A stretch of 64,000 nucleotides of DNA from Dyella halodurans (GTDB lineage Bacteria; Pseudomonadota; Gammaproteobacteria; Xanthomonadales; Rhodanobacteraceae): assembly GCF_026283925.1 (NCBI RefSeq), contig NZ_JAPDPF010000003.1, positions 310,001 to 374,000 of the forward strand. The letters run 5' to 3'. The notes below the pieces were generated by a model, which searched no databases, was not told the origin of the DNA, and was given only the letters and a program-made list of their open reading frames with translations. This document shows positions 1-64,000 of this stretch, in pieces; the stretch's first letter is position 1; every line of letters starts with the position of its first letter. The position numbers and the translations under genes are program-made.

Positions 1-81
1 CGAGTCCCCGGGAAGCGGCGCACGGGCAAAGACCTGGCCTGCAAAGAAAACCAGACACAACAACATCAGCAGGTGTTTCAT
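1..81 (-). CDS. Probable SCO-family copper protein, N-terminal part only
   Basis: Only the first 27 residues lie in the window; the gene runs off the left edge. They begin with a clear signal peptide (MKHLLMLLCL, hydrophobic core, cleavage near FARA) and continue APLPGDS. It is the third gene of the nirK-nirV operon, 9 bp after the nirV stop. A short exported protein starting with a 'LPGDS' mature end in this position is often an SCO/SenC-type copper chaperone that could metallate NirK, but the domain itself is not visible. The gene start and signal peptide are seen; the SCO identity is inferred from context. Confidence 0.45.
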   Translation of the reverse strand, partial: MKHLLMLLCLVFFAGQVFARAPLPGDS

Positions 82-90
82 CACAAATCC

Positions 91-861
91 TCAGTGCGAG
101 CGCGCACAACGGAAGCCCATCGAGCTGGTGGTATCAGAGGCTTTCAGCGCGGACAGCATGGCGACACGCATCAGGCTGGCGTAGTTCTCTTTCTGCTGCA
201 TGGTGAGCGCACCGGCGCCACAGAACTTCAACTTGTCGGCGCCATCCTGGTCCCGGCTATCGACGCCGACCAGCAAGGCATTGAAGTCGCCCACCCATTC
301 CCATACCAGGCCATTGAGATCGCTTACTCCATGCACGTCCGCCGCGCCGCCGATGGCGGGCAGCGGCGTGTTGGAAGGACGGCCGTACCATGCCAGTACG
401 CGCTCGCGCCATGCCGGGTCGTTGCGCGCATCGGCACGGTGGTCATCGGCCGCGGCCGCGTATTCCCACTCGTACCAACTCGGCAACCTGGCCTGCTCGC
501 TCTCGCAATAGGCTTGTGCGGCAAACCAGCTGATTTGCGTCACCGGTTGTGATGGCTGTGCTTCGCTGCCCAGCACATCGGCTGCTGCCCAGTGCGAAAG
601 GTAGCGACCGTCGGCAAAAATTCCCGCTACGCGGTCGCGGCGCCACTGTGGGTGCGTCTGCACGAAGGCGAGGAATTCCGCGTTGGTAACCGGCTCGGTG
701 CGCAGCTGGAACGGCTCGATGGTCACTGGTGCCGCCTTGCCATCGGCCGGCATCACGCTGGTGAACAGGCCGCCCGGCAGGGCGGCGTAGTTCGCCGCCG
801 CTGCCGGCAAGGAGAGCAACGCGCCGAGCATCAGTATCGGCAGACTGCGCAGCGCGTTCAT
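91..861 (-). CDS. nirV: NirV-like formylglycine-generating-enzyme (SUMF1) family protein
   Basis: A 256-residue exported protein with an N-terminal signal peptide ending around PAAAANYA. The rest is a SUMF1/FGE-sulfatase domain: 'EPVTNAEFLAFV' (about 57-68), 'PVTQISWFAAQAYC' (about 105-118), 'RLPSWYEWEYAA', 'GLVWEWVGDFN', and the C-terminal 'MGFRCAR'. NirV proteins are regularly encoded behind nirK. Their role is not established, but maturation or support of copper nitrite reductase has been suggested. The start is 2 bp from the nirK stop, so the two are translationally linked. The periplasmic location follows from the signal peptide. Confidence 0.85.
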   Translation of the reverse strand: MNALRSLPILMLGALLSLPAAAANYAALPGGLFTSVMPADGKAAPVTIEPFQLRTEPVTNAEFLAFVQTHPQWRRDRVAGIFADGRYLSHWAAADVLGSEAQPSQPVTQISWFAAQAYCESEQARLPSWYEWEYAAAADDHRADARNDPAWRERVLAWYGRPSNTPLPAIGGAADVHGVSDLNGLVWEWVGDFNALLVGVDSRDQDGADKLKFCGAGALTMQQKENYASLMRVAMLSALKASDTTSSMGFRCARSH

Positions 862-863
862 CG

Positions 864-2351
864 TCAGTGCCCCGCTGCCGCCGGCGCCGGCTGTGCGCGC
901 ACCTTGCTTACCTCCTCCGCACTGATCTGCCCGCCAGGATTGCCCCAGCTGTTGAGCACATAGGTGAGGATGTTGGCGACTTCGTCGTCGGTAAGCTGGC
1001 TCATCGGCGGCATCACCGAGTCGTAGTCCTTGCCGTTGACCGTGACCTTGCCCGTGCGGCCATGCAGCGGGATCGCAATCAGCTGCTCCTTGCTCTGCTT
1101 GGCCAGGTAATCGGACTTGGCGAGGGGAGGAAACACGTTAGGCAAACCTTCGCCGTTCGCCTGATGGCAGACCGAACAGGTACCGGCAAACAATTGCTGG
1201 CCGGCCTTGACCTGGTCATCCTTGCTCAAGGTGCCCGCTGCATTGGCCTTGGCCGCGACGCTGACCGCATGGAGGTTCGGCCCGGCGCGGTCGCCCAGGT
1301 AGACCGAATCGACTTCCTTGCCCGAGTAGATCGCCTTGTTTTCCGGGCCATCCACCTTGAGGATGCCCATCGCGCCCTTGTTGAAGGCGCGGAAGATCGA
1401 ATGGTCGACCAGTACATAGCTGCCCGGCACGTCCACGTGGAATTCCGCCATCATCGCGCCACCGGACGGAATCAGCGTGGTCTGCACGTTCTCCTGCGCG
1501 TGCTTGCCGCCTTCGTAGTAGACCTTGTCGAAGATCTCGCCGATCACGTGGAAACTCGACACCAGGTTCGGTCCGCCATTGCCCACGAACAGGCGCACGG
1601 TTTCGCCGGTCTTGGCGGTCAACGCGTTGTCGCCGGTCAGCGCGCCCTCGCGGCCGTTGAACAGCACGTAGGTCGGATGCTCATCGATCGCCTTGTCCAT
1701 ATCGAACGGCTGGTGACCCTTCTCGCGGTACTTGCCCGTCGTATAGAAGTCGCCCTGCATGACGTAGTACTCGTGGTCCACCTTCGGCAAGCCTTCCGGC
1801 GGCTCCACCAGGATCAGGCCATACATGCCGTTGGCGATGTGCATGCCCACCGGCGCCGTGGCGCAGTGGTAGACGTAGATGCCGGCGTTGAGCGCCTTGA
1901 AGGTGAATTGCGACTCGTGCCCCGGCGCGGTGAAGCTTGACGCCGCGCCGCCGCCCGGGCCGGTGACGCCGTGCAGGTCGATGTTGTGCGGCATCTTGTT
2001 GTCAGGGGCATTCTTCAGATGGAACTCCACCGTGTCGCCCTGGCGCACGCGGATGAAGCTGCCTGGCACCGTGCCGCCGAAGGTCCAGTAGGTATAGGTG
2101 ACACCCTCGGAAATCGGCATCTCCTTCTCGACCACCTCGAGGTCGACGATCACCTTGGCCGGCGTCTTGCGATTCAGCGGTGGCGGCACGTTCGGCGGTA
2201 TGCCGAGCACCGCGTGGATCGGCTCGCCCTGCGGCGGACCGAGGTCGCCCGGCACTCCGGCTGGCGCGCCGCCCGGGGCGGCGCCGGCGGCGGCGACCGT
2301 GCCCGAAAGCAAGCTGGCGGCAATCAGGAACGTGGACAGTAATCGTGACAT
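864..2351 (-). CDS. nirK: Copper-containing nitrite reductase with C-terminal cytochrome c domain
   Basis: It reduces nitrite to nitric oxide in the periplasm. The 495-residue protein has a signal peptide (1-25) and two cupredoxin domains. Type-1 copper ligands are H122, C163, H171 and M176; type-2 ligands are H127, H162 and H317. The usual catalytic Asp and His fall at D125 and H268. From about 385 there is a class-I cytochrome c domain with CSVCH heme attachment (392-396) and a Met-rich axial-ligand stretch (MPPM, 447-450). The ATG at 2351 is preferred over an upstream in-frame start because it has an AGGGAGAAG ribosome site and directly begins the signal peptide. First gene of nirK-nirV-SCO?, with an FNR-type promoter upstream. 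The fused cytochrome probably feeds electrons to the type-1 copper. Confidence 0.95.
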
Positions 2352-2379
2352 GCGCTTCTCCCTGTGAATCCTTGTGCTC

Positions 2380-2420
2380 AGGATAGGCAGGGGCTTTTTT
2401 CGCCGATTGACTTGCGTCAG
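2380..2420 (-). promoter_or_regulatory. FNR/DNR-type promoter of nirK
   Basis: An imperfect FNR-family half-site pair, TTGAC-TTGC-GTCAG, occupies 2407-2420. On the minus strand a -10-like TATCCT lies at 2385-2380. With a start near 2372-2375 the box centre is about 39-41 bp upstream, the classical class-II activator position. This predicts oxygen- or NO-dependent activation of nirK by the Fnr/Anr protein encoded just upstream or by a DNR relative. The sequence and spacing are seen; binding is inferred. Confidence 0.65.
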
Positions 2421-2477
2421 AGCAAATGTAGACAGCGCTGCAATGCGGCAACCTGCCACAGGAGTCGCTGTGGACGG

Positions 2478-3245
2478 TCAGCTCAGTCCGGCCACGCTGC
2501 TGCGGGCCAGGCATTGAAGGCCGGCCCGGTCACGCAGGGTTACCGCCCTGCCCTCGATGTCGATCAGCCCCTGGCTGCGGAAGCGGCCGAGCACCCGGCT
2601 CACGGTCTCGGCCGCCAGGCGCAGATAGTTCGCGATATCGCTGCGCGCCATGCTCAGGCGGAAGTGCACGCCGGAGAATCCACGCGCCTCGTAACGGTCG
2701 CCAAGGTCGATCAGAAACGCTGCCATGCGCTCGTCCGCGCTGTAGTCGCCGGCCAGCAGCCTCGCCGAACCCAACTCCCTGCTGAGCAGGCGGAACAGAT
2801 GCTGTTGCAAGGCCGGCATGCGCCCGGCCAGTGCACTCATGGCCGGAAACGAGAAGCGGCAGAACTGCGCCGACTCCAGCGCAACGGCTTCGCACGGAAA
2901 ACGATCGGGGTAGATGGCGTTGAGGCCGATTACCTCACCAGGCAGATAGAAGCCCAGCACTTGTTCACGCCCTTCCTTGTCCACCACGCACGTTTTCACC
3001 GCGCCTGCGCGCACCGCGTAGATGGCACGGAAGGGATCGCCGGTGCGGAAGATATGCGCGCCCTGCCGATAGGGACCGACATGCTCGACCAGGCAATGCA
3101 GGTCGGAAAGTTCGGGCTTGCCGTAACCTACCGATAGGCAGGCATCAGCAAAGGCGCAGGTGCTGCAGAAATGGATCTCGTCGCCGTCATCCGCGATGGG
3201 GTTGCGCCAGTGGATCAGCTGGCCATGCGATTTTTCGGCAGACAT
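2478..3245 (-). CDS. Fnr/Anr-type Crp-family oxygen-sensing regulator
   Basis: A 255-residue transcription factor of the Crp/Fnr family. The N-terminal cysteine cluster C27-x2-C30-x5-C36, with a fourth Cys in 'RFPCEA', matches the [4Fe-4S] ligands of FNR/ANR. A cyclic-nucleotide-type beta-roll follows, then a C-terminal helix-turn-helix ('DIANYLRLAAETVSRVLGRF') with the E..SR recognition pattern that reads TTGAT. The ATG at 3245 is chosen over a GTG three codons upstream because AGGGG lies 8 bp before it. It follows hemN by 27 bp and is probably co-transcribed from the FNR box upstream of hemN, giving autoregulation. Likely targets in the window are nirK and hemN. Confidence 0.9.
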   Translation of the reverse strand: MSAEKSHGQLIHWRNPIADDGDEIHFCSTCAFADACLSVGYGKPELSDLHCLVEHVGPYRQGAHIFRTGDPFRAIYAVRAGAVKTCVVDKEGREQVLGFYLPGEVIGLNAIYPDRFPCEAVALESAQFCRFSFPAMSALAGRMPALQQHLFRLLSRELGSARLLAGDYSADERMAAFLIDLGDRYEARGFSGVHFRLSMARSDIANYLRLAAETVSRVLGRFRSQGLIDIEGRAVTLRDRAGLQCLARSSVAGLS

Positions 3246-3272
3246 TACCAACACCCCTGTTTGCTTTGCCTT

Positions 3273-4673
3273 TCAGATCGTGCGCGAGTAGCGCGACAAT
3301 TCGGATGGACGACGAAGATAGGCGTCGAAGCACATCGCGATATTGCGCAACAGCAGGCGCCCCCGCGGCGTCACCTGGATGCTTCGGCGATCCAGCACGA
3401 TCAGGCCATCCGTGGCCAAGCCATCGAGGCGCTCCAACTCGCTGGCAAAGTATTCGGCGAAGTCCAGCCGATGGCGTTCGCTGAAGGCGGCCAGATCCAA
3501 CGCGCCGTGGCACATCAGCTCGCTGATGACGGCACGGCGGGCACGGTCGTCCTCGTCGAGCATCAGGCCGCGTGCTATCGGCAGGCGACCGTTGTCCAGC
3601 GCCGCGTAGTAGCCGGTGAGGTCGCGCGCGTTCTGGCTGTAACTATCGCCGATGCGGCTGATGGCGCTGACGCCCAGCCCGATGATGTCGCAATCGCCAT
3701 GGGTGGAATAGCCCTGGAAATTGCGTTGCAGCGTGCCGGCGCGTTGCGCACGCACAAGCTCGTCGTCCGCCCGAGCGAAATGATCCATGCCAACGTAGAT
3801 GTAGCCGGCACCGCACAGCTTTTCCAGCGCGCGACCGAACAAGGCCAGGCGCGTCGCGGGGTCGGGAAGGTCGTCGGCTTCGATCTGCCGCTGCGCCCGG
3901 AACAGGTTAGGCAGATGGGCATAGCCGTACACTGCTACGCGGTCAGGCGCCAACGTGATTACTTCGTCCAGCGTGCGCTCGAATCCTTCCAGCGATTGCC
4001 GCGGCAATCCATAGATCAGATCGACGCTGGCCGAGCCAAACCCCGCTTCGCGTGCCGCGACCAAGACCTCGCGGGTCTGCTCCACGCTCTGGATGCGATT
4101 CACCGCCGCCTGCACCACGGGGTCGAAGTCCTGGATGCCTACCGAGATGCGGTTGAAACCCAGCGCTCCCAGCCCCCGCACGTAGTCGCCATCGGCAAAA
4201 CGCGGATCGATCTCGATACCGTATTCGCGCGCGCCATGCCGGTCATGGCAGAAATGGTCTTCCAGGCATTCGACCAGCGCGGCCATGCGCGGCAGATCGA
4301 GGAAGTTCGGCGTGCCGCCGCCGAAATGCAGCTGGCGCAGCGGGCGATCCCGATCGAACATCGGCGCGATCAGCGCCACTTCACGTTGCAGGCGCTGCAG
4401 ATAGTGATCCGCCTTTGCCATGTCGCGAGTAATGACGCGCGTGCAGCCGCAGTAGAAACAAGGACTGAGGCAGAACGGCACATGCACATACAGCGACAGC
4501 GGGCGCGGCATCGGTTCTTCGTTCGACCATCGGGCTGCCTCGCGCAGCGCCGCTTCGCCGAAGTCCACATGGAACTGGGGCGCCGTCGGATAACTCGTGT
4601 AACGCGGCCCCGCCACGTCGTAGCGCGCGACGAGCTGCGCGTCAAATTCAGGAGCGTTCGTGATAGTGCGCAT
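3273..4673 (-). CDS. hemN: Oxygen-independent coproporphyrinogen III oxidase (radical SAM)
   Basis: It decarboxylates coproporphyrinogen III to protoporphyrinogen IX without oxygen, in the cytoplasm. The radical-SAM cluster motif is C68-LSP-C72-FY-C75-G-C77, preceded by 'GPRYTSYPTAPQF', and the C-terminal HemN domain is complete (466 residues). An in-frame ATG exists at 4694, but no ribosome site precedes it and the FNR-box/-10 geometry places transcription start at or next to the ATG at 4673. This also gives an N-terminus closer in length to E. coli HemN. I therefore annotate the shorter form, probably leaderless. It is upstream of the fnr-like gene and supplies heme for anaerobic respiration, including the NirK cytochrome domain. 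Confidence 0.93.
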   Translation of the reverse strand: MRTITNAPEFDAQLVARYDVAGPRYTSYPTAPQFHVDFGEAALREAARWSNEEPMPRPLSLYVHVPFCLSPCFYCGCTRVITRDMAKADHYLQRLQREVALIAPMFDRDRPLRQLHFGGGTPNFLDLPRMAALVECLEDHFCHDRHGAREYGIEIDPRFADGDYVRGLGALGFNRISVGIQDFDPVVQAAVNRIQSVEQTREVLVAAREAGFGSASVDLIYGLPRQSLEGFERTLDEVITLAPDRVAVYGYAHLPNLFRAQRQIEADDLPDPATRLALFGRALEKLCGAGYIYVGMDHFARADDELVRAQRAGTLQRNFQGYSTHGDCDIIGLGVSAISRIGDSYSQNARDLTGYYAALDNGRLPIARGLMLDEDDRARRAVISELMCHGALDLAAFSERHRLDFAEYFASELERLDGLATDGLIVLDRRSIQVTPRGRLLLRNIAMCFDAYLRRPSELSRYSRTI

Positions 4674-4680
4674 GCGCGGC

Positions 4681-4724
4681 AGTATCGCCGTCATGCTCGT
4701 GGGCCAAATTGATGGCGATCAATT
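4681..4724 (-). promoter_or_regulatory. Perfect FNR box and -10 element of hemN
   Basis: TTGAT-GGCG-ATCAA (4709-4722) is an exact FNR consensus and extends to the palindrome AATTGAT-N4-ATCAATT (4707-4724). On the minus strand a GATACT hexamer at 4686-4681 is a plausible -10. The centre of the box is 42.5 bp from the A of the ATG at 4673, as expected for a class-II FNR promoter whose transcript starts at the initiation codon. Confidence 0.8.
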
Positions 4725-4785
4725 CGCTGCGGCAATACGCGCCCAAACGCCGCGGCGACCTCACGGTAGCCGCGGCGGCCAGCTG

Positions 4786-5772
4786 TCAGCGCTTGAGCGG
4801 TGCGACAACTTGTTCGATGGCACCGAAGATCGACGCGCCCGCCTGGTCGGTGACATCAATACGCAGGCTGTCGCCGAACTTGAGGAACGGCGTGCTCGGC
4901 TTGCCGTCGCGCAGCGTTTCCACGGTGCGCTGCTCGGCCAGGCACGAGGCGCCCTTGCTGGTGTCTTCGTTGGCGATGGTGCCGGAGCCGACGATGGTGC
5001 CGGCGGTCAACGGCCGCGTCTTGGCCGCGTGTGCCACCAGCTCGGCAAAGCTGAATTGCATGTCGACGCCGCATTCCGCCTCGCCGAACCACTTGCCGTT
5101 GAGCCAGGTGCGCATCGGGAGGTGCAGCTTCTCGCCTTGCCAGGCGTCACCCAGCTCGTCCGGCGTCACCAGCACGGGCGACAGCGCCGAGCGCGGCTTG
5201 GACTGCAGAAAACCGAAGCCCTTGGCCAGTTCGCCCGGAATCAGGCCGCGCAACGAGACGTCGTTGATCAAGCCGACCAGCTGAATATGTTCAGCGGCCT
5301 GCGCCGGCGTGGCAGCCATCGGCACGTCGTCGGTCACCACCACCACCTCGGCTTCCAGGTCGATGCCGTAGTCTTCGCTGGGCACCACTACCGGGTCGCG
5401 CGGCCCAAGGAAACCGGCGCTGGTCGCCTGGTACATCAACGGATCGGTATAGAACGACTCCGGCACCTCGGCGCCACGGGCGCGACGCACGCGCTCGACG
5501 TGGGGCAGATAGGCACTGCCGTCGACAAACTCGTAGGCGCGCGGCAGCGGCGAGGCCAGGGCCGTCGGGTCGAGCGCAAACGCGCCGCTCGCGTTGCCGG
5601 CGTTGAGGTCTTCCGACAAAGCGTTGAGGCGTGGCGCGACATTCGACCAGTCGTCCAGCGCGGCCTGCATCGTCGGCGCGATACCAGTCGCCTTGACCGC
5701 CTGCTTCAAATCGCGGCTGACGACCACCAGCGTACCGTCGCGACCGCCTTCCTTCAGAGAACCGAGTTTCAT
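4786..5772 (-). CDS. fahA: Fumarylacetoacetase family hydrolase
   Basis: A 328-residue FAH-family enzyme that should cleave fumarylacetoacetate to fumarate and acetoacetate, the last step of tyrosine degradation. Visible family signatures are 'DYGIDLEAEVVVVTDDVP' (metal-binding acidic residues), 'GLINDVSLR', 'LQSKPRSALSPVLVTPDEL' and 'GTIVGSGTIANEDTSKGASCLAEQR'. A GGAG site lies upstream of the ATG. It is on the same strand as hmgA, which ends 92 bp upstream, and probably forms an operon with it. Maleylacetoacetate isomerase, the step in between, is not encoded here. Confidence 0.9.
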   Translation of the reverse strand: MKLGSLKEGGRDGTLVVVSRDLKQAVKATGIAPTMQAALDDWSNVAPRLNALSEDLNAGNASGAFALDPTALASPLPRAYEFVDGSAYLPHVERVRRARGAEVPESFYTDPLMYQATSAGFLGPRDPVVVPSEDYGIDLEAEVVVVTDDVPMAATPAQAAEHIQLVGLINDVSLRGLIPGELAKGFGFLQSKPRSALSPVLVTPDELGDAWQGEKLHLPMRTWLNGKWFGEAECGVDMQFSFAELVAHAAKTRPLTAGTIVGSGTIANEDTSKGASCLAEQRTVETLRDGKPSTPFLKFGDSLRIDVTDQAGASIFGAIEQVVAPLKR

Positions 5773-5864
5773 GCCTTTGCTCCATAGGCTGCGCTCAGCG
5801 ACAGCCGTTCACATCTTTGATTCGGATGACCCACGCCACCCGGGGATGGGTCGTTTGACAGCGC

Positions 5865-7163
5865 TCAGCCGCCAGTGAAGTGCTTGCGGATGCCCTGCCA
5901 GCATTCGTAGTAGTTGCCCTGCAGCTGCGGCGCTTCCAGTGCCTGTCTGGTCGGATGGATCACGCGACGCGTCTCGAACATGAAGGCCATGGTGCCGGTG
6001 ATCACGTCAGGCTTGGACAGATCCGCCGTCGAGGCCTTTTCGAACGTCGCCGCATCCGGCCCATGCCCGCTCATGCAATTGTGCAGCGAAGCGCCGCCGG
6101 GCACGAAGCCCTCGGCCTTCGCATCGTAGGCGCCGGTGATCAGGCCCATGAACTCGCTGGCGATATTGCGGTGGAACCACGGCGGGCGGAACGTGTGCTG
6201 CGCCACCAGCCACCGCGGCGGGAAGATCACGAAGTCCATATTGCTCACCCCAGGCGTGTCGCTAGGCGCATGCAGCACCAGGAAAATGCTCGGGTCCGGA
6301 TGGTCGTAGCTGATCGAGCCAATGGTGTTGAAGCGGCGCAGGTCGTATTTGTACGGCGCATAGTTGCCGTGCCAGCCGACCACGTCGAGCGGCGAATGAT
6401 CGATGGCCGCACGCCACAGCTCGCCCTGGAATTTCGCAATCAGCTCGAACTGGCCTTCCACATCCTCATAGGCGGCCACCGGCGTGAGGAAATCGCGCGG
6501 ATTGGCCAGGCCATTGCTGCCGAGCGGACCGAGGTCGGGCAGGCGCAACATGGCGCCGAAGTTTTCGCACACGTAGCCACGCGCCGATTCGTCCAGCAGC
6601 TCGACGCGGAAGCGCACGCCGCGCGGAATCACCGCGATTTCCAGCGGCTCCAGCTCGATGACGCCCAGTTCGGTGGCCAGGCGCAGGCGGCCCAGCTGCG
6701 GCACGATCAGCAGCTCACCGTCGGCGTCGTAGAAGAAGCGCCCCTGCATCGAACGGTTGGCGGCGTAGATGTGGATGCCCACGCCCGACTGGTCCGCCGC
6801 ACTGCCGTTGCCGGCCAGGGTGACCAGGCCGTCGATAAAGTCGGTCGGCTCGCTCGGCAGCGGCCAGGGATCCCAGCGCAACTGGTTGGGCGTAGCGGGG
6901 GCGTCGCCAAAACGGTTGTGAAAGCGGCCCGGCGGCATCGCCTCGAACGGGTGATGCATTGCGGCGGGGCGAATGCGATACAGCCAACTGCGACGATTGC
7001 TATGCCGGGGGGCGGTAAACGCCGTGCCCGATAGCTGTTCGGCATACAGGCCGTGGGCGACCCGCTGCGGCGAGTTCTGCCCCTCCGGCAGCACGCCAGG
7101 CAGCGCCTCGGTGGCGAATTCATTGGCGAAACCGGACTGGTACTGCTGCTTGCTGGCTGACAT
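5865..7163 (-). CDS. hmgA: Homogentisate 1,2-dioxygenase
   Basis: A 432-residue non-heme iron dioxygenase that opens the ring of homogentisate to maleylacetoacetate. Recognisable parts are '[16 protein letters not shown]' at the N-terminus, 'PRGVRFRV', '[13 protein letters not shown]', '[18 protein letters not shown]' carrying His/Glu iron ligands, and '[17 protein letters not shown]' with the last His ligand. Length and ends match the family. GCGGAG precedes the ATG. It is followed by fahA and divergent from a small membrane protein gene; hpd lies 0.6 kb away. Confidence 0.96.
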
Positions 7164-7307
7164 GGAAGCTCCGCGATCTGTCCGCTAGGGCGGTGTCATG
7201 CACGACGCCGCACGATCCTATTACTCTTGCCTGTGACTGCTGGCCCGCCTCGTTCAAGGGAAGAGGCGTTGTTGTTCATTCATTGCAACGACACCAAAGG
7301 AAACCAC

Positions 7308-7703
7308 ATGTCCGACTCATTCTCGTCACTCGGTCAAGCTACTGCCGTCCCCTCGATCAAGGACCTCAGCCAGCCACTCGCCTCAGGCAAGGGGTGGATG
7401 AAGTTCGTCGGCATTGTGTCCATCATCCATGGGGCCCTTATCGCCCTCTCCATTATCGGCCTGGTCATCGCCTGGCTGCCGATCTGGATGGGCTTGCTGC
7501 TGATGCGCTCGGCCAACGCCATCGAACGCGCCCAGCTCAGCGGCGATGCCGACGCCTTGAAGGAATCACTCGCCAAGCTGCGCACCTATTTCGTGGTCCT
7601 GGGCGTGCTCATCCTCGTCGGCATCGTCATCTCGGCGGTCTACTTCATGTTCTTTGGTGCAATGATCGCCACCATGATCAGGAATGGAAGCTTTCCGCAC
7701 TGA
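7308..7703 (+). CDS. Small DUF5362-like membrane protein
   Basis: A 131-residue protein with about 40 soluble N-terminal residues, a hydrophobic segment (about 42-67, broken by P/W), a charged amphipathic stretch ('RSANAIERAQLSGDADALKESLAKLR'-type helix) and a second long hydrophobic segment (about 98-123). This layout fits the DUF5362 family of unknown function. The ATG at 7308 has an AAAGGAAA ribosome site; an upstream in-frame start has none. It lies between hmgA and hpd but runs in the opposite direction, so a link to tyrosine degradation is uncertain. Confidence 0.75.
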   Translation: MSDSFSSLGQATAVPSIKDLSQPLASGKGWMKFVGIVSIIHGALIALSIIGLVIAWLPIWMGLLLMRSANAIERAQLSGDADALKESLAKLRTYFVVLGVLILVGIVISAVYFMFFGAMIATMIRNGSFPH

Positions 7704-7714
7704 TCGTTGCCAGT

Positions 7715-7741
7715 ACGGTGGCCGCCCACGGCGGCCACCGT
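7715..7741. terminator. Perfect 12-bp hairpin between convergent genes
   Basis: ACGGTGGCCGCC-CAC-GGCGGCCACCGT sits between the stop codons of the DUF5362-like gene and hpd. It has no T-tract, so it is probably a bidirectional transcription barrier or 3' stabilising hairpin rather than a classical intrinsic terminator. Confidence 0.6.
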
Positions 7742-7750
7742 GCCAGCGCC

Positions 7751-8845
7751 TTACAGCACGCCGCGCTTCATCTGGTCGCGCTCGATCGACTCAAACAGCG
7801 CCTGGAAGTTGCCCTCGCCAAAGCCCTCGTTGCCCTTGCGCTGGATGATCTCGAAGAAGATCGGGCCGATATTGTTCTGCGTGAAGATCTGCAGCAACTT
7901 GCGCTGCTTGGTCTCCGGGTCGGCGTCGATCAGGATCTTGTTCTTCGCCAGGCGCGGCACGTCCTCGCCATGGTTCGGAATGCGCAGGTCGATCACTTCG
8001 AAGTAGGCGTCCGGCGTATCGAGGAAGCTCACGCCCTTGGCGCGCATCGCTTCGACCGTGTCGTAGATATTGTCGGTGAAGCAGGCGATGTGCTGGATGC
8101 CTTCGCCGTGGTACGCATCGAGATACTCGTTGATCTGCGACTTCGGATCGCTCGATTCATTGAGGGGGATGCGCACGATGCCGTCCGGCGCGGTCATCGC
8201 CTTGGACACCAGGCCGGTCTTGGCACCCTTGATGTCGAAGTAGCGGATCTCGCGGAAATTGAACAGGCGCTCGTAGTAATCCGACCACTTCTGCATGTTG
8301 CCGAAGTAGAGGTTGTGGGTCAGGTGATCGATGAAGGTGAGACCGAAGCCCGCCGGATGCTGGTCAACGCCCGGGATCGGCTCGTAGTCGCCGTCATAGA
8401 TGCTGCCCTTGGCGCCGTAACGGTCGACCAGGTAGAGCATGCAGTCACCGATGCCCTTCACCACCGGCGCATTCACTGCCTTGGTCTCGGCCTTCTCCGT
8501 GATCGCCTCGCCACCATTGCCAAGCACCGTGCCCAGGACCTCGGCAGCGGGCTTCTGGAAGCGAATGGCAAAGCCGGCCGCACAGGGGCCATGCGCCTTG
8601 GCGAAGTCAGCCGCGAACGATTCGGGATCCTCGTTGACCAGGATGTTGACGTCGCCCTGGCGGTACACCGTGATCGGACGGGACTTGTGCTTGAGTACGG
8701 CAGTGAAGCCCATGTTCTTGAACAGCGTATGCAATTCATGGGCACGGCCCGCGGGAGCGGCGAATTCGACGAACTCGAAGCCGTTAATGCCCATGGGGTT
8801 TTCGAAGGTGGTGACCTGCATGCCAAGATTGGGCTGCGCGCTCAT
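7751..8845 (-). CDS. hpd: 4-Hydroxyphenylpyruvate dioxygenase
   Basis: A 364-residue enzyme converting 4-hydroxyphenylpyruvate to homogentisate, the substrate of HmgA in this window. It contains two VOC modules. The C-terminal module holds the iron ligands: 'FIDHLTHNLYFG' (His), 'GIQHIACFTDNIYDTVEAM' (His) and 'IFFEIIQRKG' (Glu). The C-terminal helix 'GFGEGNFQALFESIERDQ' closes the active site. AGGAG lies 6 bp before the ATG. It is divergent from the MarR gene, which is its probable regulator. Confidence 0.96.
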   Translation of the reverse strand: MSAQPNLGMQVTTFENPMGINGFEFVEFAAPAGRAHELHTLFKNMGFTAVLKHKSRPITVYRQGDVNILVNEDPESFAADFAKAHGPCAAGFAIRFQKPAAEVLGTVLGNGGEAITEKAETKAVNAPVVKGIGDCMLYLVDRYGAKGSIYDGDYEPIPGVDQHPAGFGLTFIDHLTHNLYFGNMQKWSDYYERLFNFREIRYFDIKGAKTGLVSKAMTAPDGIVRIPLNESSDPKSQINEYLDAYHGEGIQHIACFTDNIYDTVEAMRAKGVSFLDTPDAYFEVIDLRIPNHGEDVPRLAKNKILIDADPETKQRKLLQIFTQNNIGPIFFEIIQRKGNEGFGEGNFQALFESIERDQMKRGVL

Positions 8846-8902
8846 GGGAATCTCCTGGTTGATCTAAGACTCAATGGCCCTACGCCTAAGCGTGCGACCA
8901 TC

Positions 8903-8949
8903 CATATAAGATGAGCGTTATAGTTACATATGAAACCATTTGCAAGGAG
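8903..8949. promoter_or_regulatory. hpd-marR divergent control region; ribosome site of marR
   Basis: The only AT-rich stretch between the two genes holds CATATAA (8903-8909), TTATAG (8918-8923) and CATATG (8927-8932), an imperfect inverted arrangement suited to a MarR dimer. AAGGAG at 8944-8949 lies 10 bp before GTG 8960 and fixes the marR start there, which leaves these sites upstream of the coding sequence. Confidence 0.5.
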
Positions 8950-8959
8950 CGTCGCAGCA

Positions 8960-9418
8960 GTGCCCGTTGAAACCCGTCCCGACCATGCGCCACTCGAACT
9001 CGAGCACTTCCTGCCGTACCGGCTCTCGATCCTGTCCAATGCCGTCAGCCAGGGCATTGCCGACGAGTACCAGCGCCGTTTTGACCTGAGCATGACGGAA
9101 TGGCGCGTGATGGCCGTGCTGGCCCGCTTCGATGGCCTGTCGGCGCGCGAAGTGGCCGAACGTACCCTGATGGACAAGGTGGCGGTGAGCCGGGCCCTGG
9201 CGCGCCTGGTGGAATCGGGCCGGGTCAACCGCGGCACCCACGACGGCGACAAGCGCCGCTCCGTGCTCGGCCTCAGCGAGGCCGGCTGGCAGGTCCATGA
9301 CGAAGTGGCGCCGATGGCGCGGGCCAGGGAGCGCGAGCTGCTGGCCAAGCTGGATGCCGAGGAACGCGATTGGCTGATGCGCATCCTCGACAAGCTCCAG
9401 CCGGTCGATCAGCCCTGA
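8960..9418 (+). CDS. MarR-family transcriptional regulator
   Basis: A 152-residue winged-helix regulator. The recognition helix region is 'LSAREVAERTLMDKVAVSRALARLVESG', followed by the wing 'DGDKRRSVLGLSEAG', with dimerisation helices at both ends. The GTG at 8960 is chosen because a strong AAGGAG precedes it; the ATG at 8930 has no ribosome site and overlaps the presumed operator. Its divergent position to hpd suggests it controls homogentisate-pathway genes, as MarR/HmgR-like proteins do elsewhere. The effector is not known. Confidence 0.85.
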   Translation: MPVETRPDHAPLELEHFLPYRLSILSNAVSQGIADEYQRRFDLSMTEWRVMAVLARFDGLSAREVAERTLMDKVAVSRALARLVESGRVNRGTHDGDKRRSVLGLSEAGWQVHDEVAPMARARERELLAKLDAEERDWLMRILDKLQPVDQP

Positions 9419-9424
9419 GGCATC

Positions 9425-9449
9425 GAGGGGGAAGCATGCCTTCCCCCTC
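9425..9449. terminator. GC-rich hairpin between marR and peptide transporter
   Basis: GAGGGGGAAG-CATGC-CTTCCCCCTC, a perfect 10-bp stem between convergent stop codons. No clear T-tract on either side. Confidence 0.55.
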
Positions 9450-9461
9450 CTCCCCCTGCGC

Positions 9462-11051
9462 TTACTTCACGCCATGCATCAGGCGGTTGATCAACGGCGC
9501 AATCAGGAACAGCAAGGCGCCTGCCCCAACTAGCGACCAGAAGCCAAACGTGTAGCCGGTCAGCGCCGACTGCACCGTCATGCCGCTTTCGCCGCTCACG
9601 ATGCCCGCGAAAATGCCGGACAGGTTGTTGCCGATGCCGGTGGACAGGAACCAGCCGCCCATGCCGAAGCCGACCAGGCGCACCGGGGCCAGCTTGGTGA
9701 CCATCGACAGGCCGATGGGCGACAGGCACAACTCACCCACGGACTGGATCACGTAGACCATGAACAAGGTCCAGAATGGGATCTTGCCGGCCTCATTGAC
9801 GAGGCTGGACAGGGCAAACATCAACAGCAGGAAGGCCAGGCCGTTGAAGATCAGGCCCAGGCCGAACTTGCGCGGAATCGACGGATTGCGGCGACCCATG
9901 GCCACCCAGATCCAGGCGATCAGCGGCGCCAGCGCAATGATCGCGATGGAGTTCACCGACTGGAACCAGGCATTGGGAAAGGTGAAGCTGCCCAGCTGGC
10001 GATTGACGATCTGGTCGGCGAGGAAGGTGAACGAGCTGCCGGCCTGTTCGAAGAACATCCAGAACAGCACGTTGAAGACAAAGATGATCAGCATCGCGAT
10101 CACCTTGTCACGCTGCACCCTGCCCTCGCGAATGCCCTCGACCAGCAAGAGCAGGGACAGGCCGATGAACAGCGCACCGAGCACCCAGGCCAGCACGGTG
10201 GCTGCAGCGAGGGTCTTCTCGAAATCCACCGCGCCATTGACCAGCACCGGGTGAATGGCGCCGAAGCTCAGCAGCGCCTTGGTGACCAGGGTGGAAAAAC
10301 CACCACCCATCAGGAAGTACACCACGGGTACCGTCACCACCACGCCGATCAGCACGTAGACCACGCGCATCAGGCTCTCGCCGCCCGCAGGCGGCCGGCC
10401 CACGTCCTTGAGGCCGCGGCGGCCGATCCAGAACCACACCAGGCTGATCAGCATGCCCACGCCGGACGCGATGAACACATATTTGTAGTTCGGCATGCCC
10501 TGAGTGCCGAAGATCGATTCGGCCAGGTACTGGGTGATCACCGGCGAGATCATCGCGCCGAGGTTGATGCCCATGTAGAAAATGGTGAAGCCGCTGTCGC
10601 GACGGCCATCGGCTACCCCGTAGAGCTGGCCGACCATGGTCGAGATATTCGGTTTGAACAAGCCGTTGCCGGCAATGATGGTAGCCAGGCCCAACTCGAA
10701 CACCTGCTGGTTCGGCACCGCGATGGCGAACAGGCCCACCATCATCACCGCCGCGCCGACCAGGATCGAGCGCTGATAGCCCAGCACGCGATCGGCGATG
10801 TATCCGCCGAAGATGGCCGCCGCGTAGACCAGGGCCAGGTAGGCGCCGTAAGTGCGACTGGCCGGCGCCTGGCCGACGGCGTCCCCGCCGAAGAACTGCG
10901 CCACGATATAGAGCACCAGCGCCCAGCGAATGCCGTAGAACGCAAAGCGCTCCCAGAACTCGGTCATGAACAACATCCACAAGGGCCGCGGGTGACCCAT
11001 GGTCTGTGGGTAATCAGGCACACGCGGTGCGGTGGTGAGGGTGTCGCTCAT
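9462..11051 (-). CDS. POT-family proton-dependent peptide transporter
   Basis: A 529-residue inner-membrane transporter. The family signature 'EFWERFAFYGIRWAL' (the ExxERFxYY proton-coupling motif of TM1) is at about 30-44, followed by 'GGYIADRVLGYQ', 'GNGLFKPNISTMVGQLY' and 'GFTIFYMGINLGAMISP'. The extra central hydrophobic segments (about 225-330) give the 14-TM form typical of bacterial POTs. 'GELCLSPIGLSMVTKLAP' is the conserved C-terminal stretch. AGGGGAAGG precedes the ATG. A paralogue in the same orientation lies directly upstream. It should import di- and tripeptides, which could feed the nearby amino-acid degradation genes. Confidence 0.92.
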   Translation of the reverse strand: MSDTLTTAPRVPDYPQTMGHPRPLWMLFMTEFWERFAFYGIRWALVLYIVAQFFGGDAVGQAPASRTYGAYLALVYAAAIFGGYIADRVLGYQRSILVGAAVMMVGLFAIAVPNQQVFELGLATIIAGNGLFKPNISTMVGQLYGVADGRRDSGFTIFYMGINLGAMISPVITQYLAESIFGTQGMPNYKYVFIASGVGMLISLVWFWIGRRGLKDVGRPPAGGESLMRVVYVLIGVVVTVPVVYFLMGGGFSTLVTKALLSFGAIHPVLVNGAVDFEKTLAAATVLAWVLGALFIGLSLLLLVEGIREGRVQRDKVIAMLIIFVFNVLFWMFFEQAGSSFTFLADQIVNRQLGSFTFPNAWFQSVNSIAIIALAPLIAWIWVAMGRRNPSIPRKFGLGLIFNGLAFLLLMFALSSLVNEAGKIPFWTLFMVYVIQSVGELCLSPIGLSMVTKLAPVRLVGFGMGGWFLSTGIGNNLSGIFAGIVSGESGMTVQSALTGYTFGFWSLVGAGALLFLIAPLINRLMHGVK

Positions 11052-11213
11052 GCCTTCCCCTATGGGTACGGGCCGGCTCGTCGGGTGCGGACCGGATGGT
11101 TGCCGACGGAGAGATGTAACCGGCAGCTACCGAACCCGTCAAATGCACCGCAACATTTTACGATCCCGGTGGGACTCCGCGCAAAGCCTTGGCTGTCGCG
11201 GGAAACACGGTGA

Positions 11214-11231
11214 GGCGGCGCCAACGCCGCC
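11214..11231 (-). terminator. Short hairpin downstream of the second peptide transporter
   Basis: GGCGGCG-CCAA-CGCCGCC, just after the stop codon at 11244 on the minus strand. There is no T-tract, so terminator function is uncertain. Confidence 0.35.
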
Positions 11232-11243
11232 CCACCGGTCGAC

Positions 11244-12752
11244 TCAGCGCACGCCGTGCATCAGCCGGTTGATCAGGGGCGAGATCAACAGCAGGAACAC
11301 GCCGGCACCGGCCAGCAGCCAGAAGCTGAAGGTGAAGCCGCTCAGCGCGGAAGCGGCCGTCATGCCGCTGTCGCCGCTGATACGGCCGGCCAGCAGGCCC
11401 GACAGATTGCCGCCCACCGCCAGCGACAGGAACCAGCCGCCCATGGCCACGCCGGTCAGGCGTGGCGGCGCCAGCTTGGTCACCATCGACAAGCCAATCG
11501 GCGACAGGCACAACTCACCCACGGTCTGCAGCACGTAACACAGCGTCAACGGCCAGAACGGAATCAGTCCGTGGCTATCGACCAGGCGCGACAAGGCGTA
11601 CATCAGCGCGGTGAAGCCCAGGCCGTTGAACACCAGGCCGAGGCCGAACTTGCGCGGAATCGACGGTTCCTTATGGCGCCGCGCCAGGAACGACCAGACC
11701 TGGGTCACCAGCGGGGCCAGCACGATGATCGCCAGCGGACTGACCGACTGGAACCAGCCAATCGGGAATTCCCAGCCGCCAAACATGCGCCGGTCGACCA
11801 TGTTCGCCGCCAGGAAGTTGAACGACGTGCCCAGCTGGAAATAGAACATCCAGAACAGGATGTTGAAGGCGAAGATGATCAGCATCGCCAGCACCCGGTG
11901 CAGTTGCACGCGATCGTGGCGCATCGCCTCGACGATCAGCATCGCCGCCACGCCGACAAACAGCAGGCCCAGCAGCCATTGCAGGCCATTGGCGCCGACG
12001 AAGGCCAGCAGCAGATAGATCAGCGGCACCGCCGCCAGGATGCCCAGCAGCACCCACACCACGCGCATGCGGCTGGCCGCCTCCGGCGCCGGCCGCCCCA
12101 CCCCGCCCAGACCGCGCCGGCCGAACCAGAACCAGAACAGGCTCAGCACCATGCCGACGCCGGCCGCGCCGAACACCAGCCGGTAGTTCTGCTGCATGGG
12201 CGTGTCGGTGAAATAGCTGGCCAGCCAGCCGGTGAGCAGGGGTGCCAGCAAGGCGCCGCCGTTGATGCCCATGTAGAACAGGATGAAGCCGCGGTCGCGG
12301 CGGTCGTCCTTGGGCCCGTAGAGCTGGCCGACCATGGTGGAGATATTCGGCTTGAACAAGCCGTTGCCGACAATCACCATCGCCAAACCAAACAGGAACA
12401 ATGATTTGCTCGGCAGCATCACCACGAACAGGCCCGCGGCCATAACCAGGGCGCCGAGCAGGATCGAGCGCTGGTAGCCGATGATCTTGTCCGCCACATA
12501 GCCGCCGAAGATGCTGGTGGCATAGATCAGCGCCGTATAGGCACCGTAGATCTTGCTGGCCCAGGCCTCGCCGGCGGGGTCGCCATGGAAGAAGTGCGCC
12601 ACGATGTACAAGGCCAGCGCCCAGCTGACGCTGTAGAACGCAAAGCGCTCCCAGAATTCGGTCATGAACAGCATCCACAACGGCCGTGGATGACCGAGCA
12701 TTTGCGGATAGTCCGGCACCGGCGAAGGTGCGCTGGTCGTGGTGTCGCTCAT
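11244..12752 (-). CDS. POT-family proton-dependent peptide transporter (paralogue)
   Basis: A 502-residue membrane protein with the same signatures as its neighbour: 'EFWERFAFYSVSWAL', 'GGYVADKIIGYQRS', 'GNGLFKPNISTMVGQLYG', 'GFILFYMGINGGALLAP' and 'GELCLSPIGLSMVTKLAPPRL'. AAGGGG lies upstream of the ATG. The two transporters share the N-terminal 'VPDYPQ..GHPRPLWMLFMTEFWERF' pattern and overall layout, so they arose by tandem duplication. Divergence in the central membrane segments suggests different substrate preferences. About 190 bp separate the two, so each may have its own promoter. Confidence 0.92.
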   Translation of the reverse strand: MSDTTTSAPSPVPDYPQMLGHPRPLWMLFMTEFWERFAFYSVSWALALYIVAHFFHGDPAGEAWASKIYGAYTALIYATSIFGGYVADKIIGYQRSILLGALVMAAGLFVVMLPSKSLFLFGLAMVIVGNGLFKPNISTMVGQLYGPKDDRRDRGFILFYMGINGGALLAPLLTGWLASYFTDTPMQQNYRLVFGAAGVGMVLSLFWFWFGRRGLGGVGRPAPEAASRMRVVWVLLGILAAVPLIYLLLAFVGANGLQWLLGLLFVGVAAMLIVEAMRHDRVQLHRVLAMLIIFAFNILFWMFYFQLGTSFNFLAANMVDRRMFGGWEFPIGWFQSVSPLAIIVLAPLVTQVWSFLARRHKEPSIPRKFGLGLVFNGLGFTALMYALSRLVDSHGLIPFWPLTLCYVLQTVGELCLSPIGLSMVTKLAPPRLTGVAMGGWFLSLAVGGNLSGLLAGRISGDSGMTAASALSGFTFSFWLLAGAGVFLLLISPLINRLMHGVR

Positions 12753-12865
12753 CTATGCCCCTTGGGGTGCAGGTCGGCACGCCGCGTGCAGACCGCTGTG
12801 GTTACGGGCCGGCGGATGCAGCGCGCATCCACCGACCGGTCAAATCCTTGCTATAGATACCCGGA

Positions 12866-13714
12866 TCAGCTGCCGAGCTCGGTGCGCACGTCCAGCAACT
12901 CGGGAAAGAACTCCAGCTCCAAGGCCTTCTTCAGGAAGGCCACGCCAGACGAGCCACCGGTGCCGCGCCGGTTGCCGATGATGCGTTCCACCGTTTTCAT
13001 ATGGCGGAAACGCCAAAGCTGGAAACTCTCCTCCACATCCACCAGTTGTTCACACATGTGGTATTCCGGCCAGCACGTGGAGCGGTTCTCGTAAATGCGC
13101 TTGAAGACCGGCAGCAAGGCGTCGTGCCGTTGATAGGGCTGGGTCCAGTCCCGCGCAAGCAAGTTGGCTGGCACCTCGTGCCCCTGGCGCTTGAGGTAGC
13201 GGAGGAACTCGTCGTACAGGCTCGGCGCCTCGAGCACCGCGCGCAGCTCGGCCTGCGCCGCCGGGTCATAGGCGAACACCTGCAGCATCTGCGCGTTCTT
13301 GTTGCCGAGCAGGAACTCGATCTGCCGGTACTGCAGCGACTGGAAGCCCGACGAGGCACCCAGCACGCCGCGAAATTCCAGGTATTCCGACGGCGTCAGC
13401 GTCTCCAGCACCGCCCACTGCTCGAACAACTGGCGCTGCACCTGCTTCACCCGCGCCAGGATCTTCAGGCAGGTATCCATGTCGTCGGCGCGCAAGTGGG
13501 CCAGCGCGGCCTTCAGCTCATGGATCAGCAGCTTCATCCACAGCTCGGCCACCTGGTGCTGGACGATGAACAGCATTTCGTCGTGGTGCGGCGGATTGCT
13601 CAACGGTCGTTGGGCCGACAGCAGGGCATCCAGCCGCAGATATCCGCCATAGGTCAGTCGCCCGTTCAGGTCGAGTTCGATGCCGGCCTCAAGGTCGCGC
13701 TGATTCTCGGTCAT
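12866..13714 (-). CDS. kynA: Tryptophan 2,3-dioxygenase
   Basis: A 282-residue all-helical heme dioxygenase that opens tryptophan to N-formylkynurenine. Diagnostic parts are '[16 protein letters not shown]', '[20 protein letters not shown]' (substrate pocket), '[18 protein letters not shown]', '[11 protein letters not shown]' (axial heme His) and '[15 protein letters not shown]' (substrate carboxylate/ammonium loop). GGAAGG precedes the ATG. No other kynurenine-pathway gene is nearby. It is divergent from the 2-oxoacid dehydrogenase operon across a 210-bp gap in which I see no other gene. Confidence 0.96.
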
Positions 13715-13924
13715 GGCCTTCCAGTAAGCGGTAAAAAGCGCATGTTAACCGTTGTGGAGGCCCCCTCCGTACGACCGCGCATGCTGCGCTGTACCTTGCA
13801 GCGCAACATCCCGCCCTGTTATCAAATGCGGTCTTGTCAGGGCCTTACGCGAGCCTGACCCCACTGGATGGGTCACCGCCTCCCTACACCCAATCCCCAC
13901 CATTACTCACTCCGGGAGCGAGTC

Positions 13925-15010
13925 GTGTCCATCGCCGCCAAGTTTGAAATCGAATACCTGCAGTATCTCGATGCCGAAGGCAAACAGGTCCGTGACGATC
14001 TGCCTGAATTTGCCAAAGACCTTGACCACATGGTCGAGCTGTACAAGCTGATGCTGTCGACCCGCGTGTTCGACGCCAAGTCGGTCGCCTTGCAGCGTAC
14101 CGGCAAGCTCGGCACCTATGCCAGCTGCCTGGGCCACGAAGCGGCCCACGTCGGCATCGGCAGCGCCATGCGCCCGGAAGACGTGTTCGCCCCCAGCTAC
14201 CGCGAGTACGGCGCGCAGCTGTATCGCGGCGTGCAGCCGCGCGAGGTGTACATGTACTGGGGCGGCGACGAGCGCGGCAACGACTACCAGAAGGAACCTG
14301 CGCGCCACGACTTCGCCTGGTCGGTGCCGATCGCCACGCAGTGCCTGCATGCCGCCGGTTCCGCGCTGGCGTTCAAGATCCGCAACGAACCGCGCGTGGC
14401 CGTGTGCACGATCGGTGACGGTGGCTCGTCCAAGGGCGACTTCTATGGCGCCATCAACATTGCCGGCGCGCAGAACCTGCCGCTGGTGGCGGCGATCGTG
14501 AACAACCAGTGGGCTATCTCGGTGCCGCGCAAGATCCAGTCCGGTGCGCCAACGCTGGCGCAGAAGGGCATCGCTGCGGGCCTGTACTGCATCCAGGTCG
14601 ACGGCAACGACATCATTGCCGTGCGCAAGGCGATGGGCGACGCGATCGAGCGCGCACGCGCCGGCCAGGGCGGTTCGGTGGTGGAGCTGGTGACGTATCG
14701 CCTGTCCGACCACACCACCGCCGATGACGCGCGCCGTTACCGCGGCGAAGACGAAGTGAAGGACGCCTGGGCCAAGGAGCCGATGAAGCGCCTGCGCAAC
14801 TGGCTGGTGGCCAAGGGCGTGTGGGACGACGCCAAGGAAGAGGCCTGGAAGGCCGAGTGCGACGAGTGGATGGACAACGAGGTGAATGCCTACCTCGAGA
14901 CCAAGACACAGCCGGTCACGGCGATGTTCGACTACACCTTCGCCGAAGTTCCTGCCGATCTCGCCAAGCAGCGCGATTACGTCCTTTCGCTCGAGAACAA
15001 GGGTCACTGA
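13925..15010 (+). CDS. 2-Oxoacid dehydrogenase E1 component, alpha subunit
   Basis: Thiamine-diphosphate subunit of a branched-chain 2-oxoacid or pyruvate dehydrogenase (361 residues). The ThDP/Mg motif runs from 'GDGGSSKGDFY' to 'AAIVNN', and the active-site loop is 'YRLSDHTTADDARRYR' (phosphorylation-loop region of E1 alpha). I place the start at GTG 13925, which has GGGAG 6 bp upstream; an ATG at 13868 has no ribosome site. 3 bp separate it from the beta subunit. Sequence alone does not decide between pyruvate and branched-chain oxoacids; the 'bkd'-type heterodimeric E1 is certain. Confidence 0.9.
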   Translation: MSIAAKFEIEYLQYLDAEGKQVRDDLPEFAKDLDHMVELYKLMLSTRVFDAKSVALQRTGKLGTYASCLGHEAAHVGIGSAMRPEDVFAPSYREYGAQLYRGVQPREVYMYWGGDERGNDYQKEPARHDFAWSVPIATQCLHAAGSALAFKIRNEPRVAVCTIGDGGSSKGDFYGAINIAGAQNLPLVAAIVNNQWAISVPRKIQSGAPTLAQKGIAAGLYCIQVDGNDIIAVRKAMGDAIERARAGQGGSVVELVTYRLSDHTTADDARRYRGEDEVKDAWAKEPMKRLRNWLVAKGVWDDAKEEAWKAECDEWMDNEVNAYLETKTQPVTAMFDYTFAEVPADLAKQRDYVLSLENKGH

Positions 15011-15013
15011 GTC

Positions 15014-15994
15014 ATGGCACAAATCACTCTTATCGAAGCCGTCACCCAGGCGCTGGCCTATGAAATGGCCCATGACGACAGCGTCGTCGTGCTCGGTGAG
15101 GACGTGGGCGTCAACGGCGGCGTGTTCCGCGCCACCCAGGGCCTGCAGGAAAAGTTCGGCGAGCTGCGCGTGCTCGACACGCCGCTGGACGAAACCACCA
15201 TTGCCGGCGTCACCGTGGGCCTTGCCGCCCAGGGCATGAAGCCGGTGGCCGAAGCGCAGTTCGAAGGCTTCATCTATCCGATGATGGAGCAGATCGCCTG
15301 CCATGCCGCGCGCCTGCGCAACCGCACGCGCGGCCGCATCACCGTGCCGGCCGTGTGGCGTGCACCGTGGGGCGGCGGTATCCGCGCGCCGGAGCATCAC
15401 TCCGAGGCGAACGAGCACCTGTTCACCAACATCCCGGGCCTGCGCGTGGTGATGCCGTCGTCGCCGGCACGCGCCTATGGCCTGCTGCTGGCCGCCATCC
15501 GCGATCCGGATCCGGTGATGTTCTTCGAGCCCAAGCGCATCTACCGCCAGTACAAGGAAGAAGTGCCGGATGACGGCGAGGCCCTGCCGCTCGACGTCTG
15601 CTTCGTGCTGCGCGACGGCACCGACGTCACCATCGTGACCTGGGGCGCCCAGGTGAAGGAAGCGCTGGAAGCCGCCGATGAACTCGCCGCCGACGGCATC
15701 AGCGCCGAAGTGATCGACGTAGCCACGCTGACGCCGCTGGACTTCGACACCATCGCCGAGTCGGTGCAGAAGACCGGCCGCTGCGTGATCGTGCACGAGG
15801 CCCCCAAGACCGCCGGCTTCGGTGCCGAGATCGCCGCGCGCCTGGCCGAGGAATGCATGTACGACCTGCTCGCGCCGGTCGAGCGCGTGACCGGCTTCGA
15901 CACGCATATCCCGCTGTTCCGCCTGGAAATGAAGTACCTGCCGAGCACCGAGCGCGTGGTGGCTGCCGCCAAGCGCACGCTGGCCGCCAGCTAA
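15014..15994 (+). CDS. 2-Oxoacid dehydrogenase E1 component, beta subunit
   Basis: A 326-residue E1 beta (transketolase-like pyrimidine-binding and C-terminal domains). Seen: 'VVVLGEDVGVNGGVFRATQGLQEKFG', 'RVLDTPLDETTIAGVTVGLAAQGMKPV', 'GGIRAPEHHSEANEHLF', 'VTWGAQVKEALEAADEL' and 'IVHEAPKTAGFGAEIAARL', all typical. It pairs with the alpha subunit just upstream to form the alpha2-beta2 decarboxylase. A REP-like element separates it from the E2 gene. Confidence 0.93.
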   Translation: MAQITLIEAVTQALAYEMAHDDSVVVLGEDVGVNGGVFRATQGLQEKFGELRVLDTPLDETTIAGVTVGLAAQGMKPVAEAQFEGFIYPMMEQIACHAARLRNRTRGRITVPAVWRAPWGGGIRAPEHHSEANEHLFTNIPGLRVVMPSSPARAYGLLLAAIRDPDPVMFFEPKRIYRQYKEEVPDDGEALPLDVCFVLRDGTDVTIVTWGAQVKEALEAADELAADGISAEVIDVATLTPLDFDTIAESVQKTGRCVIVHEAPKTAGFGAEIAARLAEECMYDLLAPVERVTGFDTHIPLFRLEMKYLPSTERVVAAAKRTLAAS

Positions 15995-16008
15995 AATCCT
16001 TCCGCGCT

Positions 16009-16081
16009 CGTCGTCCCCGCGAAGGCGGGGACCCAGCGCCTCAGACCAAGCACTGGATCCCCGCCTCCGCGGGGATGACGA
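16009..16081. repeat. REP-like double hairpin between E1 beta and E2
   Basis: Two GC-rich hairpins in opposite orientation: CCCCGC-GAAG-GCGGGG (left) and CCCCGC-CTCC-GCGGGG (right). They are bounded by TCGTCGTC at the left and its near-complement GATGACGA at the right. This 'TCATCCCCGCG..GCGGGGATCCA' pattern is a common intergenic repeat of many proteobacteria. It lies inside an otherwise tight operon and may reduce or stabilise downstream mRNA. Only one copy is in this window. Confidence 0.85.
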
Positions 16082-16105
16082 CCAAACAAATTCGCGAGAA
16101 TCATC

Positions 16106-17488
16106 ATGGCCAACATCAAGACGTTCTATCTGCCCGACCTCGGCGAGGGCCTGCCCGACGCCACCATCGTCGAGTGGCACGTGAAGGAAGGCGACAACAT
16201 CAAGCTCGACGCGCCGCTGTGCTCGATGGAAACCGCCAAGGCCGTCGTCGACGTGCCGTCGCCGTACACCGGCAAGGTCGTCAAGCTGCATGGCGCCGCC
16301 GGCGACATCATCGAGACCGGCTCGGCGCTGGCCGAGTTCGAGCCCGACCCGAATGCCAAGCAGCGCGCTGAAGCTGAATCCACCGGCCACCACCACGGCC
16401 CGAAGAAGAGCGTGGGCAGCGCTACCGCTGACGCGCACAAGGTCGTCGCCTCCGACGAAGGCGGCGAGATCGACGCCGACGACAAGCCGGAACGCGAAGA
16501 CGAAGGCACCGTGGTCGGCGCCATGATCAGCGGCAGCCACGTGCACGTCGAACAGGCCAGCAGCGTCGGTGGCGTGAAGGCCGTGCCGGCCGTGCGCGCC
16601 CTGGCCAAGAAGCTCAAGGTCGACCTCACCCGCGTGCGCCCCACCGGCGCCGATGGCGTGGTCACCCTGCAGGACGTGAAGAACGCCGCCGCCAACGGCA
16701 CGGCCGCCCTCGGCGCCGCGCCGGCGCGTGCCGTGCCCGCCTCCGCCGGTCGTCACCTGGCTCCCGAGCTGCCGCAGCCTGAGGCGGCCCGTACGGCCAC
16801 CTCGCTGGCCGGCAAGCCGGTGCGCACGGCCCCGCCGAGCGTGCACGCCAGCGGCCAGCCTGAGCAGTTGAAGGGCGTCCGCCGCAACATGGCGCGCGTG
16901 ATGGCCGAAGCCCACGCCAACGTGGTGCCGACCTCCCTGGTCGACGATGCCGACCTGCATGCCTGGATCGGCAAGCAGGACATCACCGCCCGCCTGATCC
17001 GCGCCATCGTGGTCGCCTGCAAGGCGGTGCCGGCGATGAATGCCTGGTTCGACGGCAAGAACCTCACCCGCACCCTGCATCCGCACGTGGACATCGGCAT
17101 CGCCGTGGATACCGACGACGGCCTGTTCGTGCCGGCGCTGCGCAACGCCGACGTGCTGGACGGCGCCGGCGTGCGTGCCGCGATCAAGCGCCTGCGCTCG
17201 CAGGTGGAAGACCGCAGCATCCCCGCCTCGGAACTGTCCGGCTACACCATCAGCCTGTCGAACTTCGGCATGTTCGCCGGTCGCTACGCCACCCCGGTGG
17301 TGGTGCCGCCGACGGTGGCCATCATTGGCGCCGGCAAGCTGAGCCACGACGTGGTGGCGGTGATGGGCGGCATCGAAGTGCATCGCCGCATGCCGCTGTC
17401 GGTGACGTTCGATCACCGCGCCGTGACGGGTGGCGAAGCCGCGCGCTTCCTCAAGGCCATGATCGACGATCTGGGCCTGCCGAACTAA
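16106..17488 (+). CDS. Dihydrolipoyl acyltransferase (E2) of the 2-oxoacid dehydrogenase
   Basis: A 460-residue E2. One lipoyl domain (1-80) has the lipoylated K45 in 'METAKAVVDV'. A charged, His-rich linker is followed by a peripheral-subunit-binding domain (about 158-195, 'PAVRALAKKLKVDLTRVRPTG'), an Ala/Pro linker, and the catalytic domain from about 235. The C-terminal catalytic motif reads H437-RAVTG instead of the usual HxxxDG, so the canonical Asp is Thr441. No E3 (lipoamide dehydrogenase) gene follows; a terminator does. It must share an E3 encoded elsewhere. Confidence 0.92.
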   Translation: MANIKTFYLPDLGEGLPDATIVEWHVKEGDNIKLDAPLCSMETAKAVVDVPSPYTGKVVKLHGAAGDIIETGSALAEFEPDPNAKQRAEAESTGHHHGPKKSVGSATADAHKVVASDEGGEIDADDKPEREDEGTVVGAMISGSHVHVEQASSVGGVKAVPAVRALAKKLKVDLTRVRPTGADGVVTLQDVKNAAANGTAALGAAPARAVPASAGRHLAPELPQPEAARTATSLAGKPVRTAPPSVHASGQPEQLKGVRRNMARVMAEAHANVVPTSLVDDADLHAWIGKQDITARLIRAIVVACKAVPAMNAWFDGKNLTRTLHPHVDIGIAVDTDDGLFVPALRNADVLDGAGVRAAIKRLRSQVEDRSIPASELSGYTISLSNFGMFAGRYATPVVVPPTVAIIGAGKLSHDVVAVMGGIEVHRRMPLSVTFDHRAVTGGEAARFLKAMIDDLGLPN

Positions 17489-17507
17489 GCAGCAACAGCG
17501 TCGTGAG

Positions 17508-17535
17508 AGCCCCGGCCGATGCCGGGGCTTTTTTT
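17508..17535 (+). terminator. Intrinsic terminator of the E1-E2 operon
   Basis: AGCCCCGGC-CGAT-GCCGGGGCT followed by a run of T, 20 bp after the E2 stop codon. Textbook rho-independent terminator. Confidence 0.92.
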
Positions 17536-17663
17536 ATGCGTCGGCCGAGCCTGGGCCGATGACGATGGTGGTCGTGCGATGCGCGCCCAGGCCGATCGAT
17601 TGACAGCATCTCTACAGGTGGATAGCTATACGGATGCCATCGACACCCGCAGAGGAACATGCC

Positions 17664-18047
17664 ATGCACCACAGCAGGCTGTGCACGATCGTGATCGACT
17701 GCCAGACCGACGACCTCGCGCCGGCCACCATGTTCTGGAGCCACGCGCTCGGCAAGTCCATCGTCACGCTCGACCAGGATGGCGACGGGCGCTATGCGGA
17801 ACTGGCAACGGCTGACGATGAGCCGATCATCCTGCTGCAACGCGTCGAGCACGACAGCCGCGTGCACCTGGATATCGAGACGGATGATCTGGCGGCGGAA
17901 GTCGAGCGACTTGAACAACTCGGCGCCACTCGCGTGGCCTGCGTGCGCGACCGCTGGTGGGTCATGCAGGCGCCCAGCGGTCATCGTTTTTGCGTGATAC
18001 GCCAGCAGCGGGAACGCTTCGGCCCGCACCTCAATCGCTGGGAATGA
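17664..18047 (+). CDS. VOC (glyoxalase/bleomycin-resistance) family protein
   Basis: A 127-residue single VOC-fold protein, with 'TIVIDCQTDDLAPATMFWSHALGK' as the first beta-alpha unit and 'HLDIETDDLAAEVERLEQLGATRV' and 'WWVMQAPSGHRFCVI' as the second. The likely metal-site positions are not all obvious, and the substrate cannot be told. The ATG at 17664 follows GAGGAAC; another in-frame ATG 10 codons upstream lacks a ribosome site. It is monocistronic, after the E2 terminator. Confidence 0.8.
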   Translation: MHHSRLCTIVIDCQTDDLAPATMFWSHALGKSIVTLDQDGDGRYAELATADDEPIILLQRVEHDSRVHLDIETDDLAAEVERLEQLGATRVACVRDRWWVMQAPSGHRFCVIRQQRERFGPHLNRWE

Positions 18048-18096
18048 CCCACCGGCACTCGCCCGGCGCGCGCAAGACCATGCTCAAGCCGCGACC

Positions 18097-18738
18097 TCAG
18101 TAATCGCGGACATCCAGCGCGACAAAGCCACGAACACTATAGCCCGCATCTACCGTCGGCCATGCCAGGGACGCCAGCAAGCGGTCGCCGGCCGGCCATG
18201 GCGCATTGTCGAGCAGCGCTTCGGCGCTTACCTGGCCGTCGTCGGTACGGCGATGGAACAGGCGCACCCAATGCAGTTCCGGGCTGAGTGATTCGTTCTG
18301 CAATGCGGTCCGCAAAGCCGGCACGAGCTCGCCCGGGGCCTCGACGCCATCGCGACTCGACACCAGTGGGCCGATGAACGCGTCCCACGTGCGTACGCCG
18401 ATGTCCCAGCTCTGCAGCTGCATCCGGCGATCGTCGGTGACATACCAGCAGGCCGCCAGCACGACATGGAACACGCTGCGCTCGAACGCTTCCAGCGCGT
18501 TGCGGCAAGCGTCCTCGCCCACGCCGACACCGGCAAAACTCTCTTCGATATGGCGGTCCTCGCTGATCACGATATCGACGTCCAGACGTCCGGGCTCCCC
18601 TGCCGAGCCCTCGTGCCAGAGCGCCCGCACGGCCGGAAAATCGCCATCGGTCATCAGCCACTCTTCGTCGGGTTCCAGCTCGACGTCATGCCGCTCGAAC
18701 AGGCGAAGCAGATAGCGTTGCAGGGTTGCATCGTCCAT
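18097..18738 (-). CDS. DUF6348-like protein
   Basis: A 213-residue soluble protein. The pattern 'LQRYLLRLFERHDVELEP', then 'EEWLMTDGDFPAVRALWH', 'GRLDVDIVISEDRHIEESFAGVGVGEDACRNALEAF' and a later 'DIGVRTW' matches, as far as I recognise it, the DUF6348 family of unknown function. No signal peptide. GAGGA precedes the ATG at 18738. It is the last gene of a leftward row with a small membrane protein and trpS. No catalytic residues are evident. Confidence 0.65.
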   Translation of the reverse strand: MDDATLQRYLLRLFERHDVELEPDEEWLMTDGDFPAVRALWHEGSAGEPGRLDVDIVISEDRHIEESFAGVGVGEDACRNALEAFERSVFHVVLAACWYVTDDRRMQLQSWDIGVRTWDAFIGPLVSSRDGVEAPGELVPALRTALQNESLSPELHWVRLFHRRTDDGQVSAEALLDNAPWPAGDRLLASLAWPTVDAGYSVRGFVALDVRDY

Positions 18739-18755
18739 GGGAATCCTCGTCGTTA

Positions 18756-19085
18756 CTATGAGCGGGCGCGGGGACGCCAGAGCAGATGGCGGATGATCAG
18801 CGCCAACACCAACACCAGCACGCAGGCGCCATAGCCGTAAAGCGCCGGCAATACCTGTCGCCAGATGGCACCGCTTGAAGGGCCGTATTCGCCAACGGCC
18901 GGCACGCTTGCCGTATCGAAGGCCACGATGTCGCACTGCACCGCCGCGAAGGCGGCCAGCAGCAGGGCAGCCACGTCAAAACTGCGGCGCGCGCGCGTGC
19001 GCGGCAAGCTCTTGGGGTAGGCCCAGTAAGCCCAACCCAGGATGAGCAGCCAGGGCGCCAGCAACAGAATGGCGAGGAAACGCAT
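18756..19085 (-). CDS. Small inner-membrane protein, unknown
   Basis: 109 residues with three hydrophobic segments: 1-22 ('MRFLAILLLAPWLLILGWAY'), about 37-56 and about 82-104, and an R-rich C-terminus. The family is not recognised. It lies 38 bp after trpS and 17 bp before the DUF6348-like gene, so it is probably co-transcribed with both. Confidence 0.65.
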   Translation of the reverse strand: MRFLAILLLAPWLLILGWAYWAYPKSLPRTRARRSFDVAALLLAAFAAVQCDIVAFDTASVPAVGEYGPSSGAIWRQVLPALYGYGACVLVLVLALIIRHLLWRPRARS

Positions 19086-19123
19086 AAGTCAGGTCACTCC
19101 GTCAGCGCCAGCGCCCACTGCAC

Positions 19124-20485
19124 TCATTCCTGTGCAGCGAGCTGATCCAGTGCCCCACGCAAACGCGCCAGGGCTTCGTCCCGCGCCTGTTCGTCGCCGT
19201 AGGTCGGCGTCGTGGCCACCTGCTCGCCGTCCAATTCCAGCGCCAGCGCCAGCGGCTGTGCCTGCAGCACGGCCGAGACCCCACCCAGCTCCTTGATGCG
19301 CTTCTGCAACGCGCCGGCCGATTTGGGGTCGGCAAACGCCTTCGACAGCAGCAGCTCTTCGCCATCGGCGGAGAACAGGCGGAAGCGGAAGCTACCATCG
19401 CCATCACGAAAACTGGCGAAGCGCGGCGATTTGCCCGGCTTGGGCGCAGCCTTGGACGCTGCCTGCGGCGCGGCCACGCTACCCGAGCGCAAGCCAATGG
19501 CATCACGCAGCTCGGCAATCTTGGGGGCGGCGATCGCCCGCGCTTTCTTCGCACCTTCGTGCAGGATCTCTTCGATCATCGCCGGCCGCGCAATCAAGGC
19601 ATCGTAGCTCTCGCGCATCGGCGCCACATCCACTTCGATGCGCTCGAACAACACCTGCTTGGCCTCGCCCCAGCCGATCCCGTCGACCAGGGCCTGGCGG
19701 AACGCCGCCGACTCGGCTTCGCTGGCGAACGCGCGAAAGATGGTGAAGAGCGCGGAGTTGTCCGGGTCCTTCGCCTCGCCGGGAAGGCGCGAATCAGTGA
19801 CGATGCGCATGATCGTGTCACGCAAATGCTTCTGGCCACCGGCGAACAGCGGAATGGTGTTGTCGTAACTCTTGGACATCTTGCGACCGTCGAGGCCGGG
19901 CAAGGTCGCCACCTGCTCTTCGATGACCACGTCCGGCAGCACGAAGAACTCGCGGCCATAGATGTGGTTGAAGCGCTGCGCGATATCGCGCGTCATCTCG
20001 ACGTGCTGGATCTGGTCACGCCCCACCGGCACCTTGTTCGCGTTGAAGGCTAGGATGTCGGCGGCCATCAGCACCGGATACATGTACAGGCCCGCGGTGA
20101 CGCCGGCGTCGGCGTCCTCGCCTGCCGCGCTGTTCTTGTCGACGGCAGCCTTGTAGGCATGTGCGCGATTGAGCAGGCCCTTGGCCGTGACGCAGGTGAG
20201 GAACCAGGTCAGTTCCGGGATTTCCGGAATGTCGGACTGGCGATAAAACGTGACCTTCTGCGGATCGAGGCCGGCGGCCAGCCAGGTGGCCGCTATCTCC
20301 AGGCGTGAACGCTCGATGCGGCCCGCGTCGTCGCTCTTGATCAGCGCATGATAGTCGGCCATGAAGTAGAACGCGTCGACGTCGTCACGCCGGCTGGCGG
20401 CCACCGCCGGGCGAATCGCGCCAACGTAGTTGCCCAGATGCGGCGTGCCGGTGGTGGTGATGCCAGTGAGTACGCGGGTCTTCAT
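19124..20485 (-). CDS. trpS: Tryptophan-tRNA ligase with extra C-terminal domain
   Basis: It charges tRNA-Trp. The class-I signatures are clear: the HIGH-type motif 'TGTPHLGNY' (residues 12-20) and 'KMSKS' (202-206). The catalytic and anticodon-binding parts end near residue 330 ('IAELRDAIG'), the normal length of bacterial TrpRS. An Ala/Pro/Lys linker (about 336-353) and an approximately 100-residue additional domain (355-453) follow. The segment 'RFASFRDGDGSFRFRLFSADGEELL' resembles one unit of the DUF1508/YegP fold. The extension has the same codon use and no frameshift. Its purpose is unknown. Confidence 0.94.
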   Translation of the reverse strand: MKTRVLTGITTTGTPHLGNYVGAIRPAVAASRRDDVDAFYFMADYHALIKSDDAGRIERSRLEIAATWLAAGLDPQKVTFYRQSDIPEIPELTWFLTCVTAKGLLNRAHAYKAAVDKNSAAGEDADAGVTAGLYMYPVLMAADILAFNANKVPVGRDQIQHVEMTRDIAQRFNHIYGREFFVLPDVVIEEQVATLPGLDGRKMSKSYDNTIPLFAGGQKHLRDTIMRIVTDSRLPGEAKDPDNSALFTIFRAFASEAESAAFRQALVDGIGWGEAKQVLFERIEVDVAPMRESYDALIARPAMIEEILHEGAKKARAIAAPKIAELRDAIGLRSGSVAAPQAASKAAPKPGKSPRFASFRDGDGSFRFRLFSADGEELLLSKAFADPKSAGALQKRIKELGGVSAVLQAQPLALALELDGEQVATTPTYGDEQARDEALARLRGALDQLAAQE

Positions 20486-20522
20486 GTGCGATTCTTTATG
20501 CGTGTTGTTGGGTCGGGGCGTT

Positions 20523-20553
20523 CAGCGGATCAGCGGATCAGCGGATCAGCGTG
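20523..20553. repeat. 8-bp tandem repeat at the arginase 3' end
   Basis: On the minus strand the unit CTGATCCG is repeated three times and followed by CTGAACG. The first units encode the last arginase residues (Leu-Ile-Arg) and the TGA stop arises inside the repeat, so copy-number changes downstream would not alter the protein. Confidence 0.8.
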
Positions 20554-21452
20554 GACTTGCCGAACAGCGATTCAACCAGATCCACCGCCAGCCTTGCGGT
20601 CTGATTGCGCTTGTCGAAGGCCGGATTGAGTTCGACGATATCCAGCGAGCTCACGCGACCGGTGTCGGCGATCATCTCCATGCACAGCTGCGCCTCGCGA
20701 TAATTCGGTCCGCCTCGCACGGTCGTGCCCACGCCAGGCGCAATGGTCGGATCGAGGAAGTCGACGTCGAAACTCACGTGCAGATGGGTGTTCTCATCCA
20801 CGTCGGCGAGCGCTTCTTCCATCGTACGCTTCATGCCGACTTCGTCGATGCGACGCATGTCGAAGATACTGACCTGGGCTTCGCGCACGAGACTCTTCTC
20901 GCCTTCATCCACCGAGCGGATGCCGATCTGGCGAAACACATCCGGCGTGGTCGCGGGCACGTGCCCGCCGACTTCGACCAGCGCCTGGGGTCCATTGCCG
21001 CACAGGCAGGCCACCGGCATGCCGTGAATATTGCCCGAGGGGGTGACGTCGGCGGTATTGAAATCGGCATGCGCATCCAGCCACAGCACGCGAAGTTTCT
21101 TGCCCTGCTCGCGGCAATGGCGTGCCACCGCACTGATCGAGCCGATGGCCAGGCAATGATCGCCGCCCAGCATCACCGGCACCCGCCCAGCCGCCAGCTC
21201 AGTATAGACGGCCGTATGCACCGCCTCGTTCCAGGCCACGACCTGGGGCAGATGGCGATAGCCATCCTGCGGCGGCTGCCACGGATTGACCGGCCCCTGC
21301 AGGTTGCCGTGGTCGATCACCTCGAACCCACGCCGTTCCAGCTTGCTGGCCAGGTTGGCCACGCGCAGTGCCTCCGGCCCCATCGAGGCGCCACGATGGC
21401 CGGCGCCGATGTCGGTGGGAACACCAATCAGGGAAAGTGCCTTGTTGCCCAT
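20538..21452 (-). CDS. rocF: Arginase
   Basis: A 304-residue ureohydrolase converting arginine to ornithine and urea. Both manganese-binding motifs are present: 'GGDHCLAIGS', 'WLDAHADFNT' and 'SFDVDFLDPTIAPGVGT'. The N-terminal 'LIGVPTDIGAGHRGASMGPEALR' is typical of arginase rather than agmatinase. It begins 9 bp after the rhodanese stop and is followed by trpS 52 bp on. The C-terminus ends in a short 8-bp tandem repeat. No ornithine-pathway genes are adjacent. Confidence 0.93.
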   Translation of the reverse strand: MGNKALSLIGVPTDIGAGHRGASMGPEALRVANLASKLERRGFEVIDHGNLQGPVNPWQPPQDGYRHLPQVVAWNEAVHTAVYTELAAGRVPVMLGGDHCLAIGSISAVARHCREQGKKLRVLWLDAHADFNTADVTPSGNIHGMPVACLCGNGPQALVEVGGHVPATTPDVFRQIGIRSVDEGEKSLVREAQVSIFDMRRIDEVGMKRTMEEALADVDENTHLHVSFDVDFLDPTIAPGVGTTVRGGPNYREAQLCMEMIADTGRVSSLDIVELNPAFDKRNQTARLAVDLVESLFGKSTLIR

Positions 21453-21461
21453 GAAGTCTCG

Positions 21462-21872
21462 TCAGTGAGGAGGATTCGAAGCGGCAGCGCTCTCGCGCAC
21501 CAGCGGAAGATGACGCTGCCGCCATGCATCGAGGCTGCCTTCGAGCTGGCGCACATGGGTATACCCCAGGCCCAGCAAGGTTTCCTGCGCACGCGTGGCA
21601 CGACGCCCGGAGACGCAGTACACCACGATTTCGCGATCGCGCGGCACCCCCAGGGCGCCGGCACGACTGGCCAGCTCCTCCACCGGGATATTCAGCGCAC
21701 CCGCAATATGGCCGTCGCGGAATTCATCCGTGTGACGCACGTCGAGCAGCAAGGGCGTCTGGCCGGTCTGTTGCTGCGCCAGCAGTTGGTCGGCAGCGAG
21801 CGGGGCGTCCATCGCCATGGCCAGGTTCGCCCCCGCCAACATGAGAAGGGCGGCAAGGGACGCATGGCGCAT
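21462..21872 (-). CDS. Exported rhodanese-like protein
   Basis: A 136-residue single rhodanese domain behind a signal peptide (1-20, cleaved near LAMA). The catalytic loop is 'VVYCVSGRRATRA', with the Cys that would carry the persulfide and the following Arg residues. 'PLLLDVRHTDEFRDGHIAGALNIPV' is the standard N-terminal rhodanese segment. A periplasmic sulfur-transfer or redox role is likely. The start overlaps no other gene and lies 16 bp from tRNA-Thr on the same strand. Confidence 0.88.
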   Translation of the reverse strand: MRHASLAALLMLAGANLAMAMDAPLAADQLLAQQQTGQTPLLLDVRHTDEFRDGHIAGALNIPVEELASRAGALGVPRDREIVVYCVSGRRATRAQETLLGLGYTHVRQLEGSLDAWRQRHLPLVRESAAASNPPH

Positions 21873-21888
21873 GGGAGGAATCCTCGAA

Positions 21889-21964
21889 TGGTGCCGGCAG
21901 CAGGAATCGAACCCGCGACCTACTGATTACAAATCAGTTGCTCTACCAACTGAGCTATGCCGGC
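21889..21964 (-). tRNA. tRNA-Thr, anticodon UGU
   Basis: A 76-nt tRNA with encoded CCA. It has the acceptor stem GCCGGCA/TGCCGGC, D-arm 'AGCTCAGTTGGTAGAGC', an anticodon stem ACTGA/TCAGT around the loop TTTGTAA (anticodon TGT), and T-arm 'GCGGGTTCGATTCCTGC'. It reads ACA/ACG threonine codons and closely resembles E. coli tRNA-Thr(UGU). Confidence 0.97.
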
Positions 21965-22016
21965 GAAGAACGGGCAGTCTAGCAAACCCGCGTCTGTTGA
22001 CGCCAAAACAGCGGCC

Positions 22017-22745
22017 TCAGAAACAACCGGTGCTGTGCGAACCCACGCCACGCACACGGTTACGCCAATCCCCATGGCCATTGTCGGCCATCACCACGTC
22101 CAGCCAGTACTCCGGCACCGCCTCGGTACGCTCGCTCATCTGGGCGGGGAACCCGGCCGCCACCACCTGGTCGCGACGACGACGCGCATTGGCGGGATCC
22201 TTGAACAGCCCCAACGAAATGGTGTTGGACTGGTCACCCGTACCCACGATGAAATACTCGCCGACATTGGCGGCGGTAAGGCGGCGCGCCAGTTCCAGCG
22301 ACTTGTCGCGGCTGCCGCCACCAGGCAGATAGACCCACCAGCCGGTGGTCTGGGTGGTTTGCTCCTGGCGCGAACGCATGCGTGCGGCCTGGTTGCTGAG
22401 CGCGGTCCGCGCATTGCGCAAGTCGATCGGCGTGGCGAAAGGCCCCAGGGCCATGCAGGTGTAGCTGGCCTGTCGCGGCGGTGTCGCCGGGATGGCCGGG
22501 GCTACCGGCGTCGACGCTGTCGGCGACGGCGACGGCGCTGAAGCTGCCGCGACAACCGATGCCGCGGCAACGGGCGTCGACGCCACGGAGGCGGGCGGCG
22601 GCGGTCGCTCGGACAGCAATTTCAGGGCCGGCACGCCCGGGTCGGTGGCGCTGCGACCGTGCACGTCGTCCTGCCCCAGCAGCAACCAGGCTCCCACCGC
22701 AATGTTGAGGGCAATCAGCAGTACGAACAGCAGGCGCAGGAACAT
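22017..22745 (-). CDS. SPOR-domain inner-membrane protein
   Basis: About 242 residues. There is one N-terminal transmembrane helix (about 2-22), then a long Pro/Ala/Ser-rich periplasmic linker (about 45-95), then a C-terminal SPOR-like domain ('YTCMALGPFATPIDLRNARTAL' ... 'EYFIVGTGDQSNTISLGLFKDPANARRRRDQV') that would bind denuded septal peptidoglycan. The ATG at 22745 is used; the TTG six codons earlier has no better ribosome site. It is the third gene of birA-coaX-SPOR, 36 bp after coaX. Confidence 0.82.
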   Translation of the reverse strand: MFLRLLFVLLIALNIAVGAWLLLGQDDVHGRSATDPGVPALKLLSERPPPPASVASTPVAAASVVAAASAPSPSPTASTPVAPAIPATPPRQASYTCMALGPFATPIDLRNARTALSNQAARMRSRQEQTTQTTGWWVYLPGGGSRDKSLELARRLTAANVGEYFIVGTGDQSNTISLGLFKDPANARRRRDQVVAAGFPAQMSERTEAVPEYWLDVVMADNGHGDWRNRVRGVGSHSTGCF

Positions 22746-22781
22746 CGTCGATCCGTCAGGCAAACGACAAGAGCCGGCATT

Positions 22782-23540
22782 CTAGAGAGCCGACCCGAGA
22801 GGGGAATGTGCGTCCGACCACACGGCCAGGCCACGCAGCACGCTATCGCTGCTGAGCCTCGCCGGCACGGACATCAACGGCAACAACGCTTCCGCGTCGC
22901 CGCCACCCAGTATCAGCAAGGGCGCGCCGCCGAGTGACGGCGCCAGCCGCGCCACGAAACGCTCGATCAGTGCCGCCGCCGCTTGCCAGCAACCGGAAGC
23001 CACCGCATCGGGCGTGTTGTCAGCCACATCGAGCACGCGCCCCGGCCGCTCGACCAGCACGCGCGCCGTCGCGCCAAGCAGGGACTGCTGCATCAGCTGC
23101 GGCCCGGGTGCGATCAGGCCGCCCAGGTGCACGCCATCCGCCGCCAGTGCATCGAGGGTCAGCGCCGTGCCCACGCCAGCCAGCACGCAGGGCCCGAGGC
23201 CATCGGCGTGCGCTGCCACCATGGCGAGGAAGCGGTCCACGCCCAGGCGCGCAGGATCGGCGTAGGCGTTGCGCACGCCGCAGGCTTCGGCCGGCGTGCG
23301 CAACCACTGCGTATCGCGGGCAAAGCGTGCCGACACCACGGCAGCGACCTGAGCCTCGCGCCCGGCATCCACCACCGATGCCGCCACCGCGGCCACCGGC
23401 ATGGGCACCTCGCGCCAAGCCTCGTGCAGGGCCAGCACGACGTCTTCGTTCCAACTCACTGCGCCCTGAGACTGCCAGTCGCCGCCGTCGCACAGCGCCC
23501 ACTTGAGTCGGGTGTTGCCCAGATCCAGCAGGAGTCTCAT
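22782..23540 (-). CDS. coaX: Type III pantothenate kinase
   Basis: A 252-residue ASKHA-fold kinase phosphorylating pantothenate, the first step of CoA synthesis. Motifs are the phosphate-1 'LLLDLGNTRLKWAL', 'GVDRFLAMVAAH', 'LAGVGTALTLDALAADGVHLGGLIAPG' and the C-terminal 'LLILGGGDAEALL'. The start overlaps the birA stop by 4 bp (ATGA), so the two are translationally coupled. The birA-coaX order is common in this group. Confidence 0.93.
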   Translation of the reverse strand: MRLLLDLGNTRLKWALCDGGDWQSQGAVSWNEDVVLALHEAWREVPMPVAAVAASVVDAGREAQVAAVVSARFARDTQWLRTPAEACGVRNAYADPARLGVDRFLAMVAAHADGLGPCVLAGVGTALTLDALAADGVHLGGLIAPGPQLMQQSLLGATARVLVERPGRVLDVADNTPDAVASGCWQAAAALIERFVARLAPSLGGAPLLILGGGDAEALLPLMSVPARLSSDSVLRGLAVWSDAHSPLGSAL

Positions 23541-24508
23541 GCGCGCCGCACCGTGACATCGGCGCTGTCGATCGACAACACGCCCGCAGGTGTCTGCAGC
23601 AGCAGGGCACCCCGCGCATCCACACCGGCGCCGACGCCATCCAGCTCACCGAGCGCACCCTGCAGGTGCAGGGGCTTGCCGCGGAGCAGGTCGTGCCCGC
23701 CGTAGGCCTCGACGAAGCCGGCGAATCCTTCGTGTTCGAACTGGCGCAAGCCCTCGACCAGGGCGGCGATCAGGCTTGCCGCCACCAGGTTTCGATCGGG
23801 TGCCTGGCCATGCGCGAGGTTGGCCAGGTCGTTGATGGGCTGGCCGGCCTGCTCGCGCAGCGCCGCGGTAAGTCGCACGTTGACGCCCACGCCGATGATG
23901 GCGGCGCAGGGGCCCTGATACTCGCCGCTGAGCTCGACCAGGATGCCGGCCAGCTTGCCGCCATCGCTCAGCACATCGTTCGGCCACTTGAGGCCCGCAC
24001 CCTGGATACCCAGGGCCGCCAGCGTGCGCATCACGATGACGCCCACCGCCAGGGACAGGCCCGACAGCGCAGCAAAGCCCGCGTCGAAACGCTTCAGGCA
24101 GGACAGGTAGACGTTCAAGCCCGGCGGCGACAACCATGCGCGACCGCGGCGTCCGCGGCCAGCGCTCTGGGTCTCGGCCAGGATCATGCTCAAGTCGGGC
24201 AACGTGCCCAGGCGACGCTGAATCTCATTAGAGGTCGAGTCGATCTCCCAATGCAGCTCCAGCGCGCCCACGTGGCTGCGCACATGCGACGGCAAGGCCG
24301 CCCGAATCTCCTGCAAACCCAGCACCTGCAACGGCCAGGGCAGGCAATAGCCCGCGGTGCCGCGCGATTCCACCGGCACGCCCCGCGCGCGCAAGGCCTC
24401 GACCTGCTTCCAGATGGCTGCCCGGGTCACGCCGGCACGCTCAGCCAGGAAAGCACCAGACACGGTGTCTCCATGCGCGAGAGCGACCAGCAACTCTTGC
24501 GCCTGCAT
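23537..24508 (-). CDS. birA: Biotin-[acetyl-CoA-carboxylase] ligase / biotin operon repressor
   Basis: A 323-residue bifunctional BirA. The N-terminal winged helix is 'SGAFLAERAGVTRAAIWKQVEALRARG' (about 18-44). The ligase domain has the nucleotide/biotin loop 'SAGRGRRGRAWLSPPGLNVYLS' and 'GLKWPNDVLSDGGKLAGILVE', with a C-terminal SH3-like domain. The HTH suggests it can also repress biotin genes, none of which are here. First gene of birA-coaX-SPOR. Confidence 0.94.
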   Translation of the reverse strand: MQAQELLVALAHGDTVSGAFLAERAGVTRAAIWKQVEALRARGVPVESRGTAGYCLPWPLQVLGLQEIRAALPSHVRSHVGALELHWEIDSTSNEIQRRLGTLPDLSMILAETQSAGRGRRGRAWLSPPGLNVYLSCLKRFDAGFAALSGLSLAVGVIVMRTLAALGIQGAGLKWPNDVLSDGGKLAGILVELSGEYQGPCAAIIGVGVNVRLTAALREQAGQPINDLANLAHGQAPDRNLVAASLIAALVEGLRQFEHEGFAGFVEAYGGHDLLRGKPLHLQGALGELDGVGAGVDARGALLLQTPAGVLSIDSADVTVRRA

Positions 24509-24755
24509 CAGCGTAGGCCAACGCCAGGGAGGCCGCGTGAGCGACTAACGGCAAGGCATGCACGCGGGGCTGGGAGAGGTGACATCGGGCGATTCTAGCC
24601 TGCCGCGTGCACGCCCCAAACATCGGTGCGCGCTTCAAACGCCATGACTTCTGGGACTCGCGGGTTCTTGCGGGGGGCTTGCGGGGCACTGGCATCGGAT
24701 GCCCATTTCTGCCAGCATCCGGTACTTGGATTGCGGATCAAGGGGTTGCGCCGCG

Positions 24756-25070
24756 ATGGGCGTCGGGAAGTTCTTGATAGGTTGTGCTCTGTGCGTCGGC
24801 GGCATTGGTGCTGCGTCGGCCATGGACGCTGACACCCAAGATCTGACCTCCATGCAGCGTTCGGTGGACAGCAGCTCCAGCACTCACGATGGCGGTGGCA
24901 ACAGCAGCGGCGACGCACTGGGCCTGCCACGCGATGCATCCCCCTCTTCGGGCTCCGCGTCCTCTTCGTCGAGCAATGACAACTGCCCGAGCACCACCCC
25001 GCCAGCGGCACCGAGCGGTCACCGCGCCTATCTTGGCTGGCAGTCACTGCTGCCCGGCTCTATCCAGTAA
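24756..25070 (+). CDS. Small exported serine-rich protein, unknown
   Basis: A 104-residue protein with a signal peptide (MGVGKFLIGC..., cleavage near ASAM) and then a low-complexity Ser/Gly/Asp tail with a run of five Ser ('GSASSSSSNDN') and one Cys ('NDNCPS'). AGGGG lies about 10 bp before the ATG. No domain is recognised. It ends 11 bp before the MtfA-like gene and may be co-transcribed with it. The family is unknown, but coding is supported by the signal peptide and ribosome site. Confidence 0.6.
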   Translation: MGVGKFLIGCALCVGGIGAASAMDADTQDLTSMQRSVDSSSSTHDGGGNSSGDALGLPRDASPSSGSASSSSSNDNCPSTTPPAAPSGHRAYLGWQSLLPGSIQ

Positions 25071-25081
25071 GTCTTCGGCCT

Positions 25082-25849
25082 GTGCCGGAATCATGGTGGC
25101 GGCGTTTCCGCTCCTATTTCACGGCTCCACCACTCCCTGACTCGCTGTGGCAGCGCGCGCTCGCGGGCTGTCCGCTGGGGTTGCGGCTGGATGCTGCGCG
25201 CCAGGATGAACTACGGCGCCTGGTCGCGGTTTTCCTTGCGCGCAAGCGCTTTCATGCCCTGGCCGGGGCGGAACTGACTGAGCATCTGCGCACCCTGATC
25301 GCCATGCAGGCCTGTCTGCCGGCGCTCCAGCAAGGCCCGCGCGCGCTGCGCGGCTGGCGCGAGGTGCTGGTCTATCCTGGCGAGTTCAAGGTGCATCGCA
25401 GCCACCACGACGAGCACAGCGGCATCGTCAGCGAAGGCGACGACGTGCTGATCGGCGAGGCGTGGGAGCACGGCCCCCTGGTGCTGTCACTGGCCGATGT
25501 GCAGCTCGACCTGGAACGGCCCTGGGATGGCTACAACGTGGTCGTGCACGAGATCGCGCACAAGCTCGACATGCTCGATGGCCCACCCGACGGCGTGCCG
25601 CCACTCCCTGCCCATATCGTCCGGCGACAATGGATCGTGGCTTTCCAACGCGCCTTCGACCATCTCGCCAACGACGTGGCGCGCGGGCGCGAAACCTTGA
25701 TCGATGCGTATGCCGTCGAAGGTGCGGATGAATTCTTCGCCGTGGTCAGCGAGCTGCACTTCTCGCAGCCGGCCGTGTTGCGTCGTGCCGATGCGGCCGT
25801 CGCCGATCTGCTGCAGGCGTATTACGGACCGTCGCCTGCGCCTGGTTAG
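25082..25849 (+). CDS. mtfA: MtfA-like zinc metallopeptidase (M90)
   Basis: A 255-residue soluble protein with the gluzincin motif HEIAHKLD (about 156-163) and the family's downstream 'DAYAVEGADEFFAVVSELHF' that supplies the third zinc ligand. 'VLVYPGEFKV' and 'LVLSLADVQLD' are further MtfA signatures. In E. coli, MtfA binds the Mlc repressor; no Mlc or PTS gene is seen here. The only in-frame start at the N-terminus is GTG 25082, with a weak ribosome site. Confidence 0.85.
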   Translation: MPESWWRRFRSYFTAPPLPDSLWQRALAGCPLGLRLDAARQDELRRLVAVFLARKRFHALAGAELTEHLRTLIAMQACLPALQQGPRALRGWREVLVYPGEFKVHRSHHDEHSGIVSEGDDVLIGEAWEHGPLVLSLADVQLDLERPWDGYNVVVHEIAHKLDMLDGPPDGVPPLPAHIVRRQWIVAFQRAFDHLANDVARGRETLIDAYAVEGADEFFAVVSELHFSQPAVLRRADAAVADLLQAYYGPSPAPG

Positions 25850-25921
25850 GAGACAGGGGCTAGGGATGAGTGGCGAGGGCGCAACGGCGTTGGCGCCCCA
25901 CTACTCGCCCCCGCCCCAGCC

Positions 25922-27358
25922 TTAGCCCGGCGGCAACCTCACACTGAAGCGGGCGCCGTTGAGCTCCGGCGAGCGATCGACAATCAATTCGCCCTGATAG
26001 GCACGCACGATGTCCTGCACGATGGACAGGCCGATGCCATGGCCTTGCACGCGCTCATCGCCGCGCACGCCACGTTGCAGCACGCTCTCGATCTTGTCTT
26101 CGTCGATGCCCGGGCCGTCGTCCTCGACACTCAGCCACAGGCCAGGGCGCTGGCGACCCGCCACGGGGCGCATCTTCACCACCAGCAAGACCTGGTGACG
26201 GGCCCATTTGAACGCGTTCTCCAGCAGATTGCCCATCAGCTCGAGCAGATCGCCCTGCTCGCCGTAGAACGCTGCGTTGTCGTCGATATCGAATTCGCAC
26301 AACACGTTCTTCGCCGCATAGACCTTCTCGAGGCTTTGCACCAGGTCCTCAGCGTGGCCGGCGATCGGAATCGCGGTTGCCGCGAAGGTCTGCCGCCCCG
26401 ACGTCGCCGCGCGCGCCAGCTGGTAGGCCACCAGTTCGTCCATCTTGCGCACCTGGTCGAGCACCTGATTGCGCAGGCCCGACTCGTCGCTCACCGTTTC
26501 GAGCCCGGAGCGGATCACCGCCAACGGCGTCTTCAGGCTGTGCGCGAGATCGGACAAGGTATTGCGCGTGCGCACGCGCTGCTCGCGCTCGCTGTCGACG
26601 AAGGCGTTGATGCGCTCGGTCAGGCCCGTAAGCTCGGCAGGATACTGGTCACCCAGATGCTCGCTTTCGCCGCGCTCCACGCGCGACATCTCGCTGGCCA
26701 CCTTGCGCAAGGGCGTGAGGCTCCAGCGCAGCAGCAGCATCTGCAGCAGGATCAACATCACGCCCAGCGAGGCGAGCCAGAAAATCAGACTGCGACGAAA
26801 GACGGCATTGCGGCCTTCAAGCTGGTCCTCGGTCTGCGCCACCATGAAGGTGAGGTGCACGGACTTCTTCTCGGCGGTATCGAGGGCCACCCCGTAGGTG
26901 TAGTAGTACAGCCGCCCCATGCGCGTATCGATCGGGCCGTCAAACTGTCCTTCGCCCGGCGCCAGCGGCTTGAGGAAGCCAAAGTCGCGCCCGATGGCCG
27001 AAGGCGATTCCCACTTGAATCCGTTGTCGCCGATGGCGACGGCATACAGGCCCGAGCCTGGGCGCGAGAAGCTCGGGTCGGGGGGCGTATCGGGCAACAG
27101 CACCTTGCCGGAACGACCGACCTCGGTGCCCGCCAGATAGGCCACGACGAAGTTCTGCAGGCGGTCCTGCAGACCTTGTAGCGCGCTGTCGGCACTGGTG
27201 CGCGACAGCGTGAGTCCAACCACGCCAAGGAAGGCCGCCAGCACGAAGCTGGTGGCTAGCGCCGCTCGCGCCGCCAGTGAAAATGGGCGGCGCGGCGGTT
27301 GCGTATCACTCGTCGTCGGCTTCGCTGCGAGGGATGGCAAAGCGGTATCCGCGTCCAC
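25922..27358 (-). CDS. phoQ: PhoQ-type sensor histidine kinase
   Basis: An inner-membrane kinase of about 478 residues. It has a TM helix near 35-60, a periplasmic PhoQ-like sensor domain (about 60-215), a second TM ('LIFWLASLGVMLILLQMLLL'), HAMP, and a kinase core with H-box 'DLAHSLKTPLAVI', N-box 'MGNLLENAFKWA' and G-box 'DDGPGIDEDK' / 'GHGIGLSIVQ'. The start is uncertain: no ATG is available, and candidates are GTG 27358 or TTG 27340, both inside the end of phoP, giving an overlap of up to 53 bp. The acidic-patch sensor type suggests sensing of divalent cations or peptides (inference). Confidence 0.88.
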   Translation of the reverse strand: MDADTALPSLAAKPTTSDTQPPRRPFSLAARAALATSFVLAAFLGVVGLTLSRTSADSALQGLQDRLQNFVVAYLAGTEVGRSGKVLLPDTPPDPSFSRPGSGLYAVAIGDNGFKWESPSAIGRDFGFLKPLAPGEGQFDGPIDTRMGRLYYYTYGVALDTAEKKSVHLTFMVAQTEDQLEGRNAVFRRSLIFWLASLGVMLILLQMLLLRWSLTPLRKVASEMSRVERGESEHLGDQYPAELTGLTERINAFVDSEREQRVRTRNTLSDLAHSLKTPLAVIRSGLETVSDESGLRNQVLDQVRKMDELVAYQLARAATSGRQTFAATAIPIAGHAEDLVQSLEKVYAAKNVLCEFDIDDNAAFYGEQGDLLELMGNLLENAFKWARHQVLLVVKMRPVAGRQRPGLWLSVEDDGPGIDEDKIESVLQRGVRGDERVQGHGIGLSIVQDIVRAYQGELIVDRSPELNGARFSVRLPPG

Positions 27359-27998
27359 GTACCGTCTCGATGGGCTTGAGGTTGCCGTCCGGGTCCAGCT
27401 TGCGGCGCAGACGACCAATGAAGACTTCCAGCACGTTCGAGTCGCGGTCGAAATCCTGCTGATAGATGTGTTCGGTGAGGTCGGCCTTGGAGACCAGCTC
27501 GCCCGCATGCAGCATCAGGTATTCCAGCACCTTGTACTCGTAGCTGGTCAGGTCGACGACCTTGCCTTCCACGGTCACGGTCTGCGCGGTGGTATCGAGC
27601 TTGATCGGGCCGCAGGCCAGCACCGGCTTGGACCAGCCGCTGGCACGACGCACCAGCGCGTTGATGCGCGCCAGCAGTTCCTCGACGTGGAACGGCTTTA
27701 CCAGGTAGTCATCCGCGCCGTGCTTCAGGCCCTCGACCTTGTCCTGCCAGCCGCCACGGGCGGTGAGGATAAGGATGGGATAGCGCTGACCGGCCTCGCG
27801 CAGCGCCTTGATCAGGTCCATGCCCGACATCCGGGGCAGGCCCAGGTCGATGATGGCCAGGTCGAACGGCACCTCGCGACCGAGGTAGATACCTTCCTCG
27901 CCGTCCTGGGCCGCATCGACAGCAAAACCGTCGCGCTTCAGACGGGCGGCAAGCGTTTCGCGCAACGGCGCCTCGTCCTCAACCAAAAGGATGCGCAT
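27306..27998 (-). CDS. phoP: PhoP-type OmpR-family response regulator
   Basis: 230 residues. The receiver domain has the acidic pair near 'LVEDEAPLRE', the phospho-acceptor Asp in 'LAIIDLGLPRMSGMDLI', and the conserved Lys in 'LVKPFHVEEL'. The C-terminal winged helix is 'LTSYEYKVLEYLMLHAGELVSKADLTEHIY..DRDSNVLEVFIGRLRRKL'. It overlaps the PepSY gene by one base (TGATG) and the kinase at its 3' end, so all three form an operon. Confidence 0.94.
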   Translation of the reverse strand: MRILLVEDEAPLRETLAARLKRDGFAVDAAQDGEEGIYLGREVPFDLAIIDLGLPRMSGMDLIKALREAGQRYPILILTARGGWQDKVEGLKHGADDYLVKPFHVEELLARINALVRRASGWSKPVLACGPIKLDTTAQTVTVEGKVVDLTSYEYKVLEYLMLHAGELVSKADLTEHIYQQDFDRDSNVLEVFIGRLRRKLDPDGNLKPIETVRGRGYRFAIPRSEADDE

Positions 27999-28360
27999 CA
28001 GTGTTTCTCCTTGTTGCTATCACCGTCAGCGGACGGGTTCTTGGTCGAATCGTTGGAAGCCGGCCCCTTGCTGGCCTCCGTGGTAACGGTCACTACCCGC
28101 ACATGGCCGGTGGGCGTCAACACCTTCACCCGATGCTCGAATGAGCTTCGACCACGTCGAACGGTACTGGCCGACAGCACCTTGCCGCCAGTCTCCTGCT
28201 GCACCTGGACCACCGCCTGCTCCAGCGTCATGGCCGGCTCGACGGTCTGCGCAGCAAGCGCGCCACTTCCCGCCGACAGCGAGAGCAGCAACATCGAGCT
28301 ACACAGAATTGTTTTAATTTTGTTAAACAAACCCGGATAACCTGCGAGGACGAGAGGCAT
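27998..28360 (-). CDS. Small periplasmic PepSY-domain protein
   Basis: A 120-residue exported protein: signal peptide (about 1-37), one PepSY unit ('MTLEQAVVQVQQETGGKVLSAS' ... 'FEHRVKVLTPTGHVRVVTV') and a charged Ser/Asn/Lys tail. Single PepSY proteins are often encoded with PhoPQ-like systems in this group and may modulate the sensor from the periplasm. It overlaps phoP by one base. The promoter should lie in the 54 bp after dusA or further upstream. Confidence 0.82.
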   Translation of the reverse strand: MPLVLAGYPGLFNKIKTILCSSMLLLSLSAGSGALAAQTVEPAMTLEQAVVQVQQETGGKVLSASTVRRGRSSFEHRVKVLTPTGHVRVVTVTTEASKGPASNDSTKNPSADGDSNKEKH

Positions 28361-28414
28361 CTTCGTTCAGACTATGGAATCGGGGCTGAATACTGACCGG
28401 ACGGGCCTGCCACG

Positions 28415-29419
28415 TCACGCCGCCACCTGGGTTGGCGCCATCGCCTGGTCGATCAGCGCCCAGCCTGCACCCGGCAAATGAGCGCCCTCGCTGAGCCGGC
28501 GACGGAACCCCCGGGCACCCGGCTCACCCTGATACAAGCCCAATAAATGACGGCTGATGTGCTTGAGCGCCGTACCCCGGGCCAGCTCGGCCTCGATATA
28601 GGGACGCATGCGCAGCAGCACGTCCTCGCGCGCAGGCAGCGGTTCTCCATACAAGGCGGCCTCGACCAGGGCCAACACGTAGGGATCGTGATAGGCCGCA
28701 CGCCCCAGCATCACGCCATCGACCTGGGCCAGGTGCGCCTGCACCTCCTCTGCCGTAGTGATGCCGCCGTTGATGACCACGACCAGTTGCGGAAACTCGC
28801 GCTTGAGCCGATACACGCGCTGGTAGTCGAGCGGCGGAATCTCGCGGTTCTCCTTCGGGCTCAGGCCTTGCAGCCAGGCCTTGCGCGCGTGCACCACCAA
28901 CACCTCGACGCCGGCGCCGAGCATGGTTTCGGTAAAGTGCTGCAGATCGGCGTAGTCGTCCTGGTCGTCCACGCCGATGCGGCATTTCACCGTGACCGGT
29001 ACATCCACCGCATCACGCATCGCCCTCACGCAATCGCCGACCAGGGCCGGCTCGCGCATCAGGCACGCGCCGAAGCGACCCGACTGCACGCGATCGGACG
29101 GGCAGCCCACGTTGAGGTTGATCTCGTCATAACCCGCGTCCATGCCGTAGCGCGCCGCCACCGCCAGCTCCGTTGGATCGCTGCCGCCAAGCTGCAGCGC
29201 TACCGGATGCTCCTGCTGGCTATGCTCGAGCAGGCGCAGCTGCTTGCCGCGCACCAGCGCCGCACTCGTCACCATTTCGGTATACAAGCGCGCATGCGGC
29301 GACAACAGCCGATGGAAATAGCGGCAGTGGCGATCCGTCCAGTCCATCATCGGAGCGACGGTGAGGCGCCAGGCTTCGTTTTGAACGGAGCTGGCAGCGG
29401 GGATAGGGGCGGCAGACAT
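28415..29419 (-). CDS. dusA: tRNA-dihydrouridine(20/20a) synthase
   Basis: A 334-residue FMN enzyme reducing uridine in the D-loop of tRNA. Signatures are 'APMMDWTDRHCRYFHRLLS' (FMN site), 'LQLGGSDP', 'NLNVGCPSDRVQSGRFGACLM' with the catalytic Cys in 'GACLM', 'VKCRIGVDD', and 'INGGITTAEE'. The C-terminal helical domain includes 'KHISRHLLGLYQG', typical of DusA rather than DusB/C. The ATG at 29419 begins the family N-terminus; in-frame sequence further upstream is not coding. Confidence 0.94.
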   Translation of the reverse strand: MSAAPIPAASSVQNEAWRLTVAPMMDWTDRHCRYFHRLLSPHARLYTEMVTSAALVRGKQLRLLEHSQQEHPVALQLGGSDPTELAVAARYGMDAGYDEINLNVGCPSDRVQSGRFGACLMREPALVGDCVRAMRDAVDVPVTVKCRIGVDDQDDYADLQHFTETMLGAGVEVLVVHARKAWLQGLSPKENREIPPLDYQRVYRLKREFPQLVVVINGGITTAEEVQAHLAQVDGVMLGRAAYHDPYVLALVEAALYGEPLPAREDVLLRMRPYIEAELARGTALKHISRHLLGLYQGEPGARGFRRRLSEGAHLPGAGWALIDQAMAPTQVAA

Positions 29420-29782
29420 GGCCGCTATTGTACGTGCTGGCGCTGAAGCGCATGGCCGGCGCCGTGGAACCGCCCGCACCCCAGGCATAGCGATGCAGCT
29501 CGCGTCATGATGCCGCAGTGCCTTGCCTGGGCCTGGGCGGCCACGCTGCCGGATGTGCCGATGCGGCTGCAAAACCGCACGGGGCTTCGTTTTCGGCAAC
29601 ATGCGCTGCACGGACGGCCTGCCATGAACCGCCCGCCCGGCGATGGCATAATGGCGATCCTGGCTGCACCTGCGGCAGCACTCGTCAGGCGCAGCGGCTT
29701 CCGCCTTCCCCATACGAGTCCGGTTCCGGTCCCCGCCGGCGCCCTGCCCGCAGCTCCCCTCTACTCTGGACGGTAACCGGCA
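29420..29782. other. Intergenic region between dusA and fpr
   Basis: 363 bp between divergent genes. It is GC-rich, with a possible -10 (CATAAT, 29646-29651) on the plus strand toward fpr. I see no convincing small gene, RNA or repeat; short open frames here lack ribosome sites and family resemblance. Confidence 0.5.
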
Positions 29783-30559
29783 ATGGTGGCATTGGCGACG
29801 GAGCACGTGATCGACGTGCACCACTGGAACGACAGTCTTTTCAGCTTCCGCACCACGCGCGATCCGGGCTTTCGCTTCGACAGCGGGCAGTTCGTGATGA
29901 TCGGGCTCGAGGTCGACGGACGTCCGCTGATGCGCGCTTATTCGATTGCCAGTGCGAACTATGAGGAACACCTGGAGTTCTTCAGCATCAAGGTGCCGAA
30001 CGGGCCGCTGACCTCGCGCCTGCAGCACCTCCGGCCCGGGGATCCGCTCATCGTCAGCCGCAAGCCGACCGGCACCCTGGTGCTCAATGACCTCAAGCCG
30101 GGCAAGCACCTGTATCTGCTTGGCACGGGCACGGGCCTGGCGCCGTTCCTGAGCCTGGTGCGCGATCCGGAGACCTACGAGCGCTTCGACAAGATCGTGG
30201 TTGCCCATGGTGTGCGCAACATCAGCGACCTCGCCTATGCCGACTTCCTGCAGCATGAATTGCTGCAGCATGAATACCTGGGTGAGCTGGCTCGCGAGAA
30301 GCTCATCTACTACCCCACGGTGACGCGCGAAGCGTTCCGCAATCAGGGCCGCATCACCGACGCCATTGTCGACGGCGCCATGAGCAAGGCCATCGGCCTG
30401 CCCCCGCTCGATCCAGCCACGGATCGCGTGATGCTTTGCGGCAGTCCTGCCATGCTGGACGATACCTGCGCCTTGCTGGACAGCCGCGGCTTCGCGATTT
30501 CGCCGCGTACCCGCGAACCTGGCGACTATGTGATCGAGCGCGCGTTCGTCGAGAAGTAA
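29783..30559 (+). CDS. fpr: Ferredoxin-NADP+ reductase
   Basis: A 258-residue bacterial-type FNR. The FAD motif is 'RPLMRAYSIASANYEEHLEFF', with the pyrophosphate loop 'IKVPNGPLTSRLQHL'. NADP binding is through 'LLGTGTGLAPFLSLVRDP' and 'MLCGSPAMLDD', and the C-terminus ends 'YVIERAFVEK', as in Pseudomonas/Azotobacter Fpr. It supplies or drains electrons from ferredoxin or flavodoxin, often in oxidative-stress defence. Divergent from dusA. Confidence 0.93.
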   Translation: MVALATEHVIDVHHWNDSLFSFRTTRDPGFRFDSGQFVMIGLEVDGRPLMRAYSIASANYEEHLEFFSIKVPNGPLTSRLQHLRPGDPLIVSRKPTGTLVLNDLKPGKHLYLLGTGTGLAPFLSLVRDPETYERFDKIVVAHGVRNISDLAYADFLQHELLQHEYLGELAREKLIYYPTVTREAFRNQGRITDAIVDGAMSKAIGLPPLDPATDRVMLCGSPAMLDDTCALLDSRGFAISPRTREPGDYVIERAFVEK

Positions 30560-30596
30560 GCGACGTCGCGGCAAGCACCCGAGAGAGGGAGTCACC

Positions 30597-31082
30597 ATGC
30601 TGGAGATTGCGCTCTACGTACTGGCCGCGGTGCTGATGGTGGGTGGACTGGTCGGCAATATCCTGCCGGCGCTTCCAGGCATCCCGATGATCTTTGGCGG
30701 CATCTGGCTGGCCGCAGCGGTGAATCAATACCAGCACGTCGGCCTGTGGTGGCTGGTGGTCATCGGCGTGCTTGGCACCGTGGGTGTCATCGTCGACTTC
30801 GTTGCCGCCACCCTGGGCGCCAAGCGCATCGGGGCGAGCCCGCTGGCCTTGTCGGGGGCGGGCCTGGGCACCCTGATCGGCATGTTTCTCGGCATACCGG
30901 GCCTGCTTCTCGGGCCATTCGTGGGCGCGCTGCTGGGTGAACTTGCCTCGGGTACCAGCGTGCTGCGCTCGGCCCATGTAGGCGCGGCCACCTGGATGGG
31001 GCTGCTGTTCGGCACCCTGATCAAGCTGGTGATCTCGTTCGTCATGATCGGCCTGTTCGCCTTCGCCATGCTTATCGGCTGA
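30597..31082 (+). CDS. DUF456-family membrane protein
   Basis: 161 residues, almost entirely hydrophobic with four or five helices. The first includes 'VGGLVGNILPALPGIPMIFGG', and a glycine-rich duplication-like part, 'LGTLIGMFLGIPGLLLGPFVGALLGEL', is the hallmark of DUF456. GAGAGGGAG precedes the ATG. It is 37 bp after fpr, so probably in the same transcript. Function unknown. Confidence 0.85.
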   Translation: MLEIALYVLAAVLMVGGLVGNILPALPGIPMIFGGIWLAAAVNQYQHVGLWWLVVIGVLGTVGVIVDFVAATLGAKRIGASPLALSGAGLGTLIGMFLGIPGLLLGPFVGALLGELASGTSVLRSAHVGAATWMGLLFGTLIKLVISFVMIGLFAFAMLIG

Positions 31083-31175
31083 GCGCCGGGTCGGGGCGGC
31101 CCCGAGACCTTCGGCACATGGCGCCCGTCGCGGCCGCCCTTATAGGCTCCGGGTACCACGACTTTGGGGAACAAC

Positions 31176-32948
31176 ATGTCCAAACGCCTCGCCCTTGCCA
31201 TGGCGGTCTCGCTGATGGCCGTCGGATCGGTTCACGCCGAAGCCAAGGCACCTACCTGGATCGAGCGCAGCAACACCGACTCCAAGGTGATGCTCGACGT
31301 GCTCGCCAGGTTCAGCCCGGAATTCGCCTCGCAGATCGGCCTGCCCGAGTACGACGCCAAGGTCGCCGACCTCAAGCCCGATGTCGATGCGCGCTCCCGC
31401 GCGGCACTGGTCGAGGCGAAGGCCAAGCTTGAGAAGATGCTGGCTGCCGAGAAGGACACCAATGTGAAGCAGGATCTGCAGATCCTGATCAAGGCGGCCG
31501 ACCAGCAGATCGAAGGCATCGACCTCAATCACAAATACATGCTGCCCTACCAGGACGTGGGCCAGCTGATCTTCGGTGGCGAATTCGCGCTGCTGAAGGA
31601 CGATGTCGCCGCCAAGCGCCGTCCCGCCGCGCTCAAGCGACTTCAGTGCTATGTAGGCAAGGCACCCGGCTGCACGCCGATCACCGAGCTGGCCAAGGCG
31701 CAGACCCAGGCACGCCTGGGCGAGAAAGACCTGATCGGCCCGTACAAGGGCGAAGTGGAGCAGAAGCTCGCCAATACGCAGCGCTACGCGCAAGGCATCC
31801 GCCAGCTGTTCGCCAAGTACAAGCTGGACGATGCCGAAGGCAAGGCCGCGCTCGATGCCATGGACAGTCAGCTGAAGGACTACGACAGCTGGGTACGTGC
31901 CACCATCGTGCCGCGTGCACGCGCCGACTTCCGCCTGCCCGAGCCGCTGTATGCGTACAACCTCAAGCAGGTTGGCGTCGACATTCCGCCGGAAGAGCTG
32001 ATCAAGCAGGCGCAGCTGGAATTCGTCGAACTGCGCTCGATGATGCAGATGATGGCGCCGGTGGTGGCCAAGGCCGAAGGCATCGACGCCACCGACTACC
32101 GTGATGTGCTGAAGGCGCTCAAGCAGCAGCAGCTGGGCAAGGACGACGTGGTGCCGTGGTACCACGAGACCATCGGCAAGATCGAGGACACCATCCGCCG
32201 CGAGCACATCATCACCCTGCCGCAGCGCAAGATGCAGATGCGCCTCGCCTCCGAGGCGGAAACCGCCGCGGTGCCGGCACCGCATATGGACCCGCCGCCC
32301 TTCATCAACAACCACGGCGAGCAGGGCACCTTCGTCCTGACCATGGGCAACCCCTCGTCGAACGGCGACAAGTCGCAGTCGTACGACGACTTCACCTATA
32401 AGGCTGCCGCCTGGACGCTGACCTCGCACGAAGGCCGCCCGGGGCATGAGCTGCAGTTTGCCGCCATGGTCGAGCGCGGCGTGTCGCTGGCGCGCAGCTT
32501 GTTCGCCTTCAACAGCGTCAACGTGGAAGGCTGGGCGCTGTACGCGGAGTCGGAGATGCTGCCGTATGAACCGCCGGCAGGCCAGTTCGTCGCCTTGCAG
32601 GCTCGCCTGCAGCGCGCGGCCCGCGCATTCCTCGATCCGATGCTCAACCTCGGCCTGATCAGCAAGGAGCGCGCGCACGATGTACTGCGCTACGACGTCG
32701 GCCTGTCGGAAGCCATGACCCAGCAGGAGCTGGATCGCTACACCTTCAACAGCCCGGGCCAGGCCACGGCGTATTTCTACGGCTATATGCGCCTGCAGCA
32801 GACGCGCCTGGAAACGGAACTGGCCTTGGGCAAGGACTTCAATCGCCAAGCCTTCAACGACTTCGTGATCGGCCAGGGCCTGCTGCCGCCGGAGCAGCTG
32901 GCCGAGGCCGTGCGCACGCAGTTCATCCCGTCGCAAAAGAAGAAATGA
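31176..32948 (+). CDS. Exported DUF885-family protein (putative metallopeptidase)
   Basis: A 590-residue protein with a signal peptide (MSKRLALAMA..., cleavage near VHAEA). The large alpha-helical body is typical of DUF885, with 'LTSHEGRPGHELQFAAM' carrying the conserved H-E and second His, and 'VEGWALYAESEMLPY' carrying the downstream Glu, an arrangement like thermolysin-type zinc sites. The ATG at 31176 follows GGGGA; a TTG four codons upstream is not needed. The family is widely predicted to be peptidases, but substrates are unknown. It ends at terminators near 32.96-33.02 kb. Confidence 0.85.
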   Translation: MSKRLALAMAVSLMAVGSVHAEAKAPTWIERSNTDSKVMLDVLARFSPEFASQIGLPEYDAKVADLKPDVDARSRAALVEAKAKLEKMLAAEKDTNVKQDLQILIKAADQQIEGIDLNHKYMLPYQDVGQLIFGGEFALLKDDVAAKRRPAALKRLQCYVGKAPGCTPITELAKAQTQARLGEKDLIGPYKGEVEQKLANTQRYAQGIRQLFAKYKLDDAEGKAALDAMDSQLKDYDSWVRATIVPRARADFRLPEPLYAYNLKQVGVDIPPEELIKQAQLEFVELRSMMQMMAPVVAKAEGIDATDYRDVLKALKQQQLGKDDVVPWYHETIGKIEDTIRREHIITLPQRKMQMRLASEAETAAVPAPHMDPPPFINNHGEQGTFVLTMGNPSSNGDKSQSYDDFTYKAAAWTLTSHEGRPGHELQFAAMVERGVSLARSLFAFNSVNVEGWALYAESEMLPYEPPAGQFVALQARLQRAARAFLDPMLNLGLISKERAHDVLRYDVGLSEAMTQQELDRYTFNSPGQATAYFYGYMRLQQTRLETELALGKDFNRQAFNDFVIGQGLLPPEQLAEAVRTQFIPSQKKK

Positions 32949-32957
32949 TCCAGCCAC

Positions 32958-32979
32958 GCGGGGACGTCACCGTCCCCGC
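32958..32979. terminator. Hairpin between convergent DUF885 and TfoX-like genes
   Basis: GCGGGGACG-TCAC-CGTCCCCGC, a perfect 9-bp stem immediately after the DUF885 stop codon and upstream of a second, T-tailed hairpin. Confidence 0.6.
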
Positions 32980-32985
32980 CGCAGG

Positions 32986-33357
32986 TCAGGGCCGCGTCTT
33001 CGGGCGCGGCCCTTTCTTTTGCGCCTTCGCGATCGCCTGCGCACTGCGCTCAAGCCACCGGGCCAACTGCGCCGTGTCGGCGCACAACGATGGCGGCAGC
33101 ACGATGTATTGACGGCTCGGCGGCAGGCCGGGCCGGGCCTCGAAGCGCCTGGCACCTTCACGCGCCAGCAGCTCAGCCTGATCGTCTGCAGCCAGCTTCA
33201 GCGCCAGTCCCTGCGTCGACAACCATGCGCACGGCTTCTCGCCGAAATACGCCATCAGGCCGCCGAACATGGGGTGGAAACGCAGCTCATGCGGCCGCCC
33301 CAGGTGGGTGGCCGCATCTTCGAGGTCACGCCGTAGCGCGTCGAGCGCAAGGCTCAT
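32986..33357 (-). CDS. TfoX/Sxy N-terminal-domain protein
   Basis: A 123-residue protein with one TfoX-N fold: 'RFHPMFGGLMAYFGEKPCAWLSTQGLALKL' and 'GLPPSRQYIVLPPSL'. It lacks the C-terminal helix-hairpin domain of full-length competence regulators, so it is a stand-alone TfoX-N protein of unknown function. The ATG overlaps the stop of the hemolysin-III gene (ATGA), showing coupling. The Lys/Pro/Arg C-terminus is encoded by a convergent terminator. Confidence 0.85.
   Translation of the reverse strand: MSLALDALRRDLEDAATHLGRPHELRFHPMFGGLMAYFGEKPCAWLSTQGLALKLAADDQAELLAREGARRFEARPGLPPSRQYIVLPPSLCADTAQLARWLERSAQAIAKAQKKGPRPKTRP
32989..33020 (+). terminator. T-tailed terminator lying inside the tfoX-like 3' end
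   Basis: GGGCCGCG-N8-CGCGGCCC followed by TTTCTTTT on the plus strand. It would terminate the DUF885 transcript. On the minus strand the same DNA encodes the last, basic residues (QKKGPRPKTRP) of the TfoX-like protein. Confidence 0.75.
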
Positions 33358-34022
33358 GCCGGTGCGTCGGGTATCACGTAGAGCAATACGGCCAGGTAAT
33401 GCAGCACGCTGCCGGCGAGCACGAAGAAGTGCCACACCGAATGGTGGTACGGCAGCTTGCGCCAGAGATAGAACGGCACGCCCAGCGTATAGGTCACGCC
33501 GCCGGCGATCAGCAGCACCATGCCACCGAACTGCAGGTGTTCGCTCAGAGGCTTGAACGCAATCAGCCCGACCCAGCCCATCGCCACATACATCAGCACG
33601 GCAAGGCGGCGATAACGTTTGAGTAAGCCCAGCTCCAGCGCGCTACCCATCAGCGCCAACGCCCAGATCGTGCAGAACAATCCCCAACCCCAGGCGCCCG
33701 GCAACGCGATCAGGGTGAACGGCGTATAGGTACCGGCAATCAGCAGGAAAATCGCGATATGGTCAAACGTGCGCAGCACCCGTTTGGCCAGCACACCGGG
33801 AATCGAGTGATAGAGCGTCGATGCGGTGTAACAAAGAATCAGGGTCGTACCAAATACCGCGCTGGCAACGACCGCGCGCACATCGCCATAAAGCGCGGAG
33901 AACGCCACCAGAGTAGCCAGGCCGGCGATGCTGAGCAGGATGCCAATGCCGTGGATGACGCTACTGGCGAGTTCATCGCCATAGGCATAACGGGGGAGCG
34001 CCGTGCCGGGGTGGGCGGACAT
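33354..34022 (-). CDS. trhA: Hemolysin III / TrhA (PAQR family) membrane protein
   Basis: A 222-residue seven-helix membrane protein of the YqfA/hemolysin-III branch of the PAQR family. The start 'YGDELASSVIHGIGILLSIAGLATLV' has the conserved Glu-His pair; 'CYTASTLYHSIPG..KRVLRTFDHIAIFLLIAGTYTPF' carries the Ser/His/Asp metal-site residues, and the C-terminal 'LPYHHSVWHFFVLAGSVLHYLAVL' completes the site. E. coli homologues influence membrane lipid homeostasis. It is co-translated with the TfoX-like gene. Confidence 0.92.
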   Translation of the reverse strand: MSAHPGTALPRYAYGDELASSVIHGIGILLSIAGLATLVAFSALYGDVRAVVASAVFGTTLILCYTASTLYHSIPGVLAKRVLRTFDHIAIFLLIAGTYTPFTLIALPGAWGWGLFCTIWALALMGSALELGLLKRYRRLAVLMYVAMGWVGLIAFKPLSEHLQFGGMVLLIAGGVTYTLGVPFYLWRKLPYHHSVWHFFVLAGSVLHYLAVLLYVIPDAPA

Positions 34023-34139
34023 GGTGGGGATTCCTTGTCATTCGAAACGTACGGGGTCGTACGTACCCGCCACCTTAGCCATCTGCGGATCGAATGCAAA
34101 GCCTGGCGCAGCGCACAAAACGCCACACCAGGCTCTCAG

Positions 34140-34574
34140 TCATTCGAGAATGAACGCGCCAAATGCCACGCCCAGGTCCCAGCCCTTGCCCGTACCGCTG
34201 AGCGCCAGCGAGACATTGCCCTTGGTCATCACGCGCGCACCGGCGGATTTCGACGCCCCGGCGTGAACCCCTGCATCGGCGTAATGCCCCTTGATCTCGC
34301 TGATGCTGGTTATGCCCGAGAATTTGCCGATGCCGTGGTCAATTTCGTTCTTTCCAAACGTGATGCCACCGCCCTTCACCCGGATATGCACGCCCATGCT
34401 TTGGCCGTTGTTGCAATGGACCGTGCCGCTGCCAGTAGCCGTCTGATAGAACACCGACCAGCCGGACAGGTGGAAATCCATCTTGCATTCGATGTCTCCC
34501 GCGTGGGCCGAGGCCGAGGCCATCCAACAGGTCAGGACCAGCGCCAGCGCACCCAGACTCTTTCGCATTTTCAT
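34140..34574 (-). CDS. Exported protein of unknown function
   Basis: 144 residues: signal peptide (1-24, ending SAHAG) and a small mature domain rich in Gly and beta-prone residues, with two cysteines ('IECKMDF' and 'TVHCNNGQSM') that could form one disulfide. The C-terminal 'GWDLGVAFGAFILE' resembles the ends of glycine-rich secreted proteins such as DUF992 members, but I cannot place it in a family. GGGAGAG precedes the ATG at 34574. Monocistronic. Confidence 0.7.
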   Translation of the reverse strand: MKMRKSLGALALVLTCWMASASAHAGDIECKMDFHLSGWSVFYQTATGSGTVHCNNGQSMGVHIRVKGGGITFGKNEIDHGIGKFSGITSISEIKGHYADAGVHAGASKSAGARVMTKGNVSLALSGTGKGWDLGVAFGAFILE

Positions 34575-34908
34575 TGCCGTCTCTCCCGTATGGCCGTGCC
34601 CACGCCAAGCTGAGGCGGGAGTCTGATTCTGGCAAGCGCCCTCCTGCTGACACGTGAATGCCTCCTTCACCCAGGCTGTACACCAAATCAAGCCGGGCGC
34701 CGGGAAGATACGCGGGCCGGGCATCCCCTCTCTCTCCCCCGATGCTCGGCTTTGCCGCCCCGCCACCCTGTGCGGGGCTTTTTTTTGGCGGATCCGTACG
34801 CCCCTGCCTGCCCTGCGGCCCCACCGCCAGGCTGCGGCGACATGGGCTACGCACGGCCATGGAACAGGCTCTAAGCTGGGCAGGGACTGGAAACAGGAGG
34901 ACCGCTCG
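34575..34908. other. Intergenic region containing an orphan terminator
   Basis: 334 bp between a leftward exported-protein gene and a rightward usp gene. No protein gene is supported. It contains an intrinsic terminator on the plus strand at 34757-34786 without any upstream plus-strand gene, and AGGAGG (34895-34900) for usp. Confidence 0.6.
34757..34786 (+). terminator. Orphan intrinsic terminator (possible sRNA or leader 3' end)
   Basis: GCCCCGC-CACCCTGT-GCGGGGC followed by eight T. No plus-strand gene lies between 34.0 kb and here, so it must end either a small RNA or an attenuated leader of the downstream usp gene. Confidence 0.75.
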
Positions 34909-35736
34909 ATGTCAGCCATCGATCTGCTGTTGCATCTGGACCATTGTGAGCTGGACGTACCCGCGCCGCGCGCGGCCCTGGCACTGGCGCGACGCCTGGG
35001 TGCGCGGCTGGATGCGCTTTACGTGGCCGACCTGCCCGCCGCTGCCTTCAGCCTGCCGGAGGCGGTACCCGTGCAGTTGGAAGAGACCCAGCGGCGGATC
35101 GCCGAAGCCCAGACGCACGCAGTCCACTGGCAACAGCTGCTCGGCGCCCACGGCCTGGCCGGTACCTGGCGGGTCACCCAGGGGGATACCGTACAGACCG
35201 TCAGCCAGGCGGCCTCCGGCTACGATTTCCTGATCATGGAACGCAGCCAGCAGCGCAGCGACGCGCCGGTCGGTTTTGGATCGGTGTCGCGTTGCGTGTT
35301 CGCCAGCGGACGGCCGGTGCTGGTGGTGCCGGACCTGGCACCGGTCGCCGACATCGGCGCCCGTGTGCTGGTGGCATGGAACGGCAGCCGCGAATCGGCC
35401 CTCGCACTTGCCGCAGCGATACCCATCCTGCAAAAAGCAGGGGACGTGCTGGTACTGGATGGCAGCGAAATGAATGCGGACCTGCTGCCCGTGCTACCGC
35501 CGCCCGGACTGGTCGATTGGCTGCAGCGCCACGATATTCATGCACGCCTGGAAGTCTTCGATAGCGGCCCCAGCCATGCCGCTGGCCCTGCCGTGCTGGA
35601 CGCGGCGCACAAGCATGCTGCCGACCTTATTGTGATGGGCGCCTGGAGCCGCTCGCGGCTCGCCCAGATGGTGCTGGGGGGCACCACCCGGCACCTGTTC
35701 ATGCACGGGGACGTGCCGATGCTGGTGGCGCACTGA
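34909..35736 (+). CDS. Universal stress protein, tandem-domain type
   Basis: 275 residues with two UspA-like halves. The first ('AIDLLLHLDHCELDVPAPRAALALARRLGARLDALYVAD') is degenerate. The second, from 'RVLVAWNGSRESALALAAAIPIL', ends with the nucleotide-binding pattern 'GAWSRSRLAQMVLGGTTRHLF' (G-2x-G-9x-G-S/T-like) and 'PMLVAH'. A perfect AGGAGG precedes the ATG at 34909. No FNR box is visible upstream. It is probably a stress-resistance protein; its binding partner is unknown. Confidence 0.9.
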   Translation: MSAIDLLLHLDHCELDVPAPRAALALARRLGARLDALYVADLPAAAFSLPEAVPVQLEETQRRIAEAQTHAVHWQQLLGAHGLAGTWRVTQGDTVQTVSQAASGYDFLIMERSQQRSDAPVGFGSVSRCVFASGRPVLVVPDLAPVADIGARVLVAWNGSRESALALAAAIPILQKAGDVLVLDGSEMNADLLPVLPPPGLVDWLQRHDIHARLEVFDSGPSHAAGPAVLDAAHKHAADLIVMGAWSRSRLAQMVLGGTTRHLFMHGDVPMLVAH

Positions 35737-35909
35737 AAATCCGCGTTCTCGCGCACTAGCGCCCCGCCGCACAGAATAGCCTTCCATACGGCCACTTGCG
35801 CAAGTCTTTTTTGCGGGCTTAGGCTGGTCTCGCATCCGCACGATCCCCACCGCGTCCCCACGCGGCGCTGCGGATGCCATCCCAACATCGAGCCGTCAGG
35901 AGGTCGCTT

Positions 35910-36569
35910 ATGTCGTCCGCAAGCCTGGCTGTATCCCGTACTGCCCATCCCGACAGCGTGCGCATCGCCGCACTCAGTGCGGCCATCGCGCTCAATCTCG
36001 CCGCCCTGCTCGCCGTCATGCGGCCCCTGGCTCCCCAGTTGGCCGAACAGGTCCAGCACCTGCCCGACCTGCGGATCCACTGGGTCACCAGCCCGCCCGA
36101 GGTCAAGCCGCCGCCGACGCTCGAAATCAAACCCCTGGTCCAACCCAAGCCGATGGCCCATCCGCAAGTTCAACCTCAGCCCGTGGTCGCGCCAGAGCCG
36201 ATGACCACCGAAGACAGCCCCATGGCGGTACCGACCATTACGCCCACGATCGTCTCCGATGCACCCGACACCGGCACGCAGGCGGCGCCGGTCGAAGCCA
36301 CCCTCGCCTACAAGGCGATTCCCCTGAAGTATCCGCCGCAGGCACTGCACGCGCACATGGAAGGCACGGTCTTGCTGAGGGTGCTGGTGGACGAACAAGG
36401 CGTGCCGCAGGACGTCGTGATTGCCAGGAGCAGCGGCTATGCCCTGCTCGATCGCAGCGCGCGCGAGCAAGTACTGAAAGGCTGGAAATTCGAGCCCGCG
36501 ATGGCCAACGGGCGCGCCATACGCGCGTGGGCGAAAGTGCCGGTCAGCTTCAACATCAACCAGCTTTGA
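35910..36569 (+). CDS. tonB: TonB-like energy-transducing protein
   Basis: 219 residues: one N-terminal membrane anchor (about 18-36), a Pro-rich periplasmic spacer with P-x-V/Q repeats ('KPPPTLEIKPLVQPKPMAHPQVQPQP', split here only for reference to about 68-95), and a C-terminal TonB domain ('PLKYPPQALHAHMEGTVLLR' ... 'SGYALLDRSAREQVLKGWKF'). AGGAGGT precedes the ATG. No ExbB/ExbD genes adjoin. It could energise the receptors at 58.9-64 kb, but these are 22 kb away and the link is only possible. Confidence 0.9.
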   Translation: MSSASLAVSRTAHPDSVRIAALSAAIALNLAALLAVMRPLAPQLAEQVQHLPDLRIHWVTSPPEVKPPPTLEIKPLVQPKPMAHPQVQPQPVVAPEPMTTEDSPMAVPTITPTIVSDAPDTGTQAAPVEATLAYKAIPLKYPPQALHAHMEGTVLLRVLVDEQGVPQDVVIARSSGYALLDRSAREQVLKGWKFEPAMANGRAIRAWAKVPVSFNINQL

Positions 36570-36698
36570 TGGGGCCGGCTTTGATCGACCCGACTTAGAT
36601 CCGTGTGGATGGCGCGCTACCCGGCGCGGGATCGTTGGGCCCGAAGAGGCCCGGCCTGCATGGACCGCCAGGCCGGGCCGTTCCACGGCAAGCAGGAT

Positions 36699-36989
36699 TC
36701 AGCGCGCCGTCGCGGGTGCCGGCGACGCCGGCCGGTGCGTGGCGCGTGCGATGGCCCAGACCACGGCCACCAGTAGCAACACCGGCAGGCAGAATGGCAG
36801 AACGGCCAACGCAACGATCGGCGCAATCACCAGCAGGGCCACGCCACCAAACAGCAATCCCAGCGCTGCGCCGACAATACTGAACAAGCCGCCGATCAGC
36901 GCGAAGGTCAACTTGAATACGACCCCGACAACGGCGGCCGTAAGCCATAACGTCACTACCAGCATCAAGAGCAGGCTTATCGCGATCAT
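36699..36989 (-). CDS. Small hydrophobic membrane protein, unknown
   Basis: 96 residues with three hydrophobic helices in succession (about 1-24, 26-50, 52-82) and an Ala/Pro/Arg tail. A strong GGAAGGAGGAG ribosome site before ATG 36989 supports translation. No family recognised; the composition is like phage-shock or general membrane-stress proteins, but no motif proves this. Confidence 0.65.
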   Translation of the reverse strand: MIAISLLLMLVVTLWLTAAVVGVVFKLTFALIGGLFSIVGAALGLLFGGVALLVIAPIVALAVLPFCLPVLLLVAVVWAIARATHRPASPAPATAR

Positions 36990-37214
36990 GGCGCTCCTCC
37001 TTCCAGTGCAGCCCGGCGGCTTCATACGACGACGTCATATTGGCGGCCGACGCAAGTTTCAAGGCCTCGACGGCGATGATCTTGCGCGCTTGCCACAGCG
37101 TTCGCATGTTGCGGAAGTCATAGGCTGCCGCAGCCTTCCGGCACGCTCGAAGTTACGGGACTTTAACGATGTGCATGGTCCACTGCGCCCCCGGTTCCTG
37201 ACGAGGCCCCTCGC

Positions 37215-37793
37215 ATGGCCAGACACATGCAACACCTGAAGGCACTGCGTGACATCGCATTTTCCTGTGGTGTAGGCGAGCATCCGGATCTTCCCTCGAT
37301 GGCAAGAGAGCTCAGCCGCATGGTGTTTCAGAACCGGCAGGCGTTGAACGACGACCTGGCCGATCTGCGCACGCATAACAAAGGCTTCGAGCGTTGGCTG
37401 CTTGCCTTGCGCAACAAGCCGGATATCACCGTGCTGGTGAACGCCTGGCCTGCCAACCATGCCACCCCGATTCACGACCATGCCGGCCTGTGGGGGCTGG
37501 AGCTGGCCTTGCATGGCGCGCTCGAAGTGGAGTCCTGGGAATGCGATCCGCAGGGCCGCTCGCTGAGGGCGGTAGGACGCGACTGGCTGGGCCCCGGCGA
37601 TGCCAGCTGGTTCGATGCCGATGATCGCTACGCGCATCGCTGCCGCAATCTTTCCCGCCACGACACGGCACTGACGCTTCACGTCTACGGTGGCGATCTG
37701 GCACAGTACTTCACATACGAAAGAACCGGGGAAACCGGTCAATGGCTCACCAGGCCGCAGCGCAGCGCCATTGCTGGCCACCTGCACGCCTGA
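37215..37793 (+). CDS. Cysteine dioxygenase family protein
   Basis: A 192-residue cupin thiol dioxygenase. The iron ligands are H87 and H89 in 'TPIHDHAGLWG' and H141 in 'RYAHRCRN'; 'LTLHVYGG' carries the conserved His and Tyr near the active site. R60 corresponds to the substrate-carboxylate Arg of true cysteine dioxygenases (3-mercaptopropionate dioxygenases have Gln). The position of the mammalian crosslink Cys is Gly94, as usual in bacteria. It should oxidise cysteine to cysteine sulfinate. GAGG lies 8 bp before the ATG. It is followed 31 bp later by the FAD/NAD(P)-binding protein. Confidence 0.85.
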   Translation: MARHMQHLKALRDIAFSCGVGEHPDLPSMARELSRMVFQNRQALNDDLADLRTHNKGFERWLLALRNKPDITVLVNAWPANHATPIHDHAGLWGLELALHGALEVESWECDPQGRSLRAVGRDWLGPGDASWFDADDRYAHRCRNLSRHDTALTLHVYGGDLAQYFTYERTGETGQWLTRPQRSAIAGHLHA

Positions 37794-37824
37794 GCCGCAC
37801 AACGCAATCATTTAAGGGAGTGGC

Positions 37825-39192
37825 ATGTATCGAAGGGTCGCCATTATCGGCGGCGGTGCGGCAGCGGCAGCGCTGCTGAGCGAGCTGCTGGAACGCCAGC
37901 CGGCGCAGCCGTTGCATCTGGACTGGTACACCGGCGGCGACACGTCGGCACGCGGCGTGGCCTATGGCACCCGTTCGGACCGGCATCTCCTGAATGTGCG
38001 TGCGGCATCCATGAGCATGTTCGCGGGCAAACCGCGCGGTTTCCTCGACTTCGCCCAGCGTGGCGATCACACCATTGCGGGAACCGACTTCCTGCCGCGA
38101 CGTCTCTATGGCGACTATCTGGAAGCGGAAGTCGCTCGCGCACTGGAAAACGCTCGTAGCGCTGGCCACGACATACGCGTGCTGCCGTTTGCGGTCGATG
38201 CGGTGGTGCCGGAAAACGAAGGTGTCACCATCATTCACGGCGAGGAGAACAGCCGCGTCGACGCCACCGTACTCGCACTGGGATCGCTGCCGCCACAGCC
38301 GCTGTGCGGCGTAAGCGAAGCGGCCCTCGAGAGCGGCCAGTACGTGACCGAACCGTGGGGCTTCCTCGCCTCGGTAAAGCCCGACAGCCGACCGCTCAAG
38401 GTGGTGCTGATTGGTCTCGGCCTCACCGCGGTCGATGTGCTGCTGGAGCTCTCCGCGCAATGGCCGAATGCGCAGTTCACCGCCATATCGCGCCACGGCT
38501 TGTTGCCGGAGTCGCACCTGGAAGCGGCTTCCGCACCCGTGGATGACAGCAGCGACCTGATCGAATCGATGCGCGATGCGCCGGATATTCGCACCTGGGT
38601 GCGTCTGCTGCGCGAAGCCGCGGCGCAGAGCAGCGACTGGCGCACGGTCATCGACAGCCTGCGGCCGCATACGCCGAGCTTGTGGCGCCTGCTTCCGCAG
38701 ACCGAACGGGCGCGCTTCCTGCGCCATGCGCGCTGGGCATGGGAACGTGTGCGTCACCGCATGGCACCGCAAGTCATGGCATCGATGCTAGCGCTGGAAG
38801 TCGACGGTCGACTGCAACGCCGTCGTGGGCGACTGGAGGCGGTCGAAGTAGCCGGCGGCAAGCTGCATCTGGACATCCGCTCGCCACGCGATGGCACGAT
38901 CTCGTCGATGGACGCCGACGTGGTGATCCAGACGGTCGGCCTCAATACCGACGTGCGCCGCACCAAGCATCGCCTGGTTCGTCAGTTGGCGACCAATGGA
39001 CATGTGACGGCCGATCCACTTGGGCTCGGTTGCGAAGGAACCACCGAGGGCCGCCTGCAGCACGACGGCCAGACCTGGCCACACCTCTACGCCATTGGCA
39101 CCCTGCTGCGCGGCACGCTGTGGGAATCCACGGCGATGCCGGAAATCCGCCAGCAGGCACGCAACCTGGCCGACCGCATCCTCGCTCCTTGA
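37825..39192 (+). CDS. FAD/NAD(P)-binding protein (COG4529 type)
   Basis: A 455-residue flavoprotein. The N-terminal dinucleotide motif is 'VAIIGGGAAAAALLSELL' (6-23); 'GVAYGTRSDRHLLNVRAASMSMFAGKP' is the signature of the YdhS-like branch; a second nucleotide-binding loop is 'KVVLIGLGLTAVDVLLEL'; and the C-terminal 'LYAIGTLLRGTLWESTAMPEIRQQA' closes the FAD domain. Genes of this family often adjoin cysteine dioxygenase genes, as here. The reaction is unknown; recycling of an oxidised sulfur compound is a guess from context. Confidence 0.8.
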   Translation: MYRRVAIIGGGAAAAALLSELLERQPAQPLHLDWYTGGDTSARGVAYGTRSDRHLLNVRAASMSMFAGKPRGFLDFAQRGDHTIAGTDFLPRRLYGDYLEAEVARALENARSAGHDIRVLPFAVDAVVPENEGVTIIHGEENSRVDATVLALGSLPPQPLCGVSEAALESGQYVTEPWGFLASVKPDSRPLKVVLIGLGLTAVDVLLELSAQWPNAQFTAISRHGLLPESHLEAASAPVDDSSDLIESMRDAPDIRTWVRLLREAAAQSSDWRTVIDSLRPHTPSLWRLLPQTERARFLRHARWAWERVRHRMAPQVMASMLALEVDGRLQRRRGRLEAVEVAGGKLHLDIRSPRDGTISSMDADVVIQTVGLNTDVRRTKHRLVRQLATNGHVTADPLGLGCEGTTEGRLQHDGQTWPHLYAIGTLLRGTLWESTAMPEIRQQARNLADRILAP

Positions 39193-39198
39193 GCGAGC

Positions 39199-39226
39199 CA
39201 CGGCGGATGCCTCCGCATCCGCCGTG
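39199..39226. terminator. Perfect 12-bp hairpin between convergent genes
   Basis: CACGGCGGATGC-CTCC-GCATCCGCCGTG between the FAD-protein stop and the alcohol dehydrogenase stop. No T-tract on either side. Confidence 0.6.
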
Positions 39227-39238
39227 CTGCCGCCGATT

Positions 39239-40255
39239 TCAGGCGAAACCAGCGAGCACCAGCTTGCCGATCGTGCTGGCACTCTCCAGCTGCACATGTG
39301 CGCGGCGCAGGTTCGCCGCATTGATCGCGCCAAGGTTTTCACGCAAGGTGCTGCGCAGCACGCCGGCATCCACCAGATTGGCAACCTCATCGAGTAATAC
39401 GTGCTGTGCCTGCATGTCCTCGGTGCGATGCTGCGAACGCGTATACATGAACTCCCAGTGCAACGAGAGGCTCTTGGATTTCATCAGGCGGATATCCAGC
39501 GGCGTTGCCGGGTCATCGATCAGGCCCAGTTTGCCCTGCGGTTTTAGCAACTCCACCAAGGCGGGGAAATGCTGCTCCGTGTGGGTGAGGCTAAGCACGT
39601 AGTCGACACCTGCGGGCGAGATCGCCTTGACCTGGGCGACGAGGTCACCGCGATGATCGATCACATGATGCGCGCCCATGTCCCTCACCCATGCGCGACT
39701 GTCGTCGCGCGATGCCGTGGCGATGACGGTGAGGTTGGTCAGCCGGCGCACCAGCTGGACGGCCATCGAACCCACCCCACCGGCTCCGCCGACTACCAGC
39801 ACGACACCGCTGCGTGCCGTACTTCCGCGTGGCACGCCAAGGCGATCGAACAACAGCTCCCATGCGGTGATGGTGGTAAGCGGCATCGCCGCCGCCTCAG
39901 CAAAATCCAGCGAGGCCGGCTTGCGTCCCACGATGCGTTCGTCGACGAGCTGAAGCTCGGCATTGCTGCCGGAGCGGTCGATGGCGCCCGCGTAGTAAAC
40001 CGCATCGCCCGGCTTGAACAGGCTGACGTCCGCACCGACCGCCACCACAGTACCGGCCGCATCCCAGCCAAGCACCTTGTCCGCACCCTGCGGATCGGCC
40101 CGCACGCGGATCTTGGTGTCGACGGGATTGACCGAGATCGCTTCGACTCTCACCAGCAAGTCGCGTCCTTGGGCCAGGGGCGCGGGCAGCTCGACATCGA
40201 GCAGGCTTTGCGGATCACTGATTGGCAGGCTATGCCGATAAGCGACGGCTTTCAT
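39239..40255 (-). CDS. Zinc-type alcohol dehydrogenase-like / quinone oxidoreductase
   Basis: A 338-residue MDR-superfamily NADPH oxidoreductase, with the GroES-like domain 'RVEAISVNPVDTKIRV' and 'VLGWDAAGTVVAVGADV', and the Rossmann loop 'VLVVGGAGGVGSMAVQLVRRL'. The Cys/His zinc ligands of true alcohol dehydrogenases are lacking, as in the ZADH1/YcjQ-like quinone reductases. Third gene of an MFS-SDR-MDR operon facing a LysR gene. Substrate unknown. Confidence 0.88.
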   Translation of the reverse strand: MKAVAYRHSLPISDPQSLLDVELPAPLAQGRDLLVRVEAISVNPVDTKIRVRADPQGADKVLGWDAAGTVVAVGADVSLFKPGDAVYYAGAIDRSGSNAELQLVDERIVGRKPASLDFAEAAAMPLTTITAWELLFDRLGVPRGSTARSGVVLVVGGAGGVGSMAVQLVRRLTNLTVIATASRDDSRAWVRDMGAHHVIDHRGDLVAQVKAISPAGVDYVLSLTHTEQHFPALVELLKPQGKLGLIDDPATPLDIRLMKSKSLSLHWEFMYTRSQHRTEDMQAQHVLLDEVANLVDAGVLRSTLRENLGAINAANLRRAHVQLESASTIGKLVLAGFA

Positions 40256-40297
40256 GGGGTACTCCTTGAACCTGATTCAGTCATCCGGCGTGCGGGG

Positions 40298-41356
40298 CTA
40301 GGGAATGATTCTGCGCTCGCGAAAATCGTCGAACAACCGCATGAACATCGCCTGCGTGTCGACGTGCTCATGGAAACCGAAGCGGCGCGCCTTGGAACCG
40401 TCGCCAAACATGTCGTAGTCCCAGGAGAAAACGAAATCCGCGAAGCGCCATGACGACACCTCGGCGTAGGCATGCGCCGCGAGCGCATGCTTGTCGCGCA
40501 TGGCGCGCCATAACGGCTCCTTGTCGTCCATGACCGTAGCCAGCGCCAACGGCAACGGCGGCGCCACCTCGAGTTCGAAATAGCGTGCGATGGCTGGCCA
40601 CATCTCATTCCAGCGAAACAGATCGCCATTGGTGATGTTGAACGCCTGATTGGCGCAACGCGCATCGGTCGCGGCCCACACCGTGGCCCGCGCCAGCAAA
40701 CCGGCATCGGTCATTTCCAGCAGGCGATCATAAGCGCCCGGCTTGCCTGGAAAACGCAGTGGCAGCCCGAGCTCCCTGCTCATCGACGCATACACGGCAA
40801 TCGCCAGCGCGAGATTCATGGGATTACCGAGCGCAAAGCCACCCACCACGGCCGGACGGATAGCCGACCAGCTCCACGCCTTGCCCTGTTGCCGCGCCTC
40901 GAGGAAGCGCTGCTGATCATGCATGAATTCCGGCGGCATGAAGGCTGCATCGGTTTCACGCGCAGGGGTCTTGAACGGGCCCAGGTGTCCGCCATAAACC
41001 TTGTAGCCCTGCATCAGGCTGATGTGCTGCAGGCGCGTCGCCACCGGCTCGATGGCTTCGACCGTATTGACCAGCATCGCCAGGTTCGGCGGGACCAGTT
41101 CCGCCCAACTCGGTCGATCCTGATAGGCCGTATAGAAAACATGCGTCACCTGTCGAAGCCCGGCGAGCTTTTCACGGGCATCCGCAGGATCCAGCAGATC
41201 CACGGCGATGTGCTGGACCTGTTCGGTCACCGCACCACCACGGCGCGACAGGCCCACCACCTGCCAGTCGTCCAGGCTCGCCAGATGGTCGACGAGGTTC
41301 CGACCGATCACACCCTGGGCTCCAACGACCAGGGCCACCTTCGCTGCATCTGCCAT
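40298..41356 (-). CDS. SDR-family NAD(P) reductase, PRISE-like
   Basis: A 352-residue extended-type short-chain reductase. The nucleotide loop is 'VALVVGAQGVIGRNLVDHL' (GxxGxxG). The 'LQGYKVYGGHLGPFKTPARET' part has the Y-K-V-Y-G motif typical of PRISE (progesterone 5-beta-reductase/iridoid synthase-like) enzymes instead of YxxxK, and 'FNITNGDLFRWNEMWPAIA' is another signature. GGGGAAG precedes ATG 41356. It is likely an enone or carbonyl reductase, with the MDR enzyme downstream; substrate unknown. Confidence 0.85.
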   Translation of the reverse strand: MADAAKVALVVGAQGVIGRNLVDHLASLDDWQVVGLSRRGGAVTEQVQHIAVDLLDPADAREKLAGLRQVTHVFYTAYQDRPSWAELVPPNLAMLVNTVEAIEPVATRLQHISLMQGYKVYGGHLGPFKTPARETDAAFMPPEFMHDQQRFLEARQQGKAWSWSAIRPAVVGGFALGNPMNLALAIAVYASMSRELGLPLRFPGKPGAYDRLLEMTDAGLLARATVWAATDARCANQAFNITNGDLFRWNEMWPAIARYFELEVAPPLPLALATVMDDKEPLWRAMRDKHALAAHAYAEVSSWRFADFVFSWDYDMFGDGSKARRFGFHEHVDTQAMFMRLFDDFRERRIIP

Positions 41357-41381
41357 GAGCTTCCCCTGTGAGGGCGAGTGA

Positions 41382-42578
41382 TTACGCGCGAACCGCGTTG
41401 CCGGCAAGCGCGTGGTTGCCACGGCGACGCCCCAAGGTGGCGCTCGCCAGCGTCACCAGCAAGCCGAGTACAGTGACCACGGCCCCGGCGATGCTGACCG
41501 ACGGCAGTCCAAAACCAAGCTTGATCATCGAGCCGCCAATGAAGGCGCCGATCGCATTACCCAGATTGAACGCGGCGATATTGAGCGTCGATGCAAGATG
41601 CGGCCCGTCGCCAGCCTGCTGCACGACGCGCATCTGCAACGGCGGCACCGTGGCAAATGCGGCGACGCCCCACACAAATACGGTGATGATGGCCGCCGTG
41701 GTGTCATGCATGGTCCAGGCAAACGCCAGCATGATCAGGGCCAGCAGCACCAGGACGCCCACCAGGGATGGCATCAGGCGCCAGTCGGCCAGTCGGCCGC
41801 CGAGCATATTGCCGACCGTGGTGCCCGCGCCAAACAGCACCAGTACCCAACCCGTCGCGCCAACGCTCACCTGCGACTGCTGCTGAAGAATTGGCGCGAT
41901 ATAAGTGAATACGGTGAACACGCCGCCAAAGCCAAGCACGGTCATCGCCAGTGCCAGCAACACCTGGGGTTGGCGCAACACCACCAGCTCGCGACGGATG
42001 TGCGGCATGGGCAGATCCGGCAGTGCCGGCACCAGCCGCCATACGGCGATGGCCGCCACCACGCCCAGCCCGGTGACTGCGCCGAAGGTCGAGCGCCAGC
42101 CGGCCCATTGGCCAAGAAAGGTGCCGAACGGTACGCCCAGCACATTGGCCAGGGTCAGGCCGGTGAACATCAAGGCGATGGCGCGAGCCGCCTGCTCACG
42201 CGGCACGATATGCGACGCCACCACCGCGCCGATACCAAAGAACGAGCCATGACAGAACGCAGCGACCACGCGCGCCACCATCAGCACACCATAGTTCGGG
42301 GCCACGGCACATAGCGCGTTGCCTAAGATGAACAGGCCCAGCAATAGCAGCAAGGCGTTGCGACGCTCCAACCGGGCGGTGAGCGCCGCCAGCAAAGGAG
42401 CCCCTGCCGCCACGCCCAGGGCATAGCCGGAGACCAGCAGGCCCGCCGAGGGAATGCTGACATGCAGGTCACCAGCCACTTCCGGCAACAGGCCCATGAT
42501 CACGAATTCCGTGGTCCCAATGGCAAAGGCGGCGACAGATAGGGCAAACAGCGCCCATTTGGACGAAACGGCGCTCAT
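41382..42578 (-). CDS. MFS transporter, AraJ-like DHA1 drug/sugar exporter
   Basis: 398 residues and 12 predicted helices. The start 'FALSVAAFAIGTTEFVIMGLLPEVAGDLHVSIPSAGLLVSGYALGVA' is the standard N-terminus of the AraJ/YdhP exporter group, with the loop 'LTARLERRNALLLLL' and motif C-like 'LANVLGVPFGTFLGQWAGWR'. It starts the leftward MFS-SDR-MDR operon and is divergent from the LysR gene, its probable activator. Exported compound unknown. Confidence 0.9.
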   Translation of the reverse strand: MSAVSSKWALFALSVAAFAIGTTEFVIMGLLPEVAGDLHVSIPSAGLLVSGYALGVAAGAPLLAALTARLERRNALLLLLGLFILGNALCAVAPNYGVLMVARVVAAFCHGSFFGIGAVVASHIVPREQAARAIALMFTGLTLANVLGVPFGTFLGQWAGWRSTFGAVTGLGVVAAIAVWRLVPALPDLPMPHIRRELVVLRQPQVLLALAMTVLGFGGVFTVFTYIAPILQQQSQVSVGATGWVLVLFGAGTTVGNMLGGRLADWRLMPSLVGVLVLLALIMLAFAWTMHDTTAAIITVFVWGVAAFATVPPLQMRVVQQAGDGPHLASTLNIAAFNLGNAIGAFIGGSMIKLGFGLPSVSIAGAVVTVLGLLVTLASATLGRRRGNHALAGNAVRA

Positions 42579-42706
42579 CGTCGCCGTCCAGCGCTTCGAA
42601 GGATCATGACAAGGGCTCTAGCTAGGGAATGCCAGCCACTCTGCATCTTGTCGAACCATGCGTAAATTGAGCAAACTGGATAGGCATCTTTTCCAAAAAG
42701 TTGAAG

Positions 42707-43636
42707 ATGGTCGATTTCGAAGACATGCGGCTGTTTGTCCGCGCGGTCACCGATGGCAGCCTCTCGGCCGCTGGGCGGGAGCTTGGGCTGTCCCCGGCCA
42801 CCGCGAGCAAGCGACTCAACCGGCTGGAGCAGGCGCTGGGGGTGAGGCTGATGCAGCGCAGCTCGCGCCGTCTCACGCTGACCGAAGAAGGCAGCATCTA
42901 TTACGAACGCTGCATGGCCATCATTGCCGACGTGGACGACGCCAACTCTGCCGTAGGCCTCGGGCAACTCGAGGTGCGCGGACAGTTGCACGTGTCCGCG
43001 GCGGTGGACATGGGGCGCCAGTACATCGGTCCGATCGCGGCCGACTTCGCCGCCCAGCACCCGCACCTGAAGCTGCGCCTGACCAACTCCGACGCCATAC
43101 TCGACCTGTTCGAGCACGGCGTGGACGTGGCGGTGCGCGGCGGCAACCTCACCGATTCGCGGCTGGTCTCGCGCCGGCTCGCGCGCAACTTCCGCGTGGT
43201 GTGCGCCGCGCCTTCCTACCTGGCCCGTCGCGGCCGCCCGGCCAGCGCCGACGAGCTGTCTCAACACGACTGCCTGATGCTGCATCGGCCAGGACACGGC
43301 ATCCTGCCGTGGATCCTGCAAACGCCGGAAGGGCCCCGCACCCTGCGCATCGACGCCAGCATCACTTGCGACAACGGCGACCTGATGCGCGCGCTGGCGG
43401 TGGCAGGCCATGGCCTCGCCTTCAAGTCCGCCTGGGACATCGCAGAGGATGTCCGCGCCGGCAGGCTGCTGCCGCTGCTCGCCGATGTGATCCTGCCGGA
43501 GGCCGACATCTACGCCATCTATCCCAGCCGTAGCTACCTCCCTGCACGCATACGCCTTTTCGTCGATCATCTGCAGCAGCAGTTGGGGCAGCGCGAAAGC
43601 GATGTCCTGGATACCGTACGCAGCGCCATGCGCTGA
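42707..43636 (+). CDS. LysR-family transcriptional regulator
   Basis: 309 residues. The N-terminal winged HTH is 'DMRLFVRAVTDGSLSAAGRELGLSPATASKRLNRLEQALGVRLMQRSSRRLTLTEEG', reported here as residues 6-63. The effector domain follows, of the substrate-binding type near DmlR/AaeR-like regulators ('LFEHGVDVAVRGGNLTDSRLVSRRLA'). The ATG at 42707 is preferred to a TTG two codons upstream. It should control the divergent MFS-SDR-MDR operon across the 128-bp intergenic region, where I see no unambiguous T-N11-A site. Confidence 0.9.
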   Translation: MVDFEDMRLFVRAVTDGSLSAAGRELGLSPATASKRLNRLEQALGVRLMQRSSRRLTLTEEGSIYYERCMAIIADVDDANSAVGLGQLEVRGQLHVSAAVDMGRQYIGPIAADFAAQHPHLKLRLTNSDAILDLFEHGVDVAVRGGNLTDSRLVSRRLARNFRVVCAAPSYLARRGRPASADELSQHDCLMLHRPGHGILPWILQTPEGPRTLRIDASITCDNGDLMRALAVAGHGLAFKSAWDIAEDVRAGRLLPLLADVILPEADIYAIYPSRSYLPARIRLFVDHLQQQLGQRESDVLDTVRSAMR

Positions 43637-43736
43637 GACCGGTGTGCAAACCTCCTCCACCACGCGACGTCATTCACGAGGACAGCATGTTGATCCACCG
43701 CAACACGCCCGCCTTCGGCGCAACTGAGCGCCACCC

Positions 43737-45140
43737 ATGCTGAGCAGCATCATCGGCGCCGTCGTCGTCCTGTTGCATGCGGCTGGCGTGCTGGCGGCCA
43801 TGCATGCGGTGATGAACACGCGCACGCCCCAAGGCGCCTTTGCCTGGGCACTCGGCCTGGTGTTGTTGCCCTATGTCACCCTGGTGCCTTACCTCTACCT
43901 GGGCCGTAGCCGCTTCCATGGCTATGTCGACCTGCATCGGCTACGGCGCGAGCAAATGCAGGCCATGGCCGACATCCAGCTCGAATCCGCGCTGTCGACG
44001 CCCGATACCTGCACGCGCTATGCGGAAATCGCCCACATGCTGCGCACGCGCTTCCATGCCGGCCAGAAGCTGCGCCTGCTGGTCAATGGCGAGGCCGCGT
44101 TCGACGCCATGCTCGCCGCGATCGGCGAGGCGAAGCATTGCGTGCTGGTGCAGTTTTTCATCATTCACGACGACACCCTGGGGCGGCGGTTGCAGCAGGT
44201 ATTGCTGGAGCGCGCGCGCGCCAAGGTCGAGATCTGCGTGCTCTACGATGGCATCGGCAGCCACGCCCTGCCCCATCAGTATGTGGACACGTTGCGCGAT
44301 GCCGGCATCGCCGTCCACCCGTTCGCCACGCAGCGGCGCAGCAATCGCTTCCAGCTCAACTTTCGCAATCACCGCAAGATCGTGGTGATCGACGGCACCC
44401 GCGGCTTTGTCGGCGGCCTCAACGTGGGCGACGAATATCTCGGACTCAAGCCGCCGCTCGCACCCTGGCGCGATACGCATCTGCAGATCGAAGGGCCAGC
44501 CGTTGCCGACCTGCAGCGCAGCTTTGCGGAGGACTGGCATTGGGTCACCGGCGCCTTGCCACCGCTGTTGTCACCCACGCCGAACGAAGGCCATGCGCAC
44601 ACGCTGATTGCCGCCACCGGCCCCGCTGACCGGCAGGAAACCTGCTCGCTGTTCTTCGTCGCCGCCATTCACGCGGCACGCAGGCGACTATGGATCACCA
44701 CGCCATATTTCGTGCCCGACCAGGCCGTGATGTCGGCCTTGCGTCTTGCCGTGTTTCGCGGCGTGGACGTACGCGTGCTGATTCCATCGCGGCCCGATCA
44801 CCGCACCGTGTTTCTCGCCACCGGGCTGTATGCGCACGACGCGGTGCGCGCCGGCATTCGCATCTTCCGCTACCAGCCTGGCTTCCTGCATCAGAAGGTG
44901 ATGCTGATCGACGACGATACCGCGTCGGTTGGCAGCATGAATCTCGACAACCGCTCGTTCCGCCTCAATTTCGAGATCGGTGCGCTCAACGTCGATCGCA
45001 CTTTCGCCATGCAGGTGGAAGCCATGCTGCGCGAGGATTTCACCCATGCGCACGAGGTGACCGAGGCAGAGTACCTGGGGGCGCCGTATCTCAGGCGACT
45101 GGCCATGCATGTGGCGCGCTTGTTCGATCCGGTGCTCTGA
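43737..45140 (+). CDS. cls: Cardiolipin synthase (phospholipase D family)
   Basis: 467 residues: two N-terminal membrane helices (about 1-21, 32-56) with 'TPQGAFAWALGLVLLPYVTLVPYLYLG', then two PLD domains. The first HKD motif is 'NHRKIVVIDGTRGFVGGLN' and the second 'LHQKVMLIDDDTASVGSMNLDNRS'. It condenses phosphatidylglycerol to cardiolipin at the inner membrane. The stop codon's last A coincides with the first base of the MITE-like element that follows, so the natural 3' region has been replaced. Confidence 0.94.
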   Translation: MLSSIIGAVVVLLHAAGVLAAMHAVMNTRTPQGAFAWALGLVLLPYVTLVPYLYLGRSRFHGYVDLHRLRREQMQAMADIQLESALSTPDTCTRYAEIAHMLRTRFHAGQKLRLLVNGEAAFDAMLAAIGEAKHCVLVQFFIIHDDTLGRRLQQVLLERARAKVEICVLYDGIGSHALPHQYVDTLRDAGIAVHPFATQRRSNRFQLNFRNHRKIVVIDGTRGFVGGLNVGDEYLGLKPPLAPWRDTHLQIEGPAVADLQRSFAEDWHWVTGALPPLLSPTPNEGHAHTLIAATGPADRQETCSLFFVAAIHAARRRLWITTPYFVPDQAVMSALRLAVFRGVDVRVLIPSRPDHRTVFLATGLYAHDAVRAGIRIFRYQPGFLHQKVMLIDDDTASVGSMNLDNRSFRLNFEIGALNVDRTFAMQVEAMLREDFTHAHEVTEAEYLGAPYLRRLAMHVARLFDPVL

Positions 45141-45474
45141 AGGCAACACTGATTAAGTCTCACCGTCGTCATGATGCCTGGAAGGTTCGCAGGGGAAGGC
45201 GCGCGGCGCCGGGAAGACTGGCCGTCTTGCCAAGCCGCGCGTCTTCGTCTGCGGGCCTTCCAGGCATCACCCAAGCCTTTGAATATCCATATGAGGGGCC
45301 GCCCCTGTCTGCCCCCAGCTCGCCGGTCCGCCGGCTCGACAGACGGCCAGTCTGCCTTCCTCGCTCCTCAAAGCCGAGGACATCCATGTCCTCTCCCCGC
45401 GTGCGCCGACGCCCCAACGACCTGCGGGCAGACAGGGGCGGTGACGACGGCGAGACTTGATCAGTGTTGCCTTA
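45140..45474. mobile_element. MITE-like element with nested hairpins
   Basis: About 335 bp bounded by imperfect terminal inverted repeats: AAGGCAACACTGATTAAGTC... at the left (45140-45171) and the complement of AAGGCAACACTGATCAAGTC... at the right (45441-45474), matching over about 30 bp with two differences. Inside are two long fold-back arms. GATGCCTGGAAGG (45173-45185) pairs with CCTTCCAGGCATC (45256-45268), and within it CGCGCGGC pairs with GCCGCGCG and AAGAC with GTCTT. CCGCCCCTGTCTGCCC (45299-45314) pairs with GGGCAGACAGGGGCGG (45426-45441). No transposase is encoded. It fills the whole gap between cls and the next stop codon. Confidence 0.82.
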
Positions 45475-45478
45475 AATC

Positions 45479-46678
45479 TCAGCCGCGCATGGTGTTGCCG
45501 TAGGTTGCGTACAACACGCCGGTAAGCGCGGCAGCCGCCAGGGACATGAGTGCGGCGACGACGAACATCGGCGCGTAGCGACCGCCCGATGCGATCCAGC
45601 CGCCGAGCGGGCCGGTGATGCCCAGTGCCACATCGATGAAGACCGAATACGCCCCCAGGGCGGATCCTCGATTGCTCGCGCTGACCCTTTCCACCGCGAC
45701 AACGCCGAGCGAGGGAAAGATCAGCGAGAAGCCGATACCGGTCAGTGCCGCCCCCAACACCGCCACCCCGGCGTGGCTCGCGCTGCCCAGCACCAGCAGG
45801 CCCAGGCACTCGACCAGCAGCGACACCAGGGCCACCCGATAACCACCGAAATGCCCGATGGTCCAACCGAAGACCAGGCGCACGCCTACGAAGCACAGGC
45901 CGAACAGGCTCAGCGTCAGTGCCGCGCCCGCCCAGCCCTGGCTGGCGTAGTAGAGCGTGATGAAGGTGGCGAGGACGCCGAAGCCGACCGACCCCAGCGC
46001 CAGTCCCATGCCATACGGCGCAACTCGCTTGAATACATGATGCAGCGGCAGGCGCTCGCCTGCTTCGACACGCACGGCCGGACGCCGCCACGCCAGCAGC
46101 AGCGAGAGCAGCATCAGCGCCACGCTGGCGATGCCGATGACCACGAAGCCAAAGGTCGCGGTGAGCAGCACGCCGACCGGCGCTCCGACGGCGAGCGCGC
46201 CGTAGGTGGCAATGCCGTTCCAGGAAATCACCTTGGCCGTGTGCGCGTTACCCACCCGCCCGATGCCCCACATGATGCAGCCCGTGGCCACACAGCTCTC
46301 GCCCACGCCGAGCGCCAGCCGGGCCAGCAACATCACGCCCAGCGACGCGGCTGGCAGGTCGCGCAGCAGCGCGGCACCGATCATCAACAGACCGCTGCCG
46401 CCACAGGCGGCGAGGCCGATCACCGCCGCCCGCTTGGGGCCGGCCGTATCGGACGTGCGTCCGGCAAAGCCGCGGCTGAGCAGGGTGGCGACGTACTGCG
46501 TGCTGATCACCAGCCCCGCCAGCACCGCGCCAAAGCCGAGGTCGTTGTGCACGAAGGGCGGCAGCACTGCCAGCTGCATGCCGATGACCAGATAGGCCAG
46601 AAACGTGAAAGCAACGATCTGAACGATGCGGAGGGTCAACGGCAGGCCGCTGCCGGCCATGTCAGCTTGGGTATTCAT
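45479..46678 (-). CDS. MFS transporter (YhhS/arabinose-efflux-like)
   Basis: 399 residues, 12 predicted helices. 'FLAYLVIGMQLAVLPPFVHNDLGFGAVLAGLVISTQYVATLLSR' (about 25-68), the loop motif 'GRTSDTAGPKRAAVIGL', and 'LGVGESCVATGCIMWGIGRVG' place it with the YhhS/YfcJ group of MFS exporters. ATG 46678 is preceded in frame by a GTG. The MITE-like element ends 5 bp beyond its stop codon. Substrate unknown. Confidence 0.88.
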   Translation of the reverse strand: MNTQADMAGSGLPLTLRIVQIVAFTFLAYLVIGMQLAVLPPFVHNDLGFGAVLAGLVISTQYVATLLSRGFAGRTSDTAGPKRAAVIGLAACGGSGLLMIGAALLRDLPAASLGVMLLARLALGVGESCVATGCIMWGIGRVGNAHTAKVISWNGIATYGALAVGAPVGVLLTATFGFVVIGIASVALMLLSLLLAWRRPAVRVEAGERLPLHHVFKRVAPYGMGLALGSVGFGVLATFITLYYASQGWAGAALTLSLFGLCFVGVRLVFGWTIGHFGGYRVALVSLLVECLGLLVLGSASHAGVAVLGAALTGIGFSLIFPSLGVVAVERVSASNRGSALGAYSVFIDVALGITGPLGGWIASGGRYAPMFVVAALMSLAAAALTGVLYATYGNTMRG

Positions 46679-46759
46679 CACGACAACGTGCGGGGAGGGG
46701 AAGCCAAAACATCCGCGCCGGGCACCAGGCTGCGCAGCCTGGACCCCGCCACGGCAAGA

Positions 46760-47143
46760 TCAGGACAGTCGGCGACGCGCGAACAGTAACCAACCAAGAT
46801 AGACGCCGATGACGACGCCAACGAATTCGCACAGTACGCGCAAGCCGATGCTGTCGGGGTCGTGCACTTCGGCCAGTCGTGCGCGCAGCAACTCCAGCGA
46901 CTGCAAGCGGCCGTAGTTGAAATAGAACAGATTCCACAGGTCGACACCGCCCGCGAGCAGCATGCTCAGCACGGCGGCCCAGCTGATTTCAAAACCCAGG
47001 CTCCAGCCTTGGGTGCGGCCGAACCAGTGGATCAGGCCAAACAACAGGAAAGCCACCAGCGCCGCGATGACACCGGCTTCCAGGCCACCTATCAGGCCAT
47101 AACCCATCCACGACTGGTCGTAAGGCATACCCCTGTCCACCAT
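46760..47143 (-). CDS. Small inner-membrane protein, unknown
   Basis: 127 residues with three clear membrane helices: about 15-42 ('GYGLIGGLEAGVIAALVAFLLFGLI'-type segment), about 52-72 and about 103-122. No family recognised. It lies 81 bp upstream of the MFS gene on the same strand. The ATG at 47143 has no good ribosome site; a second ATG five codons later is possible. Confidence 0.6.
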   Translation of the reverse strand: MVDRGMPYDQSWMGYGLIGGLEAGVIAALVAFLLFGLIHWFGRTQGWSLGFEISWAAVLSMLLAGGVDLWNLFYFNYGRLQSLELLRARLAEVHDPDSIGLRVLCEFVGVVIGVYLGWLLFARRRLS

Positions 47144-47333
47144 TGTTGTTGTTTGACAGCATTATGCCCTTAGCGAGGCGGCTTACGATCGGCCTGAGGG
47201 CTTGGAGTAAGAAAAACCCTACTCTGAACAGCACACATTGCGTACACATCACTCGTCGAATCAGTCACATTGTTACCGGCGGTGGGACGACTAGACTCTT
47301 TGGCCGCAACCTTTTACGAGCTTCGAGCGACCC

Positions 47334-47987
47334 ATGAGCGAGCCCATCAGCCGTCGCGCCGCCCTGATCCTGGTCGACGTGCAGCCAGACTTCATGCCTG
47401 GTGGCGCCCTGGCCTGCCATGAAGGTGATGCCATCGTCCCTGGCATCGACCGGCTGCTGAAACGGCAGCTGTTCCAACATGCCGTCGCCACCCAGGACTG
47501 GCACCCCGCCGGCCACATCTCCTTTGCCAGCTCCCATCCGGGCCGCGAACCGTTCGAGCGCATCCCGCTGTACGGCCACGCCCAAACGCTATGGCCGACC
47601 CATTGCGTGCAGGACACGCCGGGGGCGGCGCTGCATCCCGGCATCGACTGGTCCAGCGTGGATACCGTGATCCGCAAGGGCGACGATCCGCGGGTGGATT
47701 CCTATAGCGGATTTCGTGAGAACCACGGGCCCGACGGCCAACGCCCCTCGACCGGGCTGGCGGACTGGCTGCGCGGACACGACGTGGACGAAGTGTATGT
47801 CTGTGGCCTCGCGCGGGACGTATGTGTCCTGTGGACGGCGCAGGATGCGGTCGAGCTGGGTTTTCGCACGCATGTGCTGTGGGACCTGACCCGCCCGGTC
47901 TCGCCCGATGCTGAGGTCGACCTCGCCACCCGCGTGCGTTATGACCAGCTGGGCGTCAACGTGATCGACTCGAGTGCACTCGGCTGA
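47334..47987 (+). CDS. pncA: Nicotinamidase
   Basis: 217 residues, isochorismatase fold, converting nicotinamide to nicotinate for NAD salvage. The catalytic triad is D15 ('LILVDVQPDFMPGGAL'), the Lys in 'DTVIRKGDDP' and the Cys in 'VCGLARDVCVLWTAQDA'. Metal ligands are expected in 'ATQDWHPAGHISFAS'. Length and order match PncA. The 190-bp AT-richer upstream gap includes an inverted GAGTA-N10-TACTC (47205-47224) of unknown role. Confidence 0.94.
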   Translation: MSEPISRRAALILVDVQPDFMPGGALACHEGDAIVPGIDRLLKRQLFQHAVATQDWHPAGHISFASSHPGREPFERIPLYGHAQTLWPTHCVQDTPGAALHPGIDWSSVDTVIRKGDDPRVDSYSGFRENHGPDGQRPSTGLADWLRGHDVDEVYVCGLARDVCVLWTAQDAVELGFRTHVLWDLTRPVSPDAEVDLATRVRYDQLGVNVIDSSALG

Positions 47988-48002
47988 GTCCAGGCGACAC
48001 GC

Positions 48003-48191
48003 TCAACCGTCGTTCTCCGAGGTGACGCCGACATGCACTTCGCCGTCCTCGCCGATGTCGACGGCAATCTCGATGGGCCGGCAGCAGACCTGGCAGTCCT
48101 CGATGTAGCGCTGACTGTCCACCGAAGCGTCGACCAGGATCTCGATCGGCTCACCGCAGTACGGACAATGGACCAGGACAGGGTCAAGCAT
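48003..48191 (-). CDS. CPXCG-motif cysteine-rich protein
   Basis: 62 residues, with 'VHCPYCGEPIEILVD' and 'YIEDCQVCCRPIEIAVDI' giving two CxxC-type knuckles that probably bind one zinc. This is the small CPXCG family of unknown function, frequent in gammaproteobacteria. The ATG at 48191 follows TGGAGTG; the frame upstream of it is not coding. Convergent with pncA (15 bp apart). Confidence 0.85.
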   Translation of the reverse strand: MLDPVLVHCPYCGEPIEILVDASVDSQRYIEDCQVCCRPIEIAVDIGEDGEVHVGVTSENDG

Positions 48192-48237
48192 GGCGCTCAC
48201 TCCAGCAGGGTCGCCCTGGCACCCGCCTGGCTGCGGC

Positions 48238-48639
48238 TCAGCGCTTGGCCAGCGACAGGGACGATCCGCGCGCATTCACTTGCACGGTGACGTCCTCGCC
48301 AGCGCCCAGCGTCGCATCCACCCTGGCATCACTCACGCGGCGACACGCGCCGGAGTTTTGCAGCGAGATCGCATGCGTGCCACTGGGCAGGCGGAACGCC
48401 GCCTGCTCACCGATTTCCAGCTGCGCTGCCTGCTTGTCATCAATAAAGATCTGGCTGGAGCAGCCGCCGCCGAACAAACCGTTGTCGCGGACCACCAGCA
48501 AGGTGGCATCGCCGTCACCGGCAGCCTGGTACAGGAACAGGCGATTACTGACGGCGTTGCGGATCGCGGTGTCATGGGTCGTTGCCGTACCGCAGCCGGC
48601 CAGCACCATGGCAGCCAAGCCACCTAGCATCGCTTTCAT
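48238..48639 (-). CDS. Lipoprotein of unknown function
   Basis: 133 residues with a lipoprotein signal (lipobox LAGC, Cys at about 16). The mature part is a small beta-rich domain: 'AVSNRLFLYQAAGDGDATLLVVRDNGLFGGGCSSQIFIDDKQAAQLEIGE' (about 29-78) and 'FRLPSGTHAISLQNSGACRRVSD'. It resembles DUF2846-like or PEGA-like lipoproteins in layout only. CGAGGAG precedes the ATG. It lies 46 bp upstream of the CPXCG gene on the same strand. Confidence 0.72.
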   Translation of the reverse strand: MKAMLGGLAAMVLAGCGTATTHDTAIRNAVSNRLFLYQAAGDGDATLLVVRDNGLFGGGCSSQIFIDDKQAAQLEIGEQAAFRLPSGTHAISLQNSGACRRVSDARVDATLGAGEDVTVQVNARGSSLSLAKR

Positions 48640-48713
48640 CGCCTGGGCTCCTCGCGTCGACACGGTGCGGAGCAGCATCGCGTTTGCGCGATCAAACCGG
48701 CGTGAATCGGCAC

Positions 48714-49160
48714 TTACCGCGGCGGCAGCCAGGCCGATGGCGTCTGGATCTCGAACCAGCCCTCGCGCGCGGTGCGCCGGGCCAGCTGCAGCACGGCCTT
48801 GTCCTTGCTGAGCAGCCATTGCGCACCGGCCGCCAGCGCCAGTTCGAGGAATTTCTGGTCGTCCGGATCGGCACAGCGCGGAAGCCGGACTTCAGGGCGC
48901 GGCGACAAGCTCGACGCGGGCAGGCGTTGCGTCCACTGATCGAACGCCACGCTGGCCTCGCTCTGGACGTCCTGTGCCAGCGCCAGCGCCGGATAGCCAA
49001 GCACGGCCAGCCATTCCTCGCGGCAGGCGTCGTCCACCACGGCTTGCACCGTGCCCGACTGCAACGCCGACCACAGCTGGGCGCAAGCGGCGTCGTGGAA
49101 CACGAAAAGATCGAGCGCTACATTGGTGTCGAGGACGAGGCGGGGCGTACGGTCAGGCAT
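48714..49160 (-). CDS. PIN-domain protein, putative toxin-type RNase
   Basis: 148 residues of the COG1569-type PIN family. The first acidic residue is in 'RLVLDTNVALDLFVF', a later Glu is in 'DDACREEWLAVL', and the C-terminal acids are in 'CADPDDQKFLELALAAGAQWLLSKDKAVL'. Members are usually named toxin component of a toxin-antitoxin system, but no antitoxin-like gene adjoins. The start is ATG 49160 or the in-frame ATG 49169; neither has a strong ribosome site. Confidence 0.82.
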   Translation of the reverse strand: MPDRTPRLVLDTNVALDLFVFHDAACAQLWSALQSGTVQAVVDDACREEWLAVLGYPALALAQDVQSEASVAFDQWTQRLPASSLSPRPEVRLPRCADPDDQKFLELALAAGAQWLLSKDKAVLQLARRTAREGWFEIQTPSAWLPPR

Positions 49161-49235
49161 GGCGCGCATGGTGGCACAGCCGGCCAGCGGCGGCGCGCGC
49201 GGTACACTAACGCCCCTGCCCTCCGGACGACCGCC

Positions 49236-49517
49236 ATGACTGAACGCCTTTTCGACGACTATGTGGTCCGTTCTACGGCGGTCGCCGAAGGCTCCCGCTT
49301 CACCGCCTGCATCGTCGTCACGCCGCGCGCGCGCAACGGCTATCCGGTGTATTACGCGGTATGCGAGAACCGCAGCTTCCGCCAAGAGGAGCAGGCCGAG
49401 CAGGCCGCGGCGAGCGCACTGGCCGCGATCCAATCGCTGGAAGGCGACGGCACGCCGGTGTTTCCGGAAGGCTATACCGGCTTCGACGATGCGCCGCCAG
49501 AGCACCCGGATGCATGA
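49236..49517 (+). CDS. Small protein of unknown function
   Basis: 93 residues, soluble, acidic ('FPEGYTGFDDAPPEHPD' at the end), with a central helix rich in Glu/Ala ('QEEQAEQAAASALAAIQSLE'). No family recognised. Its stop overlaps the ATG of the YgjP-like metallopeptidase (ATGA), which strongly supports coding and functional coupling with it. Confidence 0.7.
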   Translation: MTERLFDDYVVRSTAVAEGSRFTACIVVTPRARNGYPVYYAVCENRSFRQEEQAEQAAASALAAIQSLEGDGTPVFPEGYTGFDDAPPEHPDA

Positions 49518-50020
49518 CCGCGCTCAAGTATCTCGGCGGCTATCCGCCGCCCTTGCTGGACAAGGTTCGGCAACTGATTGAACGCGACGAGCTTGGCGAC
49601 TATCTGCAGCGACGCCATCCGGGGCGCCATGAGGTGCAGAGCGACAAGGCGCTGTACGCGTATACCAATGCGCTGCGCCAGGAACATATGCGCAACTCGC
49701 CGGGCATTGACCGGGTCTGGTACGACAGCAAGCTGGACGTGATCCAGCGTGCGCTGGGCCTGCATACGGCCATCTCGCACATCCACGGTGGACGCCTGAA
49801 GGCACGCAAGGAGATCCGCATCGCCTCGTTGTTTCGCGAGACGGCGCCGGAGTTCCTGCAGATGATCGTGGTGCACGAGCTGGCGCACCTGAAAGAGCCT
49901 GAGCACAACAAGGCGTTCTACCAGTTGTGCGAATACATGCAGCCGGACTACCACCAGCAGGAACTCGACCTGCGCCTGCATCTGACCTGGCGTGACGTGC
50001 TCGCCGCGCGCGCCTCGTAG
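49514..50020 (+). CDS. YgjP-like metallopeptidase-domain protein
   Basis: 168 residues. The zinc site is 'VVHELAHLKEPEHNKAFYQLCEYMQPDY': HExxH followed by a third His in 'EPEHNKAFY', as in the YgjP/WLM group. 'RKEIRIASLFRETAPEFLQMIVVHELAHL' confirms the fold. Target unknown; the family includes proteins linked to DNA-protein crosslink repair and to type I restriction loci, neither of which is seen here. Translationally coupled to the preceding 93-residue protein. Confidence 0.88.
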   Translation: MTALKYLGGYPPPLLDKVRQLIERDELGDYLQRRHPGRHEVQSDKALYAYTNALRQEHMRNSPGIDRVWYDSKLDVIQRALGLHTAISHIHGGRLKARKEIRIASLFRETAPEFLQMIVVHELAHLKEPEHNKAFYQLCEYMQPDYHQQELDLRLHLTWRDVLAARAS

Positions 50021-50164
50021 CCCACCGGCAACTACGCTACGACCCGTGATGGCCACGGACAGGCAACGCGGGCCACACGCAGAGCCTGAACAGACCCTAG
50101 AATAACGGCCTCCCGCGCCCGCCCGAACGGCGCGTCGCCTAACCTGAGTGGATGGTGTCGCTCC

Positions 50165-51079
50165 ATGAGCCGCAAGCTATTGCAGCTGTTTCAACGTCGC
50201 CCGCGCCTGGTCAGCATTGGCGGCCGTGCCTTCGTCAGCGAGGGGCTGACGCGGCGTTTCTGGGATGACATCTACCACTTCGCCCTCACCATCCGCTGGC
50301 CTGTGTTCTTCGGCCTGGCCGCCACCATCTTCGTGCTGTTGAACGTGGTGTTCGCGGTCTTCTATCAATTCGGCGACAACGCCATCGCCAACCAGTTTCC
50401 GCGCAATTTTGGCGGTGCGTTCTTCTTCAGCGTGGAGACCCTGGCCACGGTCGGCTACGGCGACATGCATCCACAGACGATCTACGGGCATCTGGTGGCC
50501 ACGGTAGAGATCTTCACCGGCATGCTCAGCATTGCCCTGGTCACCGGCCTGGTGTTTGCGCGGTTCTCCCGTCCGCGCGCGAAGATGATCTTCGCCGACC
50601 ATCCCATCGTGCGCCGCATCCACGGCCAGCCCACCTTGATGATCCGCGCCGCCAACGCGCGCCAGAATGTGATTGCCGAAGCCTCGGCCAGGCTACACCT
50701 GCTGGTTCGGGAAACCTCGCCCGAAGGCTTCCGCCTGCGGCGCATCCACGACCTCAAGCTGCTGCGGGACAGCCACCCGGTGTTCTCGCTGAGCTGGAGC
50801 CTGATGCACGTGATCGATGAAAACAGCGTGCTGCACGGCATGACGCCCGAAGCACTGGCGGAGGCGGAGGCGACCTTGATGCTGACCATCGAAGGCATCG
50901 ACGAGACCACCTCGCAATCGATGCTGGCACGTCGCCAGTGGAACCATCGGGACTGGCGCTGGAATCACCGCTATGTCGACCTGGTGCATGACGACGAACT
51001 GGGCGTCAGCCATATCGACTACGGCGTCTTCCACCACGTGCTGCCGGTGGGCGAGGACGAGGACTCCGATCGCTTCTGA
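50165..51079 (+). CDS. Inward-rectifier potassium channel (KirBac type)
   Basis: 304 residues. There are two membrane helices (about 44-68 and 108-132) flanking a pore helix and the K+ filter T95-V-G-Y-G-D100, then a cytoplasmic beta-sandwich domain ('IHGQPTLMIRAANARQNVIAEASARLHL', 'DLKLLRDSHPVFSLSWSLMHVIDENS'). The N-terminal slide-helix 'DDIYHFALTIRW' is typical. Tetrameric inner-membrane channel; ligand control is not visible. Confidence 0.93.
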   Translation: MSRKLLQLFQRRPRLVSIGGRAFVSEGLTRRFWDDIYHFALTIRWPVFFGLAATIFVLLNVVFAVFYQFGDNAIANQFPRNFGGAFFFSVETLATVGYGDMHPQTIYGHLVATVEIFTGMLSIALVTGLVFARFSRPRAKMIFADHPIVRRIHGQPTLMIRAANARQNVIAEASARLHLLVRETSPEGFRLRRIHDLKLLRDSHPVFSLSWSLMHVIDENSVLHGMTPEALAEAEATLMLTIEGIDETTSQSMLARRQWNHRDWRWNHRYVDLVHDDELGVSHIDYGVFHHVLPVGEDEDSDRF

Positions 51080-51084
51080 CCTTC

Positions 51085-52047
51085 TCAGAGCGTAAGCAGC
51101 ACCTTGCCGATCGCGGCGCGACTCTCCAGAAACGCATGCGCCCGGGCGCCATCGCGCAGGGCAAAGCGCGCGGCAATATGGGCTTTGAGGGCGCCGCAAC
51201 GCAGCTGCTCAAACAGCGCCGCAGCCCGCTCCCTGCGGCTCTCGGGGCCGGTCAACACGTTCCACAGGTCGCCGCCGGTGAGGGTGAGCGAGCGGTCCAT
51301 CAGCAGGCGCGGATCGACCGGATCGGGATCACCCGCCGCCATGCCGTAGAACACGACGGTGCCGCCGATGCGTGCCGCCGCCAGGCTATCGCCCAAGGTG
51401 CGCCCGACGGAGTCGTAGACCACATCCGCGCCATGCCCGCCCGAGAGCTCCCTGGCCGCCGTGACCCAGGCGTCATAGCCGACGGCCACGTCGGCACCTG
51501 CGGCAATCACCGCGTCGCGCTTCGCTTCACTGGAGGCAATGCCCAGCACGACTGCGCCGAGCGACTTCAGCATCTGCACCAGCAACAAGCCCACGCCGCC
51601 CGCGGCGGCGTGCACCACGGCCACGTCGTCCGGTCGCACCATGAAGCTGTCGGTCACCAGGTACTGCGCGGTCAGGCCCTGCAGCAGCACGGCGGCGGCG
51701 GTGTCGAAATCGATGTCGTCGGGCAAGGGAATCAGGCGATCCCGGTCGACCACGACCAGCTCGGCATTGGCGTGCGCCATGTCGGCAAAGCCGACGCGGG
51801 TCCCCGCGGGGAACAGCTGGTCGCCTGGCACCGGCGTTTCGACCACGCCAGCGCCTTCGTACCCGAGCGTCCACGGTGCCGAGCCGCTGAGGTGGTAGTT
51901 GCCGTTGCGGCGATACACATCGGCGAAGTTGAGCCCAACGCTGCGCATGCGCACGCGCACCTGCCCAGGGCCGGGCACGGGATCGGGCTGTTCCGACCAA
52001 TGCAGCACATCGGCGGCGCCAAAACGATCGAAGGTCAGAGCATGCAT
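51085..52047 (-). CDS. NADPH:quinone oxidoreductase family protein
   Basis: A 320-residue MDR-family enzyme of the Qor/zeta-crystallin type: 'VGLNFADVYRRNGNY', 'PWTLGYEGAGVVE', and the Rossmann loop 'VVHAAAGGVGLLLVQMLKSLGAVVLGIASSEAKRDA', with no zinc ligands. TTGAGGAATC precedes ATG 52047. Convergent with the KirBac gene (5 bp apart). A distant paralogue lies at 39.2 kb. Confidence 0.9.
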   Translation of the reverse strand: MHALTFDRFGAADVLHWSEQPDPVPGPGQVRVRMRSVGLNFADVYRRNGNYHLSGSAPWTLGYEGAGVVETPVPGDQLFPAGTRVGFADMAHANAELVVVDRDRLIPLPDDIDFDTAAAVLLQGLTAQYLVTDSFMVRPDDVAVVHAAAGGVGLLLVQMLKSLGAVVLGIASSEAKRDAVIAAGADVAVGYDAWVTAARELSGGHGADVVYDSVGRTLGDSLAAARIGGTVVFYGMAAGDPDPVDPRLLMDRSLTLTGGDLWNVLTGPESRRERAAALFEQLRCGALKAHIAARFALRDGARAHAFLESRAAIGKVLLTL

Positions 52048-52206
52048 GGAAAGATTCCTCAAAACGACATCGGATGCAGCCAAGGATGCCAGCCTTGACC
52101 TTCAGGCTGGCCCTTCTCCGTTCCGCTGGCGCGCAAACGATCACAGCACACGCCATTCACCAGACGTGTCTCAGGTCAAGCCGATCTGCGCGTGGCCCGC
52201 GCCGGC

Positions 52207-53547
52207 TCAGCCGGTCGGGACCGGTACTTCGCTGGCCCGGTTGAAGTCTCCGATGGCCTCGACCAGGTCGGTCACGGCGAGGCGCTCGACGTCCGTGAGG
52301 TCCGGGTTCCAGCTATCCAGGATCAACACCACGCGCGTCTCGTTGCTGTTGTTCCAGGCTTCGTGCTCGAAGGTGTCGTCGAAGGTGACGCAGCGCCCTT
52401 CCTGCCATTCGTGAATCTCCCCGCCGACGCGGATCGCGCAGTCCGACGGCACGATCAGCGGCAGGTGCGTGACCAGACGCGTGTTGGTGACGCCGCGATG
52501 CGGCAGGATGTGGGTACCCGGACGCAGCACCGAGTACAAGGTCTCCGGCGCGTGGTCGCGAATGCGCACCAGCGGCAGCGAGTCGAGCAGACCTGACGTA
52601 CGCGGGCAGCGGGCGCACTGCTCGTCATAGCGTTCGCCATGCCGATAGAAGAAGTAGCCATCCCACACGGCCGCCTGGCTGCCGGACGAACGCAGATGTT
52701 CCTTGAGCTCCTCCGGCGAGCGCTCGCCCAGGAACGGCTGCAACGGCTGATTCTCCGCCAGCACCGCCATCAGCTCCTCGCGGACCGCTGCGGTCGCGGC
52801 TTCCAGCTCGGCTTGCCATGGAAAGCGGGAGGTCGGGTAATAGGTTTGACTGGGCACGCCAGGGAAATACAGGAACTTGGGCTTTTGCCGCGGATCAGGC
52901 AAGGGCGCCGGTTGTTCGCCAAGATAGATGGCCAGGCATTGTTCGACTCGCGCCAGCTCGGCGCGTCCGTAGCGCTGCCGCAACGGCTCCAGCACCGCAT
53001 CGAACACCGGGCGTCGACCCGCGTCGATGAACTGGATGGCGTGCTTCACCGCCCCCTGCAAGCCTGGCGCCGTCGTCGCATCGTTCAACCAGCGGCCTTG
53101 CGTTTGCGCGGCGTTGACGGCGCCGAAGTAAGCCAGCAGTGCGCCATGCGTCTCGCCCAACTGCTCCAAGGTGATGCCCAGACGCAAGCGGGCCACGAAG
53201 ATCTGGGGGGCCAGTTGCAGACAGCGCCGCAAACTACGCAGGGCGCCTTGCAGATCACCCGTCGCCATCTGGGCTGCGCCCAGCTGATGCAGCGTGTCAG
53301 GCGCATCGGGTCGTGCCCGTTCGGCGGTCAGCAACATGGCCACGGCACGCACGGCGTCCCCACGCACCAGGTGGCGGCTGGCCAGGAACTGCAGCGCCTC
53401 CACATCGCCGGGAACCAGCTCGAGCAGCCGGGCGAAAGACTGCTCCGCCAACATGGCGTCTCCCTGCCGCAATCCGTTTACCGCCATTTCGCGCAGTGCC
53501 GCGGCACCTGCCTGAATCCCGCCATTCATCGTCTGATCTACTGCCAT
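52207..53547 (-). CDS. TPR-fused aspartyl/asparaginyl beta-hydroxylase-like protein
   Basis: 446 residues. The N-terminal half (about 15-215) is made of TPR units ('GLRQGDAMLAEQSFARLLELVPGDVEALQFLA', about 25-56, and three more). The C-terminal half is an Asp/Asn hydroxylase cupin: iron His H350 in 'ILPHRGVTNTRLVTHLPL', second His H395 in 'FDDTFEHEAWN', and the 2-oxoglutarate Arg R405 in 'ETRVVLILDSW'. Family members hydroxylate Asp/Asn side chains of proteins. No signal peptide, so it acts in the cytoplasm. Divergent from the first TPR-sulfotransferase across 140 bp. Confidence 0.9.
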   Translation of the reverse strand: MAVDQTMNGGIQAGAAALREMAVNGLRQGDAMLAEQSFARLLELVPGDVEALQFLASRHLVRGDAVRAVAMLLTAERARPDAPDTLHQLGAAQMATGDLQGALRSLRRCLQLAPQIFVARLRLGITLEQLGETHGALLAYFGAVNAAQTQGRWLNDATTAPGLQGAVKHAIQFIDAGRRPVFDAVLEPLRQRYGRAELARVEQCLAIYLGEQPAPLPDPRQKPKFLYFPGVPSQTYYPTSRFPWQAELEAATAAVREELMAVLAENQPLQPFLGERSPEELKEHLRSSGSQAAVWDGYFFYRHGERYDEQCARCPRTSGLLDSLPLVRIRDHAPETLYSVLRPGTHILPHRGVTNTRLVTHLPLIVPSDCAIRVGGEIHEWQEGRCVTFDDTFEHEAWNNSNETRVVLILDSWNPDLTDVERLAVTDLVEAIGDFNRASEVPVPTG

Positions 53548-53687
53548 GCCCCGTTACTACCCCATGGAAAGACCGCCGGCCTCGTCGCGGCGGGTATGGG
53601 CATAATAGACGCGTTTTGAGAGGCCGTACGCATCGTGGCGCCCGCCAGATGGTGCGCTGCGAAAACACCGTCCTGAGAGGGGTTTTG

Positions 53688-55265
53688 ATGAATCCGCGTC
53701 TACAAGGTCTGGGACCAGCCGCCACCCAACACGTGATGATCGCCGGGCAGGCGCTTGACGCCGGACGGGTGGCCGAGGCCGACCAGCATCTGTCCGCTGC
53801 CCTGGCCGCTTATCCGGACCACCCCGAAGTGCTGCGCATGAAGGCCGGTGTGCATAGCCTGCGCGGCGAGCATCAGGACGCGATCCGGGCCATGCAGCGT
53901 GCGCTGACGCAACGCCCGCAGGACCCGCTCTACTACAACACCATGGGTTCGCTGCTGGGCAGCAGTGGGGAATACGAGGCGGCGATCCAGGCCCTGCGTC
54001 GGAGCTGCGAGCTGCAGCCCGGTCTCGCCCTGGCCTGGTACAACCTCGGCATCATGCTGACCAAATGCGTGCGCAACGAGGAAGCGGTGAAAGCCCTGCA
54101 GCGCGCCATCGCGCTGGCGCCCGACCATGTCGCCGCACGGGCGCTGCTCGCCGATCTGCTGCGCACGCGTGGGCGGGTGACGGAAGCCGCGGCGGAGTAC
54201 CGCGCGCTGATCGCCAAGCATCCCACCGCGGGCATGGCCTGGTGGGGCCTGGCCGATCTGAAGACGCAGCGCTTCAGCGAGGATGATGTCGCACAGATGC
54301 GCGCCGCATTGCAGCGCCCGGAGGCGAGCGAACACGATCGCACCGCGATCGGCTTTGCCCTGGCCAAGGCGCTGGACGACGCGGGCCGCTACGACGAATC
54401 GCTCAGCGCCCTGGCGACGGCGAATACCATCGCGCGCCGGCAGCAGACCTGGAATGCGGCGGCGTTCTCGAACAGCGTCGCGGCGATTTCCAGCGCGTTC
54501 GAGCCGGCCCCTCCCGCTGCTGCCGATGCGCTGGGCCGCGAGGTGATCTTCATCGTCAGCCTGCCGCGCTCCGGCTCGACCCTGATCGAACAGATCCTCG
54601 CCTCGCATTCGCAAGTGGAAGGTGCCGGTGAACTGCCCGACCTGCCGCAGGTGCTGGCCGAGGAATCGCGCCGCCGCGGCAAGCCATTCCCGCAGTGGGT
54701 TGGCGATATGCAGGCACCGGACTGGCAGCGCCTGGGGCAACGCTATCTGGAGCGCACCGTGCACTGGCGTCGCGAGCGTCCGGTCTTCACCGACAAGCTG
54801 CCCAACAACTGGATCTACATCGGCGCCATCCGTGCGATGTTGCCGGGCGCCCATATCGTGGTCTGCCGACGCGATCCGCTGGAGACCTGCTTCTCCTGCT
54901 ATCGCCAGCAGCTCGACTACAGCAACGGCTACAGCCGCACCTTCGACGACCTGGCCAGTTTCTGGCGCGACTTTAATCGCAGCGTGACGCGCAGCGCCGC
55001 GCTGCACCCCGGGTTTGTCCGCGAAAACAGCTACGAAGCGCTGGTTGCCGATGCGGAGCCGCAGATCCGCGAGCTGCTGGCGTTCTGCCAGCTGCCGTAC
55101 GAGGAGGCCTGCCTGAATTTCCATGAGAACGTGCGTGACGTACGCTCGCCCAGCGCCACCCAGGTGCGCCAGCCCTTGCGCCGCGATACGGCCCGCTCGC
55201 ATCGCTATGGCAGCCTGCTCGATCCATTGCGCAAGGCACTGAACCTGCCACCGTTCCAGGCATGA
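53688..55265 (+). CDS. TPR-sulfotransferase 1
   Basis: 525 residues. Five or six TPR units cover about 15-260. The sulfotransferase domain has the PAPS 5'-phosphosulfate loop 'PRSGSTLIEQIL' (293-304) and the 3'-phosphate motif 'VVCRRDPLETCFSCY' (about 391-405). Such fusions transfer sulfate from PAPS to an unknown hydroxyl, probably in a protein held by the TPRs. GAGAGGGG precedes the ATG. The stop overlaps the start of the next sulfotransferase by 4 bp. No signal peptide. Confidence 0.92.
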   Translation: MNPRLQGLGPAATQHVMIAGQALDAGRVAEADQHLSAALAAYPDHPEVLRMKAGVHSLRGEHQDAIRAMQRALTQRPQDPLYYNTMGSLLGSSGEYEAAIQALRRSCELQPGLALAWYNLGIMLTKCVRNEEAVKALQRAIALAPDHVAARALLADLLRTRGRVTEAAAEYRALIAKHPTAGMAWWGLADLKTQRFSEDDVAQMRAALQRPEASEHDRTAIGFALAKALDDAGRYDESLSALATANTIARRQQTWNAAAFSNSVAAISSAFEPAPPAAADALGREVIFIVSLPRSGSTLIEQILASHSQVEGAGELPDLPQVLAEESRRRGKPFPQWVGDMQAPDWQRLGQRYLERTVHWRRERPVFTDKLPNNWIYIGAIRAMLPGAHIVVCRRDPLETCFSCYRQQLDYSNGYSRTFDDLASFWRDFNRSVTRSAALHPGFVRENSYEALVADAEPQIRELLAFCQLPYEEACLNFHENVRDVRSPSATQVRQPLRRDTARSHRYGSLLDPLRKALNLPPFQA

Positions 55266-56911
55266 GCGTGTCCGCAGGCATCCCGGCGCAGGCCTCGAAC
55301 GTGAGCGAACATGCCCTGGCCCTCTACGATCAGCAGCTCGCCCAGGGTTCGCCGCAACAAGCTCGTCAATCACTGATCGATGCGCTGGCGGAGGCCTCCG
55401 AACAGGCCTGGCTGGAATGCGGCCGAACCCTGGTGCTGCGCACCGAGCTGGAAGCGGCCATGGAAGTATTCGCAGCCGCGACCGCCCGCTATCCCGCTTC
55501 TGCCGACCTTACCCTCGGGCTCGCGGGTCTTTGCTGGCAGATGCAACGACAGGCGCAGGCCGAAGCACGATTGCGCGACTGGCTCTCGGGGCATCCAGGC
55601 GATATCGCGGCCAGCTTTCTGCTGGTGCGCCTGTTGCGCGAACAAGGCCGCATGCAGGCTGCTGCAGAGACCATGCTTAAGCTGTTCGAGCACGGCCCGC
55701 ATGACGAAGACACGGTGATTCAGGCCGTGGAAATGCTCGACGACTACGGACGTCCACAAGACGCCTCGCGCATCTGCGAAATGGCGATCGCCGCGGGCTC
55801 CGCGGACCCACGCCTGCATGCCTATGCGGGCATGCTCGGCATCCAGCTAGGCCAGTTCGAGCGTGTACGCGAACACTACGACTTCGCCCTCAGCCACGAC
55901 GTACGGGCCGTGGAATGGAACATCCCGATCGGCTTGTCCGGCTTGCAGCGTTACCGCGACGCCGATCACCCCGACTTTGCCTTGTTTCGCGAGGTGCTCG
56001 GGCGCCCCGGGTTGAGTGAGCAGGCACGCACGACGACGCTGTTCGCTCTCGGCAAGGCGCATGATGACCTTGCCGACCATGCGCAGGCCGCGCGCTATTT
56101 CAGCGAAGCCAATGCGCGCGCGCACGCCGCCCGCGCCTGGCCACGCAAGCAGTGGAAGCGCGCCGTCGAGGCGCGCCTGACCGCCCCCGCCTATTCATGG
56201 ACGCTGCCCTCGCCCGCCGACTGGACGCCAGTGTTCATCGTGGGCGTGCCGCGCTCCGGCACCACCCTGCTGGCGGAGCTGATCGCGCGGCACCCGCAGG
56301 TATGCAATCGCGGTGAACTGGGCTGGCTGCAGGTGATCGCCCAACGACTCTCGCTGACTCCGGCGAGCGAACGCAAACCGTTCGAGGAGGCGGCTGCGCT
56401 CTACGCCACGCAACTGCGCCAGGACGACTCGAACGCCCACTGGTACATCGACAAGCAGCCGCTGAATCTGCTGCACATCGATCTGATCATGGCGCTTTGG
56501 CCGAACGCTCGCATCATCCATTGCGAGCGCGATGCACGCGATACCGCGCTGTCGCTATGGTCGCAATCGTTCCACGACCAGGCGCACGACTACGCCTATG
56601 ACTTCAACGACATCGCCACGGTGATCCAGGGTTGCCGTCGGCTGATGGCGCATTGGTGCAAACGCTATCCTGCGTCGATCCGCACCGTGCATTACGAGGC
56701 GCTGGTGGCGGCGCCTGACGATGGCGTGGCTGCGCTGGCCGAATGGCTGGGCTTGCCCGCCGCCGCGTCCCTCGAGTCTACGCAGCAAGGCCGTGGCATC
56801 AGCACGGCCAGTGCGTGGCAGGCGCGCCAACCGGTGCATACGCGTTCCGCCGGACGCTGGCGCGATTACGCGCCATACTTACCGGAACTGTTGCGGATTC
56901 CCGAGCACTGA
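55262..56911 (+). CDS. TPR-sulfotransferase 2
   Basis: 549 residues. The helical TPR-like N-terminal part (about 15-300) is more degenerate than in its neighbour. The sulfotransferase domain has 'GVPRSGTTLLAELIARHPQ' (about 328-346) and 'RIIHCERDARDTALSLWSQSF' (3'-phosphate motif near 421-428). It overlaps the preceding gene (ATGA) and is translationally coupled. The short distance of the two domains and low similarity of the TPR parts suggest different protein substrates. Cytoplasmic. Confidence 0.92.
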   Translation: MSVSAGIPAQASNVSEHALALYDQQLAQGSPQQARQSLIDALAEASEQAWLECGRTLVLRTELEAAMEVFAAATARYPASADLTLGLAGLCWQMQRQAQAEARLRDWLSGHPGDIAASFLLVRLLREQGRMQAAAETMLKLFEHGPHDEDTVIQAVEMLDDYGRPQDASRICEMAIAAGSADPRLHAYAGMLGIQLGQFERVREHYDFALSHDVRAVEWNIPIGLSGLQRYRDADHPDFALFREVLGRPGLSEQARTTTLFALGKAHDDLADHAQAARYFSEANARAHAARAWPRKQWKRAVEARLTAPAYSWTLPSPADWTPVFIVGVPRSGTTLLAELIARHPQVCNRGELGWLQVIAQRLSLTPASERKPFEEAAALYATQLRQDDSNAHWYIDKQPLNLLHIDLIMALWPNARIIHCERDARDTALSLWSQSFHDQAHDYAYDFNDIATVIQGCRRLMAHWCKRYPASIRTVHYEALVAAPDDGVAALAEWLGLPAAASLESTQQGRGISTASAWQARQPVHTRSAGRWRDYAPYLPELLRIPEH

Positions 56912-56973
56912 AGGGACAGTGCTGACTGACGTTGCCGGCCGATGCGAGGATCACCGGTACGGCAGCGCGAGAC

Positions 56974-58806
56974 TCAGCCACTCACTTCGGCGGAATAGCC
57001 CCAGTGGCGCAACATCGGCTCGAGGATGGGCAGTATCGGTTCGATATCCGCCTGGTACTTGTGCCAGCGCCCCATCCCCTTGCGATTCACGGGTTCGATC
57101 ACCTGCGAGTAGCTAGGCGTACCGATGTAGGTCTTGTTGCGTGCATGCTGGTCGAAGCGCAACATCGGTGAGACATCCTCCAATTCGAGGAACTGGGCGA
57201 TACGCGCGGTCTGTTGCGGGAAGTCCTCCACCAGCGCTTCGTAACGCGACACCAGTACGGTCGGCTGGAAAATGTTTACCTGCTCGAGCCAGCGCGTCAT
57301 CGTCTCCACATAAGCGTGCGCCAGACGATCGAGCGTGCTGCAGGCGGCGGCCAGACCACTGGAGCGGAAGCTCTGCATGTAGCAACTGAGAATGACATCG
57401 CAGGGATGACGTAAGGCCAGGATGATCTTTGCTTCGGGGAACAGCCGATGGATCATCGGCAACCACTGCATGTTCAATGGATTCTTGTCGACCAGGCGCG
57501 TCTCCGCTCGACGCTGGATGCGTTCGGCCACCATGGCGTGGTAGCTCTTGCGCAGCTCATCGCAGTCGTATTGCCGCAGGACACCAAGGTCTTCCAGGAT
57601 ACGAGGATCGTGATTGCGCAATGTGAGTGCGAGGCGATTGAAGAACGGGTTCTCGTCCATCGATTGCAGGCCGGGATGCGCATCCAGCATCTGCTCGAGC
57701 AAGGTCGTGCCGGAGCGCGGGAAGCCCACCACGAAGATGGGCGAGTCGTGTGCCTCCGGGGCGATCAGCTGCGGCCAGCGAGCGTACTGTTCGGCAGACA
57801 CCAGCGGCGCGTCTACCGGCATGGCAGGTGCGTCGGGTGTGAAATACTCCGGCGAGTCGAAGCGCCTCTCGCGAGCCTCGAAGCGATGGGCCTCGCGCAG
57901 GGCCGACATGGCTTCCTCCACTTGCCCCAGCTTGTCGCACGCCGCCGCCAACTGGAAATAGTGAGCGAAGTCGTCATCGCCTTGCGGCCCGCTCTGCTCC
58001 AGCAGCTGCTTTGCGCCGGCCGGGTCCTTCCTGCGCAGCGCCAGCGTGGCGAGCAGATGGTCCGCTTCGTTGCGCTGGACTTTGCTCGCACCGGCCCCGC
58101 TGTCGACCACCGGCAATAGAATCGCTTCGGCTTCTCCCAGCCGATTGAGCCGCTCGTACAGGGTGGCCAGCAACAGCCTCACATCCAGATGACCGGGTTG
58201 CCTGGCGAGCAGGTCCTCCAGCAGCCCAGCCGCCTCGGGCACGGCGTTCTTGAGTGTCATCACCTGGGCCAGGCTCACTTGAAGCTCGTCGTTGTTCAAG
58301 GGCAGCCAGCTGCGCCACGGCCTGAGCAGGTCGTGGGCACCCTCGGCATCCTGGCAAAGCAGGCAGGCCCGGGCGGCGTTGATGCGTATCTCTGGCGACT
58401 GCGGAGCCAAGGCCACGGCGTCCAGTAATACGTCGCGAGCAGCCAGATAGTCGCGTCGATCAATCAGCAAGAGTCCCAGCTGGTTTTTCGGCGTCACATT
58501 GGCCGGATCAAGCCGGACCGCTTCCACATAGGCCGCCTGCGCCTGCTCCTGCGCGCCGGCCTCAAGCAGAACGGTCGCGTAATTGTTCCAGTGCACGCTG
58601 CTGCTCGGGTAAAGCCGTGTCAGTTCGGCATAAATCGGCAGCGCTTCCTCCAGGCGTTGCTGTAGCTGCAAGCTCATGGCTAGCAGGAGCAGCAAATTTT
58701 CGTCACGCGGATGCGCGGACAAGGCGGCCCGGCAGAGCCGCTCGGCTTCAACAGGCTGGCCCGCGTGAATCGCTGCGGTTATCTGGGAAAGTTCGTTGGT
58801 AGCCAT
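56974..58806 (-). CDS. TPR-sulfotransferase 3
   Basis: 610 residues. Eight or so TPR-like units (about 5-310) with classical 'W-N-N-Y...L' and 'A..Y..A..LDP' patterns precede a sulfotransferase domain: 'GFPRSGTTLLEQMLDAHPG' (361-379) and 'IILALRHPCDVILSCYMQSF'. ATG 58806 is used; an upstream in-frame TTG is not required. It runs convergently to sulfotransferase 2 and lies just downstream of the terminator of the TonB receptor on the same strand, so it needs read-through or its own promoter. Confidence 0.92.
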   Translation of the reverse strand: MATNELSQITAAIHAGQPVEAERLCRAALSAHPRDENLLLLLAMSLQLQQRLEEALPIYAELTRLYPSSSVHWNNYATVLLEAGAQEQAQAAYVEAVRLDPANVTPKNQLGLLLIDRRDYLAARDVLLDAVALAPQSPEIRINAARACLLCQDAEGAHDLLRPWRSWLPLNNDELQVSLAQVMTLKNAVPEAAGLLEDLLARQPGHLDVRLLLATLYERLNRLGEAEAILLPVVDSGAGASKVQRNEADHLLATLALRRKDPAGAKQLLEQSGPQGDDDFAHYFQLAAACDKLGQVEEAMSALREAHRFEARERRFDSPEYFTPDAPAMPVDAPLVSAEQYARWPQLIAPEAHDSPIFVVGFPRSGTTLLEQMLDAHPGLQSMDENPFFNRLALTLRNHDPRILEDLGVLRQYDCDELRKSYHAMVAERIQRRAETRLVDKNPLNMQWLPMIHRLFPEAKIILALRHPCDVILSCYMQSFRSSGLAAACSTLDRLAHAYVETMTRWLEQVNIFQPTVLVSRYEALVEDFPQQTARIAQFLELEDVSPMLRFDQHARNKTYIGTPSYSQVIEPVNRKGMGRWHKYQADIEPILPILEPMLRHWGYSAEVSG

Positions 58807-58816
58807 GGCACCACAC

Positions 58817-58852
58817 AAAAAAAGAGGGCCGCGTGAACATCACGCGGCCCTC
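58817..58852 (-). terminator. Intrinsic terminator of TonB receptor 1
   Basis: On the minus strand: GAGGGCCGCGTGA-TGT-TCACGCGGCCCTC followed by seven T. Perfect 13-bp stem, 24 bp after the receptor stop codon. Confidence 0.95.
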
Positions 58853-58876
58853 AAGGTTAACGCTTAAAGCTACGAC

Positions 58877-61837
58877 TTAGAACTTGACCGTCACGCGAGC
58901 CCAGAAATAGCGGCCCATCAGGTCGAAGTCGCTCGGGTCGGTGTTGGCGTTGAGCGTGTTGTTGCCGTACAGCAGCGGCGGCTGCTTGTCGAACAGGTTG
59001 TTCACGCCGAAGTCCACGCGCGTATTGATCGGTGCGATGTTGTAGCCGAGCGATACGTCGTTATACATCGTCGAGCCGTAGTGCAGGATCGTACCCGACT
59101 GACCATCCGGGAACGTGTCGTAGATCGAACCTGCGGCACCGCCGTTGCTGAAGCCGCTGATCCAACGCATACGCCACTGGGCGCTCCAGCCACCCTGCTG
59201 CCAATCCACGTAACCCTGTGCACGCCAGCGCGGGAACAAGCAGACGCCGGCATTGTCCGGGCACGCAGCGGACTGCGCGGAACCGTACGGCAGGAAGCGA
59301 CCGGCGTTCTGGTACGTGACATTGCCTGCCACGCCCGGTGCGGTTTCCTGGGTGTAGTACTTCAGGTAGGTCGCGTTGACGCCCACGTTGAACTGGCCGA
59401 ACGAGAACTGCGGCAGCTTGTAGTTGGCCGACCAGTCGATACCGCTCGAGCTCAGGCTGCCCAGGTTACCCGTCGGCTCCACCGTGGAAGCCAGCAGCTG
59501 ACCGGCGTTCGTACCGCCAGCCTGACGCTGGATGTACTGGCAGTACTGGGTCGAACCGGCAGCGCAGAGGTTCAACAGGCTCTGCAGGCCCACCGTGGTG
59601 ATGGTGTCATTGAGGTTAACGCGCCAGACGTCGAACGTGGTGGACAGACCCGGCACATACGAGGGGCTGTACACGAAGCCGAAGTCATACGACTTGCCGT
59701 GCTCCGGCTTGACCGGGAAGCCGGCCACGCGGGAACCCTGCACGACGGTCGTGGCCTGGTTGTTGTTGACGATCAGTTCGTTCTGGAACGAGCCGTCGGT
59801 CGGGACGTTCTTACAAGCCAGGGCCAGCGGCGAACCAGCCGGCGCACCGGTGTAACCGGTACACGGATCGGAATGGATCAGCGGAGCATCCGAACCCGAG
59901 AAGTACAGCTCACTGATGGACGGCGCACGGAACACGTCTTCCATCGTACCGCGCAGCAGCAAGTCGTCGAACGGCTTCCATTCCAGGGCGAACTTGAAGT
60001 TGTTCGTGCTACCGAAGGTCTGGATCTTCGAATAGCGGCTGCCAATGGTCAGGTTAAGCGACTGCACGCCCGGCAGGCCGGCGAGGACCGGAATGAACGT
60101 TTCGGCGTAGATGTCCTTGGTGTTGTAACCACCCTGCACGGCGCTGAGGCACTGGCTACCCAGCGTACAGCTACCGGTGGTCGGATCGATCACCAGCTGC
60201 GGTGCGGGAACAGTGTGCTCGTACTCGGTGCGGTACTCGGCACCGACGGCCAGCTGCACGCCACCGGCCGGCAGCGTGAACACTTCACCGTTGATGCCCG
60301 CGTGCCAGGTCTTCTCAATCGAGTAGGAATTGGAAGGGGCAACCACGTCAGCCGCCTTGATCGCGGCGACCGAGCCTGGCGTGTTGATGTCGAATGGGTT
60401 GAACTGGCACTGCACCACGCTGACGCAATTGGGGCTGGTTGCAAGACCGTCCGCACCAATCGTGGAGGAGCCCGTGTACAGCTTGGACTGATCAACCAGG
60501 CCAGCCGTCGTGGTGACGATGCTTTCGTGGCCGTAGTTGATGCCAGCATCCCAGTTCCAGTTCTTGTCCCAAACCGTGAAATCACCGCGGAAGCCGGTGT
60601 TGATCTGGGCGTCGTTCCTGCCGGTGAAGGCCTGGCGGAAGCCGTTCGAGGTCAGGCGCGATGCGAACAGGTTGCCGCCCGAACCGAACTGCACGCCGAA
60701 CGGGTTGAACGCGTTGTCCTTCGCAATCACTGCACCCGTCGAAGCCGTACCGTACACCGCCGGTGCCAACTGGAAGTTGGACGAGGTCTTCTGGTAGATG
60801 GCGTCAACGTAAGCCGTGACATGATCACCAAGGTGGTAGTCACCATTGATGAAGCCGCCGGTACGCTCCTGCGGGGTCATGATCAGGTTGACGGCCGCAT
60901 AGTTGTAGCGATCGGCATGGGTGAAGCAATGGTAGTTGGTGGTGTTGACCACCTGGCTGTTACCACCAGGGCTCAGCGCGACCTGGGTGCAGCCGAATTC
61001 GCCAGCGAGGCCGGAGGCAGCAATGCCCTTGGCCGGATTCGCAAGCGTGCCCGGGAGCTGGATACGGCCCACCGGCGAGGACGACGAGCCGCCGAAGAAC
61101 GGACCGCTGGTCGAAAGGCTGATCACGTTCTTCGAGAACGCGCGATTGGCCGCCAGGACGCCGTCCTGCTTGTTGTAGTTCAGGCCGGCCATGATGCTTC
61201 CCTTGTCGGACGTCTGTCCGAAAGTGAAGGTATAACCGCTCTGGTCGCCGTCGTTACGGTCAGACTGACCGACGTTGGCGGAGAACGTGGCACCCTGGTA
61301 GTTCTTGCGCAGGATGAAGTTCACCACGCCGCCGATGGCGTCCGAACCGTAGGTCGCCGAGGCGCCGGTCGGCAGCACTTCGATGCGCTCGATCGCGTCC
61401 GCCGGAATGGCGTTCGGATCCTTGCTGAGCAGGCGCTGGCCGTCGACCAGGATCAACGTGCGCTTCGAACCGAGGCCGCGCAGGTTGATGGACGAACCGC
61501 CGGTACCACCGCCGTTATTAACCTGCGGGTTGACGTTGCCGCCGGTCATGGCCGGCAGCTGCTGCACCAGGTCGCCAAGCGTCTGCTTGCCGGTAGCCTG
61601 GATCTGGGCGCGGTCAATGGTCACAACCGGGCTGGACGTCTCGACGTCGACGCGGCGGATCAGCGAACCGGTCACGGTGACCGTTTCGAGCGTCTTGCTC
61701 TTGGTCGGCGCCGGAGCTTCGCTGGTGGTCTGCGCGTCCTGCGCGAAAGCGGCAGTGCCGTAGGTGCTAGCAGCAAGCACACCCAGCGACAGAGCCAGGC
61801 GCACCGACGTGCACAGTTTATTTTCCCCGAACTTCAT
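58877..61837 (-). CDS. TonB-dependent outer-membrane receptor 1
   Basis: 986 residues. Signal peptide (1-32, ending AAFA-QD); TonB-box-like 'LETVTVTGSLIRR' (about 49-61); plug domain with 'QTLGDLVQQLPAMTGGNVNP', 'INLRGLGSKRTLILVDGQRLL', 'ATYGSDAIGGVVNFILRKNYQG'; a long beta-barrel ending 'GRYFWARVTVKF' with terminal Phe. Several Cys pairs occur in the predicted extracellular loops. This is the large Xanthomonad-type receptor with no STN domain. GGGAGGGTGTCTC precedes the ATG. Substrate unknown. Downstream are the TPR-sulfotransferases. Confidence 0.95.
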   Translation of the reverse strand: MKFGENKLCTSVRLALSLGVLAASTYGTAAFAQDAQTTSEAPAPTKSKTLETVTVTGSLIRRVDVETSSPVVTIDRAQIQATGKQTLGDLVQQLPAMTGGNVNPQVNNGGGTGGSSINLRGLGSKRTLILVDGQRLLSKDPNAIPADAIERIEVLPTGASATYGSDAIGGVVNFILRKNYQGATFSANVGQSDRNDGDQSGYTFTFGQTSDKGSIMAGLNYNKQDGVLAANRAFSKNVISLSTSGPFFGGSSSSPVGRIQLPGTLANPAKGIAASGLAGEFGCTQVALSPGGNSQVVNTTNYHCFTHADRYNYAAVNLIMTPQERTGGFINGDYHLGDHVTAYVDAIYQKTSSNFQLAPAVYGTASTGAVIAKDNAFNPFGVQFGSGGNLFASRLTSNGFRQAFTGRNDAQINTGFRGDFTVWDKNWNWDAGINYGHESIVTTTAGLVDQSKLYTGSSTIGADGLATSPNCVSVVQCQFNPFDINTPGSVAAIKAADVVAPSNSYSIEKTWHAGINGEVFTLPAGGVQLAVGAEYRTEYEHTVPAPQLVIDPTTGSCTLGSQCLSAVQGGYNTKDIYAETFIPVLAGLPGVQSLNLTIGSRYSKIQTFGSTNNFKFALEWKPFDDLLLRGTMEDVFRAPSISELYFSGSDAPLIHSDPCTGYTGAPAGSPLALACKNVPTDGSFQNELIVNNNQATTVVQGSRVAGFPVKPEHGKSYDFGFVYSPSYVPGLSTTFDVWRVNLNDTITTVGLQSLLNLCAAGSTQYCQYIQRQAGGTNAGQLLASTVEPTGNLGSLSSSGIDWSANYKLPQFSFGQFNVGVNATYLKYYTQETAPGVAGNVTYQNAGRFLPYGSAQSAACPDNAGVCLFPRWRAQGYVDWQQGGWSAQWRMRWISGFSNGGAAGSIYDTFPDGQSGTILHYGSTMYNDVSLGYNIAPINTRVDFGVNNLFDKQPPLLYGNNTLNANTDPSDFDLMGRYFWARVTVKF

Positions 61838-61949
61838 TGAGACACCCTCCCGTTATTTATTTATGACTGGATTTGGAAAAAATCCCCGCTCCAAACCTGC
61901 GCCCTACTCACCCATCGCAGGGAGATCTTGTAGTCAAAGCGCTACGCAT

Positions 61950-62035
61950 TTTATTGCGCTCTGCTTACGAATAGTCAACAAAATTTATACATTGTGCAAC
62001 GGTATTTTCCCACGCATAATCGCAAAGCTTTGCGA
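61950..62035 (-). promoter_or_regulatory. Promoter and palindromic operator candidate of TonB receptor 1
   Basis: On the minus strand -35 TTGACT (61978-61973), a 17-bp spacer and -10 AATAAA (61955-61950) form a good sigma-70 promoter about 115 bp before the receptor ATG. Some 40 bp upstream lies a perfect 16-bp palindrome, TCGCAAAGCTTTGCGA (62020-62035), a likely dimeric-regulator site. Confidence 0.6.
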
Positions 62036-62685
62036 CTTGCGCCGACTCTCCTGACCGGGCAAGGCCGGCACTGCGCGCTGCACCGCGGGGGCCGCGATCG
62101 GGCCGCCGCGCTCGCAAAGGAATGGATCGAGCGCTGGCAGCGCCCGCAGCGTGAACTCAGAACGAGCCCCATGCTGTTGATTTACAATGATTTAACGAGG
62201 ACATCCCCACACACTCCCGAGCACGGCCTCGTGCACACCGGAAAGGGCGACGTAGCCGCTTCACTGCATCAATACCGATGCGTATGCGGCACCCAATAAA
62301 TTGCGTTGCCGTACCGACATGGCTCATTTCGGTTTTTGATTCCTTCAGGTTTCGGGGGCGGATTCCAGGCCCGAGATGGCCTCCACCAGCCATCTCGATG
62401 GCCAGCGCAGGGTAAAAATGGCCTTGGCCCGCCTATCCGAGGCTCGGGATAGCCACGGCCAGGGCGCATCGCGCTCCGCAACGGGACCAAGACTCGCGGC
62501 CGCGATTCATCGCCCAACGCGGCCCGCGCAACTGGACGCCAGTGGGGTCCTGGGAATGTTTGGTGGCGTGCTCGCGGACGGTCCAGGTGCACACCGGCGT
62601 CCCCGCCCGACCTCGCCTGCCGCTACCCCTCAATGCCGACTGTCCCGCGAGCGGCTGCAACGGCAACGCATATCTATGGGGAACA
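62036..62685. other. Long non-coding stretch between the two receptors
   Basis: 650 bp. Short open frames on both strands have no ribosome sites, no family resemblance and no consistent codon use. One perfect 9-bp hairpin, CGAGATGGC-N8-GCCATCTCG (62372-62397), is present without T-tract. It may be the remnant of a decayed gene or an untranslated leader; nothing more can be supported. Confidence 0.5.
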
Positions 62686-62721
62686 TGAAAAAGGGCCGCG
62701 TGAATTATCCACGCGGCCCTT
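62686..62721 (-). terminator. Terminator of TonB receptor 2
   Basis: On the minus strand AAGGGCCGCGTG-GATAATT-CACGCGGCCCTT followed by TTT. The stem is a near copy of the one after receptor 1, at the same distance from the stop, so the terminator was duplicated with the gene. Confidence 0.85.
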
Positions 62722-62746
62722 CGAGGTTGACGCTACCGCTGTCGAG

Positions 62747-64000
62747 TTAGAACTTGACCGTTACGCGAGCGTAGTAATAACGCCCCATCAGGTCGAAGTC
62801 GCTCGGGTCGGTGTTGGCATTGAGCGTGTTGTTCGCGTACAGAATCGGCGGCTGCTTGTCGAAGATGTTGTTGACGCCGAAGTCGACACGCGTATTGATC
62901 GGCGCGATGTTGTAGCCGATCGACGCATCGTTATACATCGTCGAGCCGTAGTGCAGGATCGTGCCCGAGACGAAGTTCGGCTGCGTGTCGTACTGGGAGC
63001 CCGCGGCACCGCCGTTGGAGAACTTGCCGATCCAACGCATGCGCCACTGGGCGCTCCAGCCGTATTGCTGCCAATCCACGAAGCCCTGTGCACGCCAGCG
63101 CGGGAACAGGCAGACGCCCGTATTGTCGGGACAGGCGGCGGCTTGAGCCGAACCAAATGGCAGGAAGCGACCGGCATTCTGGTACGTGATATTGCCGGCA
63201 ACGCCCGGTGCGGTCTCCTGCGTGTAGTACTTCAGGTAGGTGGCATTGACACCGACATTGAACTGGCCGAACGAGAATTGCGGCAGCTTGTAGTTCGCCT
63301 GCCAGTCGATGCCGGACGTGGCTAGGCTACCCAGGTTGCCCACCGGCTCCACCGTGGACTGCAACAGCTGACCCGCATTCGGGCCGCTGGGCGTACGGTG
63401 GATGTACTGGCAATAGATGGTCTGACCGGCCGCGCACAGGTTGAGCAGGCTTTGCAGGCCCACGTTGACGATCGTATCCCTCAGCTGCACCCGCCAGACG
63501 TCCAACGTGGTAGACAGACCCGCCACATACGATGGGCTGTACACCAGGCCGAAGTCATACGAGGTGCCGTGTTCCGGCTTGACCGGGAAGCCGGCCACGC
63601 GGGCGCCCTGGATGACGGTGGAAGCCTGTGTCTGCGACGCCACGGAGCTGTTGACGAACGTGCCATTGGGGGGCACGTACTGGCAGGCCAGCGCCAGCGG
63701 CGAACCTGCCGGAGCGCCGGTGAAACCCGTACACGGGTCGGTATGGATGAAGGGGGCATCAGAAGCCGAGGTGTACAGCTCGGTGAGGTTGGGCGCGCGG
63801 AAGACGTCTTCCATCGTGCCACGCACCAACAGGTCGTCGATCGGCTTCCATTCGAGCGCGAACTTGAAGTTGTTGGTGCTGCCGAAGGTCTGGATCTTCG
63901 AGTAGCGGCTACCAATGGTCAGGTTAAGCGACTGCACGCCCGTCATGCCGGCGAGGATCGGGATGAACGTTTCGGCGTAGATTTCCTTGGTGTTATAGCC
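62747..64000 (-). CDS. TonB-dependent outer-membrane receptor 2, C-terminal part
   Basis: The reading frame is open to the window edge (about 417 residues seen), so the start lies beyond it. It is a close paralogue of receptor 1: the last approximately 400 residues align without large gaps and end 'GRYYYARVTVKF'. Differences cluster in the predicted loops (for example 'TASDAPFIHTDP' region, and 'QASTVIQGARV' versus 'QATTVVQGSRV'). Tandem duplication with the gene, terminator and spacing is evident. Substrate unknown. Confidence 0.93.
   Translation of the reverse strand, partial: GYNTKEIYAETFIPILAGMTGVQSLNLTIGSRYSKIQTFGSTNNFKFALEWKPIDDLLVRGTMEDVFRAPNLTELYTSASDAPFIHTDPCTGFTGAPAGSPLALACQYVPPNGTFVNSSVASQTQASTVIQGARVAGFPVKPEHGTSYDFGLVYSPSYVAGLSTTLDVWRVQLRDTIVNVGLQSLLNLCAAGQTIYCQYIHRTPSGPNAGQLLQSTVEPVGNLGSLATSGIDWQANYKLPQFSFGQFNVGVNATYLKYYTQETAPGVAGNITYQNAGRFLPFGSAQAAACPDNTGVCLFPRWRAQGFVDWQQYGWSAQWRMRWIGKFSNGGAAGSQYDTQPNFVSGTILHYGSTMYNDASIGYNIAPINTRVDFGVNNIFDKQPPILYANNTLNANTDPSDFDLMGRYYYARVTVKF

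Follow-up and report, generated by a model that had tools for sequence, protein, structure and literature searches.

Why do a hydroxylase, three sulfotransferases and two TonB-dependent receptors (TBDRs) lie side by side in Dyella halodurans (GCF_026283925.1), and what would these enzymes modify? The question comes from an earlier note on the window, that is, the whole stretch of 64,000 nucleotides analyzed here (NZ_JAPDPF010000003.1), which had proposed that the enzymes act jointly, possibly on one exported or receptor-linked protein.

Gene content and predicted activities

All six genes named in the earlier note were recovered from the reading frames and Pfam matches. The hydroxylase gene HYD (52207-53547, minus strand) encodes 446 aa with a TPR domain and a PF05118 Asp/Asn beta-hydroxylase domain. 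A divergent intergenic region of 140 bp (53548-53687), of which pieces of 27-75 bp are kept in 5 relatives (blastn; loci L017, L019, L035, L063 and L066), separates it from ST1 (53688-55265, plus strand; 525 aa from the ATG at 53688, the reading frame as listed being 53313-55265). The stop of ST1 shares 4 bp with the start of ST2 (55262-56911, plus strand, 549 aa), and ST3 (56974-58806, minus strand) is convergent with ST2, encoding about 610 aa from its likely start, the ATG at 58806 (the listed ORF begins with a TTG, at 58818, and has 614 aa). All three combine TPRs with a Sulfotransfer_3 domain (PF13469).

Directly upstream of ST3 and on the same strand is TBDR1 (58877-61837, minus strand, 986 aa), with Plug and beta-barrel matches in Pfam. 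Between its stop and the ST3 start there is a terminator-like hairpin with a T-run (hairpin 1, 58824-58852, minus strand), and a second one of similar sequence (hairpin 2, 62690-62722, minus strand) is found just past the stop of TBDR2. The window contains the C-terminal part of TBDR2 (62747-64000, minus strand; barrel match in Pfam), which extends to about 65776 in window numbering (L012:748-3777) and shows 81% identity with TBDR1 across its whole length. The search beyond 64 kb that had been advised revealed the remainder of this receptor, followed by a gene that groups with a protein of the PNP_UDP_1 family. The genome-wide search with the PF13469 profile gave no additional match on this contig, and Rfam gave none in 50000-64000.

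HYD matches PF05118 with an E-value of 1e-46 and has human AspH as its best PDB match. Its catalytic residues were said to be intact, and H350, H395 and R405 do align with residues of AspH (PDB titles name AspH H679, H725 and R735). HYD has HxG rather than HxD, as in AspH, which we take as an AspH-type mark, although the motif alone is not decisive for its class since one of the two other PF05118 proteins of this genome (L011) has HxG too; the other one (L009) has HxD and, in our reading, looks LpxO-like. Architecture and residues together suggest that HYD is an AspH-like 2-oxoglutarate oxygenase, with predicted activity on protein Asp/Asn.

The PF13469 matches of ST1, ST2 and ST3 have E-values of 1.7e-36, 3.9e-35 and 2.7e-35, with 127, 122.5 and 123 bits against a curated cut-off of 27, and the PRSG[ST]T loop is found in each one, as the earlier note had read. 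The best fold match of the catalytic half in the ST3 model is with tyrosylprotein sulfotransferases (TPSTs). R368, E389 and K445 of ST3 (numbered from the TTG start) align with TPST positions, are invariant across 33 sequences, and have invariant equivalents in 38 long sulfotransferases; they are presumably the PAPS-loop Arg, the catalytic Glu and the catalytic Lys. These results suggest that ST1-ST3 are TPST-like sulfotransferases, with predicted activity on protein tyrosine, the TPST fold being that of the ST3 model.

Conservation of the neighborhood

The order HYD-ST1-ST2-ST3-TBDR recurs in Dyella, Rhodanobacter and their kin, with a looser form in Phenylobacterium. A TBDR followed directly by a co-oriented ST3 is present in 36 of 43 relatives, and the pair survives rearrangement. 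Most of the genomes sampled in two orders have TPR-sulfotransferases with TPST-type residues. In a sample of two TBDR-rich orders, with one TPR-sulfotransferase per genome, a TBDR lies at most 3 kb away in 33 of 36 genomes (3.1 expected by chance), against none of 20 short sulfotransferases used as control; the lack of co-conservation that the earlier note had named as counter-evidence is clearly contradicted by these counts. Among 4 additional long sulfotransferases in TBDR-rich genomes, 2 qualify as TBDR-adjacent. The linked receptors belong to many, mutually unrelated families. Given the recurrence in relatives and the 33 genomes where about 3 were expected, the grouping of hydroxylase, sulfotransferase and receptor is more than chance.

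Single proteins that fuse a PF05118 hydroxylase with a sulfotransferase also exist, 3 of them within relatives of this locus, and these fusions support joint action of the two predicted activities. Our expectation that fusions would generally stand beside TBDRs was dropped, since only 1 of the 13 fetched places with fused or split hydroxylase-sulfotransferase has a TBDR in the stretch. At 7 places where HYD is found elsewhere, a TBDR is present in 1 and a sulfotransferase in 2.

The probable client

We suggest that the locus could be a cytoplasmic protein-modification module, and we infer a cytoplasmic location for the TPR-sulfotransferases. The TPR halves of HYD, ST1, ST2 and ST3 would bind an unfolded exported protein, HYD would hydroxylate it, and the three TPST-fold enzymes would transfer sulfate from PAPS before the client exits through Sec. 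The most likely client would be the neighboring TBDR, whose cell-surface loops would thus bear sulfate esters (and hydroxyls), tuning ligand binding or shielding the surface. For this explanation as a whole, TPR-guided modification before export with the receptor as most likely client, we estimate a probability of about 0.5. That the substrate is a protein seems quite probable, while the receptor has roughly an even chance of being the one. That one residue is both hydroxylated and sulfated would be speculation, and rather unlikely.

Several results bear on the receptor itself. The strong terminator-like hairpin between TBDR1 and ST3, whose core stem is kept in 14 of 14 aligned sequences with both-side changes in 5 of 12 pairs, counts against the receptor as client. 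Two TBDR1 paralogs (81-84% identity) lie elsewhere in the genome with no sulfotransferases, so proximity to a sulfotransferase is not required. No residue column of the TBDRs tracks the presence of HYD after multiple-test correction; we claim nothing from the best Fisher p of 5e-5, since it is one of thousands of tests on related sequences and the HYD-absent group included L012 (a paralog from this HYD-bearing genome) and L015 (a contig cut before HYD).

The tyrosine content is mixed. In this genome, the group of 6 made up of linked receptors and close paralogs has 46.5 Tyr per 1000 versus 51.3 in 24 unlinked ones (p 0.27), and it is not richer in acidic-context Tyr. In 19 within-genome pairs from other genomes, where the unlinked receptors were hand-picked from top plug scores and may differ in family, linked receptors show more Tyr (44.9 versus 33.9 per 1000, p 0.0006), more acidic-context Tyr (14.8 versus 10.0, p 0.0004) and more strict sulfation-like sites (2.8 versus 1.6, p 0.019), with no difference in the share of Tyr that has an acidic context (p 0.10). 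One of 20 pairs was dropped, its unlinked receptor having a sulfotransferase-like frame nearby. This enrichment may reflect the receptor family. We discarded a comparison in which the linked receptors came from other genomes and the unlinked ones from this genome, as the genome was a confounder. The proposal of joint action on a receptor-linked protein stands in part: the fusions and the conserved neighborhood speak for it, whereas the negative column test, the mixed Tyr test and the 12 of 13 fusion or split places with no TBDR speak against the receptor.

The client could instead be one or more other exported or surface proteins, the receptor being only co-regulated and the TPR-sulfotransferases being general modifiers of secreted proteins. 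In TBDR-poor genomes (at most 6 plugs), none of 31 long sulfotransferases adjoins a TBDR, few being expected by chance there, so these must have other clients too, and hydroxylase-sulfotransferase fusions have as neighbors surface proteins (DUF4347/IPTL-CTERM) in L250 and L256, and in L255 a carboxypeptidase. Nevertheless, the frequency of nearby TBDRs in the TBDR-rich orders makes this an unlikely account of the present locus, and the clusters common to most related loci are sulfotransferases, TBDRs and HYD, other recurring clusters, typed by Pfam in part, perhaps including an exported protein.

A slightly less likely explanation is that the ligand, not the receptor, is modified: a secreted ribosomal peptide would be hydroxylated and sulfated in the cytoplasm, exported and retaken by the receptor. 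Peptide uptake would fit some linked receptors of another family, which adjoin an M20 peptidase or a putative amino-acid permease, presumably such from our own reading of its first residues. The earlier note had seen no obvious precursor-peptide gene, and the 3 longest ORFs of the 909-bp gap between TBDR1 and TBDR2 indeed match only this genome (tblastn, fetched loci), the other gaps of the locus being of 62-140 bp. The Pfam matches of the ten scanned proteins include no peptide exporter, and the linked receptors belong to many families. A sulfotransferase with a TonB transporter has a described precedent in the methanobactin operons, but its MbnS is a PF00685 enzyme in the available text (PMC3621798), while TPR and PF13469 are found here.

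Lipids or glycans as substrates, with HYD resembling OlsC or LpxO and the sulfotransferases acting on a lipid or surface sugar, seem very unlikely. OlsC (112.8 bits) and LpxO (64.5 bits) are the best NCBIfam models for HYD, but both scores are far below the curated cut-offs of 450 and 500; HYD has a TPR half and the AspH-type HxG (shared with L011, not with L009), the ST3 fold is TPST-like, and all four enzymes have TPR domains. Finally, chance or gene-order inertia among close relatives, although inherited order could explain some within-family conservation, is hardly credible with two orders, unrelated receptors, the excess over expectation, the negative controls and a TBDR-ST3 pair that persists despite rearrangement.

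Significance and comparison with known systems

Open-access titles and abstract openings contained no paper on TPR-sulfotransferases beside TBDRs, which is weak evidence, as subscription papers and most preprints lie outside. Three candidates were set aside as not relevant, as far as their accessible text goes: PMC8269204, in which the term TonB is absent, PMC4686663, and PMC10932419, which deals with arylsulfate sulfotransferases in Sutterella, one of them close to a TonB gene. The accessible part of a 2022 review considers that most bacteria lack a TPST gene, such enzymes being sparse in bacteria (PMC9372746); in contrast, TPST-type TPR-sulfotransferases occur in most genomes sampled here, 33 of the 36 examined being beside an outer-membrane receptor. 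This suggests that such bacteria decorate receptors with sulfate before export, recurrence being no proof. If receptors are sulfated, sulfation of proteins would be common in bacteria and would have been overlooked. It would then matter for nutrient capture, for the recognition of phages and bacteriocins, and for proteomics, in which a shift of +80 Da is easily mistaken for phosphorylation. It is doubtful, though conceivable, that in many Proteobacteria TPR-guided TPST-fold enzymes and 2-oxoglutarate hydroxylases, sometimes fused, hydroxylate and then sulfate nascent TBDRs, a single side chain at times receiving both groups (e.g., O-sulfated beta-hydroxy-Asp/Asn), which would be a new modification.

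Human AspH, an ER enzyme whose substrates are EGF-like domains, shares with HYD the TPR plus oxygenase architecture and the same H...H...R residues, but the domains are placed differently (rmsd of 17-18 A when both are aligned, in the model) and no EGF-like client was identified for HYD. OlsC and LpxO share a PF05118-type domain with HYD, which scores far below their curated cut-offs and has a TPR half.

The methanobactin operon also encodes a sulfotransferase (MbnS, whose presumed target is a Thr of the peptide) with a TonB-dependent transporter (MbnT); in the text available, these operons carry the precursor MbnA and MbnB, mostly with MbnC (PMC3621798), and no such gene was noticed here. RaxST of Xanthomonas is, like the enzymes studied here, a bacterial, TPST-like, PAPS-dependent sulfotransferase, and it acts in the cytoplasm before its substrate RaxX is secreted. 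RaxX is made as a precursor of 60 residues and goes with a type I exporter, in contrast to the TPR fusions, receptors and hydroxylase of this locus, and the accessible portions of the RaxST accounts mention neither a TPR domain nor a TBDR (PMC9372746, PMC6637879). The ST3 catalytic half is matched best, in fold and in sequence, by animal TPST1 and TPST2, and its PRSGTT loop, Glu and Lys occupy TPST positions. According to the accessible part of PMC9372746, the Golgi is where TPSTs act, whereas the ST3 catalytic half is preceded by a long TPR superhelix and would be placed in the cytoplasm.

Gene content, conservation and regulation of the locus

Six genes compose the locus, which lies on contig C19 (the window being positions 310001-374000) of a 4.69-Mb genome: a TPR-hydroxylase with the PF05118 domain (HYD, 52207-53547, minus strand), three TPR-sulfotransferases with the PF13469 domain (ST1, 53688-55265, plus; ST2, 55262-56911, plus; ST3, 56974-58806, minus) and two TonB-dependent receptors (TBDRs), TBDR1 (58877-61837, minus) and TBDR2 (minus, from 62747 to about 65776, past the window end; L012:748-3777). 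HYD and ST1 are divergent and separated by 140 bp, the start of ST2 overlaps the end of ST1 by 4 bp, and ST3, convergent with ST2, is downstream of TBDR1 on the same strand. The earlier note described a TPR half and a catalytic half in all four enzymes, and this was confirmed, with TPR models matching and the catalytic domain above the Pfam cut-off. TBDR1 shows 81-84% identity to three more receptors of this genome (L157:5872-8838, L158:2476-5433 and L012:748-3777), and those of L157 and L158 sit elsewhere, with no sulfotransferases nearby.

Conservation of the neighbourhood in relatives, proposed as a check on the idea that these genes act together, was found. Using ST1 as query and one genome per species, 67 loci were obtained, the named closest relatives being from Dyella and Rhodanobacter. 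By hand count, in loci often cut by contig ends, HYD relatives are present in 28 (22 with at least 60% identity and 6 with 31-34%) and TBDR1 relatives in 46, with a receptor of another family (C17) in 5 more. A co-oriented TBDR is directly upstream of 36 from 43 ST3 relatives (gaps of 55-166 bp), further upstream in 5 (990-3558 bp) and absent from the stretch in 2; the TBDR-ST3 pair is intact in L048, L053 and L059 despite its new place and orientation relative to ST1. Two Phenylobacterium loci (L071 and L073) contain a same-strand series of HYD relative (33 and 32%), TBDR (27 and 26%), ST1 relative and ST3-like gene; ahead of the TBDR, the opposite strand carries a small predicted gene.

The TBDR1 stop codon and the ST3 ATG are separated by a terminator-like hairpin (58824-58852, minus; -31.1 kcal/mol with flanks, z -5.8). 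Its core stem is present in all 14 aligned sequences, and 5 of 12 pairs covary, having changed on both sides. Since the ST3 ATG is about ten bases past the T-run, we infer that ST3 is transcribed by readthrough from upstream at a reduced level, giving many receptors and few enzymes. Alternatively, ST3 could be expressed from a promoter within the end of TBDR1; a simple scan of 52000-64000 for sigma-70 promoters returned none (shuffles gave 2.1). A similar hairpin is found 3' of TBDR2 (62690-62722). Around 150 bp upstream of TBDR1 (61838-61991), a candidate promoter or leader, show 73-80% identity in several relatives and no Rfam match.

Association of long sulfotransferases with receptors

This genome contains 8 PF13469 matches and 34 receptor plug matches, and all three places with long sulfotransferases (the window locus, L013 and L014) adjoin a TBDR (chance for three random genes, about 4e-4). 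In a wider test, PF13469 was searched in 31 genomes from each of two orders; each genome contributed at most one long frame (at least 480 aa), its top-scoring one, which resulted in 20 and 16 stretches (L184-L219). Exclusions were G134 and G142 of the first order (beyond the 20 stretches taken there), G131, G140 and G147 (long frames with weak domain scores), genomes already examined (the Dyella halodurans one, G031, G090, G024 and G087) and genomes lacking a long frame. TBDRs were recognized by an HMM from the D. halodurans receptors, applied to long and short groups alike. A TBDR frame is located within 3 kb of the long sulfotransferase in 17 from 20 stretches of the first order and 16 from 16 of the second. 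Plug counts and genome sizes would predict 3.1 from 36, and none of 200000 simulations gave more than 12. One of the three stretches without it, L203, is a 4.4-kb contig, and 2 of 4 extra stretches (L220-L223) qualify. Short sulfotransferases from the same searches (frames up to 401 aa) had a TBDR in the stretch in none of 20 cases (Fisher p 2e-12).

The TPR label was verified after sampling. Sulfotransfer_3 matches each of the 38 long proteins (the 36 plus the L013 and L014 ones) and TPR_19 matches 37 of them, and the Arg, Glu and Lys typical of tyrosylprotein sulfotransferases are invariant in the 38. The 19 short controls (L230, with no frame, was excluded) likewise match Sulfotransfer_3 throughout, but TPR models match none. 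An earlier sample drew 40 long frames from among the matches listed across the phylum, one from each genome. A TBDR was a neighbour in 5 of 9 cases where the genome had at least 16 plugs and in 0 of 31 where it had up to 6, a setting in which little is expected by chance. Long sulfotransferases without a receptor nearby clearly exist too, in plug-poor genomes, and must have another role there. The 49 linked receptors (39 from L184-L223 and the five phylum-sample stretches with a TBDR, the rest from D. halodurans and C17, with the L013 receptor counted twice) fall into 10 groups when clustered at 30% identity; 5 groups have a single member, in some cases perhaps owing to cut frames. Co-orientation is seen in 25 of 39 TBDR-sulfotransferase pairs.

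Fused enzymes and the possible substrate

PF05118 and PF13469 are joined in one protein in 3 of the 67 locus relatives: L047, typed by Pfam, and L023 and L053, whose proteins cluster with it over the full length and have both motifs. This fusion has matches in 31 of 151 genomes of the order, and in 9 of the 31 one frame spans both halves end to end (G031 among them, with an internal TGA). The halves are neighbouring genes in G281, G290 and G227 and are set apart within one longer frame in G121 and G215; the G121 protein (L255:7179-10355) contains PF05118, PF13469 and DUF4915. Since the fused oxygenase has an HxD motif and HYD has HxG, the fusion represents a different PF05118 branch, a parallel rather than identical case.

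A fixed receptor link is disfavoured by these places, with a TBDR in the stretch at only 1 of 13 fetched fused or split ones (L252), and by 7 HYD places outside the window's family, with a TBDR in 1 (L262) and a sulfotransferase in 2 (L257 and L262). On the other side, L198 and L222, picked for their sulfotransferase, contain HYD and a TBDR as well. Fusions adjoin a PAPS synthase gene in L249 and ordinary metabolic genes in L244, L245 and L246. Those of L250:9286-13218 and L256:4766-6922 adjoin DUF4347/IPTL-CTERM surface-protein genes, possible alternative clients. L262 (G132:C18:70500-90400) is a dense cluster of a fused-type hydroxylase half, TBDR, TPR-sulfotransferase, small 2OG oxygenase, methyltransferase, two HYD relatives and a peptidase. 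The locus relatives also encode other oxygenases: a cluster of TPR proteins with 2OG-FeII_Oxy_5, present in 8 loci, and two clusters of small 2OG-FeII_Oxy_3 proteins, each cluster typed from a single member. Three HYD-like proteins beside small 2OG oxygenase genes (L047:8080-9333, L048:8465-9694 and L050:2135-3382) have lost both catalytic His and may be pseudo-enzymes.

No receptor residues were found to track HYD presence. Tyr and acidic-context Tyr are higher in linked receptors in 19 within-genome pairs, which family differences may explain, and no such enrichment was seen in the linked receptors of D. halodurans. Considering these results and the TBDR1 paralogs without sulfotransferases, we suggest that the substrate is a protein (probability of about 0.8); the chances that the receptor is the client are even, and a two-step reaction in which a single residue is first hydroxylated and then sulfated seems unlikely. 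The sole tryptophan-halogenase match of the genome (PF04820, in L169, G000:C22:73686-77542) has a same-strand TBDR neighbour and is another possible modifying enzyme adjacent to a receptor.

Comparison with known systems

The enzyme families are known, and in searches of an open-access library we could not find their combination and genomic partnership described, nor TBDRs or TPR fusions in a sulfation role; the combination and partnership are therefore the apparently undescribed part. For the rival reading, a sulfated ligand, the methanobactin proteins MbnS/MbnT are a precedent, according to parts of PMC3621798. For sulfation by a tyrosylprotein sulfotransferase-like enzyme in the cytoplasm, ahead of export, the working precedent is RaxST, according to passages of PMC9372746 and PMC6637879.
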